Source of the DNA: Syncephalastrum monosporum B8922 | Taxonomy: Eukaryota; Mucoromycota; Mucoromycetes; Mucorales; Syncephalastraceae | Direction of reading: 5' to 3' | Length of the DNA stretch: 64,000 nt | Assembly (NCBI GenBank): GCA_000697355.1 | Contig: JNEN01000923.1 | Coordinates: 62,001-126,000 of the forward strand | In this document: positions 1 through 64,000 of the stretch, piece by piece | How the letters are laid out: every line of letters starts with the position of its first letter | Position numbering within the stretch: position 1 is the stretch's first letter | The notes under the pieces: model-generated | The model's database searches: none | What the model saw: only the letters and a program-made list of their open reading frames with translations | Told to the model about the DNA's origin: nothing | Program-made: the position numbers and the translations under genes

Positions 1-124
1 ATAACGATCGTAAACTTTCTATGTTTCTATACTAAATTTTAGCAGCGTCGTTTAGCTGATCTCATTTACTTATGTGTTAGCTAAGCTACACTATGTGGAT
101 CTGACTGGATAACTGTACGGTGTC

Positions 125-634
125 TTATACCCAGGCGTAATTCGTGAAGGGACTGTTGTAGATAGCGCTGCTGGAAGCGGCGCTGCTGATCATGGCGCTG
201 CTCGAGAATGCGCTGCTGGGAGCGGCACTGCTAGAAATAGCGCTGGCAGAAGCAGCGCTGGCAGAAGCGGCATCGACATAAGCGGCACTGGCATACGCGG
301 CTCTCTGTTGAGCAGCAAGAAGCGCGGGGGCTTGCGTCGCATCGCATTCGACGTTTTCAGGGTAATCGCATACCAACTGCGACGGGTTGAACTGGAGACC
401 TGCAGGGCATTCTTGCGGGACAGGATTGTTGGTGTTCTCGCAAACAATGAACATTGTGCAGGAGCCAGGATGGGTCAGTATCTGGGGACCACCTGATGCC
501 GCGATATCGTTACAAAACCTAGCAGGCGTGTTGTTGGCATCGTCGCGCACAGTAGCAGGAGCAGCCTGGGTCACGGTCGCCAAAAGACCGAATGCGGTAG
601 CAGAAAGTGCGCAGAGTCGAAGGGAAAAAAGCAT
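125..634 (-). CDS. Secreted CBM14 (peritrophin-A) chitin-binding protein
   Basis: This 169-residue protein probably acts outside the cell by binding chitin. An N-terminal signal peptide (residues 1 to about 24, ending near TQAAP) is followed by one chitin-binding domain. Its six cysteines are spaced C-17-C-5-C-10-C-12-C-7-C, which fits the peritrophin-A/CBM14 pattern. The C-terminal third is a low-complexity Ala/Ser tail made of repeated SSA-like triplets. I chose the ATG at 634 because the open frame extends upstream into the TATA region, whereas 634 starts a clean signal peptide about 62 bp after a TATA box. In other fungi CBM14 occurs in Avr4-type effectors that shield wall chitin; whether this protein does so is inference. 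No intron is needed. Confidence 0.8.
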   Translation of the reverse strand: MLFSLRLCALSATAFGLLATVTQAAPATVRDDANNTPARFCNDIAASGGPQILTHPGSCTMFIVCENTNNPVPQECPAGLQFNPSQLVCDYPENVECDATQAPALLAAQQRAAYASAAYVDAASASAASASAISSSAAPSSAFSSSAMISSAASSSAIYNSPFTNYAWV

Positions 635-963
635 GGTTGATATAATAATGGCACGTAAAGAAGAAAGGAAGAGTACGTACGCAGAAGGGTTTGCTCTTAT
701 ATAGGTGATGGATTTGCAACAAGTTTTTGTGAGCCATGTCAATCCACTGGCATGTTTGTACGTAAATGCCAGGCGTCGTCACACTTTTAGGTGTACATAT
801 CTACAGCTTTCATTTTAATATCACAGCTTAATGCTTTCGTCATAGAAATGCATTTGAGTAATGGTGGCAGTATTCTATAGTGGACTGAAACTGAGTTTCT
901 GAACTGGAAACACATATCTCTTATTTCTGGAAAATTTATGGCTCTAAATGCATTGTGCTTCTA
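635..963. other. Intergenic: promoter of the CBM14 gene
   Basis: Apart from the TATA box near 700, this AT-rich stretch shows no coding potential or recognisable RNA. Confidence 0.5.
696..703 (-). promoter_or_regulatory. TATA box of the CBM14 gene
   Basis: The minus strand reads TATATAAG here, 62 bp before the chosen ATG, which suits a strongly expressed small secreted protein. Confidence 0.5.
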
Positions 964-997
964 CTAGAGGATAAAGAAGAACGCGTTGTCTGGTTCA

Positions 998-1557
998 TCA
1001 GGCCGATTTTTGCTCCTCCGTCGAGGCTGAGTGTTGACCACCGAGCGCGGCGAAGACGCCACGCAGATCGACGACGCTCGCACGCTTCTTGAGGACACGA
1101 CCATCGCGCACGCCATTGACGTCACCCTCGCGCTTCTTGAGTACACGACCATCACGCACACTGTTAACCTGACTGCGGCGCTTCTCGTTGCTCGGTTTGC
1201 TGTGGATATGGGCTTCGTCCTCAGCGTGTATACCGGGGATAACGAACTTTTGGTGAGAAGTATGGATACGCTGGTTGCCGCCGCCCTTGTTACCCTCACC
1301 AGGGTCGGGCTCGCTCCTACGCACCTTGTCGACACGTTCTTTGGCGCCGCCTTGGTGCTGGGCTCTGGCGCGTCCATGTGAGCTTGCACATGCAGACGAT
1401 GGGTTTCGTTGAGGATGCGGGCCTGCTGGGTTTCGACGGCCTTCTTCAGGTCGGTCTTTAGCTGCTGGCCTTGGACGGGTAAAGCAGGACGAGCGAGGAC
1501 TACTGCGATGAGCGCAAGACATATCACAGAAATGGGCTTGGCTTTTGAAAAGAGCAT
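998..1557 (-). CDS. Small secreted repeat protein with Kex2-like KKR sites; frame change inside
   Basis: The ATG at 1557 opens a good signal peptide (hydrophobic core about residues 8-20, cleavage near VQGQQ) and a charged stretch. The C-terminal half makes sense only in a different frame, ending with TGA at 998-1000. In that frame two copies of VN-S/G-VRDGRVLKKR lie in tandem. The two copies differ almost only at third codon positions, which supports this as the coding frame. The frames can be joined by a 50-nt candidate intron (1335..1286, weak GTGTCG donor, AACAAG acceptor), giving 169 residues, or by a one-base indel. KKR after each repeat suggests Kex2 processing into small peptides. The family is not recognised. 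Residues RR and KRR also occur just before the repeats. Confidence 0.5.
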
Positions 1558-1893
1558 GGCAAAGATAAGAGAGGAGAGGGAGGAGGATGGTATGAGGATG
1601 AAGAGGATGACTATCGAACGGTGGTCGAACATCCGCCTACTTTTATAAGAAACAGGCACATTCATAGTTCTTGCCGCGATGCGTGTAATGTTGTGAAGCC
1701 ACTATATTACAGTATTCTTTATCGTATTCGTAAGAGGACTATGTGGTATGCAATAAAAGAGTGGATAGGTGGATGAATGATAATGAAATTTTCTTTTCTT
1801 TTGAGGAAAAAATCTACATGCAACGTTTCTATTATACAGGAGTCTATTGGGGAGATGGGTAATACGAGAAAAGATCACGACAGACGCTTTTCT
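1558..1893. other. Intergenic between secreted protein gene and MSM1 3' end
   Basis: Contains the TATA box above and AT-rich sequence. Nothing else is recognisable. Confidence 0.5.
1641..1648 (-). promoter_or_regulatory. TATA box of the KKR-repeat secreted protein
   Basis: The minus strand reads TTATAAAA, about 85 bp upstream of the ATG at 1557. Confidence 0.45.
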
Positions 1894-4365
<2,472 letters not shown>

Positions 4366-4695
4366 GTCGTATGGGTGGTATGTAAAAAAAAAAAAAAAAA
4401 GGATAAAAAAAAAGTCAGTCAAGTCAGTCAGGTCAGATTCATTTCACTTTTCACAGTAGGCAGCTGCTGCTCTGCTGCTCGCTGCAGGACACACAAAAAA
4501 TAGAAAAAGAAGCTTCCTTATCCTCAAACGTTCTCTTTTTTTCTTTTATTTATTTTTCCTTCTTTTGACTTTACTTTACTTCTCTCTTCTTTTCGCTTCG
4601 TTACTTCCATTAACGTTTCATTACATACTTCACTTTGCTTTGCCCCATCATTCTACCTGTATACACACCCATTTGCTTGCAGTAATCAAGAAACG
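4366..4695. other. Divergent promoter region MSM1 / RasGEF-like gene
   Basis: Contains long A- and T-runs and CT-rich stretches typical of fungal promoters. No further gene is seen. Confidence 0.5.
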
Positions 4696-7380
4696 ATGGC
4701 CACGGCAGCAGGCGGTCTTCCTCTCGTGCCGCTCTCGCCGCTGACGAAAGCGAGCCTTCTTTTGGAGCATGCATTGGCCGAAGCCAAGGAGAAGCTTGCC
4801 GAAGCGAAACGCACCGACCCGCAGAAACCCGTCACCGCCCTTCGCCGTCTTTTGGAGGACACGCGCGTCGAGGCCAACCGGCTCGAGTCGATTGGACGTC
4901 AAATCCAGTCTGTGCAGAATGCGACTTGTTTCAAGTGGGACCCGGATCTCCTCGCGCGGCAGATTGCCTGCGTGAATGCGCAGCTCTTCAGTGCCGCGAC
5001 GCTGCAGAAGCACTGGCTCTGCCAGCTCGACCGCCGCCAGACCCGCCTGATCCATCTCGTCGACTTCCATCGGTACCTGACCCACAGCATCGCTCATCAG
5101 CTTATCTACTGGGCACACCTGCAGAACGACGCCGCCGCCGCCGCCCGCGTCCACCCCAGCGTGCATCCCAAGGACAATCTCATTGCCCATCTCGTGCGGG
5201 TCGCCTACCTGCAGGTGCACGCCTACCGCGACTTCTCCGGCTTTGCGGCCATCATGCGTGCCTTGATGCTGCCCGAGGTGCGCCGCCTGCGCAGGCTGTG
5301 GCAGTCGTGCTCGTCGCGCGTGCGGGACATGTTCCGCGACCTGGCCCAGATCATGTCGCCCGCGAACGACCACCAGGCCTACCACGACATGCTGTGGCGC
5401 AAGCTGCAGCTCTTCCACACCGCGTCGTCGTCCACCGCCGGCGCCATGGTCGCCATCCCGTGGGTCCAGCCGCACATGGCCGCCATCCGCTCGCTCGTCA
5501 CCGCCTACACCGCCGGCGAGAACGAGCCGCACGTCATGCTCGACGGCGGCAGCGAGATCGTCCTGTCCGCGCCGGGCGTGCGCAAACTGGCCATGGCCGT
5601 CGCCGTCCTCGACCTCTGCCAGCGCAACACCACCGCCGAGTCGGCCGACCTCCTCGAGGAGTTTGCGCAGGCCGCGCCAAAGTCGACCTCCAGCAAGCGA
5701 CTCTCCACTGTCACGAAGCCCATCCACTTTGACGGACTCCGCTCGCCTGTCATACCGACCCCGGATCTCAACAGCCTCGCTCCCGGCGACCGCGTCCTGC
5801 ACCACTGGCTCGTCTCGCGCGTCTACCTGACCAAGGAGCAGCTCATTGAAGAAAGCATCGAGGTCGAGCCGCTCGTGCCCGGCGAGCAGCTGAGCTGTGA
5901 CCGGGACGAGGAGCTCGAGGAGCAGCTCGAGCGCGACATGGCCGATGCCGACGCCGCCCTCACCTTGCTCAAATCCGCACCGCCGACCGCTGCCAACTCG
6001 CGCCGTGCCAGTATCACAGCTGAGGACGACGATGATGATGACGACGACGACGACGATAATGAGCAGCCAGGCCGTGATATCAAGATTAGTACGATCGATA
6101 TTGCTCCTTCGCCGGAAAAACGCGAGTTCCTGCCTGAGCCCACGCTGCCCGAGCCAGCCTCACCAGCACCGGCATCTTCACCAGCACCAGCATCCTCACC
6201 AGCACCGGCACCGGCACCAGCACCATCAGCACCGGCGCCGGTACAGTCACAGCCCACACCCTCAGAGCCCGCTGTGCCTGAGCCTGAGCCTGCCACAGCT
6301 GTGCCTGAATCTGGACCTCAAGCGGACCCGCAGAACGTGCAAGAGGAGCAACCCCAAGCAAAGAAGGAACAAGCGCAGTCCCAAGAGCAGCCGCAACAGG
6401 CACACAAAGATACCAAGACGGAGGCTGACACGCCAGCACCGGCACCCTCCCCCTCCCCCTCGCCCTCGCCCTCGCCTGCCTCTGCACTCACACCCGCAGC
6501 CGCAGCTCCAGAGCCGAAGTTCGAACCGAATGTAACCGAGCAAAATCTGCAGAAGGTATGGGCGGGCGAGACCAAAGCCACTGCCGAGAACAAGGACTTG
6601 CCGCCGAACGGCCAGGGCAAGAGCGTCGGCAGCCGATCGATGGCCACCAGCCATTCGAGCTCGACTCAGGAAAACTCGGCCATGAGCAAACAGACCAAAA
6701 AGTCACGCCTGTCACCGACCGCGCCCGAGTTCGTGCCCACCAAGGGCAGCAGCAGCCACAGCAGCAACCACAACCCCACCCATAAGCATCTCGTCACACC
6801 CCATCCCCGGGGCGACCTGCCGTCCTCGGTTGTGGTCTCGCCTGCATCGTCGGTGCAGGACGTGCGCGAGTTGGCACCCCTTCAGAACCAGCCGAAGCTT
6901 GTGAAACAGGACGAGGAAGAAGAGGAGGACCCGGAGGAGCAGTGGCACGGCTATCCCGGCATCACGCCCGGCATGGACAACCAGGGCGATGACGAGACGG
7001 TCGATTCAGAGGAGTGGAACGGCTACCCGAGCCCGCCCTCGCAGGCAAGCTCGAGCAAGAAGACGCCGCGACGGGCGTCGGCCCAATCGGACGTGTCGTC
7101 TGAGTGGAAGGGCTACCATGCGTACAAGATGGAGGAGACGTGGCAGATGGAGACCGAGCTCAAGGTGCAGGAGCACGACTGGCAAGGCTACACCCTCGAG
7201 ACCCTCAACGAGGACGAACTTGACTCGTCGACCATGATGGATGGCGAGTTTGAAAAGTCACGGCAGGCGCGTCGGCAAGGCGGCCAGGACGACCCGCTGG
7301 AGTCCTTCAAGCAGCGGCAGCTGCAGCAAGGTTTTGGTCGTCGCGTGTCCAGCAATTGGCAGCCAAAGTTCACCTCTTGA
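4696..7380 (+). CDS. RasGEF-domain-like protein with four C-terminal WxGY motifs
   Basis: An uninterrupted 894-residue reading frame. Residues of about 79-300 resemble the catalytic CDC25/RasGEF domain: FKWDP and LARQI near 79-90, a helical block around HLVDFHRYLTHSI, then RVAYLQVHAYRDFSGFAAIMRAL and LPEVRRL. These are family-like patterns, and the domain looks divergent. The second half is disordered, with a polyaspartate run, Pro/Ala/Ser-rich repeats, and Gln/Glu- and Ser-rich blocks. Near the end, W750-H-G-Y, W774-N-G-Y, W804-K-G-Y and W829-Q-G-Y recur at spacings of 24, 30 and 25 residues, mostly after acidic residues. The expected role is nucleotide exchange on a Ras-family GTPase. The coding sequence is much more GC-rich than its flanks. 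The ATG at 4696 is the first in frame. Confidence 0.65.
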   Translation: MATAAGGLPLVPLSPLTKASLLLEHALAEAKEKLAEAKRTDPQKPVTALRRLLEDTRVEANRLESIGRQIQSVQNATCFKWDPDLLARQIACVNAQLFSAATLQKHWLCQLDRRQTRLIHLVDFHRYLTHSIAHQLIYWAHLQNDAAAAARVHPSVHPKDNLIAHLVRVAYLQVHAYRDFSGFAAIMRALMLPEVRRLRRLWQSCSSRVRDMFRDLAQIMSPANDHQAYHDMLWRKLQLFHTASSSTAGAMVAIPWVQPHMAAIRSLVTAYTAGENEPHVMLDGGSEIVLSAPGVRKLAMAVAVLDLCQRNTTAESADLLEEFAQAAPKSTSSKRLSTVTKPIHFDGLRSPVIPTPDLNSLAPGDRVLHHWLVSRVYLTKEQLIEESIEVEPLVPGEQLSCDRDEELEEQLERDMADADAALTLLKSAPPTAANSRRASITAEDDDDDDDDDDDNEQPGRDIKISTIDIAPSPEKREFLPEPTLPEPASPAPASSPAPASSPAPAPAPAPSAPAPVQSQPTPSEPAVPEPEPATAVPESGPQADPQNVQEEQPQAKKEQAQSQEQPQQAHKDTKTEADTPAPAPSPSPSPSPSPASALTPAAAAPEPKFEPNVTEQNLQKVWAGETKATAENKDLPPNGQGKSVGSRSMATSHSSSTQENSAMSKQTKKSRLSPTAPEFVPTKGSSSHSSNHNPTHKHLVTPHPRGDLPSSVVVSPASSVQDVRELAPLQNQPKLVKQDEEEEEDPEEQWHGYPGITPGMDNQGDDETVDSEEWNGYPSPPSQASSSKKTPRRASAQSDVSSEWKGYHAYKMEETWQMETELKVQEHDWQGYTLETLNEDELDSSTMMDGEFEKSRQARRQGGQDDPLESFKQRQLQQGFGRRVSSNWQPKFTS

Positions 7381-7741
7381 AAGAGCTCCCCCTCCACACA
7401 TTCACGAACCTTTTCCCCCTCCAAGCATGATACCAAAGTCTTTTCTTCCTTCTTTTTTTTTTTTTACTTTATCCCAACCCCAGATAAACACACACTCAAC
7501 CTCTCTTTCTTTCTCTCTCTCTCACACACAGACCCTCTTATATCTAATGTTCCCCACTTGGTTACCCTTCCTTTCTTTTGAAAAAAAATTCCCAAATACA
7601 CATCTGTCACACGAACACCACCACAAACAAATAGGCAGTTGTGTTGCAAATAATGGATAGCATAGCATTCTAACGGGCAGTAATCATCATCACACGAACA
7701 ATAATACGGAGGAAGAGGCGGTAAACGGGGAATAATCTGTA
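7381..7741. other. Convergent 3' region
   Basis: T- and CT-rich sequence between two convergent stops. No gene is seen. Confidence 0.5.
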
Positions 7742-8431
7742 CTAGTCATCCATATATTTCATCATGCGAACGCGGTCTCGTGTCTCTTTCTTTGCACGCC
7801 GGGCGAGTTCTTTCCCGGAGGGTATCTGCTTCTGCTCTTTCCGTCTCTGCCGTGCATAACTCGACTCGGTGGCCTCCCAGGAATGCGTGACCCGCCGCTG
7901 GCCCGTGTCCTGATGGCCCAGCCCTAGCTTGTCATGCTTGAGGACCGTCCCGATCGGCTGCCGTCGGCCTGTGCCCTCGGCTCCCAAACCCTTTTCGTAC
8001 TCCCACCCTTGCGACTGCAGCATTTTGAACCCGACATTGTTCGCATTGAGCATAAGCGACGTCGTATGCTGCGACGCCTCGCCCGCGCTGACCATGTGGG
8101 CCGTGCCTCGCACGTGGCGGTCAAAGTCGGCGAGCGGGACGTCCATGTCGCAGGGCTCACAGCGCCGCGTTACCCGACGGGAAGCGGTGCTGGGCGACGT
8201 GGTGCTGGGCGGGGTATCTTTTTTGGGATCGCTGACGAGTTCTCGGTAGAGGGCAGCGATCGCATCGCCTGAGCTCTTCTTGGGTTCGGGCGCTGGGGCG
8301 GCGGGTGCGCTGGGCACAAACTGAACAGGAAGCGATAGCCGGGTCAGTCTTCCTGGGCTGGAGCTGTCGTCGTCATTGTATTCGGGCGGGCGATCATGGC
8401 GAGTCTCGTTTCGATCGTCGTCTGCGCTCAT
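7742..8431 (-). CDS. G-patch domain protein with an N-terminal C2H2-like finger (GPANK1-type)
   Basis: 229 residues from the ATG at 8431. A possible zinc finger (CEPCDMDVPLADFDRHVRGTAH, about residues 93-114) precedes a G-patch: NNVGFKMLQSQGWEYEKGLG, followed by QPIGTVLKHDKLGLG. The tail is highly basic (Lys/Arg-rich). G-patch proteins bind nucleic acid and activate DEAH helicases, so a nuclear RNA-processing role is likely. The layout resembles human GPANK1 without ankyrin repeats. The frame stays open to an ATG at 8551, but that extension crosses a CT-repeat tract and looks like 5' UTR. Confidence 0.75.
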   Translation of the reverse strand: MSADDDRNETRHDRPPEYNDDDSSSPGRLTRLSLPVQFVPSAPAAPAPEPKKSSGDAIAALYRELVSDPKKDTPPSTTSPSTASRRVTRRCEPCDMDVPLADFDRHVRGTAHMVSAGEASQHTTSLMLNANNVGFKMLQSQGWEYEKGLGAEGTGRRQPIGTVLKHDKLGLGHQDTGQRRVTHSWEATESSYARQRRKEQKQIPSGKELARRAKKETRDRVRMMKYMDD

Positions 8432-8935
8432 GAAGAAGCTGACATGGCCTTGCCACTTGGACAGACCTCCGCACTTTCTCTCTCTCTCTCTTTTTTTTTT
8501 CTCTGGGCAACTCAGTTGACCAATCATAGTTCGTCTTTTTGGAACGTCCATTGCTTGACTGCATGAGGTGCTATCCTTTATCTACGAATACTGTATATCT
8601 ATTGAATAGAAATTGAAACACCATACAGCCCGGGAATGTTGCGCACTGCCCAACACACTATTCTTGTGAAAGTATGACTCTTTTACGGCGTGTCATAATG
8701 CCATTATGGCATACGGCCAAAAAACCATACTGTCACTATGACACGTACTTGTGTTGAGCAGAAGTGTTGGCGCGATCAACGTAAACGGTCCACGGGAGGT
8801 TATGACTGTTTTTCTATTTAAATCTTAAATAGGTATGGTATCTCATATTACGGATAAAAACAGGTTGGATGTTGGTTGGATGGTGTACGTAGGGTGTGTT
8901 GTTGACAAAGGTATACAGGAAAAGTTATATTATCT
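8432..8935. other. Intergenic upstream of the G-patch gene
   Basis: Holds a CT microsatellite (about 8476-8502) and a short palindrome-like stretch around 8695-8712. No gene is seen. Confidence 0.5.
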
Positions 8936-11332
8936 TCAAAAGTCTTCGTCCTCGTCGTCGCTGTCCAACGCAGCTTCATCCTGCTGTGCTTCTGCCACAA
9001 TCTCCTTGCCGCCGAGGACCTGCCGGCGATCAGCAAACTGGGCCACAAACTTGCGACGCCGGTGCTCTTCCTTCTCCCACTCGCGTTCTTGGGAAACACC
9101 ACTGCCGTCGGGCATGCTAGCTCGGCGACCGGCGAGGAACCGGATCTCGTCGCCGCTGCCCGATGCATCGTCGCTTGTGCCTGCCATGGAGAGCCGCTTA
9201 TCCGCTGCAGCGCGTCCACCACTCGCCGCATGGTTGTTCGGCTTGGCACCGCTGCGTTTATTGTTGACAGCACGCCGCCCGATACGAATGGACGACTCGA
9301 TACGCAGCCGATGGGAGATCATGGAGATCTTGGGCCACGTGCGTTCCTCGCCGACCTTGATGGATTCGCGGACGCGTCGTTCAGTCGGGTTCGATACAAT
9401 GTAGAGCCAGTCTAAAAGACCCGTCTTGGGCAAGATCGTGACGGTGCCGTCAAACTTTTGCAGCCAGATCGAGCTCCAGTCCTGGTTGAGCAACTTGGGC
9501 ATCAGGTCGAGATCGCGCACGACCTTGAGCCACTTTGACAAGTCGAGTTTTAAAAACTGTTCGAGCGCGGATGCCAAAAAGCCGCCGCGCCAGCCCTTGC
9601 CCCAGCGATGCGTGACAGGGCGACCCGGGCTGCCTTGGTTGGCGTAGAAAAAGAGATGGATGTGTGGGTTGACTTGGCTGACGATGGTATAGTTGACGCC
9701 GAAATGGCTGTGCAGCGCATAAGACGGGATATCGGTGCGGAGACTACCGTCCTTGAATTTGTGTCCATAGTTATACGCAATCAAACGTTCCGAGCGGGGT
9801 GTCTTTTGGAGCAGTACGACTGGATTTTGGATCTAGAAACACGTCAATCGATTGTCACTTGAATTCGCGGAGGGTAACTTACACCTGGGATGGCGGCCGA
9901 GGCTAGGACGGCGCTCCAGACAACGCAGTTGGGCGCAGTGATATAGTTGAGAAGTTTGGGTGGTGAATGGGGATCGTTGGGGATGACGGAGACGTTAAAG
10001 ATGCGGCCGGTACGTTCGTAAGCCTCGCGGAACGTGAGCGAGCCACGCGTGAACCAGCAGGCCATCCTGCACCATTCTTCGCTGTCGAAAAAGGCGCCTG
10101 TCGTCACATAGCGCATGGTATGCGCCAAGATGGAATCGTGCACAAAATTGATCTTGCGCGCCAGTTCAGGCACGAGTAGGTCCCTGAGCTCATCGTCAGT
10201 GCGGGTGCAAACGAGCGCACCCATCAGAGCACCGGCGGATGTGCCTGTGATGATGGGAGGCAGCATTTTTTGGTCGAGGAGGGCGCGCACGACACCCAAA
10301 TGGTAATAGCCAAAGCCTGCACCGCCCGACAAACAAAAGGCCGACTTGCCATAGTTCTTGCTGTACAGTTTGAAGGCGAGACGCTTGTCTTCTTGTGAGA
10401 TACACGGGGTCTTGACAAGTGCGTCGATGGACGCTGTGACTGGAATTCCGATTTAAGACGCATGATGTAAGCACACAGAGAGGTTACAAAGGAAACCAAT
10501 CAACGACTTAATTTACCTTCATCGACATATTCGGTAATGAGGTTCTTTGTGCCGAGGTAGGTGTTGCTGTAGAGCTTAGCGTTCTCGATGCCGGCGAAAT
10601 TCGACTTGAGGCAGGCGTACAGCACATCCTTGAGGTTAGTCGCTGCCTCGGCGTCGTGCTGAGCGTCCTGCCGATAGGAACGCAGGTGGCGTATGACTTT
10701 CTGGATGAGGCGGTAATCGTAGTATCCATAGGCCGGCGACTCTTTCCACTTGTCCTTGCCCATGTAGGTATCGAGTGCTTCTGCTGCGCGGCACCACTCT
10801 TCGTAGGAAGACGCGGCGCGCAGACGCGAGCGGAGCCGGCGGCGCGTACCTCGCCAGCTCCAAAAGTTTTCCCAGGCACGCACGACCTGTCTGAGGCCGA
10901 TGTAGAGCAGCAGTTCAATGACGACGATGGTGCCGATGCCGATCTACGAATGCATGATATGAGTCTAAGTCTGTGTAACGTGTCATGGGTGAAGCAGGTA
11001 GGACGCACAATGAGAGGGTAGCGCAGGAGGGTATAAGCGAATCCTTTCGGGTTGCCGACGTCGACTGAGCCCTTCTTCTTCTTTTTGCGGGTGGCCATGG
11101 CGGACGGGATGATTTCGCTTGCTGCGGTGATATGCTCAGGCCCCGAGTCGAGCCCACTGCTGGAGGGATCCTGCGACAATGCACGGACGAAATCCGTGAC
11201 ATGGTCTGGATTCATAAAATCCTGGTCGAATTCACTCGTGAACCGGCGCTTTCGGCCTTTTTGTTGTGCATGCGGTACGGATGGTGTCGCTGTTCGTTTG
11301 GTATTTTCAGTGGATGAATCCGAACTTGTCAT
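8936..11332 (-). CDS. Patatin-type triacylglycerol lipase, TGL3/4/5 (SDP1) family
   Basis: Hydrolyses stored triacylglycerol at lipid droplets. Four exons (11332..11009, 10943..10517, 10439..9883, 9832..8936) give 734 residues. The order is: disordered basic N-terminus; a DUF3336-like helical block with the YEEWCRAAEALD signature; the patatin domain from about residue 285 with oxyanion loop GGAGFGYYHLG, nucleophile elbow GTSAG, and the aspartate of the dyad in KDGSL; then the family-typical NPHIHLF block and a C-terminal tail ending in acidic residues. A hydrophobic segment (IVVIELLLYIGL) begins exon 2 and may embed in the droplet surface. Length and architecture match yeast Tgl4/Tgl5 and plant SDP1; a single orthologue cannot be assigned by eye. 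Confidence 0.9.
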
Positions 11333-12065
11333 TGAAACAAAGAGGAGTTAATTCTGCTCTTCCCGCAACTTGACAACCTATGCAATTGCGATTTCAATCG
11401 CCGATTTCCCCTTGCCCCACTACCCCATGCATCACCCTGATTTCATTCGTTCCAACCATGTGAAATAAAAAGGCATTGTTCTTGAATAGGCATATGCTAT
11501 ATATGGCGGCACCTTTCTTAATGCTTCTCTTTCGGAAACACATGGATACACACAGCTTATTAAAGTGGCTCGATATGAATTACTGCGTCATGAAAAATAT
11601 AACCAGAAAGAGAGAAAAGATGTGACGACACCCGGGCTCAATAAGGAGGTTGTCCATGCGCTACGCCTTATTGGCGGATGTACCTAATAATAATAAAACA
11701 CTGCAGAACGAATGGATCCTACGTTAAAAGAACGTATGACGCCTCTTTACAAAAGACTAGAAACACGCAACACACTTCCTTGTCCTCGCTGTTTTGATAT
11801 CACCATACCGTCATCAGTTATATAACCACATGATGTTTGGATATTTCAGATGCACAAAAGGTTGGAAATATCTACTGGGGGTAGTATTTAGCAGCACAAA
11901 CAGTTGAAATACAAGGTAAGAAAAGAAGAAAAAAGGAGCTGTGAGTTAAAAAGAAAAGGAAGAAAGAGAGAACAAGGGGGAGGGGAATTTTGAGAGAAGA
12001 AGTGCCGGCCAAGATGGATAGATATATATGGTACAACTTTCTTGTGCCACTCATGCTCTCTTCTT
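11333..12065. other. Intergenic between TGL-type lipase promoter and PPP4R1 3' end
   Basis: AT-rich sequence with no coding or RNA signal noticed. Confidence 0.5.
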
Positions 12066-15000
12066 CTATGCGGGTTCCTCAGTCGTCGAAGGAGTCGAGG
12101 TACTGGAGGCGGACGTAGTGCCGGTATGCTGTTGTAGGTGTGATTGTTGCTGGGGTGACGGTTCGTCGTGTTGCACCATGTTCTTGGACAGGTAAACGTA
12201 TTCGTCTTTTTCCTTGTCATCCGTGCCGTTTTGCTGGGCGCTTGGCTCGTGCATGGGTGCATGGTGATAGGGCCGTTCCTGTTGCTGCGGGCTATGGTGT
12301 GAAGGTTGTTGGGCTTTCTCATCATCCGAGGCGTCCGTCATGGTTGCGTCCCCATCCGCGTCGGGTTCTTCACCACAGTCCATGGGCGTGCCGACTGCTT
12401 CCACTTCCTCCTCCTCCTGCTCCTCCTCTACCTCCACGTCTTCTTCCCTATCCTCTTCGTCTTCTTCGTGGAGCGGTCTCTTGCTTTCATCGGCTGGATC
12501 ATACACATGCAAACCCGAGATGGAGCCCGCGAGCGAGGACGAGTCGTCTGGACCTTCCTCAATGTCTTGCATGGGCGTACCTGAGCTGTCACGTCGCTGT
12601 TGTTCAGCCATCAAGATCTTGAGCTCCTTTTCCCGCTGGGCGAGCTGAACCGGGTCAACGAGGTCGTAGACAAAAGACCGCACGTCCTCGTCTTTGTCCA
12701 GCGCAAGTTGATACAATGTCTGATCCAGCGTCTGGCCGGGCTGCAAATCGCTGTCGCTGAAACTATCCGAGAAAACCAGCTCGCAAATCTCTTGTCGGTA
12801 TGGTTCTTAAGACGTAATTTTCGTGTAAGAAAACTGTATCATTGTCATGTCTGATTCCTTACCATTGGTGCATATAGAGCGGATCGTTCGTGAGGTCGCG
12901 ATACGCACGTTCACCACACTGTCTTCTGCAAGAGGAGACAGTCGAGGTAAAAAGAAGGATGCAAAATCGCCTGCACATATGCCTGCCTCGAGTAGGAGTT
13001 TGCAGATTTGGACAAAACTAGACCGGTCACGTCAGCAAAGAATGGATCTCCGTGCGAAGGATATCACTTACACGAGGCGTCCTCGATATGAGTCCGATCG
13101 CACAAATTCGTCGAGCTTCTCCATGACGTGGTTCAAGAGGGCAAGCGCGAATTCTTTCCGGTTGTCAGAAGCATCATCTGCATCTTGTTCTGAGTGCGAC
13201 AAGGTCTCTCCGTCTTCGTCGACAGCACGCTTTACGATATCCAATATGACGGGAAACTAAGATATATGAAATACAAAAAGTCAATGGTGGCCACGCGTCA
13301 TTATGCATGCAAAATGCTTACTGATTCCACACCCGTGTCTCTCACAGCTGCAAAGTCGTCCTGACAGGCCCGGATGGCCAAGGGCAGGATATGCTCCACA
13401 ACACGCGCCGCATCGAAAAGGAGCGCAATATCACGTAATTGACCGGCGAGAATATCACGGAGGCGCCAATTGGTCATGACGCCTTCCCAGACCTCAGCCA
13501 AGATGGGGATATACTCATTTCTAGAACTAACGGCGAGGGTACCCAGGAATTCAGCGAGATGCTCGAGCACACCCTGTTTGACATCGTCCAGATCCATCAA
13601 GTACAACGCAAAGATTTGCACCAAATCCCGCTCTGTCCGCTCCGGTCCGATGATCCGAGCAATTTCATGCAACGAGTAGGCAAACGTGCGCCGGACCTTA
13701 ATCTGGTAATCCTTGGTCAGACTAAGATACGTGTCTTTGAGGTGCGAGTCCCAGTAATCGGCACCGGCGGTCAGCACCACGGCCGGGAAATTGTATGCAC
13801 AGATGATGGCTCGGTCCGTATCTGACTTGTACATTTGGTTGGGCGTGGGGCTCGGGCCCAAGGACAAGAAGAACTCGAGGAGGGACTCGGGCACATTTCC
13901 GGGTTTGCCGGTCGACTCCCAATCCTCGGGAAGAAACTTGGCAATCAGCTCGCCAATGACTTCGGACAAGGTATTTCGTACGTTGCGTGACACGTCATTT
14001 TTGAACAACTTGACCCCCTCGACGGCGATACGCGCACGTGATTCTTCATCGAGAACGCCGCACACGAGCGGGAGTGTCAAGACGCACGAGCGGCGGACGT
14101 GCCAGATGGTATCGCGCGAGAATTCGAGGTAGAGGGGCAAGAGCCTGTCACGGGCGACGGCCGTGTCGACGACGATGGCAAGGCTGCCGACGGCCGCTGC
14201 AGCCTCCTTGCGCACATAGAACATCTGATCATTCGCCATGCGCTCCACGATCGGAAGACAGCGTTCTGTACAGCGTTCAGGCCCCAAGACATTTGCCAAT
14301 GCGGATATCAACTGCGATAGATACGACAGCGTCAGTCATACATTTCCTTCCGTATGCTCAGTCCCAGCGAACTTACCGAAAGACACATCATCTTTGCCAA
14401 ATTGATCTCGCCCTGATTTTCATCGTCTACCGAGGACTGGAAGCCATCGGCCTCGTCCAAATCTTCCTGATCCTCCATCTCCTTTTGCGGGCGCTGCCGG
14501 CCCTCGACGATACGCATCAGACCGAGGACGATGCCATCGTAGATCTCACTGTCAAGGAGCTGCATGCACTTTTCTTCATCCTGGGTGCCGCGTGTGGACG
14601 CCAGCTCACTCGCCACGGAAACAATGCACTGCTGACCGAGGGAGGCGAGCGTCGAGTTTTGGTCGAGCAAGAATTCAATGAGAAGCGGGGCAAAGAGACG
14701 AGGCGGAATGCGCGGTTCACCACTCTCGCCATCCTGGATGGACGGCTGGCGGCTTTCGGTCGTGGACGTGTCGGAAGATGCAGAGGAACCTGAGGTAGGT
14801 TCGGTCTCTTTCTCCTCGGGGGGCGGCCCATCCTCCATTGCGTCCGCTTTGTCGTCGTCATCGACGGCTGGCGCAGGTACGGCGATTGTGTCAAGCTCCT
14901 CGTTTCCGGGCGTGGCGGTGTGATTTTGCGAATGCTCGTCGGGTACTTGTTGAAGGTCGGTCACGGGCGGGGCATACTGAAAATGCGTGTTCAATACAGC

Positions 15001-16176
15001 GTTCTGTCCCACGGATTCCCTTTCCTTCTTTTTGTGTCTGTTTTTACCTTGTAATAGTAGAGTATGATTTTTTCCAGTTCACCCACAAACGTCTCCCTGA
15101 CTGTATCATCTTGGTCGGTGCCGATTTTTAGGACCATCGGCAGCACATGATTGACGGCCTCCGAAACCGTAACGTCGTATATCGTATTTGACAGCTCCTT
15201 TGCCACGAGCAGCCTAGCTCAGAGTGAGTTATTTTCTCGGTTGTTTTTATGAAATTTTTTATACCTGTGGATCAGCATGTCACTCTTGTTAAACATGTAC
15301 ATTTTCTCCATGGGCGACAAGGACTCATCCATGATCAGCTCGTCCTCGATATCGTCTGCAGAGACTTCAGCTATACAATATATCAGGGTTACAGTGCGTT
15401 CATTGAAAAAGGTATCGAAAAGGTTACCTTCGGTCATAGCTTGCAATAAGGAGTCGGTGTTGAGTCCTTCGGGTGGCGATTCGGAAAAATCGTCATTTTC
15501 ATGATAATCTTGTGAATAATCCGAGTCAGGGAGATCTTCTGCTGCTGCTGCCGAAGAAGAAGGCTCTTCCGGGCTGTCGTATTCGTTTGGGTTGTATTGG
15601 CCTGAATTAGGTATATCAGCGGAAACTGCCTCAGTCGTGTCTGTCGTGTCGGCGGCGGTAAGTGTTGGTGTCTCAGAATGGTGCGGAGAGGTGGTGGAAG
15701 GAGTAGTAGTATCAGTAGTAGCGGTAGCAGTATCAGTAGAAGTAGTAGTAGTAATAGTAGGAGTAGTATTGACGTGTGTAGGTGGGGTAGGAGTAAGAGA
15801 AGAGGGATCGGAATCAGCCGCGTCCTGGTGAGTGAGCGTTTGGTGTTGTATGCCGTTCAGGTTAGGAATGTTGTCGTGTGCGTTGGCATCGTGAGAGTCA
15901 GAATGGTGTGGCGATTCCTTTTCTTGTGTGTTACTCTGAACTGGAAAGTCGTCGTGGTCGTCCGTAAAGTCAAAGCCGAGGTCTAATACAGAGCGATAAG
16001 GTATATACAAACGAGGTCAATATACTGTTCCATATCCCCTCCCTTGTCCCGTTTTGCACTTGTGCTTTTTCTTCTCTCCTTTTCGCTTCTCCTCACGAGA
16101 CAAAGGAAGAGAGGGAGGAAAGGACGAGTTTGGCAATCCACCCATAAAAAAATAAGAGAGAGTGTTTACCAGCCAT
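12066..16176 (-). CDS. PPP4R1: Protein phosphatase 4 regulatory subunit 1 homologue (HEAT repeats)
   Basis: Nine exons (16176..16170, 15982..15428, 15370..15265, 15213..15048, 14976..14377, 14311..13322, 13256..13072, 13017..12863, 12805..12066) give 1167 residues. The first exon is only 7 nt and encodes MA plus one base, giving the N-terminus MADLGFDFTDD. A Thr/Ser-rich disordered region (about residues 30-180) precedes HEAT repeats. The repeats are interrupted by an acidic insert near 290-390 and include VAKELSNTIYDVTVSEAVNHV, RKEAAAAVGSLA, RRSCVLTLPLVC and NVRNTLSEVIGEL. The C-terminus is acidic and Gln/His-rich. PPP4R1 scaffolds the PP4 catalytic subunit in vertebrates; that role is inferred here from HEAT-region similarity. 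Confidence 0.82.
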
Positions 16177-17654
16177 TTGAAGAGATTGAGTAAGAAGTTG
16201 TTCGGTACGATAGTGCGTAGAATAGGATAGAGTAATGCAATAAAGAAGGCTCCGTTATATTGTACGCGGGAAAATAGAACCTTGCACCAGAGACGGCATT
16301 CGTCAATTGACAAAATCGGTAAAGATGTTGAAAAAGGTTCCTCGCACACTCGCAGATAATCCAGAAGCCGCGCACCTCTTTATTGTGACTGTTGTCACAC
16401 GATCTACACCTTATTTTGCCCCACCTTTGGGTACGTGTTGTCTTCATCTATCTTCAACAATTTATCGTGACTTTGATCCATGTATTCTATGGTCTTTTTT
16501 AGGGGCTTGTGTATATATTCTCATTGGGAAAGAGCTTTATCAAAGGACCTGCTTCTGGACAATCCAGTGGACCCCAAATCGGGGATTTCACTATCTGATG
16601 CAACAACACAATGTTCCCTATTATATGAATAGATGGTCCAAGTAGAAGATACTAAATTGTGCATGTTGGAGACAGTGAGAACATGGTGAAAGCTGCAAGG
16701 TCCAGATCAAGCTCCTTTTGCACAGCGTAACTGAGTATCTGCCTGCTACTACACTCCTAAACGTCTTGCCCGCATAGGCTATGCGCCCAATCACGCATTG
16801 GGCACTCTGCATAAAAAAGGGGAGACTAGAAAAAGGGCCATGGAAGAGGAGTCTGAGAGGAACGGCGTAAACTGTGCAAGACAGTCCTTCGCCACCTGTC
16901 CTATTTCTTTACGCGTGAATGTGATAAACAACGCATGGTACATGTCAGTTGGCGATTGCGCTCGATGAACATATACGCAGAGCTTATTTTTGATATTGAT
17001 TGATCTGGACTTTCCTTGACTTTGATAGTCTTTTTGAGTATGAATTAGCGGGAGATACACACTATGTTTAGATTACCAGATTACGCGGTTGCTGAATGTA
17101 TCTTTGGATTGACAGCGAGGGGAGGCCGTAAAGACCCCACGATAGATCATAGTAGATAAAGCTACGAAATTCGACGGCGACGGTCAACATAAAAGAAAAA
17201 GGTAGCGATGCTTAATAGAGAAATTAAACTAAAAGCTACGTATATTGGAGTTTACATATTTCTTCCATTGTACTGGATATACTGTTGACAGGGTTTGCAT
17301 AAATGGATTTGGAGTGAACAGCAAAAGTTTCGGTAAGGTCGTCTCTTTGGCCAATCTCCATTTCCTCATGCTCAACTCGCTGAACTAATTTCACTTTAAC
17401 GTGTTCGGCGAACAGCACATGCATCTCATGATTTGATGAGGCGCGTGCATCTTTAAGCCATTGTCAATGCAAGAGTCCACCTGCGTCATGAGTTTCTAAA
17501 ATCTGACTATAAATTATTTTAAGGAGGCACAGAGGTGTGGGAGATTGAGAAAAAAAAAAAAGATATCGTGTTGGAAACGTAGATCAGCAGCGCGTGTCGC
17601 TCGAATTCTTATCTTCTCTTACCCAATTTTGAGCTTTTTCGTTTATTGGCTCCA
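16177..17654. other. Intergenic, about 1.5 kb
   Basis: Short open frames here (for example 16307-16645) have no family features and poor codon structure. No RNA gene was recognised. Confidence 0.5.
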
Positions 17655-18005
17655 ATGGCACAAGACGACGCAGTGACCAGGAAACTCAAAAACCAGCTCG
17701 AAAAGCTCTACCCTGACAAGACTCTGACGACCAACACAGACATTATGGTAAAATGTCACATTCACAACATCACATCTTGCAGGCTCATCCCTTACTACGA
17801 TCTCAAAAAGATTTATCTGGATTACCAACTCTTTATGCGCGCCCTGACCGAAGAAGCCGAACGTATCGCTGAAACGGAAAACTGCCGCAGGATTGACGAA
17901 ACTCATATAGAGAAAGCTTCCAACGTAAGCTCTCGTCGAATGGAATGAATGACCAGGTTGACAACTTTTTCTTTATAGATTGTCCTGCAAAAATTCCGGG
18001 GCTAA
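17655..18005 (+). CDS. CENPW: Centromere protein W homologue (histone fold)
   Basis: A small CENP-T partner of the constitutive centromere network. Three exons (17655..17747, 17811..17924, 17979..18005) give 77 residues. The alignment-like core is MIYLDYQLFMRALTEEAE, then RRIDETHIEKAS and a terminus IVLQKFRG, matching the family's LDYLLFLHRLAEEA and VILKKSRG pattern. The first intron (17748..17810, 63 nt) has no in-frame stop, so the gene also reads through as 98 residues. I removed it because the inserted 21 residues break the first long helix, whereas splicing joins the expected NTDIM to IYLDYQLF. The ATG at 17655 follows a TTG-initiated extension that should be ignored. Confidence 0.8.
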
Positions 18006-18146
18006 CGCAACAACCCGTTCCATGGACACACTCCTCTATTACTACAAAATTATCAGATACCCCATATACTTTGTCATTTGCTCAGTTGCTGATGCGTGTA
18101 TATAAATGTATATAAGTTGACTTCGATGTGTATATCTTTACAGTGT

Positions 18147-19031
18147 TTATTGTAGCTCTTTCCCGACGTCCCATGCGCGTGTGGGAGGTGGTGGTTGTAC
18201 AGTAACTTCGTCCTGGCTGCTTTCATCGTCGCTGCTACTGTGGTGGCGCTTCTTCTTTTTCTTCTTCTTCTTGTCCTTTTTCCGTTTCTCTTTCTTGGCC
18301 TTTTTCTCCTTCCTTGACTCGACCTCGTTTAACACGGGGGCTTCCGGGTCGGATTCGATATCGAAAAGCGGATTGTATTGGTCTGAAAAGTGACGATCCA
18401 TGGCCGTAAAAGACGAGCCTGCTTGCGCCCGTCCGCGTCCGCGAACTTTTACTTGCGTAGCAGGTGAAGCCGTATCTGCAGGCTTGGGGCTATCACTTTT
18501 TCGCACCGTAGCATGCGTATCGTCTTCTCGATGGTGGTGATGATGATGGCGTCGCTTCGTATCTCGGCTATCGTCTCTGGGTGACGCATGTCGTTTTCGC
18601 CGTTTGTGGCGGTGTCGATCTCTTGCACCGCCGTCGTCGTCGTCTTCTTCTTGCTGTGTCCGTCTTGCACGTCGCGCTTCTTCTTCCTCTCGTTCTTGTC
18701 GCAAGAGTGTTTGGTTATGGGTATCAGTAGACTTTACAATGTTCATCAAGAACCGCTTGTTTAGCCGGTTTGGGGGTCTGTCAAGTATTAAGCCTTGAAT
18801 CGAACACCGTATCCATACTTACTGTGAAGCATAATTCGGCTGGTAAGCTCGCACGCCGACCCGGTCGTATTTCTCTTTCTTGGCAGCCGCTTCCTTCAAG
18901 ATTAGATCGGCCACGTATCGATCGAGGTCGTCATCAGGTACATTATGGGCCTCTCCCCCGTGTGCAGCCCGGATGAGGTCGCTCACTGCAGTGGAAAGGG
19001 CCGATGTCCTCGGTGGATCTTTCTTTGACAT
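18147..19031 (-). CDS. Charged nuclear-type protein, unknown function
   Basis: Two exons (19031..18823, 18777..18147) separated by a 45-nt intron give 279 residues. The N-terminal part is helical (SALSTAVSDLIRAAHG, then DLDRYVADLILKEAA) and leads into GVRAYQP and NKRFLMNIVKSTDTHNQTLL, which looks like a conserved core. The rest is strongly charged: a Glu/Arg coiled stretch, Asp runs, an RRHHHHHH segment, Lys-rich runs and Ser-rich phospho-like sites. I recall similar NKRFL-N-I-TD-HN cores in uncharacterised fungal proteins but cannot name the family. Composition suggests a nuclear RNA-processing or chromatin protein; that is inference only. Confidence 0.6.
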
Positions 19032-19148
19032 TACAAGAAATAGGAAAGAGAAGGGAAGGCAAGACAAAGAATCCGAAATAAGGAATGAATTATTTCTCGT
19101 CTAAATAGGAAATGTGGTTTTTTTCGTCTTCTTCTTCATGCCAGTTAC

Positions 19149-20340
19149 ATGAGACGGACACGACTTGCACACACGTTATATACCGGCTCTCTTTTTCTTC
19201 TGATCCTTCTTACCGCAGTATGCATTGCTATTTCTGCTGCCGATGTGATTATTCAAGCTCTCGCTGATCGTACCGAATCGGGCAACCTTGATTTCCGGAA
19301 TCTTATTGTTGTCGCTGCCAGCTATGTGCTACTGGCAAGTTACGGACGGAAACCAGCCATTACTTGCTAGCTAACTTGAATGTATAGGCTATTGTAGCAC
19401 TGTCGTTCTCTTGCAGTCGCGTCTTGACTGTGAAGGCGTCCCTTGAAGATATACCCAAAGACTATATACCCATCAAATCAGATGATTTACCCAAGGTAAG
19501 CGCTCTCCAACCGCATAGCGCCTGTGTGTTCATGCGACATTTATTAGAGAGTGTATACCCATATCGCAGGCGCCTTTGATGATGTGAAAGAGATCCGAAA
19601 AGTGGCCGAACCACGGCCTGAAGATATTGGGCAAGTTGGTTGGGCAAAGCCAGGCAACACGCCGTTTGAGGGTGTTGACTTTAAGCGAGCTATTGCACGA
19701 ACACCATCTATCATAGGTAATAGTTATAGAAACACTAGTGGATCAACATATTCACATGAAGTCCACAGAAAAAGCAGCCACAGAAATCGATAGCGAATTC
19801 GCGCGCCCGCTCTACGTACCCATCAGACAGTACCTCGAGTTTCTCATGGAACGCGATTTCATCGACAGCCAATTGGGACACGTCTACCTCGAAGGTTACG
19901 AGCGCGCCCGGTTCAGTCAGCAGCCCGTGAGCCAAGACGAATACCTCGACATTATGAAGCATCTGGCTGCGATATTGAATCATATGGGCTATCATATCAA
20001 CAACACCATGAACCGACGCCAGTCGTCTGGAGGAGCAAATTCTTCCTCCGGCTCCACCGGATCGCTTTCGTCGTCGTTAAGACGCCATCATCCCCTACCT
20101 TCGCAGCCACCGCTTCGCCTGCCCTCGCCGCGTGACGATGATGTCGTCTCATTGGCTCATTCCGTGGCCACGTGGTCCTCCCGATCCACGAGTTTTTCAA
20201 GATACCCGATCTCGACGCGCGCGGCGGAAGACCAAGCCGAGGATGAGGATGAGGACGATGAAGACGATGTAGCATATGATGAGGAGATGCGGAACATTAT
20301 ATATAACAGGCTCATGATGGATCGACCAACTCGGCGCTAG
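19149..20340 (+). CDS. DLT1: DLT1-like membrane protein (defect at low temperature)
   Basis: Four exons (19149..19334, 19388..19495, 19548..19716, 19769..20340) give 344 residues. Two transmembrane segments lie at about residues 13-34 and 50-72. They are followed by the cytosolic family blocks EDIPKDYIPI, HIAGAFDDVKEIR and KPGNTPFEGVDFKRAIARTP, which I associate with fungal Dlt1. The C-terminus is Ser-rich and then acidic. The first intron appears to use a GC donor (GCAAGT at 19335): the sixth-position consensus is perfect and the second membrane helix stays intact, whereas a GT donor nine bases earlier is also in frame but would shorten the helix. The third intron is 52 nt. An alternative 22-nt intron starting at the same donor would also keep the frame but is implausibly short. 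Yeast Dlt1 has no firm molecular function. Confidence 0.78.
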
Positions 20341-20819
20341 ATGCGAACAAGAGCAGTTGATACCTGCAATTAAAGTCAACGCTTAGCGTCATGTGATTTG
20401 CGATTGCATGTTTTGTGCCGTACGAGCCGACGTTAAATACGAATTTTATTGCATTAAGCTTTCGCGCGCAATGGTGAAATCACATCTGCATAGGTCAATG
20501 ACTATTATCGTGCAGTGACCAAAAATGTGTTTATGCATGCAGGTAATTATAGAACGGTATGCAAAAGGTGTGTGCATCCATATGTCTCGAACATCTCAAA
20601 ATAACGGGGTGATCCCTGGAACCAATCATGAACATGTTTTCTCTATGAAAAGTTTCCTGTTTGTGAAAAAAGAATACATTTCATTTACATGGTAAGAAAA
20701 AAAAACAGAACTAAATACAAATTGGAATAATGGTACATTGCGAACGGATGAGGAGGAGAAGGAAACGAAAGAGAGAGAGAAGGTAGTGAGATGAGATACA
20801 AGAGGAAAATGGAGATAAT
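20341..20819. other. Convergent 3' region
   Basis: AT-rich sequence between the DLT1 and UNC93-like stops. Nothing recognisable. Confidence 0.5.
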
Positions 20820-22270
20820 CTAGTAGGCCCGCTTCTCGGGCTCATCAATGCTGTAGGTATCGACCGAGACCTTGTCGTTCTCCGTCTCAGTTGTCATGTT
20901 GGTGTCTGTGACAGTGCGAGCGACCAAAAAGAGCAGTGGGAAAGAAATAAAGACGAGCAGCCAGCTGATCAGACATTCCCATCGAAGCGGGATGTTGACG
21001 GCGTCGATACCAAAGGAGATGGCGGCACCAGCAGACTGCATGGCTTTGTAGTAACCGGCATAGCGAGCGAGAAGAGCGGGATCATTTGACATGGCACCCA
21101 TGACCCAGTAAAGATAGGACTGGTAGAGCGAATCAGCGAAACCATAAAGGAGGTAGAGGACAAACGGACCGCCGAAGCCCGGGGTGGTCCAGTGCTTCGG
21201 GCTATCATAGTCATTGTCAAAGGTCAGCTGGAAAGCGAAACCACCGGCCCAGATGGCCATCAGGATCAGGAACATGATGCCCAGAGCAAGGATACCACGG
21301 TTGCGCCGGCGCATACCCTGGTAATCGAGGAGCAAGCCGATCATAAGCGAGCCCACGATCTGGAAGGCCCAGTACATCAAGTCGTTCAGCGCACGGGCTG
21401 AGGCATCAAAGTAGACGGCGTTGACGCGGAATTGGTAGGCGTAAAACCAGTTGGAGGCGAGGAAAGCCGGCGAGAGTGCAAGGATGCGCCACTCCTTGAC
21501 AATCAGCAGAACACCCTTCAGCTCGGTAGTCCAATGAGTTGCCTTGGGCATCGCAACTCGTGTACCATCGGGGCGAACGACCTTGGAGGGAGGTGCCAGG
21601 AAAATAGAGAAGACGACACCGCACAGCATGATAACGACAAACGCCGTGTAAGTACCAGTGGAGACACCGCCGGCCTCGTTCTCGAGGTTAAGACACAGGG
21701 CAATCAATGAACCAAGGATACCGCCGGTGTTGAAAAGGGCCCAAAAGACGGCGACATATTTGCCCTTGTTCTTTTCTTCGGGATACGACATCATGACTGA
21801 GCCATGAGCTGACCAGAAGCAGCCTGCGCAGCAGCCGAGGATGGCGCCGGCAGCGATAACGAAACCCGAGACTTGCTTGCGGTCGTACACCCAGAAAGCA
21901 GCGGAATAAATAGCGTAGCCAATACTGCCGACCTATCAAATCAAATTTATTTTTTTTTATAGAAATATTTTTCTGGTCAGTTTCCAAAAACACATGTAAC
22001 ATATTTTTGTGTGTAAAGACATACCGTAAGGACTGGCTTGACGCCAACTGTGTTTGTGATGGAACCAGCAAAGAAACCGACGATAGCGAAACAGCCGTAA
22101 AGAGCGCCGTTGGCAGCATCGGTCAAGGCTACATTGGAACTCATGGAACCACCTGCACCAAGACCGCTGAGGGCATTGAACATGCCTGGGCAGCACAAGC
22201 ACACAAAGCCAAGCAGGGCAACTTGTGTTAGTGGCCGATTGAACCGTTCAAAAAACGGGCTGTCGAACAT
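20820..22270 (-). CDS. UNC93-like major facilitator family protein
   Basis: A polytopic membrane protein of 452 residues from two exons (22270..22025, 21932..20820). The N-terminus FFERFNRPLTQVALLGFVCLCCPGMFNALSGLGAGG is the usual start of fungal UNC93/DUF895 proteins. About eleven or twelve hydrophobic segments follow, with a GKYVAVFWALFNTGGILGS loop and a C-terminal MQSAGAAISFGIDAV segment. The cytosolic tail is short and acidic. The family belongs to the MFS fold, but substrates are mostly unknown; animal UNC-93 members act as channel subunits or trafficking factors. The promoter contains an A-rich run just upstream of the ATG. Confidence 0.85.
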
Positions 22271-25200
22271 TTGAAAAAGGAAGTAAAAAAAAAGGAAAAG
22301 GAGAAAAAGTATGAAAAGGGCAAAGAAAATGTCCCCGCCTTGGTCTATTTAAATGTTTTTTTTTTCCTAGACCATACAATTGGCTTTTTTTTTCCGCCAC
22401 CGGATTCAGGTTCGAGAGGGTTCAAGCGGTCCCTGATGATTCGACCCTTTCCCAGATTATGTCAGTGCCATGTTTTTTCCTTTCTCTGTTTATCTTACCC
22501 ACCCAAAAACCCCGCATTCGGGCTCTCGCCAAGAGAAAATAAACGCAAATCTGGGTATTTTGCACTAAAGGCCCCGCGTCGCGCGCACCACGGCCCGCGG
22601 GGAAAATGAGGCGGAGACGGTCTTGTCTCCACACACGATGATTCGTTCAGTAGCAGAGCTTTTCGTTCTATTTTTCAGAAGGCGATTCACGTTTTTCTTT
22701 GTCCCGCTCCCATACTTGCAGTAAACTATCTGGTTTTTTTTTTTCTGTTTCCAGGATACGCTTAAAACTTACGTAGACCCCATCGGAAAACCCTGGCGTA
22801 CTTTAGGGTCTATTATGTAACCCATGTTGTCACTTCTTACTTTCCCCATACACATGTACAGAAAATATGTACGACAGCCTGTATCTTTTTCGTCCCGGTC
22901 GATACCTTTCTTGCAAACACATGTCATGGTAAGGTTACACACACTTTGCAAGTATAGAGGGCAAGTAGGGCAAAATTAGACAGGCATATCTTATCAGCTT
23001 ACGTATGTGGCAAGATAAATCGAATTTGGGCATTATCATGTAAGCCTACCCGCGAGATAGGACACATATCACTTATCTCTTGCAGGTTCATCTTTATTAT
23101 TTCCTATCATAACAGAGGAGCGTCTTGCAGGGTCCATGAAAAGCAGTAGAACCCTGTCCGCCTAGTTCAGGGAAGAACTCCCACGCTTCGGATGGGGGAC
23201 ATGAATCGGCTTCGCCCTTATTTTAGATCGTACGATACACAAAATGCTCGAAAGAGGCAACAATGTCATCCCGTATCGAAAATCACCTTATGTGTTTATG
23301 TATTACACGCACGCGGTTTCGCTTACACACACTCACACATATGAAAAGGCGTGGCAACAAGGCGGGGAATCCATATTCTTTGCATGTGTTCTAACCAAGC
23401 TGCGTATTACTTCATCTATGGCTGAGACAAAAAAAGGTGGGGTGGATCTAATTGGGTGGTACAAAGGGGCACCCAAAAAAATTGGAGAGGTTTCGCCCGC
23501 ACTAAGCGAATCAAACGAGGTTAACTATCCCCGTTCTGCTGAGGTTTTTCCCATGCCTGATTATCCATCACTTCAAGAGTTGCGCGGAAGAGTGAGCAGA
23601 CCCTAGCGGCCTTTCTTTGAAATTACGTCAGCGCCAGGCCTATCGTGCTAGTAGGACACAGGGTCGTTTTGCTGGAAAGACGAGAAAATTTTTTCAGTGG
23701 ACAGGGAAGATGCGGGATGGCAGAGGATAGAAATTGCTCGCTGGAAATATCTGTGCCGCGGTAATGGGTCCTTTTATATATGGCGTTCCTTGGCGAGAAA
23801 TCTCATCGGTGGAAGAAAAGAGTTTCCGTGGGTCTTGTATAGGGTCAAGCATCTCCCTCGTTGATGTGTACAGTGCTGAGCTACGAGTGGATATAGTAGC
23901 TTGTGGGTTTTGTAAGGACTCACATACACGACCATAGTTTTTAGCCTATTAATCAGCTGCATATACACGGTACGAGTTCCCGATAGAAAAAGGAGCGCCC
24001 TGCGAAATAATGGTCTCATGTCTCTTTATTCATCCGTCTGTGTATGTAATAATCTAGCATCGTGAGAGTGTTTCGAGTCTGTGTTTCAGAGCAGAAACAA
24101 GGATAACATCAGCCTAGCTTGAAATGCCTTTTTACATAATATGTAAGGGTGCAAAAGGGTTGGCATTCAGGGTCGTCACGGCTTGGGTCAATGACACGAG
24201 AATTTCTTCTCGAAGCATGTACGACGCGAGACATCACTGCTCGGTCATATGAAGCCGACGTTGCGACGTCATACCCGTCGATGGGTCCCAACTAAACCGG
24301 TAGAGACCGATCCTGTGGAATAAATTTTCACTAGAGTACCTCGAGCGCCGGGTTCTCGAAGATATGAGCTATACTGTATCCGGAAAAACTATATTATTGC
24401 TTTGATAGAGTAAAAGGGTTCCATAGAGACCAAAGCTTCTTACATAACCGGCCGACCATCCCGTTGAGATGAAAGGGGTCCTAGCCCCTGACATGATACC
24501 CTGCAGACAGTTTACAAGGAAAGATACTGAAACTCACATGCTTAACCCAATTATGTAGAAGGAAAGAGCTCAAGCACACCAACAGCCGAAGGTTATATCT
24601 CTAAGTCTGCGTGCAAATGCATATCGGAAATGACGCGGCAAAACCACGCCATACTAAAGCATTATATCTTGGTGCCTTTGGTGGACCCATATGAAGTTCA
24701 GGATGTATATTGTAAATGTATGTTTGTTTTTTCAATGAAGAGCTGCTAATCTTTTCCCCGCAACTGCGATGGAGTGATTCGTAAAGTCACCACAAATGTG
24801 GAGTCAAGAGGTTGTATCCCCACGGATCTCTATACAAGAGAAACTAGAACCAGAAGAAATGGCGCAGACATCTCGCACTTGTGATGCTCTATTGCATACA
24901 TCTTCTGCAAATAAGCCAGTCAATTTGGTGTGCATAGACTAGAGGCAAAACCGTAGCTTGCCTGCTTCTTATAGGATGCAAGTTTGATCGCCGTTGTATG
25001 CTGTAATAAGACCGCTTTACATGCAGCGAGACTGCTGCCTCCGGTTGAAAACACATCGCTTACAAGCTCTTTTCATCTGATCCTCATACCATGGCATGAC
25101 TACCTAGTATCACCAGCACAAAATGAACAAGCTCTACTCAAATGATGCAACGACATTATGCACCAGGGACCATGTTTTACTCAATGCTGTTAATACCAAT

Positions 25201-25792
25201 GTCAAAGCGTCTTTTCAGTCTCCCTGACTACGAGAAAAGATCGGGTACGTTTCATTCCACCGGCGGCCGCCCTGGAAAGAATCTCGTCTGGCTTTGAGCT
25301 TGGATTCCGAAACCTACAATATCATTCTCGACAGCCTCGACATTGATGAGCATACTCTGGTCTGGGACAATCTCAACATGTGCCACCGTCGTTGCGGAGA
25401 CACCATATGGGCTGGTCCGCGTTCAACCATTTTCCACTAGCTATAGCATGGGACCTGGATTTTATAGTAGAGGCGCATCAAGATTCCCTTTCGTGTTCAA
25501 TAGCTTTATTTCGTCCTGTTTCACCCAGTTCTTTTTCGCGGCAAGTCTTGAAATCAAGTCTCATATTTTATCTTCGAGACTAACGAGTTATTTTTTCAAT
25601 GGCGCTCCAAATTAGTATGGGATATATGCGAGTCTGGCTAATAGATGGAGCGTATCTATTGCGGTAAAAACCACCTGCTACAAGCAATCGGCAATAATAG
25701 TCAAAATGTCTTTCAGGGACGTGCCATGCATTGATTTGATTTCTGATGAAAGTGGCGGACTTTGGGTGCCATTCCTTTTCTCGAGCAGGACC
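22271..25792. other. Gene-poor interval of 3.5 kb
   Basis: No frame here shows a family signature, plausible exon chain or consistent codon bias. On the minus strand around 25252-25440 about 55 codons read open with protein-like composition (containing AHVEIVPDQSMLINVEA and GFGIQAQSQTRFFPGR), which may be a gene remnant. No tRNA or satellite was recognised. Confidence 0.4.
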
Positions 25793-26768
25793 ATGAGCCA
25801 CCATTGCCACGGAGAAAGTTGCGAACACGACCACGAAGACGCTCCGGGATCAGGAGACCAGTTTCTTCTATACTCACGTATTGATCGTGACAATGTGCGA
25901 TGCCTGAACGAAGCTGAACCTGGAACGGGCAAATCAACCATCAAACCCTGGAATGAGCGCATGGACAATACCAAGGTAACTGAAAGCGCATATGCTTTTG
26001 GGCACCCTGCTTATATGTAACACCTTCTATGTGATATCAGTTCGTTGAAAGCGATGCAGATGAACAATTGATTATGTTTGTGCCGTAAGCCTGATATATT
26101 ATTTTTATACGCGATGTCTTCAAGTGATACCTTCTAATGCACTATTCAGATTCACAGGGAGCGTTAAACTTCGATCGATTTGTTTGCGAACCGATCGAGG
26201 TGACCAAGCACCGTCGACCATGAAAGTGTAAGTATCAATGTGCATGCACCCCAATGCGGTATTTAACGTAGCTCACTCCAGATTCATCAACCGGGACGAT
26301 GTCGACTTTGATGTGGCTGAAAGCTACACACCTGTACAAACCTGGGAGCTCGTCGAGGGCTCGGATGACGTACTGGAATACGCCACAAGGCAAGGACGAT
26401 CCTCTGTCATCCCGATGCATCATGTACTCACACTTGCACCTTTTAATAGGGTAACAAAGTTTACGAGCGTTCGAAACATCACTCTCTTTTTCCCTGAGAA
26501 CTTTGGAGGAGACACCAGCATCCTTCGCTTTGTGGGTTTCAAGGGAGAATGGACGGAGGTAATACAATGAAAAAAGACGCATTTATCGCATGCTCACACG
26601 CGAGGTTCCAGATCAAGAGAGACCCAATTATCACAGGTAAAAATGTCGATCCTGCCAAAGAAATGAGATGCTAATGCAGAGACAAATTCAGTATATGAGG
26701 CCAATGCCAACCCTGCAGATCACAAGGTTCCAGGAGGTGAAAACAAGATGGACCATTCCATCCAATAA
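25793..26768 (+). CDS. PITHD1: PITH domain-containing protein 1 homologue
   Basis: Six exons (25793..25975, 26041..26084, 26150..26227, 26282..26558, 26612..26636, 26692..26768) give 227 residues. The N-terminus starts MSHHCHGESCEHDHED, typical of PITHD1, and the PITH fold follows. Blocks include FLLYSRIDRDNVRCLNE, IMFVPFTGSVKLRSICLR, FINRDDVDFD, VTKFTSVRNITLFFPENFGG and TSILRFVGFKGEW. The PITH domain is shared with thioredoxin-like TXNL1, where it contacts the 26S proteasome; a proteasome-linked role here is inferred from that relationship. All five introns are 53-65 nt with GTAA-type donors. The ATG at 25793 is the one that gives the family start. Confidence 0.9.
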
Positions 26769-27196
26769 AGGTGCTGGGCTGATCCCAACCACAATAATAA
26801 TGATCAGCAAGTGGGCGTTTTTTGGTTGTAACACAAGGTAGGACTTTTGTTACCTTCTGACAGGAAACGGGAAAAGTACCAGCGGATTGTGTCTCTTCTC
26901 TTGCGTCATTGCTGCTGATCTAAAGCTACCAGCCATGCAAAGTTGGAAAAAGCTATGCCACTTAATATTATTTTGACGTCTTTCCAATGGGAATGCAAAT
27001 TGGTATATTAAGATTCCGTCCCAAGGAAGGGATCGCCCAGCATCCATCTCCTGGATAGTTTCGGCCCAGCTGTAAACAGATCGAGAAAGAAAACAGAGAG
27101 CATCCCTTCCCTTGTTTCCCTTCCTCCCTTGTCTATATAAATAAAGCTGCGAAAATTTGTCACTCGACTGCTTGCTTTATTACCACCTTCTTCCAC
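26769..27196. other. Intergenic with promoter of the C2H2 gene
   Basis: Apart from the TATA box near 27134 no element is recognised. Confidence 0.5.
27134..27143 (+). promoter_or_regulatory. TATA box of the C2H2 gene
   Basis: TATATAAATA lies 63 bp upstream of the ATG at 27197. Confidence 0.55.
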
Positions 27197-28000
27197 ATGG
27201 CCACTACCGTCAAATTGCCGTCGATTTCATTCCTGCTTCAAGGCCTGGTAGAAGAAAGTAAGTTTCGAAGGCACACTACGTGTTATTCAGTTTCTATCTA
27301 TATTTGAAACCGTGCTTACCATCAAAATTGCAAAATCACCATAGGCCACGACGACTCAAATACCTATGCGGCTTCATCGGCTGAAACAACCTGTCTGCCA
27401 TCCATATCCACTTTCTACCATCACTCTCATCATCCACCACATCAGCACGCCTCTCGAATCTCACATGCACGGTCTCGTTCAGATTTGACATACAGCTCGA
27501 CGAGTCGCAGTGCACGACCATTCCAGCATCGAAGGGTAGCAACCATGACAAGTATAGCTCAGACGACCGCATTCAGGGGCTTACAAAGTCAAAGAGACAC
27601 TCCTTCCGACTCTAAAATTATGCGTGATATGCATTACAAATCGAGCAAAGAGGAGGAAGACGAGGAGGACGAATCAAAAACGGACGAGACCGGTGATCCG
27701 AAGTACACTTGCAGCTATTGTAACAAAGGATTCTCGCGGCCCTCGTCACTGCGCATCCATGTGTACTCACATACGGGCGAGAAACCATTCATGTGCCCTG
27801 AGCGAGGGTGCGGTCGAAAGTTCAACGTCGGGAGCAATATGCGCCGCCATCTCCGGATCCACCGCGGGGTAAAGCCTGCGGCTCGGCATGGCCAGCCATC
27901 ACTGACTGTGCCCCCGACTTCAACTAGAAAGCGTGTAGCTCCCATTCCTATTGCACCTGCTCTTTACTCAGAAGACATAAAAAGCTCTCATTATGCATGA
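27197..28000 (+). CDS. Two-finger C2H2 zinc finger transcription factor
   Basis: Two exons (27197..27257, 27345..28000) give 238 residues. The N-terminus LPSISFLLQGL is a short hydrophobic motif seen near the start of many fungal C2H2 regulators. A Ser/His-rich linker and an acidic EEEDEEDE stretch precede two tandem fingers: YTCSYCNKGFSRPSSLRIHVYSH, then, after the TGEKPF linker, FMCPERGCGRKFNVGSNMRRHLRIH. The second finger has the C-4-C spacing common in fungal factors. The tail is basic and Pro-rich. It is a probable sequence-specific DNA-binding regulator; targets cannot be inferred. Confidence 0.85.
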
Positions 28001-29370
28001 CATACGTTTACAGACCGATATTCCACATTATAGACCTTTATTGGTCAAAGACGACCCTTGCACATGAATGGGAAAAACTAAACGCGCAAATAGGATGCTT
28101 ATATATAACACAGTTGGAACAGTATTTTGTTCCCGGATTTTGACATGACTGAAACATTTAGCGCTTCTACTATTAATGAAAACAGCCGAACAAGCCTATC
28201 AGAACATACCGCTAATAATCCAGTATACTGTATCTCACACTGAAGATGGAAAAGCCCATAGCAAGGATGATAATACTGTACCAGCTTCCCCCACACGCAA
28301 AGAGTAAATGGGGATATTGGGGGCTGGCCTCCATCAAGGCGTGGGGGCGGCATTGGGTGACCGGAGATTATGTGGAGGTTGTGAAGCCCGTAGCCGCAGG
28401 AAGGGACTCACTCACATTCGGAACGCAGTCGAAGCGTAAGCCATAACCGAAGCGAAGCGAGTCCCACGGCTTGTATTCTATTATGAACAGACCGTCAACG
28501 TCATATGGTATAAGATCGGCTGAGTTTCTTCAGTGGCACATCGCGTTGTTGTCTGCCATGGGTTTTCAAAATGAGTAACAATTGGAAGCATGGTAGGAAA
28601 CCTAATTCACGTAACACACGCATATATGGATTGCTAAGTTATTGTGTTATCATACAGACCTTGAGCAGTACGGGTGAACCGTGTTGCTGGAATATACATG
28701 GATATCAAAGACTCAGCGAAAAGGTATGAAACAGAGAAGCATGGTACTGTACATGCATGTAGTGACCTGGGGACGGATCTCCAACAACTTTATCCGCAGT
28801 GTATGATAAGCATTCTTCTTTTTATGATTTGTTTTCTAACCTACGCTATACTTTACTAATATGTAGAAAGAAGGAGTGCAAGCTGTCCATGAAGAAGCTA
28901 TCATACATTGACAGCAGCAGCTTCGTCAGCTGGCAGAGAGATGCGATTCTTGCTGGACCCTTCTGAAAACATTCCAGCTCGTGCTCAAATTATTGATCGT
29001 TCTGCCAGCTCGTCTCCATCAATCCCAACCACACTATCGACACAGTTATCGGTATCCTCGTCGCCACACGGCGAAGATCGCTTTTTTGTGAATGAAGTCG
29101 ATGTTTCAAGACACAGTCTCACTTACTCTTGTTGTTATCCATCTTTACACTCTTACCTGCACATTCTCAAACTCTCTGTCTACACTTTATCTCATTTTTG
29201 TATGCACAAATACGTCTTTGACTCGGTGGACACGGATGACTTCGCATGAGAATCAGATGTGCACCTTATCCTCGCGCTATTCGTCGCCTGGCCCACCATC
29301 TCCTCTACCAGTCCTCGATCACGACCGTCCCTTTACCATCGTCACCATGTATATCTGTGATGTCCTGTGA

Positions 29371-29517
29371 CACAATGGCCGCGATCCCTCCTCCCTCGCC
29401 GTCCCCAAGGCTCGTGCTCTTGGCGCCACTTTGGCTGCTCAGGCTGGTACCCCCATCGCTGACATCGTCGCCCGCGGAGCACGATCGTCTCAAAATATGT
29501 TCAACCATTTTAAGTAA
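29371..29517 (+). pseudogene. Decayed C-terminal fragment of a tyrosine recombinase
   Basis: A 48-codon open stretch encodes VPKARALGATLAAQAGTPIA, then DIVARGARSSQNMFNHFK and a stop. The arrangement of an Arg-containing helix, an Ala-rich stretch, DIVARG and S-N-F-F matches the end of eukaryotic tyrosine recombinases of DIRS- or Crypton-like elements, where W-S-S and F-Y-R are usual. Here the catalytic tyrosine position appears lost (HFK) and the upstream frame is closed by a stop at 29368-29370, so it is a relic. The family call rests on pattern memory alone. Confidence 0.45.
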
Positions 29518-29776
29518 GCAGACCTCGAAGTGTATTACATGTGATGTCCTAGCACAGCGCAGGACTCACTTACTAACGAGAGGTCTGCTATGGTTTTTCA
29601 CCCGCTCACCCGCTTGCTTCCTGCTTCTCTGTTCGCTCTGAAAAGATGTAATAATAGATTAGCTGTCAGAATTTTTATAGTGTTCGTAATTAAAACGGAG
29701 AACTTGGGAAAGCCAACAAGCAGACCTCGTGTGTTTAAGTGTGAGTCCTGCGCTACGCTAGGACATCACATCACAT
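29517..29776. repeat. Imperfect inverted repeat next to the recombinase relic
   Basis: The left arm (29537-29589) and right arm (29719-29776) are inverted copies of about 55 bp. They share AGCAGACCTC at the outer end of the unit and a core GAGTCCTGCGCT-NN-GCTAGGACATCACAT. The left arm is itself flanked by a second inverted AGCAGACCT (29517-29525), so the structure is nested. The spacer is about 130 bp and shows no gene. The core is partly self-complementary (GTCCT with AGGAC). It could be terminal or internal repeats of the element that carried the recombinase, or a small non-autonomous derivative. Confidence 0.6.
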
Positions 29777-30536
29777 CACATGATAAACTCACCCTTTTTT
29801 TTTTTTTTTTACTTTTGCTGCAGATACCAAGGAGAGTGAGTAATAAGTGTGTTTTTGGACTGTGTAAAAAACATGCAAAAAGACCAAAAGTATCTTCGAT
29901 AATTCCCACGATGCGGGGTCCGACTCTCTATGACAGCGGAGAATTCAGTTTTTGATCATGGTCATATCCACCGTGGGAAATGTGAATCATGGAGACGACG
30001 CATTGTCATTTCGTCCATGCAATATAAAATGTGCTATGATATTATTGCTTCCCCTTTCTCTGTAGTGCTTGTGGTCCCTGTTATCTTGTCGGTATCAATC
30101 CAGGACACCGCGACTGCTTGGAACCAATCAGAACCGTTGCCCGAGTTTAAGAAGCCGAAGGGAGATAAGATTATTCGTGTTACCATCCAGGAGATCATGG
30201 CTTGAAGCTCATTGATGGGAAACGTGAGAAGCTTTCGATTTCACACTTCCTGCACAAGAGGTTTGTATCTTGTCCTTGTCCTTTTTGGAAATAAAATGCA
30301 GCGAAAACCCTAAACCAAAGTGTTTATGTGAGAAACCATGAAAGCGGATGCATGGAAAGAAGAAAAAAAGTGTGGGGAAGATATGCTAATATTGTAAGTT
30401 TGGGACGTCCCGAGGAAGCAAAACTTTTTTATCAGTGTTCCCGCCCAGTGTTCTTTATTCTCGCCACTCTCGCCCATTTATCGCTTTTCCTTTTGGACTC
30501 TCTTTACTTTCTGTCTTCCCTATACATTATCGAGAC

Positions 30537-30712
30537 ATGCATCGCGGAGGCACAGGCCCCGCGTTCTCTGCCGAGGCACAGAGCCCGCCCCTTTTCTTTG
30601 ATTTAGACCAGCTGGAAAACGACATGCACCATCAACCCAATGTTCCCACCCGCGCTCATTCTGAAGGTTCCTGGTCGGCAGGCTCCAGCATTGCTGGCGC
30701 TCAGCACCAACA

Positions 30713-30791
<79 letters not shown>

Positions 30792-32223
30792 TGGGCTCAC
30801 AGTGGCACGCTCTCACAAGGTACGGCGCGGGATTGCCTGGAAACCAGCAGTGGTGACTCACATTATATGCAATATCCACTTATAGAAGAGCTCATGGCTG
30901 ATTTTCTCCATGGTAATGCCTATAGTTTCGGCTTTTATCTTGTCTAACCATACATCGTACAGACGACGAGCCATCATATCCTAATAAGCGACCTGGCCGT
31001 AAACAGCTGAATGAATTTGCAACCGAGGTACTTGATCGCTTATATGTTTCCCCGTTTCCCAAGTCTGACGAAGGGAATATTTGCTACAGGAGGACGAAGA
31101 TCCCAAAACAAAGCGCAAGGTTCAGAACCGCGCTGCCCAACGCGCCTTCCGCGAACGCAAAGAGCGTTATGTGCGTGAGCTCGAAGCAAAGATTAAGCGC
31201 ATGCACGACACCCATATCCATGCGACAGCACAGTTAAGCCGAGAAATCCACTATTTGCGCTCGGTTGTGCGCCACCTCGAGACAGAGTTATGCAATGCCA
31301 AAGGCATTCCGGCCGATAGCATGGAAAGTATTCTGACCGCCAATGACAACCTCGTGTGGCAACAGCAGCAGCAACACCTGCAACAGGGGAACCTCGCGCC
31401 CTTCCTCACTGCTCGACCCCGCCCTATTGCCATTGCGCCTGCCACTTCTTCCAACCCAACTCCCAACGCACCTCAGTCATCATCACATCCTCATAACCAG
31501 CATCCAAATCAGCATCCACGACAAGCAGCACACCAGCACCACCAGCAGGGAATACCACGACTTGCGCAAAGCTCAGATGGACAGCGGGCCATCAAGCCAC
31601 TGGCACCGTCCACGATGCGTGCACCACCGCGATCACCTGCGGCGCTCTACGTGCGGTTCAGTCCCTCTGAAGAATCACAAAGCCACTTTGAGCAAGGACT
31701 ATCACCATCACGACAACAGCGACAGCAAGGGCAGGAGATATCTCAGCAACATGAGCAGTCGCACGACCAGCCGCCACAGGAGCGGTCCCAGCCGCAGCCA
31801 CAGACACAGACACAGCACGCGCTATTGCCCGGCTCCCGCGACCCTGTCCTGTATCCTGCGCATTCCAACTTGGAGTACGCCTCAGGCAGCGCGTCTTCGA
31901 GCAAGGCCGGCTCGAGCAAAGCCGTGCAAGTTGCGGCTGACGCGAGCAGCAGCGTGGAAAAAGCGATTGAAAAGGCGGCTGACCCACAAGAAACAGAGAC
32001 GGCCAAGATGCAGGTCGTGTGGCGGCGGCTTAACCTGTATGGTCGGTTCACGGACTTCAGCTTTGATCAAATCCGTCGGGTGGCCAACGTCGTGGAGGCG
32101 AGTACACGTCAACAACAGCATGATCCAAACATGCCGTCTCTACTGGGCGTGCGTGACACGGCGCGTCTCGAGGATTGGGAGCTCGATAAGTTGATGCACC
32201 AAATGGATCCAGATCACCTTTAA
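30537..32223 (+). CDS. AP-1/Pap1-type bZIP transcription factor with polyglutamine tract
   Basis: Four exons (30537..30819, 30886..30912, 30963..31027, 31090..32223) give 502 residues. The basic region has the fungal AP-1 signature NRAAQRAFRERKERYVRELE, with Gln and Phe in the N-x-x-A-Q-x-x-F-R motif, preceded by PGRKQLNEFATEEDEDPKTK. A leucine zipper follows. Exon 1 contains about 28 glutamines; a His/Gln/Pro-rich region follows the zipper. A C-terminal block (RRLNLYGRFTDFSFDQIRRV and LEDWELDKLMHQMDPDHL) looks conserved. Unlike Yap1 or Pap1 there is only one cysteine in the whole protein, so redox control through Cys-rich domains is not expected. Exon 2 is only 27 nt. Confidence 0.88.
30709..30791 (+). 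repeat. CAG / CAACAG microsatellite coding for polyglutamine
   Basis: A pure CAG run changes into a regular CAACAG run, all in frame in exon 1 of the AP-1 gene. Synonymous interruption should reduce slippage in the second half. Confidence 0.9.
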
Positions 32224-32634
32224 TTGGAGTAGCCTATTGGTTTTTCAGTGCTCTTTCTTTTACCACTTGTACTATATTTTCGTCTTACCTTGCATACATA
32301 CATATTAAAGAGAATTACTTGATATTCGTTTTCAGTTTCTCCCTTACCTAGCCATTAAAACGCCTGTCAGAGTCCACGGCGGACTACTGTCGCCTTGATA
32401 ATGTATATACTCCAAGTCAGACAAGGAGAAAACGTATACTTTCCCTACTTTGGAAAAGAGATCGATGTGTCAGTTTTCTCAAAACCATAACACGAGCCAT
32501 TTAGTCGTGCGGTCAACGGTGCCTCTTGCATTGAGATGGATATTTACTAGCTTGCTCAATTTTATCCCGCTGAAACATGCTATAGCACTCATCAGGCTTT
32601 ATATACAAAATAAGCAAATAATGATATAGGGAAT
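32224..32634. other. Convergent 3' region
   Basis: AT-rich sequence between the AP-1 gene and the PL14-like gene. No element is recognised. Confidence 0.5.
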
Positions 32635-33781
32635 CTACAAGGACAAAAAGAACGCGGCAACAGAGCCTAGAAGAATACAGCAAGTAATCGACAGTTGGAG
32701 GCTAGACGCTGCACTATCGCTTAGTTCGACAACGTTGCCTGTGCTGAGCTGGATGTTCTTGAAATATGAGTAGGTATCGACAGTGGTGGCGTACTTGGTC
32801 GATCCGCCGCCAAAGAATGTGCTGAACATCATGGAAGTCACTGCAACAGCATTGGAGGTTCGGTATTGGAGATTCTGCTGGTTGATCTTGAGAGCGCCGT
32901 CCTGCCAAACCTGGAGGACACCGTCGGATTGCGATGCGTTATTAACCTTGACGTAGATTTCGAGGGTGGTCCACTGGTTGGTCTTGAACTGGATGACGCC
33001 ACGAGAAAAACTGACACCATATTCATCATTACATTGAACGTTGCTATCACTGCAGATGTTGCTATCGGGTATGTATGCATACGCCTCGCCAGCACCTGCA
33101 ATTAAGAGACACAATTTTGCAGACATGCATAAATATACAAAGACAGTAAGCAGCAAATAGAGTGCACATACCGCCTTGGCGCCACATGATTCTGCTGGAG
33201 AAGCAGTTGGATCCATCCGCCTTGTTACCGCCTGAGCAGCCCTTCCCAGGAGGACCTAGAGGGGAAAGAGACAGGGAAAAGAACGCGTAAATAACGAGAC
33301 AAGTACAGTGAATCGGATTAATAAAGTTTATACCTCCAAAGAGACCGGGAAGCTTTCCACCGAGGACCCAGTCAAAGTTGCTTGCGAAGGCAAGGTCATA
33401 TCTGAGGAGCATGCTGTCATAGGAAGCATTGTTGCTATCGGGTGTGGTGTAGAACTCAGTACCACCAGTACTACCCGAGTTACTCTTGGCACCACTGGGT
33501 GCATACGACCCAGCAGCATAGAGCACTTCCATCACTGTATCTGAAGCATTGTTGCTAATAGGGTCGCTCACAAACTTGACATCGTTCTCGCCGTACATGT
33601 AGCTAATGGCCAGGTTCCATTGGTCAGTCAGGTACGATTTCAGGTTGCCTTGGTCATTGGAGCCCATTGGAGCAGTCCAAGTCTCTTTGAGACCCAGCTC
33701 TTGCGCTCGCTCTGATAATTGTTGTCCGTTTACAGCGACAAGACTGGCTCCCAGAATAAGAGCCAGGCGCAGCGTAATCAT
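32635..33781 (-). CDS. PL14-like polysaccharide lyase domain protein, probably GPI-anchored
   Basis: Three exons (33781..33334, 33255..33172, 33095..32635) give 330 residues. The signal peptide is about residues 1-19, ending near VNGQQ. The lyase-type jelly-roll blocks are DWVLGGKLPGLFGG, GCSGG, CFSSRIMWRQGGAGEAYAYIP, SFSRGVIQFKTNQW and FSTFFGGGSTKYATTVDTYSYFKNIQ, matching polysaccharide lyase 14 (glucuronan/alginate lyase-like) proteins of fungi. The last 25 residues are a small-residue site plus hydrophobic tail (CCILLGSVAAFFLSL), suggesting a GPI anchor. The likely substrate is a polyuronide; Mucorales walls contain glucuronans, so an endogenous wall role is possible but inferred. The ATG at 33781 was chosen because the upstream open extension is low-complexity Phe/Ile. 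Confidence 0.75.
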
Positions 33782-34645
33782 TGTGACAAAGAGTGGAGAA
33801 AGGAGAAAGAATGATAGGAAAATGAAAATGAAAATGGAATATGAATATGAACCGCGTTCGGTCGCACTATACAATTGCGTTCAACCGCGCCAATAATAAT
33901 AGTAGCTTCCTCTTATTTTATTTTTTTTGGTCTTACTTTCTGCTGAGCCATTGCAACGCCACATCGGCAAGCTTAGCCGATAGCCTCCATCACAGCACTT
34001 TCACTTCATTCTGACTGACGTTCTTTGTTTCGGGCGTGGTCTACCAATTCCCTCCCCCCTCCTTTTTTTTATCTTCAACTGCAATCTATTTCTTCGCTTT
34101 AATCTTAGAGGCGTGTGTTACCAGAATATAGGAATAAATTTGCATTGGTCATGAGCTCCCCTTTTTCTGCTATTTTTGTTTTCAAAAACAAAAACCAGAA
34201 AAGAGCATCCAACGCACTCCTTCTTATCTTGAAGCAAGAGGAGTACGCATCGGTGTGCTTTTCGAGGCCATCGGCGAAAGATTGATTACTTTCTTCACGG
34301 TGTGTCTATGCTAGCGTTTGTTTCGCGACCGCTGTATCGTTTGCACCTTGACTCTTGTAACATCACCTATGCATCGAACTATCCTTATTTATAGACACCA
34401 GCAGTTTTTTTTATAAGATAAAAAACAAAAACAAAAACAAAAGTATGATCTAATAGTATAAATTTAATGCGAAAAGGCGGTTATCAAGATTAGGTGTAAA
34501 AGGTACAGTTTCTATTACCAACCATTAATAGAAAGTGAAAAAAAAGTAGTCGTAGAATTACAAGAAAAATGAACAAAATAGTCTGATACGTGTGTGTGTG
34601 GAGCGTGTGTAATATGGACAGCCTGTATAACGCTAAGGATTTTTT
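33782..34645. other. Promoter of the PL14-like gene and 3' flank of the bZIP gene
   Basis: CT- and A-rich tracts. No gene is recognised in 860 bp. Confidence 0.5.
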
Positions 34646-35377
34646 TTACAGCACGTCATCCATGTCCTCCTCCAAATCAGCATCCTCAGCACTCTCACGT
34701 GGAGAATGCCTTGGACGGTCCTTAACCTTCTTATTGCCGTCTTTAAGCATACGCTGGAGCATACGCTCGGCGAGCATTTTACCTCGCAAACGATCACAGG
34801 TTGCCTTGAGGGTGCAATTTTCGCGCGCGACGTGATCCAGCTGACGTTGTAGAAGCTCATTCTCGCGCGTCAGGGAAGCAATGATACCCCGCATCTCGCC
34901 GTGTTGCTGGTTCTTTTTGGCGCGATATTTTGCCGAAGCAGCCTTGTTCCTCTGCCGGCGCTCCTGCACGGACAATGGTGCCACACTTATTTCGGACGAG
35001 ACGGCGTAAAATTGCTGAGGCGGCGGTGTCGTCATCATCAACAGACTGCTGTTATTGCTGTATTCTGCTGTTGTGGTTGGAAACACAGGCGAGCTCAAAA
35101 TGCTTGAATAAGACCGGGGTGATGTGTTGACATGGGCAAGGAAAGGCGAGCATGATTCCGCGGGTGAAGAGGACAGAGAGCTGGATGCTGAGGTCTCGTG
35201 CTCAGCCGTCCTATATGTCGGCGTGGGTTGAGGTGTCACTGTTTGTCTGCTATTTGTACGAGTGCTTTCGTCATTTTCTGCAAACGACGCAGACGGTGGA
35301 GATGTGATAGTTGAAATAGCCATGGGTCGGTTCGAGGGCGACTGGCGGATAGAAGGTACAGTATCATATGTTGCCAT
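34646..35377 (-). CDS. MetR/Gcn4-like bZIP transcription factor
   Basis: A single-exon gene of 243 residues. The basic region QERRQRNKAASAKYRAKKNQ (about residues 137-156) carries the N-x-A-A-S-A-x-(Y/R)R pattern of fungal MetR/Cys-3/Gcn4-type factors. A long zipper follows with leucines at heptad positions (ASLTRENELLQRQLDHVARE and onward). The N-terminal half is Ser/Thr/Pro-rich, as in activation domains, and the C-terminus is acidic. Regulation of sulphur or amino-acid metabolism is the usual role of relatives, but the exact target set cannot be read here. Confidence 0.83.
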   Translation of the reverse strand: MATYDTVPSIRQSPSNRPMAISTITSPPSASFAENDESTRTNSRQTVTPQPTPTYRTAEHETSASSSLSSSPAESCSPFLAHVNTSPRSYSSILSSPVFPTTTAEYSNNSSLLMMTTPPPQQFYAVSSEISVAPLSVQERRQRNKAASAKYRAKKNQQHGEMRGIIASLTRENELLQRQLDHVARENCTLKATCDRLRGKMLAERMLQRMLKDGNKKVKDRPRHSPRESAEDADLEEDMDDVL

Positions 35378-37147
35378 TTTTATGGCGTATTACTCAGTAC
35401 AATGATAAGACGAGGGAAATGAGTAAAAAGAATATTTAACGTGACGGCCATTGAGAGTGCAGAAGTACTTTTATACTTGTCAGATCGTGGGGTGTGATAT
35501 TGACGGCTGTTGCATGTTTTATTTAAACTGGATGAGCGTCATTTAGGTCATATTAAAATCGGCACGCCACATGCGACTCCATCCCTGCTTGCTTTTGATG
35601 TCCATGCAGATGCAGACCCACGCACGAGCAAATGAACTGAACTCAACACCGCACGGATACTCTCTGATTGAAATGAAGCCAACTCTTAAAAGCTTTTTTT
35701 TTTCTGCTGCATCCTGTAAACAACAAGTATTCTGATGCTGAGCGCATGACGTGATGTTGCCCTACACTCTCGCGTTTGCCGAAGGATAGAATGTACAGAT
35801 CAATAGGATACCTCTTCGTGACCTTTTTTATACTTAACCTTTCAGGAGCTTTCTGTGTTCGTACAGCGCTAAGACATTATCGTGCAAGGATGCGGTGGTG
35901 CATAGGAGTCTATTTCCATATAGCGTGACGACATCAGGTAGGGGAAGCAGCGTATTTTTACTTCACCAGCGTAAGCGAATGCTCACCGATATATGGTGGT
36001 TCAAAAGATGTCTGCAATATTATGAACCATTTTTAAGAACATCGCATTAAAGATGGAAGGACTTTATTTACAAATCTGCTCGCCTTCGGCTTCAATTCTT
36101 AAGAACAGATAAAGTGGATCAAGCCATCATGGCAGTGAGTTCTATTGTGCCCACCACGACATGTTGCCGAGATCATTCCGTCTTGAAACAGTACAGTAGA
36201 GCAAATATATCATATGGCGTACATATCTGTAGCTGTATAGCTCTCTTGTAAAGAAAATTATTGCTTCTTTAGAAAAATATGCAAAGCACACCATACTTCA
36301 ATGCTTTTTATCATGTCTTTATTGGAAACAATGAAAGAGAGTGGAACATGCATACATGAACGCATGTGCACAGATGATACTTTTCTGAAGCTGAAGAAAA
36401 ACAAATAATCTCAGATGGTTGTCTCTTATTAATTCTTTTTTTTGGCAAGGAGGACATCCTGTTGCATCATATGCATACACACACGCTATGTATTCATGGT
36501 AATTCGACATTGTTGTTTTTTCTCATGCTGTTACCGCGCTAACTCTCTTCAATACCAGCCGTGCGTAATGTCGTCGCTCTATAGCAGAATCGAAGGAAAA
36601 AAGCCATTACACTTACAATTCGTAATTTATACATGGTGGCTCAACCTATAATTGCATAACATTACTCTGTGGATGTAACCATGTCGCTTACGTGACTCGG
36701 TTCGGCTTCCGAGGTTGAAATGTTTGTGTGAACACGCAAGGTGGCGCGACTCGGTCCAATGTAGTGGGTTTCATTGATTTGTGTTACATTCGCATTGAAG
36801 CAGCACATATTTGACAGTGATTCATTGGGAGTAAACAGTGACCCGCGGCATATGCGACAGATGACCCAATATTCACTTCCACCTATGGATATTTTAAAAT
36901 ATTCCTAAGCACCGAGACTTCGATTTGGCCAGGTACAAGTTGCCTATCAGAGATATATCATAGTGTAAGAGTCATTCTAGACAATATTTAATATTTATAT
37001 TTTATGGATGCGCCCTTCGAATGTACTTCCATACGGCCTCGATCTGGGCTAGATTTTTCTTATAAAAGACACTTGCAGAGATTACCTGAAACTCATCCAA
37101 CGCTTTCCCTCACCCCTCCCTTTCCTTAAAGCCCATTTTTTAGAAAA
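35378..37147. other. Divergent promoter region, 1.8 kb
   Basis: Lies between the divergent bZIP gene and the GH45 gene. Only a TATA box near 37071 was recognised; no ORF with protein-like features is present. Confidence 0.5.
37071..37078 (+). promoter_or_regulatory. TATA box of the GH45 gene
   Basis: TATAAAAG lies 77 bp upstream of the ATG at 37148. Confidence 0.6.
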
Positions 37148-38499
37148 ATGAAGGTGAACGGCTTCATTGGACTCCTAGCCGCTGTGGCGTTAGTTAATGC
37201 CTCGCCCTGCGCGAGTGAGTCCACTCATTCTAGCAGCAATAGCAGCAACAACGGCAATTGTGCTGCTGCCTATGGTCAATGCGGCGGTAAGTTATTGATA
37301 CATTAGGTGATCTTTCTTCTTTTAGACTTTGGCTTACCATTGGCGTTCAATTACTTATAATCAACTATGTTACAGGCAAGACATGGACTGGAGCAACCTG
37401 CTGCGTATCTGGATACACGTGTGTAACGCGAGACGATAACGTATGGTATTCCCAATGTATTCCTAATGGTACGGTGCGAAAAAGTCCTGATATAAACGTC
37501 TCCCTAAATAACACGCTGATCTTGTCATAACAGCGGAAGCGGCTACGTTGTCCAATACGGCTGCTTCTTCCAAGACTGCTTCATCCTCGATGTCCAAGTC
37601 ATCGAGCATCGAAAGCACGACCATGACCGCAAAACACAAGACCACCGCGACAGATGCTTCTTCCAGCAAGGCAGCAACGACTTCTTCAGTGAAGACTTCT
37701 GTGAAAGCTGCCTCCAAGACGGCTACCGAAGCCACTACCACCTCTTCTTCGTCTTCGTCAGCCAAAGCATCTTCGACCTCGTCGTCTTCTTCATCGTCAC
37801 CGGATTACAATGCCGTCTCCGGTGGTGCCTCGGGCGATGGTACGACGACCCGCTACTGGGATTGTTGCAAAGCTTCCTGCGGTTGGCCGGGCAAGGCTTC
37901 GGTTTCTTCGCCTGTAGGTTCGTGCAAGGCGGATGGCGTTACTCTTGTAGATGTCAATGAACAGGTACATCCTGCATTTCGTGCTGTCCACACAGAACTA
38001 ATAGTAGATTATGCAGAGTGGCTGTAACGGCGGTGGCGCCTACATGTGCAATGATAACCAACCTTGGGCGGTAACAGATGATCTCGCCTATGGTTTTGCG
38101 GCCGCTTCGATCGCTGGTTCTGACGAAGCTGGTTGGTGCTGTGGCTGCTACGAGCTTACCTTTACCTCGACCGCTATCCAAGGCAAGAAGATGGTTGTTC
38201 AAGTGACCAACACCGGTGGTGATCTTGGCTCGAATCACTTTGATCTTCAGCTTCCTGGTGGCGGTGTGGGCATATTCAACGGTTGCCAATCACAGTGGAA
38301 TGCTCCGAGCAACGGCTGGGGCGAGCGTTACGGTGGTGTAAGTGCTGAATCTGCGTGCAGCGACCTGCCCAATGAGCTTCAGGCTGGATGCAAGTTCCGG
38401 TTTGAATGGTTTAAGAATGCTGATAACCCGAGCGTCACTTTCAAAGAAGTTACTTGTCCCTCTACCTTGACTGCCAAGACTGGCTGTAAGAGAAACTAA
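37148..38499 (+). CDS. Secreted GH45 endoglucanase with N-terminal CBM1
   Basis: Cleaves beta-1,4-glucan (cellulose) outside the cell. Four exons (37148..37286, 37376..37468, 37534..37964, 38017..38499) give 381 residues. The order is: signal peptide (about 1-19), a fungal cellulose-binding CBM1 ([10 protein letters not shown], then [13 protein letters not shown] and WYSQC), a long Ser/Thr/Ala/Lys linker, and the GH45 barrel. The barrel starts [17 protein letters not shown], with the catalytic aspartate in YWDC, and contains the second catalytic aspartate in [15 protein letters not shown]. The CBM1-linker-GH45 order is that of the characterised Rhizopus and Mucor endoglucanases (RCE1, MCE1). 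All key residues are present, so it should be active. Confidence 0.93.
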
Positions 38500-38693
38500 T
38501 AGAAAGTATATGTTCAATGGTTGATCTATTATCAGCTATGTACACATATAAACACATCATTTGTTATCAATGATAATGGCAAGGGCGAATCGCATGTCAT
38601 ATGTACAATTTGTGTTTGTTTCCATCAAATTCAAATTTACAAGAGCACACTAAAATAGTCGAACTCTGTGGCGATATCGGCGCCGTTAAAGCC

Positions 38694-38736
38694 TTAATGG
38701 TCGTGGTGACCATGATGATGATGGTCATCATCATCG

Positions 38737-38774
<38 letters not shown>

Positions 38775-38904
38775 GTCGTCGTCGTCGTCGTTGCGCTTGA
38801 CGCGGCGCCAGTCGTGGTCATGGTCGTCATCGTCATCATCATCATCATCATCATCATCGTCGTCGTCATTGCGCTTGACGCGGCGCCAGTCGTGGTCATG
38901 GTCG

Positions 38905-38966
<62 letters not shown>

Positions 38967-39015
38967 GTCGTCGTCGTCGTTGCGCTTGACGCGGCGCCAG
39001 TCGTGGTCATGGTCG

Positions 39016-39047
<32 letters not shown>

Positions 39048-40223
39048 GTCGTCGTCGTCGTCATCATTGCGCTTGACGCGGCGCCAGTCGTGGTCATGGT
39101 CGTCGTCGTCGTCATCATCATCGTCATCATCATCATCATCATCGTCGTCGTCATCATTGCGCTTGACGCGGCGCCAGTCGTGGTCATGGTCGTCGTCGTC
39201 GTCATCATCATCGTCATCATCATCATCATCATCGTCGTCGTCATCATTGCGCTTGACGCGGCGCCAGTCGTGGTCATGGTCGTCGTCGTCGTCATCATCA
39301 TCGTCATCATCATCATCATCATCGTCGTCGTCATCATTGCGCTTGACGCGGCGCCAGTCGTGGTCATGGTCGTCGTCGTCGTCATCATCATCGTCATCAT
39401 CATCATCATCATCGTCGTCGTCATCATTGCGCTTGACGCGGCGCCAGTCGTGGTCATGGTCGTCGTCGTCGTCATCATCATCGTCATCATCATCATCATC
39501 ATCGTCGTCGTCATCATTGCGCTTGACGCGGCGCCAGTCGTGGTCATGGTCGTCGTCGTCGTCATCATCATCGTCATCATCATCATCATCGTCGTCGTCG
39601 TCATTGCGCTTGACACGGCGCCAGTTGCCATCATCATCATCATCGCCATCATCATCGTCGCCGTTATCATCATCACGCTTGACGCGGCGCCAGTTGTCAT
39701 CATCATCGTCATCGCCACGCTTTACTTGACCGTAGTGAACGGCGTTGACATTGAAATCATTGTCATCTCCATTATCGTCGCCACCGTTGTCATCGCCACC
39801 ATCATCGCCGTTGTCATCTCGGCGTTGTACGTGACCATGACCGTGGCCTCCATGATAGCCTCCGTGGTGGCCTCCATGATAGCCTCCGTGGTGACCTCCG
39901 TGATAGCCCCCGTGGTGGCCGTCGTCGTCGTGGCCTCCGTGATAACCTCCATGGTGACCATCGTCATAGTCATCATCATGATGCTGACGCTTTACGAGAC
40001 TGTAGCCGCCGTGACCGTGGTGGTAGCCGCCGTGGTGACCGTGGTGATAGCCGCCGTGGTGACCGTGGTGACCGTGGTGATAGCCGCCATGGTGATAGCC
40101 TCCATGACCATGACCTTGGTAACGATCGGAGACAGCCGTGGGTGATGCAGTGTTCACGGGAGCAGCGAGGGCCGCAGCAGCGACCATACCCAGGGTGAGA
40201 ATAGTGATGCCAGAAAGCTTCAT
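38694..40223 (-). CDS. Secreted Asp-rich, His-rich tandem-repeat precursor with Kex2-type sites
   Basis: An intron-free gene of 509 residues with a signal peptide (about 1-20, ending ALAAP). Residues of about 35-130 are His/Gly/Tyr repeats (GGYHHG, GGYHGGHH) that should bind metal ions. After an Asp/Asn/Gly spacer comes a tandem array. Two units end NWRRVKR and nine end HDHDWRRVKR, each followed by N and a run of mostly 14-27 aspartates; the array closes with HHHHGHHDH. Dibasic sites (SLVKR, HVQRR, QVKR and eleven RRVKR) number fourteen, so Kex2-type cleavage in the secretory pathway could release polyaspartyl peptides. A minus-strand TATA box lies 62 bp upstream of the ATG. I recognise no family. 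The precursor layout resembles fungal Kex2-processed repeat proteins, but polyaspartate units are unusual. A role in Ca or heavy-metal binding is inference. Confidence 0.8.
38787..39720 (-). repeat. Tandem coding repeat array, partly exact 90-bp units
   Basis: From 39071 to 39520 five consecutive 90-bp units are identical as far as I can read. Flanking units differ mainly in the number of GAT/GAC codons between WRRVKR blocks. The GAT/GAC order inside the runs is preserved between units, so duplication is recent or homogenised. Confidence 0.9.
40085..40092 (-). other. Start of His/Gly repeat head (coding)
   Basis: Marks the region (about 39830-40120) where the CAC/CAT-GGC/GGT repeats encode the GGYHHG head of the Asp-rich precursor. 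The repeat is imperfect, unlike the exact array downstream. Confidence 0.4.
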
Positions 40224-40626
40224 ACTTATTTATGATAGCAGTGAAGATGAAGTAAAGATCACATTCCAGCGTGATACGAGACGGTATTTATACCAAAATA
40301 TATAACCCTTGCAAACTCGTGGGTTTATAAGCAACCAGCATCATGCTAAATAGAGCAATGTTCTATTCGTTCGAACCCATGACCGTTATGGATGGCGTAT
40401 TTGTAAGCTCAATGCAGTCAAAATTTTTTTTATTTTCTAAAACAAAAGCCAAATGATGGACTGTAATGCATGCGAGGTAATTCCCCCGGACCCGTAATTT
40501 GCAAATGGTTACACGCAGAATAAAGTTTGTCTGTGTAACATGAAGCAGTGGTAAAAAGCATGTTTACCGGGTGTGCCGCTCAATTGTTGTTTCCCCTTTC
40601 CCTCCTTTTTTTCTCAGCATACCTCG
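40224..40626. other. Divergent promoter region, Asp-rich precursor / GH47
   Basis: About 400 bp shared between two divergent genes. Besides the TATA box no element is recognised. Confidence 0.5.
40285..40292 (-). promoter_or_regulatory. TATA box of the Asp-rich precursor gene
   Basis: The minus strand reads TATAAATA, 62 bp before the ATG at 40223. It sits inside a short palindrome GGTATTTATACC. Confidence 0.55.
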
Positions 40627-42907
40627 ATGCTACAAGCTTCCAAGAAGCTGCCTTACCGATGGAGACTCGTTATGCTTGGTGGAGTAGTTATGCTTCTGTT
40701 GTTTCAGGCGCGCATAATTATACAGCGTGACGTCCCTAACGACATAAGCATGATCACGGATGAGAGGAGACCAAAGCCCTACATTTCGACGGAAAAAGCA
40801 ACTGACAGTGATGAGGCAACCATGAGAGGATCTCTTCATCATGATGGTTTTCATGCGTTTCGATCCAGGTTGCCACGTATCCAATATAACTTCAGCGGGT
40901 CACCAACAGCAGTCGAGCTCGAGCGCCGTGGATCGATCAAGGCTGCCTTTCAACATGCATGGAGTGATGGATACAGTAAGGAGAAAGGGTGACCTCTGTG
41001 TACTATAGAGCTGATCCACACAAGTTACGTATGCGCTTGGGCATGACGAACTGCAGCCCATCTCGAAAAAGAGCAAGGATACTTTTGGAGGATGGGGCGC
41101 GACGCTAGTAGATGGGCTCAGCACGTTGTTGACAATGGAATTGCATGATGAATTCTCGGCCGCTTTACCAGAATTAGCAAAAATCAATTTTACAGTGAAT
41201 GAGCCCATCAGCGTTTTTGAGTCCACGATCCGCTATCTCGGAGGGTTGCTTAGCGCGTACGAGTTGACAGACGCGCAGCATCCCATTTTGCTTCAGAAGG
41301 CGGAGGAGTTGGGCCAGATGCTTTTACCCGCTTTTAATACTCCGTCTGGCTTGCCGCCAACGCAATGGAACCCTGTAAAGTAGGTGTGAAATACAACAAG
41401 AGTGCATCCACCATGAGAAAAAAAACAACTTGCTGAGGATGGAAGACTGACGTACAGTCTGCTTTTATTCTTGTAGAGGAACAACACCGGCTAATCGGAC
41501 TTTGATTGCCGAAGTAGGCACCCTGCAGCTGGAGTTGTTCACACTGTCGCTTCACACAGGAGATACGATATATGCCGAAAAGGTACGTCATTTGGCTATC
41601 TACTGGCCGTCATGTTTTTGATAGTAATCCTCCTTAGGCCCAAGCTATCACCGATACTCTTGATGATATGGGTTATGAGCATGGCATGCATATACCCGGC
41701 TTATACCCGACCGGCATTGATACCAATCAAGGGCGCTTCATGGACGCGACGTGTCGCGTCGGTGCAATGGGAGACAGTATCTACGAGGTATGGTAATATC
41801 TTGGATTATGTTGATGGGAAGCGAGTATACTCAAGCAGAAACCAATTTAGTACTTCCTAAAGGAATATATTTTGACAGATGGCCTTCCACAATTTGGTCG
41901 ATTATGTAAGTATTGATTATAACGTGTGTTATTTGGCAACCAGGAGCTCACATGCACGTTGGTAGACCTCCAGTCTGTGGACAGTATCAAACAGCACATG
42001 CTACAGCAGCTGCCTGGAACGGATCTCCTCTTTCTGCCGCCGTTTGACACTAGGAACAGACGCGCATCCAATGTGATGGACCACTTGACATGCTTTGCGC
42101 CCGGAATGTTTGCGATCGGTTCAAGGCTATTTGACAGACCAGAAGACATGCAGGTCGCGCAAGGGCTTTTGGAGATGTGTGTTTACATGTACCGGAGCTC
42201 GGAGACGGGACTGTGTCCCGAGACTTGGACTGTGACTGATGCAGAACCTTACAACCCGCTCACATATGGCATGTCGCGGAGCCAACTTTCACAGGCCCGT
42301 GACTGGTGGTACGGCCTCACCACAACGGTTGCGCCTACTCGAACCGGTCCACAGCCACCGCCTCTTAAGCCAAGGCCCAATGGTCTACAAGCGGCCGACA
42401 AGCGGTACATGCTGCGACCAGGTAATGAGACATGCACAAAGAGGAGCTCTGTGTATTGACATATGACTGGGGTGCAATAGAAACTCTGGAGAGTATCTTT
42501 ATCCTTTACCGTATGACGGGTGATAGAAAATATCAGGTATGATGGCCTGATAGTGCCTGCGATACATCTTGTCCTTACACGGGGCATAGGAATACGGTTG
42601 GGAGATATTTGAGGCGCTAGAAAAATGGTGCAAGACAGATGTGGCCTATGCCGCCCTTCGAAACGTCGAAAAGGCACCCACAAACAACGAGGATCGAGAA
42701 AGAAATCAGATGGACTCCATGGAAAGGTAAAGAGAAGGGATTTGGAAGCACGCTACGTATGACTCATACATTGCATGTAGCTTCCTGTATGCTGAGACAC
42801 TCAAGTATCTCTACCTACTTTTCAGTCCACCCGACGTGATTTCACTCGATGAATTTGTCCTCAATACCGAAGCCCACCCGTTTAGACGACGTACGTGGGT
42901 ATCCTAG
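40627..42907 (+). CDS. Class I alpha-1,2-mannosidase, GH47
   Basis: Trims mannose from N-glycans in the ER or Golgi. Nine exons (40627..40975, 41025..41379, 41477..41582, 41638..41787, 41851..41905, 41966..42421, 42481..42536, 42590..42726, 42781..42907) give 596 residues. It is a type II membrane protein: short basic N-terminus, hydrophobic segment [18 protein letters not shown], Ser-rich stem, then the GH47 barrel. Family blocks include [75 protein letters not shown] and [16 protein letters not shown]. The cysteine pair region and the C-terminal [11 protein letters not shown] are present. Whether it is ER mannosidase I or a Golgi form cannot be told by eye. Exon 6 uses the AG at 41964-41965, because nearer AGs break the frame. 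Confidence 0.92.
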
Positions 42908-43066
42908 ATAGATATATAATATGTGACGATGGAATGTTTTCTGTTTATTATATGTGATTATGTATTTGGGGGTTTCTGTCTTTACATACAAATGATGTGT
43001 AGTTTAGCTATATATTCAAAAATAAAAGAAAAGTATAAAAAAGTATAAAACACAAGAAATAGGTAT

Positions 43067-45375
43067 TTAAAAAAGTGGGACGAGGAATGTGTCAGTCAAA
43101 TTGGAGACGCCATCCTCTTCTTCCAACTTGACGGTGGGTGTAGAAGGCATGAATGATTCCGATAGGCCGCCATCCTCCATCTTCAACAGCGAGTCGGAAT
43201 AGTCGACTTTGATATCGGACATCGGTGTAGCAAAGGAAGACATATGATGCAAAAGCACGTCATCTTGTGTCTGGCCAAAAAGGGTCATGTGCATGTCGGC
43301 GTGCTGGCCGCTAAGCAAAAAGAGAGAGTCAGGGTTGTGTGGGTCGAGCGACAGGAGCGGCTGATGTCGAGGAGAACTCTGGTTAGAAGGCGTATTGGAA
43401 GAGGCGGAGCTGCTACTCTCGACGCAGCTCAGCATGTCGTCCTGCAACATGCCTGCACAAAGAGGGGGAGGAGCAGTAGTGGTAGTGGTAGTGGTAGTGG
43501 CGGTGATGGAGCTTGTAGAAGGAGGGAATAGCTCGTCTGGAAGGAAGGCTGTATCCGTATGAACTGTGGGGAGGAAGAAAGTATCGTCAAGCAGGTTGTC
43601 AGCTGGAGGAGAGAAACAGTCGTGGAAATCAAGCGTGACGGTCGTGCCGCTGTAAAGGGAAGCGGCGTCGTCAGTCCGTTTGTCTTCTTTCTGGATGCCC
43701 AGCTGTTCTTGTTGTGCTGCCAGATTATCTGCAGTAAGCTTGAGTTTCTGAGGCGTTGTAGTCGATATCGTGGCAGCGGCGGCCAAGAGTAAGGGTGGGG
43801 GCAAAACGGGTGTACGGGGCGAGTACTTGCGCGGACGCAGCTCAGGCGCAAATTTGACGCGATACATGTCGAGCACGCGCTGGAGCAAGCTCTTGCGGTT
43901 CGCGAGCTGCCGCGGGTTGAGCCATGCGAGTTTCCAGCCGAGCTCATTGCAGCGGGCCTCATCGAGCTGGCGCGGCGTCGCCGTGGAAGGGATATCCATC
44001 GCGCGTGGAAAGACGCAGTTGCGCCGACGAAAATCAGCATCAATATTCTCCAGTGGCACTGAATCGATGTTGATGCGTATCCGACACTTGCCGTGGTGAC
44101 CGTCATCGATGGAGATCGTCTTGGGAAGTGCACTCGGGCAGGGGACGGGACTAGGACTAGGCAGGTGTGGAGCGGAACTCGACTTTTGTGATTTGGATGC
44201 AGCTGGCGCGTCGGTATCTTCGTCGTCGCGTTGCTTACGTTTGCGAAGCGTGCCGTTCAGGAGTTTTTCTTGGCGCGCAACACGGCGAGATCGCATGCTG
44301 GGCGAGCGGTTGCGATATGAGTCGACGGCGCGTTGAATCAGGCCGCGTTTACCACCGATCTCGTCGGCGTTTAAAAATGCCAGCTTCCAACCCAACAGGT
44401 TGCATTCGGTTTCATAGGCCCAGCGGTTGCCCTTGTAGTGTTCGCGAGGTAAGTTGGCACGTGGATAAACCTACCCAGTATACGTTTAGTTCCAAAGATA
44501 CACAGGATCATTTCAACGCCTTCCCTCCTCCAACCCCAATCCAACACAAACCCTTCTGACCAACATAACCACGACATACGGGTATCATTTAACAAGGAAC
44601 CAAACTCTGAGGAGGTGAAGGAGACCAATGTTGTGTACTCACGCAGTTATCGCGCTTAAACGTGTCGGTCAATTGGTCGAGGTCGACTGTGTCCAGATCG
44701 GTGCGGATGCAGTAACGGCGAAGGACACGATGATGCGAATACACAAAGCTGACCCACTCGACGCCATCGCGCATTTCGGTGACTGGCTCGTGCGCGTCTT
44801 TGGCGCCCGTGATAGTTTGCCGTTTCTGTCCGGGCTTTGACATGGCGCTCGCCAGAGCTTGTGCAACCTCGGTGGCGGCTGTCCAACACGAGGGAGACGA
44901 AGCAGCTGGGATCATGCCAGTGTTGGGTATCGCAGGGTCGACGTTGGTCACTACTGAGGCCGTCGAAGGGGGTGGGGAAGTAAGGGAAGAGCAGGTGGAG
45001 GATGGGGAGGACGATGGATCTCGCGCGACCAAAGAAGCAGCTGTGTATGAAATAGGATTGAATTAAAAAATTTTTGCCCTCACAAACTCTTCGCCATTCT
45101 GATAAGTTTGGCCCAATCGTGCTCCTAGTGGATAGAGTCTTACCCGAAGCGTTTGCGTCGAGATGCTCGTTCTTTTTCTCGCGAATTCTGTTGAGGGTTT
45201 GTTCGATAATGCTCAGTTGTTCGCTGGTTAGACGCGAGAGAAGCGTCTCGGCTTTTTCGTTGGGCTGGCAGAGGTCGGTAATACATAATGGCATATCCAA
45301 AATTTGCGTCAAGGTGGACAGCAACGTGTTATGAGAAGTGTTGTGGGTAATGCTGCTGCTGCTGGTCTTCTCCAT
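43067..45375 (-). CDS. Protein with two copies of an uncharacterised fungal domain (DUF8032-like)
   Basis: Three exons (45375..45144, 45040..44643, 44470..43067) give 677 residues. After an N-terminal helical region (TSEQLSIIEQTLNRIREKK) comes a domain starting VEWVSFVYSHHRVLRRYCIR, with TVDLDQLTDTFKRDNCVYPRAN and TECNLLGWKLAFLNADEIGGKRGLIQRAVDSYRN. A second, diverged copy follows about 90 residues later: KCRIRINIDSVPLENID, RRRNCVFPRAMD, ELGWKLAWLNPRQLANRKSLLQRVLDMYR. The remainder is Ser/Thr/Pro-rich with acidic stretches, like a transcriptional regulator. I recall the domain from uncharacterised fungal proteins (probably Pfam DUF8032). Its function is unknown; a nuclear regulatory role is inferred from composition. 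Confidence 0.75.
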
Positions 45376-47322
45376 GAAGGATGGCTAGAAAAGGCGAGCA
45401 GACAAAAGAACAGGGTAGAGTGGGGTAGATAATATTGGTAGAAAGAGAGGTGAGAGTGAGTGAGAGGGGTGCACAAAAACAAAAGAATGAATTAGTGTCT
45501 CTTTCGTGCTTTGTGTGTGAGATGGATGCCAGTTAAATTGTGATATGCGTAGAAAAAAGAAGGAAAGAGATCGTCTGGTTCAGGTTTACGAATGTAATGT
45601 ATAATTCGGCTGAGATTCGTGAAAATGTTTTGAGCCAATATGATTTTGCGGAGAAGTCGGCGCGGTGAGTGTTTCCTTGCCGCAAATGTTGATGATTCTT
45701 GTGTGTAAATGATTTACAGGCACAAGTTAAGTAATTGAAGTGTGTGTGTTAGTGTGTGTGTGCGTTTACAGTGCTTTCGTTCAGTCAGAAGCTGCCACTT
45801 ATTCGGTATTTGTATCATTCCTCCTTCCGAAGCTTGAGGCCTAAAAAGCGATTCCGGCTGCTATGACTCTTAACGATAATAGCGTTGTTCCGAGTCTCCT
45901 TTTCTGCTGGCGTTTTTCCCGCGTGATCGTTAGACGCTCAGCATCTCAAATTGTGCCTGTTCTATCCGGTACCGGGTTCAAGAAGGTTACCGTTGAGGGC
46001 TCACATACCTCATACCTCTCTCCCTGTGTTTCTATGTTGCGTTGACAGATGCCACCGGGATAAAGATTTTATCGTTGCCTGACTCCGAGGGAGACAAAAA
46101 AGAAAAACCTCGATTTTTTCTTATTTATTTTGCCGGTCCGAAAGCAGGATAGAATCAAAAGGAAAGAATAAGTGAATACAGCCCTCCTAAACATCAAACC
46201 TGGTGAGACACAGTTGTTTGTGAACAGGCCTTCGACATACATAACAGACATACAGAGTGCATGTGGCGTTGACGGAAATATTGCCTAATGTATAAAAGGA
46301 GTAAGGGTGCAATGTCAAGGACAAGACCTGACCCAAACTTTTTACTTTTGTTTGCCGCGGAACCGCGAATCCTGTTGTGGCACACAAATTTGTAATGCCA
46401 AACCTTTTCGGGTTCACAAATTCAACCGTATTGCTGAGAATATTCTCCCCCACACATGCTACCGATATTAGACATACAGAACTCCATACAGAACTCCACT
46501 TCTTCATACGCGAAGAGTCAGCCGAATACACACAAAAGGCTTCATTTTTATAAACCGAAATCTCCTTGGTATGTCAGATGCTTAAACTGCCTCACATTCC
46601 TCGCGCGCTATAGAAATATCTTCTATTTCTCGTCATAAAACAAGGCTCAGACAGAGATCGGCGGCAAACAGGTTCCTCCTCTGCTTTCACGGCGCACATG
46701 TGAAGATGCTACGATGACATCAGGAGGTAGTAGCATTACCCTGTCAAGCTAGCCATGATTGCAGGAAAAGCTGGAAGCTCGAGGACTGAGATGTAGCTAC
46801 TATATTTGATCTATGATTGGCCCGTTTCAGATCGGCTTTGAGGAAAGCGCTCTGTCACACAAATTTACTGGGTACTTTTGCATGACATGCGCAACTTGAA
46901 AGTATAGTTCTCGAAGATAATAATACTGATGTGTTTCTAGCCATCAGTCAAAGATACTGTAGTCTGATTACTACAGTATTGATATGAACCATGACCTCAT
47001 TATAAGCCTAATTGAAGCGTTCGCAGATACAGTGTATCTTACGTAATCGCCCAGTTGGTATGGAGTCCAGTTTCTGCTCCTTACCACTATACCTTAAAGT
47101 GATGAGTATAATCATGCGTGGTAAGGGATGAGAACCCAGCGAGTCAGCAGGAAGGATAAAGTAGCATGTAGTACCAATCGAAAATAGCAGGAGGGGTGTA
47201 CATGTGACTTGTAATTGGCTGATGACAATGGCTGTTCTATCCGTGAGCTCCGAAAAGCATAAAAGTCGTAACCATCCTTATCAACATCCCCTTTTTTTGC
47301 CTTTTTTTTCTTCTTATCCATC
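45376..47322. other. Intergenic, 1.9 kb
   Basis: Divergent promoters of the two flanking genes. GT microsatellite-like sequence lies near 45740-45765. A tRNA-like D-arm pattern near 47050 was rejected. No gene is recognised. Confidence 0.5.
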
Positions 47323-48669
47323 ATGACTTTTACTGTTGAGCCCATTGTCCCCACCCCTGCCCAGAGCGGCGTCGATTTCGGTGCCATGATCAACGATCTT
47401 GACCTCGAAAAGCTTACGGGTAGGTTTTGTTATCCTTTTTTATGTCGCATGGTCTGATACATTTTTATTAATTTTCTTGTCTGGCCCTCTTCTCAGACGT
47501 CGACTTTGAAAAACTTCAAGAGGCTGTCTACACATACCAGGTAGTCGTGATTCGTAATCAAGGGCATGTACGTCCCGAGACGCAGTACGCCGTGACAAAG
47601 CGATTCGAGCCCGAAGTCGACACCTATGGCCACGGCGCGCAGCACCGTGCGAAAGAGTCCGTGATCGCCCGTGACTTGTCCCCTCTTCCGGCCGTACCCC
47701 AAGTGCAGCTTCTCGGCCATGGCACAGTGCGCAATTATGAAGGCATCGAGGAGCGCAAGTTGACCCATCCAAGCCATCGCGTGTTCCATAAGGACCTTTT
47801 GTCTGAAGAAGACGAGGCCCAGGGAAAGACGCGCTTCTACCGGTGGCACATGGATGCGGCTCTCTACAAGCTCAATCCACCCAAGGTGACAAGCTTATTC
47901 TGTATCAAGAACCCTGAAGAGCGCCGACAGACGGTTCAGTACGATGATGGCACTGGTCACACACTGGACGTCCAACTTGGCACAACCGCATGTAAGTCAT
48001 TGGTCCCTTTGCATGAATTGAGCGTTAAATATTATGATACATTATCATGTTTTCCTATCTAGTTATCTCGGGACAAAAGGCTTTTGAAATCTTGCCTCCG
48101 GATCTCAAAGACCTTGCTTTCCGCACGCAAGTCAAGTACGCCGCACACCCCTATCTGTGGATGTCCAAGGCTCGTGCACGGTCAACCGGACTCGGTATGG
48201 AGTCCGAAGGGCTCGAATTGAAGCCGGAAGAGCTCCCGGAAATTGATGAAAAGGCGATCAAAATCTATCCCATGGTAAGCAAATGGAACCCAGGGTGAGA
48301 CCGGTATATCTAAAAGAACAATAGCTGTGGAAGAATCCTGTCACAAACAAGATCCACTTGCAAGTGCATCCGGCTGCCGTTCAAGACTTGATCATTGACG
48401 GTAAACCGATGGGTGACCTTGAAAAGGTGCGCGAGCTACTCTACAAAATCCAACGACCCGCGATCAACCCCGAAAACGTGTATGCACACGAGTGGAAGGA
48501 TGGTGACTTTGTCATTTTCCACAACCGCGGCGTGCTTCACAGCGTGGTGGGTTCACTCAAGGATACCGATGTGCGGATCTTCCACCAGTGCAACATGGCG
48601 AGCGCTGAAGACCCGATTTCTGTCACAGCCGAGGACTTTGCGCCCTATGCTATCAAGCCATCAGCTTAA
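47323..48669 (+). CDS. xanA: Alpha-ketoglutarate-dependent xanthine dioxygenase
   Basis: Oxidises xanthine to uric acid using Fe(II), 2-oxoglutarate and oxygen. This is the route known from Aspergillus nidulans XanA, used in place of molybdenum xanthine dehydrogenase. Four exons (47323..47419, 47497..47991, 48063..48274, 48325..48669) give 382 residues, matching XanA length. The TauD-type iron ligands are visible: H-x-D in FYRWHMDAALY and the distal histidine in FHNRGVLHSVVG. Other characteristic blocks are NPPKVTSLFCI, RQTVQYDDGTGHTLDVQLGTTAF, FEILPPDLKDLA, HPYLWMSKARARSTGLG and LWKNPVTNKIHLQVHPAAVQ. No purine gene neighbours are present. A related TauD-family dioxygenase of another specificity is the alternative. 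Confidence 0.87.
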
Positions 48670-49359
48670 GCACTTTTATCCTGAATCTCCACTTTCCCGC
48701 CATCCTCTATCTTCACACACTGTAAGGCACCGAACCTCCCTGATTCTTCCATCCCCCGCTTCTGAACAATCTACCGTCTTGTACCTTGTTTTTACTTCCT
48801 CTGATACCATCAAATAATAAGATGGTCTTCGGACACTCCGCTTCCGCGTCCGTTTTACTTACATCTGTTGTGTAACGCACAGATATGAAAAATGCCTTTA
48901 GACTGCTGATTCAAGGGACGCACGTCATACAAGCGTCAAATTGTGCTGGTAGGATGATTACTATTATGAGCGTATAGATATGTATGTAACTACCCAAGAG
49001 GTATATGAGAGTTGAGGAATGGCATGACGTATTCATGCAGACAAATGTGGGGTATATTTTTCATTTCTACCGACCCATAAGCTACCGCATGATGTAGAGG
49101 GAGAAGAGCATTTGTAGGGAAACAACAGCCTCACATACAGCCAGTAGCAAAAGAGCATGGATAGGCTCTAAATGGCAAGATAGGACAACATTTACTTATA
49201 AAAGTTTTTGCTTTGCAACACGAATACAAGCTCTGAGCGGGGTGATCAACAATCTGCATACGGTTTGCAACTCAACCGACACCTCTGAGCGCTTTTTTCC
49301 TTTGCCCCAGCCGTATTTTCCCCTTTTACACCCGCTTTTTATTATCGTTTCAGGAAGCC
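48670..49359. other. Intergenic between xanA and UXS1
   Basis: No gene is recognised. A TTTCAG directly before the UXS ATG could be the acceptor of a leader intron. Confidence 0.45.
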
Positions 49360-50735
49360 ATGACAAGCACGGATCAGGAGCAGCATACATCTCTCTCGCA
49401 ATCTCGTCGGGACTTGGCTGATGTCACTGAAGTTGGGCACGACGTGGTGGGTTCGCGCGTGCCTCTGCAGAGCTTGCGAGACCTGTACTTGCGACCGCGC
49501 GAGGAAGGCGGACGGGAAATAAATGAACAGCAGCAGACCATGACCTACCGTCCGACGCAGACCTACCCGCCTGTGCGGCAGCTTCCTCTCGACCAGCGCA
49601 AGCGTATCCTGGTTACCGGCGGAGCAGGTTTTGTGGGATCACACCTGGTCGATCGGCTGATGCTCATGGGCCACGAGGTCATTGTCCTCGACAATTTCTT
49701 TACGGGCACCAAGCACAATGTCCAGCACTGGATTGGGCACCCGCACTTTGAGCTGGTCCGCCACGACGTCGTCGACCCTTTCTTGATTGAAGTGTCGCAA
49801 ATTTATCACCTGGCGTGCCCCGCCTCGCCTCCGCACTACCAGTACAATCCGACCAAGACCGTCAAGACGAGTGTCCTCGGCACCATCAACATGCTCGGCC
49901 TTGCAAAGCGCACCAAGGCGCGCTTCTTGCTTACTTCCACTTCGGGTAAGAACACATACTCGCCAAATGGGTAGATCCCTCATGTTTCTCTATCAGAGGT
50001 GTATGGTGATCCGGAGGAGCATCCTCAAAAGGAGACGTACTGGGGTCACGTCAATCCGATCGGCCCACGTGCGTGCTACGACGAAGGCAAGCGGATTGCT
50101 GAAACGCTGACCTATGCCTACATGCGACAAAATGATGTCGATGTTCGCGTCGCGCGTATCTTCAAGTAAGTTATGACACTTCCGGTCCTCCTTTTTTTTT
50201 TTCGCTCTTCAAGTCGAAACTCACATCCGTGTTATTAGTACATTTGGTAGGTTCTTCTGCTCAACTGAAGTGATGTATTCTGACAGCAGTGAGCTGTATA
50301 GGACCGCGCATGTCGCCTGGAGATGGACGCGTGGTGAGCAACTTTGTCATGCAGGCCATCAAGGGCGAGCCCTTGACCATTTACGGCGAAGGACAGCAGA
50401 CACGGTCATTCCAATACGTGCATGACCTTGTCGATGGTCTGATTCTGCTGATGAACAAGCCTTATCAGCAACCGGTCAACTTGGGCAATCCGGACGAGTA
50501 CACGATCAAAGACTTTGCAGATATCATCTGCCAAGAGGTGCTCCCCCCGCCGCTGTCGGCCGATAACGTCCAAATCAAACAGTTTCCGGAAGCAAAGGAC
50601 GACCCAAAGAAGCGCAAACCCGATATCGAGCGCGCAAAGACGCACTTGGGTTGGGAGCCACGCATCTCTGTAAGACAAGGCTTGAAGGAGACTGTGGAAT
50701 GGTTCAAGCGGCAGGTGGCGGATGGCGTCATATAG
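49360..50735 (+). CDS. UXS1: UDP-glucuronic acid decarboxylase (UDP-xylose synthase)
   Basis: Converts UDP-glucuronate to UDP-xylose with NAD. Four exons (49360..49945, 49997..50165, 50239..50246, 50302..50735) give 398 residues. After a 75-residue N-terminal extension the short-chain dehydrogenase fold starts [14 protein letters not shown]. Family blocks are [38 protein letters not shown], the catalytic tyrosine and lysine in [25 protein letters not shown] and [17 protein letters not shown]. The third exon is only 8 nt and is required to write NTFGPRM across three exons. No obvious transmembrane anchor is present, so it is probably cytosolic. Confidence 0.94.
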
Positions 50736-51050
50736 AAACCCAAGGTCGATCACCGCTTCTTTTTTCTATTCTCTAGCCGCTATCTACGCACCACAGTATA
50801 TTACGTATACATCCCACCCACATACACTTGCACTGACGCACGTAGGCATAAACCCAAACATAAAGCAACCATTTAGATATCCTCTTCTTTACCAAAAAGC
50901 GTTATGGAGCGTGGATGAGTAGGTGGAGCGGATACATCGGATCTGCCCGTTTTTTATCCGCCATGATCATGTCTCTCTTCCATTAGGAGAGGAGAAAGAA
51001 GGGATGGATTCTCTTGCGATGTATATGACAAGCTGCATACTTGAAATAAT
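50736..51050. other. Convergent 3' region
   Basis: Nothing recognised in about 315 bp. Confidence 0.5.
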
Positions 51051-51712
51051 TTATTCATTCTCCACAAGTTTGCCGACCAAGAGGTACTTTGAAGCGAAAT
51101 GCTGCTCCCACTCGCGGAGGGACTCCCATTCGTCGGTGGAAAGGTCCTCGAGTTTATCGATAGGGTGTGAGGGGTCGGTGATCATGTCCATGTCGAATGA
51201 GTTCTTGGCCAGGCCGCGCGAGGCATCATGGCCAGCAAAATTGGCGTAAGGGCCACCTTTTTAGAGTGCACGTGAATCAGAAAAATCATCCCCAAAAAAG
51301 CATTACGCCTCCCACTGCTTTACCTGGGCCATAGAAGTTACGTCCTCGGGTCACGTCGTAAACGCTGCCATTCACGGCCATAAGCACACGTCCGTCCTTT
51401 TGCGTACCATCAAAAGGCAGTAGGCTCTTGGGCGTGTAGTTTTTGAACGTAATGACATCGGGATGTTTGGCGGGTATCGTGGCGGGGTTGGAGGAATGAG
51501 CATAAGAACGTACAACGTAAGCGAGCACCTGCAGACAACACTTAGAATGATGCAGACGAATATTGTCTAAATGAGCTTACCGCGACAAGAGCCCAATTGA
51601 CGGGATTCTCTGTATGAATGGTTGAAATGGTAAGGATGAGTCGACGAAGGGTAGCGCTCAGGTTGGGCATACCTTTGAATTGAGTCAAGACGGTGTTGAG
51701 AGTGGTTGTCAT
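51051..51712 (-). CDS. DAP1: DAP1/PGRMC-type cytochrome b5-like heme-binding protein
   Basis: A membrane-associated heme protein that supports cytochrome P450 enzymes of sterol synthesis. Four exons (51712..51673, 51609..51581, 51528..51324, 51256..51051) give 159 residues. An N-terminal membrane segment (VNWALVAVLAYVVRSY) is followed by the MAPR cytochrome b5-like domain: [52 protein letters not shown], and a C-terminal DEWESLREWEQHFASKYLLVGKL. The FYGPGGPY tyrosines are those expected at the heme pocket. Length fits fungal Dap1. Confidence 0.92.
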
Positions 51713-52718
51713 TGTTTCTCTTTAGAAGTGGTGAGTGCGACCGCAAAGAATAAGAGGGGAGTAACAAGCGAGACAGCGAAATAGAAAAGGAGCGGTCATA
51801 CGTACTTGTTCATTATATTCGAATACTGTTATATGAGAAAGAAGGCAACAAAAAGAAGTGGGGCCTTCCCGGGCCGTCAATGCCGAAATTGCTATCAGTC
51901 TTTCTTTTCCCAGTGCGTATGCGTGCGGGATTTTGGTTCTCTCTTTTGGTTCCCTGCTCTCTTTCACATGTACCAAACAAGCCGTCTTTGGCCCTTTTTT
52001 TTCTATCATTTTTGTTTTGCTGTTGCCATGATAATCCCAATCTTGAGATTGCGCGCCGTTGACTGTTATTTTGTTGGCAGGTCATATGGCTCCATCTTGT
52101 GCTCGTCATGCAAAGATAGACTGGCAAAAATGATTTGATTACAGTGGTCTGTTCGCATTTGTACTCGCCCAGTGTCGTTTTCTTTATTTTTTTTTTTTTA
52201 AAAAAAAAGTTGAAAAGCGGGCAAACATATACATGCAGGAGAGATCTATAGATCTGCATACCAGTTCGACACCGCTGAAAACTTGCATGGAGAAGCCTGG
52301 CCTTGACTCCATCCAAAGCACTGGAAACCAGACGATCATGTGTCCGAGTCGACGGAAAAATGGGTGGCATACTTATAATTCAACTTTATCTTACAATACC
52401 TCCTGTACTTCGTACTTGGGGCTGAATGCGACCTTCGACTGAGCGTCTAGCAAATGTAAACAAGCTGCATACGCTCCAATTTCTTCTCTTTTCTGCCCGT
52501 CAAATAGGGCTCGTTCCTTTTTTTTTTTTTTCACTCCTCTCTTCCTTTTCGCTTTTTTGAATTTGAAAAGCCATTGGCTGGCCTCCAATATCAGTGAGAG
52601 AGGGAAATTTTCGACCGCACTTCTCTTTCTCTGTTCTACTGACGTGGCTCGGCCATCAATTTCACGTAGATACGGAAGGTCGTCCTTGGTGAACACCGAA
52701 AAGAAGAAAAAGAAAAGC
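51713..52718. other. Divergent promoter region DAP1 / FetB-like gene
   Basis: About 1 kb with T- and A-runs, including a T-run directly followed by an A-run near 52185-52208 that could extrude as a hairpin. No gene is recognised. Confidence 0.5.
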
Positions 52719-54097
52719 ATGGATAATCCATCTTCTTCGGACGTGTCGCTTGACTGGTGGAATGTCGCTGGCGCATCCCTATTTGTCATTATTGCAGGTA
52801 AAATTAGGATAGGACGACTTCGAATAGATTTCGCTCATTTTTTTCAACTCTTTTACCCCAGCCGTCTTCAGCCGATATTATCATGCTCGTCTTGAGTGGC
52901 CGCTCATTATCTCAAGTTTGCGGTGCGTGGTTCAGCTCACGTTGATGGTAAGCAGTGGCGCACTCTGTTTAGAGTAAATCACCGGACGTTTTTCTATTTT
53001 TGGTTGTGTAGGGCCTTGTGCTCGACGACGTTTTGCACATCAAAAGCCCATGGAGTGTGCTGGGAATCACAGGTAAATACAATAGAAATAAGCATACCGA
53101 TTGTTCCGTGCATGACGTGACGCGTACACAAAACAGCTGTTCTCGTATTACTTGGAGCGTATGAAACAGTATACCATCGCTCTGGCAAAATGGTCACTGG
53201 CATGGTACTCAAGAGAAAACCCGCAAACCAACACGAACCTGACCTCGCATTCCTCATGGATACCGAATCTAGCTCCCCATCTTATTCTTAATCCTTCTGT
53301 GCAGCAATGGTATCGTCGGTAGTGTGGGCGTCCTCTATGCGCTCAAGAAATCACCATTTTGGGAACCCACCGTGTTTGTCCCGGTCATGGGTATGCTCCT
53401 TGGAAACTCGATGGCGAGTCTTGCGATGGCCAGTCGCGCGTGTATTGAATCTGTCATGTAAGGTTACACCGGGTCAATGATTGTATAAGCGACTACTCTT
53501 TGTCTTGATCTGATATGGGATGTGACGAGCGCGGGGAACCGGGATGTTTATGTCTGAAGTGTTGAATGGATCGACTCAGACCTTTTTTTTATATTTTTCA
53601 TAGAGCGAACGCAGATATTCTGGAGACACGGCTCGCATTTGGTGCGTCGCGGTTCGAGGCTGTGCGGATGATGTCCTACGAGCCTATCCGACTCGCCATG
53701 CTACCCTGCCTAACCCAACTCAGCGTGATGGGCATGATCAATATTCCCGGGCTGATGACAGGTCAAATTCTGGCCGGAACGCCAATCAGGGATGCTGTGA
53801 TATACCAGCAATGTATCATGTTTATGGTGACAGCTTGTTGTGGCATCGGCGCCCTTGCAACAGTATGGGTATGTCAGAATTCTACAAGAAATACGATGCC
53901 TGGGTAACAGCGCTCTACTATAGGCTACCATGTTTCGTCTGGTGGATCGGCAACACGCTGTGCGCACGGATAGAATTATGGTATCCAGGTCGACTTTCCT
54001 GTTTCGAGTGCTTTTGCGATATTTTCTGCGTTCCATCCAATTCATGCTCTGCTTCTGCGGTCGGCCCATACGACGGCGGCGGTATACACAATTCTGA
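52719..54097 (+). CDS. UPF0014/FetB-family multi-pass membrane protein
   Basis: Seven exons (52719..52797, 52862..52947, 53012..53072, 53137..53204, 53273..53457, 53604..53868, 53924..54097) give 305 residues. Several membrane helices and the signature blocks are visible: PVMGMLLGNSMASLAMA, TRLAFGASRFEAVRMMSYEPIRLAML, MGMINIPGLMTGQILAGTPIRDAVIYQQ and MFMVTACCGIGALATV. These match bacterial FetB/YbbM, the permease half of an iron-export ABC transporter, and fungal homologues of unknown function. No ATPase partner is adjacent. The fifth exon was started at the AG in CGAATCTAG because the nearer GTGCAG acceptor gives an early stop. The C-terminus is Arg-rich. Confidence 0.83.
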
Positions 54098-55452
54098 CTT
54101 GCAACTTTTTCTATCCTTCATGAACTCTGTGTATACCCTCCCCACATGTATCTTTTTTAGATGACAAGCTCCACCTTCAATTCCCAGCAATCATTAAGCC
54201 CCTATAGCCCTCTGAATTCCCGAATTTGGATACTTGGCAAGACTGCAGCGGCGATGGGTTCCTTTACAGGGCGCGTCCCGTTCTCGAAGAGTGCCTCAAC
54301 ACCTGGCGCAGATCGCAAGGTGCTTGAATAAATCCAGTCGGCTCGAGCCGATTATATTAGATCACATAATCAGCGATAAGCAAATAATGGCTGGCCCAAT
54401 GCACGGATGTTGAAGCGGTAGCGGAGAAAGGGGGAGGAGAGGGGTAAATGCGCACGTGGGATCCACTATTAACTAGCGAAACCAGCATCTCGATCAGAGT
54501 GTCCGCTTATTGTTTTCAGATAAATGACTAACTCCTTCACTAATGTTATATTTAATGCACGACGAGAGGGGACATAATAAAAATTGCAAAACATAGGACA
54601 TTTGGGAGACTTTATTCACTTCACTTCTGGGACCGATCCCATACCATCGATGTTGATCTGCAGGATATGGCGTATGGATAATCCGGTTTGGCAGGATTAC
54701 ATCTAGCCTGGCCCCTCGTTAGCGTGAGTATGTCCAGGTACATGGTCTCCAGATACACTAGAAGCACGTTTTATGGGTGGCTGTCGCTCGCCCAAACAGC
54801 TCTGATATGTGCACGCATGTAAAATGCGCGCATCAACCGATTTTTGGCATCAGTCGTTCTCTCAGTGTTACTATGTTTGTACCATGACACAGATATTTTA
54901 GCACCTATTTTCTTTCGTGTAGTTCTTGTTACGCGCTGATAGAGTACGAAGATCATAGAGCTTGAGATGATGATGCTGAAGGATCTATCATCGGTGATGC
55001 TGCTATACCGCGGTTAGCATATTATTTGCTTAAACATGTGCACACCGTCATAAGGCCGTTGCTATCGTAGCGTAGTGTATGGCCTAGCTGAAATGAGGCT
55101 TGGCTGTGATCAGTGACACTATCACACGTTGTCACTCATGTGTAATGTGATGTGGTTGCTATTATGTCCAAGTTTTTCGAACCAGGGGATAGGTCAAAAA
55201 CGATAAAGAGGTACAGGTCGGATCCGAGACATTTCTACAGAGATACTCTGTGCATTTGCCTCGAGAAATAGGATGATCCTCTAATCAAGGTAGCAGGTGC
55301 CCGTTCCCATCAAGTTTAAATGAGTTAATGTGTATTGCGGTGATGCACAAACGAGTTGTGTAACCGACGGTGCCAGTGGGGGAATATCGTGCTGCAGAAA
55401 TGCCTGGGGCCCTTGATTCTTTTCTCTCTTCCTCCTGGGAAAAGAAAAAAAC
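54098..55452. other. Intergenic, 1.35 kb
   Basis: No gene, RNA or repeat recognised. Confidence 0.5.
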
Positions 55453-57134
55453 ATGACCAAAGGATTGATTGCAGTGGATCTCATCTTTCCTCCCGTTGTT
55501 CATTTCTTTGGTCCACGGCCGTGTGACAAATACTCGACCTACCCGAGGCGACAAAAAGTGCGCGGTAAACTGCGCATCGTCACCTCAAAAGCCATCAAAT
55601 TCCAGCATGTCGAAATCAGGTTGAAGGGCCACACCGAAGTCTGTTGGCGAGATCCCCTTCGCTCGCAGTCCTCCATCTTGGCCGAGAAGCTTTATGCTTA
55701 CAAAACGTTGCGCAAATCGAAAAGCACGCTTCTCGACGACGCTACACTTCCTGCAGGTGTCACTGAGCTTGGTAAAAGAAAAAAAAAAGGACAGGATTAT
55801 ATAATAGATATACTGAAAAAGAGAGGGGAGATCAGGATTTGAGGTGTCACTTCCAGGCTATTTGTGTGCTACGTACGAGTCGGACCTCTGCGAGATACGA
55901 TATATGCTCATGGCCCGATTGATCCCAGCCGCCAAATTCTCAAAAGAGACCGGTATCACCAAGGAAATTAAGATCCAAAAGACGTTGATGCCCAAAGACG
56001 TCGCGAGCGGACATGTTGTCGGATTTCGCGTGCCTCGCCTCTCCATGCGCGGTGCCCGCCCTGGATGTCTCAAATGGGAGTTTCGTGTCCCAAGGTGGGT
56101 GTGCCTCGAAGATGGCGTGCTCGCCTTCGACGGCTTGCTCCGGTCATGTTCTCCGCTCGCGCCCATTCAGATAGACAAGGTCCAAGTCGACGTCGTACAA
56201 GAAGAAATCTACCGAGATGAAATGCCGGAGAGGTATGCACATGGGTTTTGTGGCATGATGGGGTTTCTCATGCGTGGCAAGTAGTAACTATTCCAAACGC
56301 CAACTTCTCGTGTGCCACCATGTACCCTCCACCTACCTTCATCCACCTCTCGATACCAGCATTACATTTTCATTCCCATTATCATTGCATTCGTCAGAGC
56401 CCACCGGCCACCACCCGGCCACAAAGATAGCATCCGCATCGGGCGATACCATCACATTCTTAAAACGCGGCCGACTGACCTATTCCTTCGAATCACCTTA
56501 TCATGATATCCACCACTACATTCGTTTAATTATATATCCCACCTCGAACCAGCCGATCTGTCTCGGGCTCCCCATCCGCATCACACGACGGCTCAACACG
56601 GCCGACATGGAGCCGCTGCCGTCGGGCGATGACTTACCCTCCTACCACAGTATCACACGCGATATTGAGCAGCTGCCGGATTATCGCGTAGTGGATGACA
56701 ATGATGACGATGAGCAGAACGATGACGAAGAGGATCCTATGGCGTTTGCGTTTGGACAGGATGAAGGAGGCGACCTTGTGAACGAGCTCGAAGGCATGCA
56801 GAATTACGTCTTCGCGCAAGGCTTTGTGTCCTCGTCTGGTTCATCGACGCAGCGCGCGGCGGATGACGAAGTGGACATGGGCGACATGCGCAGCAGCTGG
56901 CACCACTGGCAGCCTGTGGGTCGACGCGAACGGCAGCACACGCTTTCATCCGTCCAGGAGCGGCCGCCGTTCGAGTTGCCGAGTCAGCATACGGTGGTAG
57001 CCATGCGGAGCCCATCCTCAGACGAGGCACGCACAGAGCGTAACAGCAGCAGCAGTGGGAGCTGCGGCAGGAGTAGCAAGAAGACCGCGATCATTGTAAA
57101 AGAAAGGAACCTGTCGGATTTCGCTGCTACATAG
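55453..57134 (+). CDS. Arrestin-domain protein (ART-like) with two LPxY motifs
   Basis: Three exons (55453..55771, 55836..56232, 56360..57134) give 496 residues. The N-terminal arrestin-like fold has VRGKLRIVTSKAIKFQHVEIRLKGHTEV and GFEVSLPGYLCATYESDLCEIRYMLMARL. A second domain follows, with ITFLKRGRLTYSFESPYHDIHHYIRLIIYP and LGLPIRI. The C-terminal tail is acidic, with LPSY near residue 331 and LPDY near 344; such PY-type motifs in fungal arrestins recruit NEDD4/Rsp5 ubiquitin ligases for endocytosis of plasma-membrane transporters. The tail ends in a Ser-rich basic stretch. The acceptor at 56358-56359 was selected because it restores phase; the 127-nt intron is longer than most here, so that junction is less certain. 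Confidence 0.75.
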
Positions 57135-57221
57135 TATCTCATAACTGTTTCAATAATGTACATAAATACGTGAACCTGATTTTGATGTCATTCATTCATT
57201 TGTCTCTTTTTCTTTCCAAAC

Positions 57222-59377
57222 ATGTCGTACAAGTGTGTGCTGACTCCCCATCACCGCATTCCAAAACCTATATTATCCATTCTCGTCGGGCGACTGCCTC
57301 AGGTCTCCACGACGATTGAAGACGTCACCGACGATGCTGTGGCTGCGTCTGACATGTCGCCCTCCTTTCAAAAACACGACAAGGACGACAAAGACGATCG
57401 CGGTAATACTCGATTGCAATGCTGTCCACGTTTCACTCTCAATAACCTTCCTTCATTCTCCTCATGTGCAGGCGACAGCTGGGACAAGGACTGGAATTGG
57501 GGCGACGAAGAAGTACGCTTTGCGTGCATAACACCAGAACGCGACTTACATAAAAGAATGCCTTTTTGCAGGAAGTTGCCAAGTCCAGCAAACCCCTCGA
57601 CTTTTATTCGCCACCAATGAGTGGGAGCAGCGGCAGCGACGAACGCATGGACGGCGCGAGTTTACCGCCTTTGACAGAGTCATACATTGCCTCGGCTTCG
57701 GCGGACGGCCGATTCTTAGTGATGGCGCATGAAACCAAATTTGTCGTGGTTGAATTGAGTGAGGACGAAGGGGAATACTTGGCCAAGGGTCAAGGCTCGG
57801 GGTGTGAAGCAGAAGGGTAAGCAGGATAATTGGGTATACACGACAGATAAAACGGGCTGATGGAGTCTCTTGTGAGTTAGGGAAACGATTACCGCCATCC
57901 TATGCCTCCCTCTCTTTGTGCCATCGATACGGAAAAAGTACGGCATATCAGATATGCGAGAGTAGCACCTTCGATACTCACTAAAACGATCTAGTCAAAT
58001 CTTCGTCATGGCAGGCTACAGCACAGGCTGGCTACGTATGTTCACAGAAGTAAGTCAGATGCTTTTTCTCCAAAAGCAGCTTCATCTCATCCCCTTCTCT
58101 AGACAGGTACCATGGTAACCGCACAATTACTTGAGCCAGCAGCGGTGGTATCCATACGACTACGCACGCCGCCTCAGGTGTTCAAAGCACCTCGACACAT
58201 GATACCCGATGAAGACGAAGAGATCACGATCGTATTCCAAAACCGCCGGATCGTGAGTATAGACGGCCAAAGCCTGTGGATGGTTCTACGCGTATGCGAT
58301 GGACAGAGAGAAAGCGGCATAGGTAATGGAGAGCATAAGGAAATTTTGCTCTGAGCTGATCCGATTTTGCATGACGAAGCAGATGCGTCCCGCAGCCAAA
58401 CAGCGTTTACTTACAAAAAATACGAATTGCAACACCAAGAACAAGTCAACGACGCCATCAGTCTCGGTAAGTGGCCACCGTGATGAATCCCTTGTAGCTT
58501 CTATTCATGTCGCTTCGTATGATCAGGCCCGTCACCCCAAAGATCCCATACCACCACCTTTCTCGAGCAGTCCTCCACCATCTCCACCGCCCCTTTTCCC
58601 GAGGCAGCCACGTCGCGCTATGTCTCGGTTGGCAGCAGCCCAATGCTGTGCTACTATGCAACCACAGAAACGAGCCGTCCTCTGATGTCAGCCGTGCACA
58701 TGGCGAGCTACGTCATGGCACGCGTCGCAACGCCCGTCCTCTCGTTTGCCAAATCGTGGTGGCAGGGGAGCGGGACGTCGCCTTCCAACAGCTCGCCGCG
58801 CTCCAACTCACCATCACCTTATGTACCGGACATGCATGCGCCGCCGACCCACATTGAACCTGCCACTGCCATCCCTGCCGTGCTCTCGCTGTCCGACGCG
58901 TCGCGCCGCATCACCCACATCTCGGTGTGTCCGCCGTCCACGAGCGCGCAGCGGCACCCGCTCGCGGCCACGAGCGATATGCTCGGACGCGTGATCCTGT
59001 GGGACCTTGCATCGGGCGAGATGGTGCGCATGTGGAAAGGGGTGCGCGACGCGGTGTGCGGGTGGGTCGAATTCAAGGAGGACGACGTTGTGAAACTGTT
59101 TCTGGTCATTTACTCGGAGCGGCGTGGCCTGTTGCTCGTGTTCCATATGCGGCATGGCAAGCAAGTCGGCATGTTCCGCGTCGGCAGTGGCTGGCGTCTC
59201 GTGCCGTGCGGTCGCGAGCCGTTGGGCAGCAGCATGGTCAGTATCGAGCGGCGGCGGATGGCTATGCATCAGGACGAAGGCGAGTGTGGGTGTCTGTCCA
59301 AGTGTCTCTTGATTGGACCGGATGGCGAGGTACGAAATATCGTCATCATGCGGCGACCTGCCAAACCGTCGGTATAG
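57222..59377 (+). CDS. RAB3GAP2: RAB3GAP2-like protein, N-terminal half only
   Basis: Eight exons (57222..57402, 57472..57512, 57572..57816, 57881..57937, 57995..58049, 58103..58322, 58383..58466, 58527..59377) give 577 residues. The blocks match the N-terminal beta-propeller region of the Rab3 GTPase-activating complex non-catalytic subunit: SWDKDWNWGDEEE, ASASADGRFLVMAHETKFVVV, FVMAGYSTGWLRMFTE, ITIVFQNRRIVSIDG, SRYVSVGSSPMLCYYA, LGRVILWDLASGEMVRMWKG, FLVIYSERRGLLLVFHMRHGKQVGMF. The animal subunit is over twice as long, and its C-terminal half is absent: the frame ends at a TAG and 530 bp of non-coding DNA follow. The complex acts on Rab18/Rab3 in lipid droplet and ER membrane traffic. Confidence 0.82.
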
Positions 59378-59909
59378 GTGCCAATAAAGTATGCAAACTG
59401 CATCTATATATCTTCACAAACAAGCGGTTTCAAAGTGTGTATGATTGAATGAAGAGACATTACATAAGACGACTCAGCAACAGCTACTGAAGTTGCCGTA
59501 GTATCCTAAGAGTAGTATATCGATCATGCGCTCGGAATTGCACCGAATTTCTTAAGCTTGAGCGGGTGGATCGGTTGTACACGCAGCCTTTCTGCATGTA
59601 GTGCGAGGCCTTGGGTGATATCCGCAGCGGTAAAAAGGGAATGCTCATTCCATTACATGCGCTCGCCTCGCTTTCAGCCTCTCCTAATAAATCATGTATG
59701 CTACAGATCTCACCCAAAGACCAGCAAGAAAACAATCAATTTACCAACGAACATAATATTGACAGTATAAACATAATAGTAAGAACGCAAAGAAAAGAAA
59801 TAAGGGAAAATAACATGCGAGTAAAGAGGAGGGTGAAGTGTGTGTGTGTGCGAGGGCGAAGGGCAGGCGAGAGAGATGGTGGAAAGAGAGATATATGACT
59901 GCCAGCAGC
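59378..59909. other. Convergent 3' region
   Basis: No continuation of the RAB3GAP2-like frame and no other gene is visible. Confidence 0.5.
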
Positions 59910-62156
59910 TTAGAACTGCTGTGGCTGCGTTTCTGGGAGTGAGGGGGTCTCAATGACACCAGACAGTTGACTGTAATAATCCGGTGAGACTGCGTCACAC
60001 ATGTCTCTTAACTTGTCCTCCTAAATAGACATTAGAATCGTCAAGAAAAGAGAACCAACCAATGCAAGGGCATACCTCTTCCTTCATCCACGGGTGTTCC
60101 AGTGCTGCCTCTGCCGTGAGCCGCTTAGTGGGGTCGACTGTAAGAAGGCTGTCAATCAGGTCGCGCGCCGACGGGGAGATCAAGTCACAGTACGGGCTCG
60201 GATAGTCATACTTCCCTTGCAAGATCTGCTCGCGCATGGGCAAAGGCGAGTGGTCATCTAAGAATTTTTTTTATTTCATCAGTCATGTTTGCCTTTTCAA
60301 AATGGTTCCTACTTACCACTAAATGGTGGGATACCGCTCAAGCAGATGTAAAGCATCACGCCCACGCTCCAGAGGTCGCATTCTTTGCCATATGCACGCT
60401 GGGCGGCGTTGCGCAGGATTTCTGGTGCCACGTAATTGGGTGTGCCGCATTGACTCTCAAATGGATCGGCGCCTTGCTGAATCTTCGCCAAGCCGAAATC
60501 AGAGACTTTGATCTGTAAGGTGTTTCTGTCCGCCAAGAGAACTGAAGAGAAAGATATATCAATGGTGTGGATAAGGGGGTTTTCTAGAAGCTTACCATTC
60601 TCTGGCTTAAGGTCACGGTGGACAATATTTCTTTTATGCAAGAACTATAAATAAAACATTGTTAATATATGTCCACACCAATGGAATAGGACTTTCCTAC
60701 CTGGATAGCGGTGAATAGTTGCAAGAACACGAAACGTGTTTCCGTGCTTGATAAGTGACCATGATCCACGACGTAGTCAAAGAGTTCCCCGCCTGCCACG
60801 CTGATAGAGAATCAAAAAGGGTGAGGGGTATGCATTAGAAAGAGGCGGTGACTTACTACTCGAGGACGAGGTAAATGTATTTACTCTCGTTGAACACCCG
60901 TTCGATCTGCACGACGCATGGCTATGGCACAATGAATAAGCAAGCCCATTTTCAGATTTCTGTGCGATCACTCACGTGGGGTTCAAGGGACATCAGGATA
61001 CAAGTCTCGTGGATAATTGACGGCAGCATTTTTGGTCTTCTCTCAAACTTGCTTTTCGATATGACCTTCGCGGCTACTTTGATTTTATCTGCTTTGCGCA
61101 ACGCAAAATAAACGGTGGCAAAGTTTCCACGACCCAAGATGTCGCCCACCTTGTACTCTTCGTGGAAAGTCTGTTTTCATTGTCAGTATAAATCGTGGCA
61201 GGGCAGTATCCAGCTGAAAAATGTGTCGAACAAGACTTACTTTCGCCATAAAATTCGGGGAGACGAGGAAGCGGAAATCTGACGAAGAAGTGAGTTGGAA
61301 TAGTTTTGACATAGTACTGGAAAGGAAACTTACTGAGGGCTGGTCCATTTTTCTTGGCGTACTTCAGACTAATTGTTTCGCCGGAGGCAAGGCATCGTCT
61401 TTGGTGCTTTTCGAGAGGTAAACGATCGACCCATGTGCCATTATTGCTATCAGATGTAGATATAAATACAAAGTCAACGCCTGCTGATCTGAACACGCAT
61501 ACCTTAGGTCTTCGAGGAAGATTTTGATACCCCTGTATTCGCCATCTGCAACGTGTTCCTATGAAAGGCAAGTATTTAGTATCCAATGTACAAATCCACG
61601 ATGATAAATTACTGGGTGGAATGCACGTTTGCCCCTAACCCACAAAATAAAATAAAATCAAAAAGACGCGTTTTTCTGGACTTACCGTATAAAGAATGCA
61701 GTGCCGACGACTCACTTCGCGGCTGTCAACATAGATATCACTCGCATCACCACGACCAAAGAGGTATCCCGTTCGACTCTTGTCCCCGGGCTCACGCACA
61801 AGATATTTGGAAGGCACGCCAGGTACCTGACTCTGAATGAAACCGAATGCTTTGGGATTCTTAGACCAGTCCGGCTGATCATAATCAGTAGAAGTCGTGG
61901 CAGCAGCTGCTTCCGATTCAGAGCTACTGCGACTGCTCGTCGCGCCTTCGCCAGTAGCGTTTGCTTCCGTACGAGTCACTTTGCTAGGTCCACGCGCCTC
62001 GTCCTCGTGATCGTCGTCATGGTCACTTAAACACTGCTTGGTCCGCTTGCGGTCCAATACGGTCGCGGTCGATCCACCGTTGGTCTCGTTGGGATCCATG
62101 ACTTGACATTGACTGAATGACGACTCTAACTCGTTGAACCGTGGGGTTGTGACCAT
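59910..62156 (-). CDS. Chk2/Rad53/Cds1-type checkpoint kinase with FHA domain
   Basis: A DNA-damage effector kinase. Eleven exons (62156..61686, 61558..61503, 61446..61334, 61278..61241, 61170..60976, 60921..60857, 60800..60701, 60644..60596, 60541..60317, 60257..60076, 60020..59910) give 534 residues. The FHA domain reads YLFGRGDASDIYVD, SREVSRRHCILYT, then LEDLSNNGTWVD. The kinase has the glycine loop LGRGNFATVYFA, VAAKVI lysine, HRDLKPEN, SDFGLAK, GTPNYVAPE and DLWSVGVMLYI. A Ser/Thr-rich N-terminus precedes the FHA domain. An alternative ATG lies at 62099 (MDPNE); the earlier ATG adds an SQ site. There is one FHA domain, as in Chk2 and Cds1, unlike budding-yeast Rad53 with two. Confidence 0.92.
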
Positions 62157-62496
62157 AGTACAGGCACGACTTTCGTTGGGAGATAAGGTCAAGGGAAAAA
62201 AAATGAAAAGTCGCAGCAATAGAATGCTGCCAGTTTCAGAGAGACTTTTTAACCACCGACGCCTTTTGTTTTTTTCTGTTTCTAGCCTGAGACCAATTGT
62301 AACGCCAGACGCGTACACTGCGACGTTTGCTTTTCAAATAGAATTTTATAAAATGCAAGGGATATGTCGAATACATGATAAGAAGATCTAAAATCGTACA
62401 ATGCAATGTATACAGTTTAAACAAAATGAAGGAAAAGTATTAAAACGGAGAGCAATCGGCTGTCAACTGAAATTGGTAGGCAAAAGGGCATTGAAA
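62157..62496. other. Promoter of the checkpoint kinase gene and 3' flank of DBP7
   Basis: AT-rich sequence with no further gene. Confidence 0.5.
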
Positions 62497-64000
62497 TTAG
62501 TGGGTCTTCATTTTCTTCCGCTGCCGTGTGGTCGGACCACCCGAAATTGTGGTTGCGCTCGCGATAGCAAACTCATTGGCGTGATTAAAGTTTCTCTTCA
62601 TCGGGTTCACCCTGTTCTCTCTGGATACACCGTCCGTCGACCGCTGTTTCCGTTCCTTGTATTCTGCTTGCTTGACGCGCTTTTTCTTGGTCTCGGCGTC
62701 ATCTTTGAGATTCGACGGCGCCTCACGCATCGCAAAGGACTTGGCCATATGACCGAGATGCAGCTTACGTACATGGAAGATATGCTTCTCTGCCGCCGCA
62801 TGGGTGGCGTACGCGCGCATGCTTGACTTGTACGCCTTGCGAGCCAGCAACATGGTCTACAGCAAAGGTACAAAAGTTAAAAATTTTTGACACATTCCAG
62901 TGGTACATTGTCATACCTTATCCGAGCGCAGCACGTAGCGTTCCACCTTGTTCTGTACCTCCTGAGCGGGCGTCTGGAAATCGCTGCTGCCTGTGGGTGC
63001 AAGGTGCTTGAGGACGGTTTCCACGGTGACCGACTCGGGGTAAAGTTCTTGAGCTTTCAGGATATCCAGATATTCCATCTCACTTGGCAGAAGGAACAGA
63101 GCGGCCTTGCCCGCCTTACCAAGACGCGCCGTACGACCGACACGATGCACATAGTCCTTCAAGTCAGTGGGCGCATCATATTGGACGATGCAGTCCACGT
63201 TGGGCAGATCCAGGCCACGGGCAGCCACGTCCGTGCAGAGCAACACACCAGACGCGACCTTGCCAAACTCGGTATACGACTTGGAACGGGTAGGCTGATC
63301 GAGGTCGCCATGGAGTCTGAAGACAGGCACGTTGCCCAGCAACGAGCTCGTCTCGAATGGCTTGTTTGACACCTTCTTCTTCTTTTTCTTCTTCTTGTCG
63401 TCAGACCCACCTCCTCCAGCGGCCTCGCCTAGAATCTTCTTGAGCGCCTTCTGCATGCGCTCGGCTTCGTTCTCAGAATCGGCATCGTTGTCTTCGTCGG
63501 CTGCGTCGTCTTCGCTTTCGGATGCCGTCTCGTATTCACTTTCCTCGTCCTCCTCGCTCTCGTCTTGTTTGACCTTGGAGAGCACTTCATAGTGGAAATC
63601 AACCGAGTCGCAGCAAGAAAAGAAGACGATCACCTTGCCAGGGATGGGCTTGCTGTGTCCATCAAGGAAGGAGGAGCGCAGCATGGCGATAAGACTGACA
63701 AGTCGCAGCTTGGCAGGGACGACGGAATACGTCTGTCGCAGCTGGTTGGGCGTGGAGAACTTGACATCTTCCATCGCATCTTCCGCCTTCTTGTCTGATA
63801 CATCCTCGCGACTGCCGCTCACAAAGGCCGGGTTCACCAGAGACCATCCCGCCATTTCCTTCACATCCTGGCGGAGTGTGGCTGAACATAACACGGTCTG
63901 TCGAGCACTAGGCCAATACTTGCTCTGTAGCGTTGCTTTGTACTGCGGCGACGCACCCTTGGACGTGCGCTGATCAATGAGAGCCATGATCTTCTTGAGC
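62497..64000 (-). CDS. DBP7: ATP-dependent RNA helicase DBP7 (DDX31), 5' end outside the window
   Basis: A nucleolar DEAD-box helicase for 60S ribosome assembly. Only the C-terminal part is present: an exon running from the window end to 62917, and 62856..62497. Visible motifs are III (CSATLR), IV ([15 protein letters not shown]), V ([23 protein letters not shown]) and VI ([13 protein letters not shown]). The DEAD box and Walker A lie beyond position 64000. Between motifs IV and V an insert of about 75 residues is first acidic, then Lys-rich, as is common in Dbp7. The last exon has the family tail ([15 protein letters not shown]) ending in basic residues (RQRKKMKTH). Confidence 0.92.

Follow-up and report, generated by a model that had tools for sequence, protein, structure and literature searches.

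A polyaspartate repeat precursor with kexin-type sites predicted in the genome of Syncephalastrum monosporum

The window, i.e., the whole 64,000-nucleotide stretch of DNA that was analyzed (Syncephalastrum monosporum B8922, contig JNEN01000923.1, positions 62,001 to 126,000), carries an uninterrupted open reading frame of 509 codons at positions 38694-40223 of its minus strand. The encoded protein of 509 amino acids, called here the precursor, has a signal-peptide-like N-terminus, a head and an array of Asp-rich units. The features of the locus, in coordinates of the window, are as follows.

40285..40292, minus strand: TATAAATA, 69 bases 5' of the precursor ATG (read from the sequence)
38694..40223, minus strand: gene of the 509-amino acid precursor, a single open frame from ATG to TAA (frame list and translation)
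40161..40223, minus strand: signal-peptide-like N-terminus, residues 1-21, MKLSGITILTLGMVAAAALA/AP, with the slash at the predicted cut (hydropathy)
39717..40160, minus strand: head, residues 22-169, rich in His/Gly/Tyr and then in Asn/Asp/Gly, with the three dibasic sites VKR, QRR and VKR
39675..39716, minus strand: unit 1, GDDDDDDNWRRVKR (translation)
39606..39674, minus strand: unit 2, DDDNGDDDDGDDDDDGNWRRVKR (translation)
38793..39605, minus strand: units 3-11, nine units of the form N-D(15-26)-HDHDWRRVKR (translation)
39069..39518, minus strand: five DNA-identical units of 90 bp, units 4-8 of the array (repeat comparison)
38697..38792, minus strand: unit 12, N-D22-HHHHGHHDH, at the C-terminus with no dibasic site after it (translation)

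The precursor includes 251 Asp, 61 His and 50 Gly residues and no Glu or Cys; Asp and His together account for about 60% of the protein. The N-terminus reaches a 12-residue mean hydropathy of 2.34 and ends in ALA/AP, where the signal-peptide cut was placed following the -3,-1 rule. The Asp array spans residues 170-509, has 12 units and lacks Tyr. The first two units are short or mixed; unit 1 has the layout GD6NWRRVKR, its first residues being GDDDDDD, and the ten units that start with N-D are 26-37 amino acids long. The hexapeptide WRRVKR closes 11 of the 12 units, as HDHDWRRVKR in nine and as NWRRVKR in two. A preliminary description made from the sequence had given the signal-peptide-like start, the His/Gly/Tyr head, about a dozen Asp runs and these nine and two unit ends, and the translation bore out its counts. 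It had also placed a Kex2 site after every repeat, which is correct for 11 units and fails for unit 12, where HHHHGHHDH is followed by the stop codon.

Downstream of the precursor gene, a plus-strand frame matching glycoside hydrolase family 45 (GH45) ends at position 38499, 194 bases from the precursor stop, and therefore the two genes converge. The GH45 endoglucanase matches cover 37512-38499 of the plus strand in two frames (exons), and their closest structures are 5h4u (E 5.7e-74) and 1hd5. On the opposite flank, the plus strand has a frame at 40555-40989 with a membrane-anchor-like stretch and no Pfam match, and a GH47 match is located at 41923-42456. These elements, which we infer to belong to a single gene, suggest a divergent gene upstream of the precursor. 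Other neighbors in the window matched the Pfam families PL14, bZIP, TauD-like, epimerase, MFS/UNC-93, RasGEF, patatin, C2H2, HEAT, RAB3GAP2, helicase and FHA, and further frames had no match. No gene cluster around the precursor is claimed: the scanned neighbors do not form a coherent group, and the Pfam scan, which covered 30 exon-sized frames of the window, recognized none of them as a metal transporter or as another gene that handles metals. Matches to polysaccharide lyase family 14 were found in two overlapping frames at 32638-33880 of the minus strand. The MFS gene (20823-21932, minus strand) had its top matches, beyond itself, in Mucor fragilis, Radiomyces, Parasitella, Backusella, Phycomyces and others, which stood with 74-79% identity at the head of 190 matches (the best 120 listed) and place the fungus in Mucorales.

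The length of the open reading frame proves little at this locus because runs of GAT and GAC keep several frames open. Opposite the gene, the plus strand includes a mirror frame of 514 amino acids (38601-40145) in which Met, Ile and Val form the runs, together with a frame at 38722-39726 that is open from stop to stop and translates into runs of Ser; a 371-amino acid frame on the minus strand is likewise open across the GAT/GAC repeats. The 514-amino acid plus frame and the Ser-run frame are by-products of the GAY repeats. GAT/GAC changes are synonymous in the Ser-run plus frame too, so the array alone cannot decide the strand. The head was compared with itself. All 15 pairs of similar, non-identical windows with at least 20 of 24 bases matching were in frame (offset a multiple of three), with 31 of 57 mismatches at the third codon position of the minus frame. 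Third-position mismatches were 18 of 25 at a threshold of 21/24 (nine pairs) and 7 of 10 at 22/24 (five pairs); at the looser 18/24, 40 of 40 pairs were in frame and 110 of 228 mismatches fell at the third position. These figures are counts with no p-value, because the windows overlap in sequence. A third-position count of 85 out of 85 was set aside as circular, the stretches having been picked for encoding identical protein. The hydrophobic start with ALA/AP, TATAAATA, an A at position -3 and the in-frame head windows favor the minus frame. TATA-like sites are also found at -81 and -106 from the precursor ATG.

The precursor has 25 dibasic pairs, two (RR and KR) in each spacer and three in the head (KR at residues 78-79, RR at 134-135 and KR at 168-169). 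Beyond residue 21, 50 of the 51 Lys and Arg residues sit in dibasic pairs; 2000 composition shuffles of the precursor placed 9.9 there on average and never more than 22. None of the 11 spacers of the array departs from WRRVKR, and their DNA shows two base differences, both synonymous. Across the nine copies of HDHDWRRVKRN there is a single synonymous difference, common to two of them. The sequence RVKR is an optimal furin-type site. Cutting at KR only would yield a 79-residue start, a second head piece of 90 residues and the 12 array units, which start with GD, DD or ND after the predicted cuts.

Searches of the fungus's own genome covered an assembly of 27,528,251 bases in 198 contigs. Kexin-like P domains were detected at two loci, on contigs C156 and C166, with three matches. 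The P-domain stretch on C166 holds an internal stop, which is probably part of an intron. Among solved structures, those of yeast kexin match the C156 exon best (E 5.7e-51), with furin after them, and both loci include the sequence HGGTSAAAP, which we take to be the kexin-type serine-site motif. S10 carboxypeptidases gave 24 fragment matches, which may include a Kex1. The proposal in the preliminary description of a secreted-type, kexin-cut precursor is supported by the clustering of basic residues and by the kexin-like loci, and judging from the sequence we regard it as very probable that the precursor is secreted and cut by kexin.

The kexin-like loci on C156 and C166 are two separate loci within one genome. 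One lipase exon had as best PDB matches 6qpp and 6qpr, followed by 4tgl, 1tgl, 5tgl and 3tgl, all presumably Rhizomucor miehei lipase, ahead of 1lgy, presumably from Rhizopus; the exon is far from identical to them.

The search for relatives gave little. The whole precursor had no match at E <= 0.001 among 7999 candidates scored (those sharing the most words with it), no Pfam family matched it at E <= 1, and tblastn of the precursor against plasmids gave no match. A search that left out most of the array, as suggested in the preliminary description, was carried out with residues 1-206 and returned six proteins at E <= 10 among 8000 scored. A single match fell below 0.001, P0002, with an E value of 3.7e-4 over 14% of the query. 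The match to P0002 was judged to reflect low-complexity His/Gly/Tyr similarity. A second array was sought in the fungus's own genome, where the precursor retrieved itself alone (one match from three candidates). Because no homologue of the precursor was found, conservation of the design cannot be shown.

Pattern searches of the same genome pointed to the same gene. The WRRVKR pattern had 13 matches, 11 in the gene and two outside it, and the reversed control had two. Both outside matches were rejected: the one on C115 is a lone WRRVKR in a frame with no Asp array, and the letters of the one on C152 give W-R-S. The KRNDDDD pattern had 12 matches (control, one), ten in the gene and two outside it, the latter in a 758-amino acid frame and in a 22-amino acid open stretch, neither of which is an array. 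A pattern of R or S followed by D8 had five matches versus 17 for its control, and none of the five lies in a dibasic array. Long Asp tracts are present in other proteins of the genome without dibasic arrays, so growth of Asp tracts in this genome seems common.

One of the five R-or-S plus D8 matches belongs to a secreted-type protein on contig C167 (131500-136000, local positions 1521-2627, minus strand). It has a MKFLALCASFLLATPLVLA start and several Asp runs, one of them directly after KR, and no dibasic array. Its coding sequence consists of two same-frame stretches split by a single stop codon, possibly within an intron, and neither stretch, scanned separately, had a Pfam match over the cut-off.

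At the DNA level the 12 units of the array comprise eight distinct sequences, and five units are identical, a number that depends on the assembly. The five identical 90-bp units, which agree with a 90-bp tandem array detected separately, are the product of recent tandem duplication, and the constancy of the spacers may be due in part to this duplication. The Asp runs are blocks of GAT and GAC that encode 15 to 26 Asp in otherwise similar units. These features are what the main null explanation would produce. It states that the precursor is a disordered, acidic secreted protein in which runs of GAY became longer by slippage, and that its Asp peptides, cut or intact, have no specific function. 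The variable run lengths, the identical DNA copies and the other Asp tracts of the genome, one of them in the secreted-type protein on C167, are consistent with it. The confinement of basic residues to dibasic sites (50 of 51) and the retention of all 11 spacers and the nine HDHD caps count against it, as does the abundance of His in the head, a region not built from GAY runs. We consider this explanation unlikely. Loose run lengths are also as expected if the peptides need charge density rather than an exact fold.

The preliminary description knew of no named fungal family of this design. That statement did not hold: the design is that of the KEX2-processed repeat proteins (KEPs), a published class (Le Marquer 2019, PMC6339444; Umemura 2020, PMC7329392). 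The definition of Umemura asks for a signal peptide (SignalP 4.1) and for three or more tandem repeats, each of 8 amino acids or more, bounded by KR, KK, RK or RR; none of the separated sequences may exceed 100 amino acids (PMC7329392). Cutting the precursor at KR gives 12 array units of 14-37 amino acids, as counted directly on the translation; if RR is also cut and the basic ends are trimmed, the cores are 9-32 amino acids long and are parted by VKR tripeptides. The longest piece has 58 amino acids when all dibasic sites are cut and 90 when only KR is cut, below the limit in both cases. A signal peptide is likely, judging from the hydrophobic N-terminus with ALA/AP. KEPs are present in 38 of 39 Mucoromycota strains, with a total of 357 (Table 1, PMC7329392), and the peptides of Mucoromycota KEPs are reported to be longer (PMC6339444), which fits the 26-37 amino acids of the ten N-D units. 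Orphans are frequent in the class, as 2560 of 7878 KEPs stand alone (PMC7329392).

A polyaspartate KEP was not found described. "Multiple D's" is recorded for several KEP types in PMC7329392, the main text of which does not include "aspart" or "DDDD" and the supplementary tables of which may list a relative. The main text of PMC6339444 has "aspart" in its list of abbreviations and nowhere else, and the term was not met in PMC8786786, where Geosiphon GpRIC proteins with KR motifs are named. In the parts of the KEP literature examined, the architecture is known and a polyaspartate payload is not found described.

What would such peptides do? The following pathway is read from the sequence. The precursor would enter the endoplasmic reticulum by means of its signal peptide. 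Kexin in the late Golgi would then cut at the three head sites and, within each WRRVKR, behind KR and perhaps behind RR as well, and a Kex1-type carboxypeptidase would trim the basic ends. The pieces secreted from the head would be three, of which two are His-rich and the other is rich in Asn and Asp. The array would release Asp peptides that end in NW or HDHDW, two of them short and nine long, together with an Asp22 peptide that has a His-rich tail. The polyaspartate chain is expected to be disordered. Tandem repetition would raise the dose of peptide per transcript. The most likely role of the peptides would be that of an inexpensive ligand, made in bulk, by which Zn, Cu or Ca ions are bound, buffered or scavenged at the hyphal wall.

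The ion binding proposed in the preliminary description is plausible as chemistry. We favor extracellular binding of Zn, Cu or Ca, given that binding of Zn and Cu has been measured for short Asp peptides, that GD6 opens unit 1, and that the peptides of the precursor add His. The His residues are those of the HDHDW tips, the HHHHGHHDH tail and the His-rich head. The known short peptides are the ovine SAAP2 (GDDDDDD, or GD6), SAAP3 (D7) and SAAP6 (GAD5), for which the source reports micromolar affinity for Zn and stronger binding of Cu (PMC8267837). That affinity for Zn is modest and counts against a metal role. If the precursor is secreted and kexin-cut, we judge that the chances are slightly better than even that cation binding is its role. 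We give an even chance to the reading as a whole, in which the precursor is a KEP and its polyanionic and His-rich products bind or buffer metal ions outside the cell. A more specific version is tentative and, in our judgment, less likely than not: the kexin route of peptide hormones would be used, rather than for signaling, to mass-produce polyaspartate, a secreted and gene-encoded polyanion of defined lengths (Asp15-26 with an HDHDW tip), as part of a two-part metal or mineral buffer that acts together with the His-rich peptides at the hyphal wall.

The main alternative role is control of minerals. In the manner of the acidic shell matrix proteins of animals, the Asp peptides would act on crystals of calcium oxalate or carbonate at the surface of walls, sporangia or spores, by nucleating, shaping or inhibiting them. 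The wall mineralization suggested in the preliminary description received no direct support from the analysis. Calcium oxalate may occur on the sporangial walls of Mucorales, and near-homopolymeric Asp with no Glu resembles mineral-matrix proteins such as aspein. The HDHDW caps and the His-rich head, however, point to transition metals at least equally, and we hold mineral control to be unlikely. Another alternative is that the products are Zn-dependent anionic antimicrobial peptides directed at competing microbes, like the ovine SAAPs. The start of unit 1 is identical to SAAP2, and Zn strongly raises SAAP activity on Mannheimia haemolytica. The same source reports that inhibition of seven other microbes could not be measured at concentrations of up to 256 ug/mL, whether Zn or Cu was present or not (PMC8267837). 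A short Asp run also easily arises by chance in an Asp-rich protein, and we regard an antimicrobial role as very improbable. Finally, the precursor could give rise to modified cyclic RiPPs like the dikaritins (ustiloxin), the modified residue being Trp or His within HDHDW. Dikaritin precursors have the same layout of a signal peptide and repeated cores between kexin sites, and three of the seven KEP types with DUF3328 neighbors depart from the Tyr rule, having di-His or Trp instead (PMC7329392); the array units also have Trp and His. Against this, the array has no Tyr and none of the 357 Mucoromycota KEPs lies beside DUF3328 (Table 1, PMC7329392). UstYa/DUF3328 had no match in the fungus's own genome, but none in the control genomes either, and a gene may have been missed. 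We see next to no chance for this alternative.

Mass production of polyaspartate as a buffer, if true, would represent a bulk-chemistry class of KEPs and a fungal parallel of the Asp-rich, mineral- and metal-binding peptides of animals. If the reading of the precursor as a KEP releasing metal-binding peptides is right, kexin processing would cover bulk polyelectrolytes in addition to pheromones and toxins, and polyaspartate of set length could be obtained from a gene. The one-sided chemistry of the payload makes the cation-binding role directly testable with synthetic peptides.

Several known systems share part of this design. The SAAPs are short Asp peptides that bind Zn and Cu, one of them matching the start of unit 1. 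They differ in having seven residues and in coming from ovine lung surfactant; we know of no kexin array from which they derive, and common descent with the precursor is not claimed. The fungal zincophores Pra1 and Aspf2 are secreted zinc-binding proteins that are kept whole; no conserved domain was recognized in the precursor by the Pfam search at E <= 1, and the analogy is functional only. Aspein and other Asp-rich shell matrix proteins of animals are secreted and have long Asp runs, and to our knowledge they are not cut by kexin into peptides. The ascomycete alpha-pheromone precursors are also secreted and processed by kexin into tandem peptides (PMC6339444, PMC9769878); KEPs of Coprinopsis have been produced in Pichia pastoris (PMC9769878). 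Unlike the pheromone precursors, the precursor has the X-Ala/X-Pro leader of Ste13 at none of its 12 array units. The missing Tyr-bearing cores set the array apart from dikaritin and ustiloxin precursors as well, a difference that carries little weight given the DUF3328 types without Tyr. The precursor is closest to the KEPs: like them, it has an N-terminus of the signal type, is divided by dibasic sites into many similar units and is an orphan in sequence. It is unlike those found described in that its cores are near-pure Asp with His/Trp caps.
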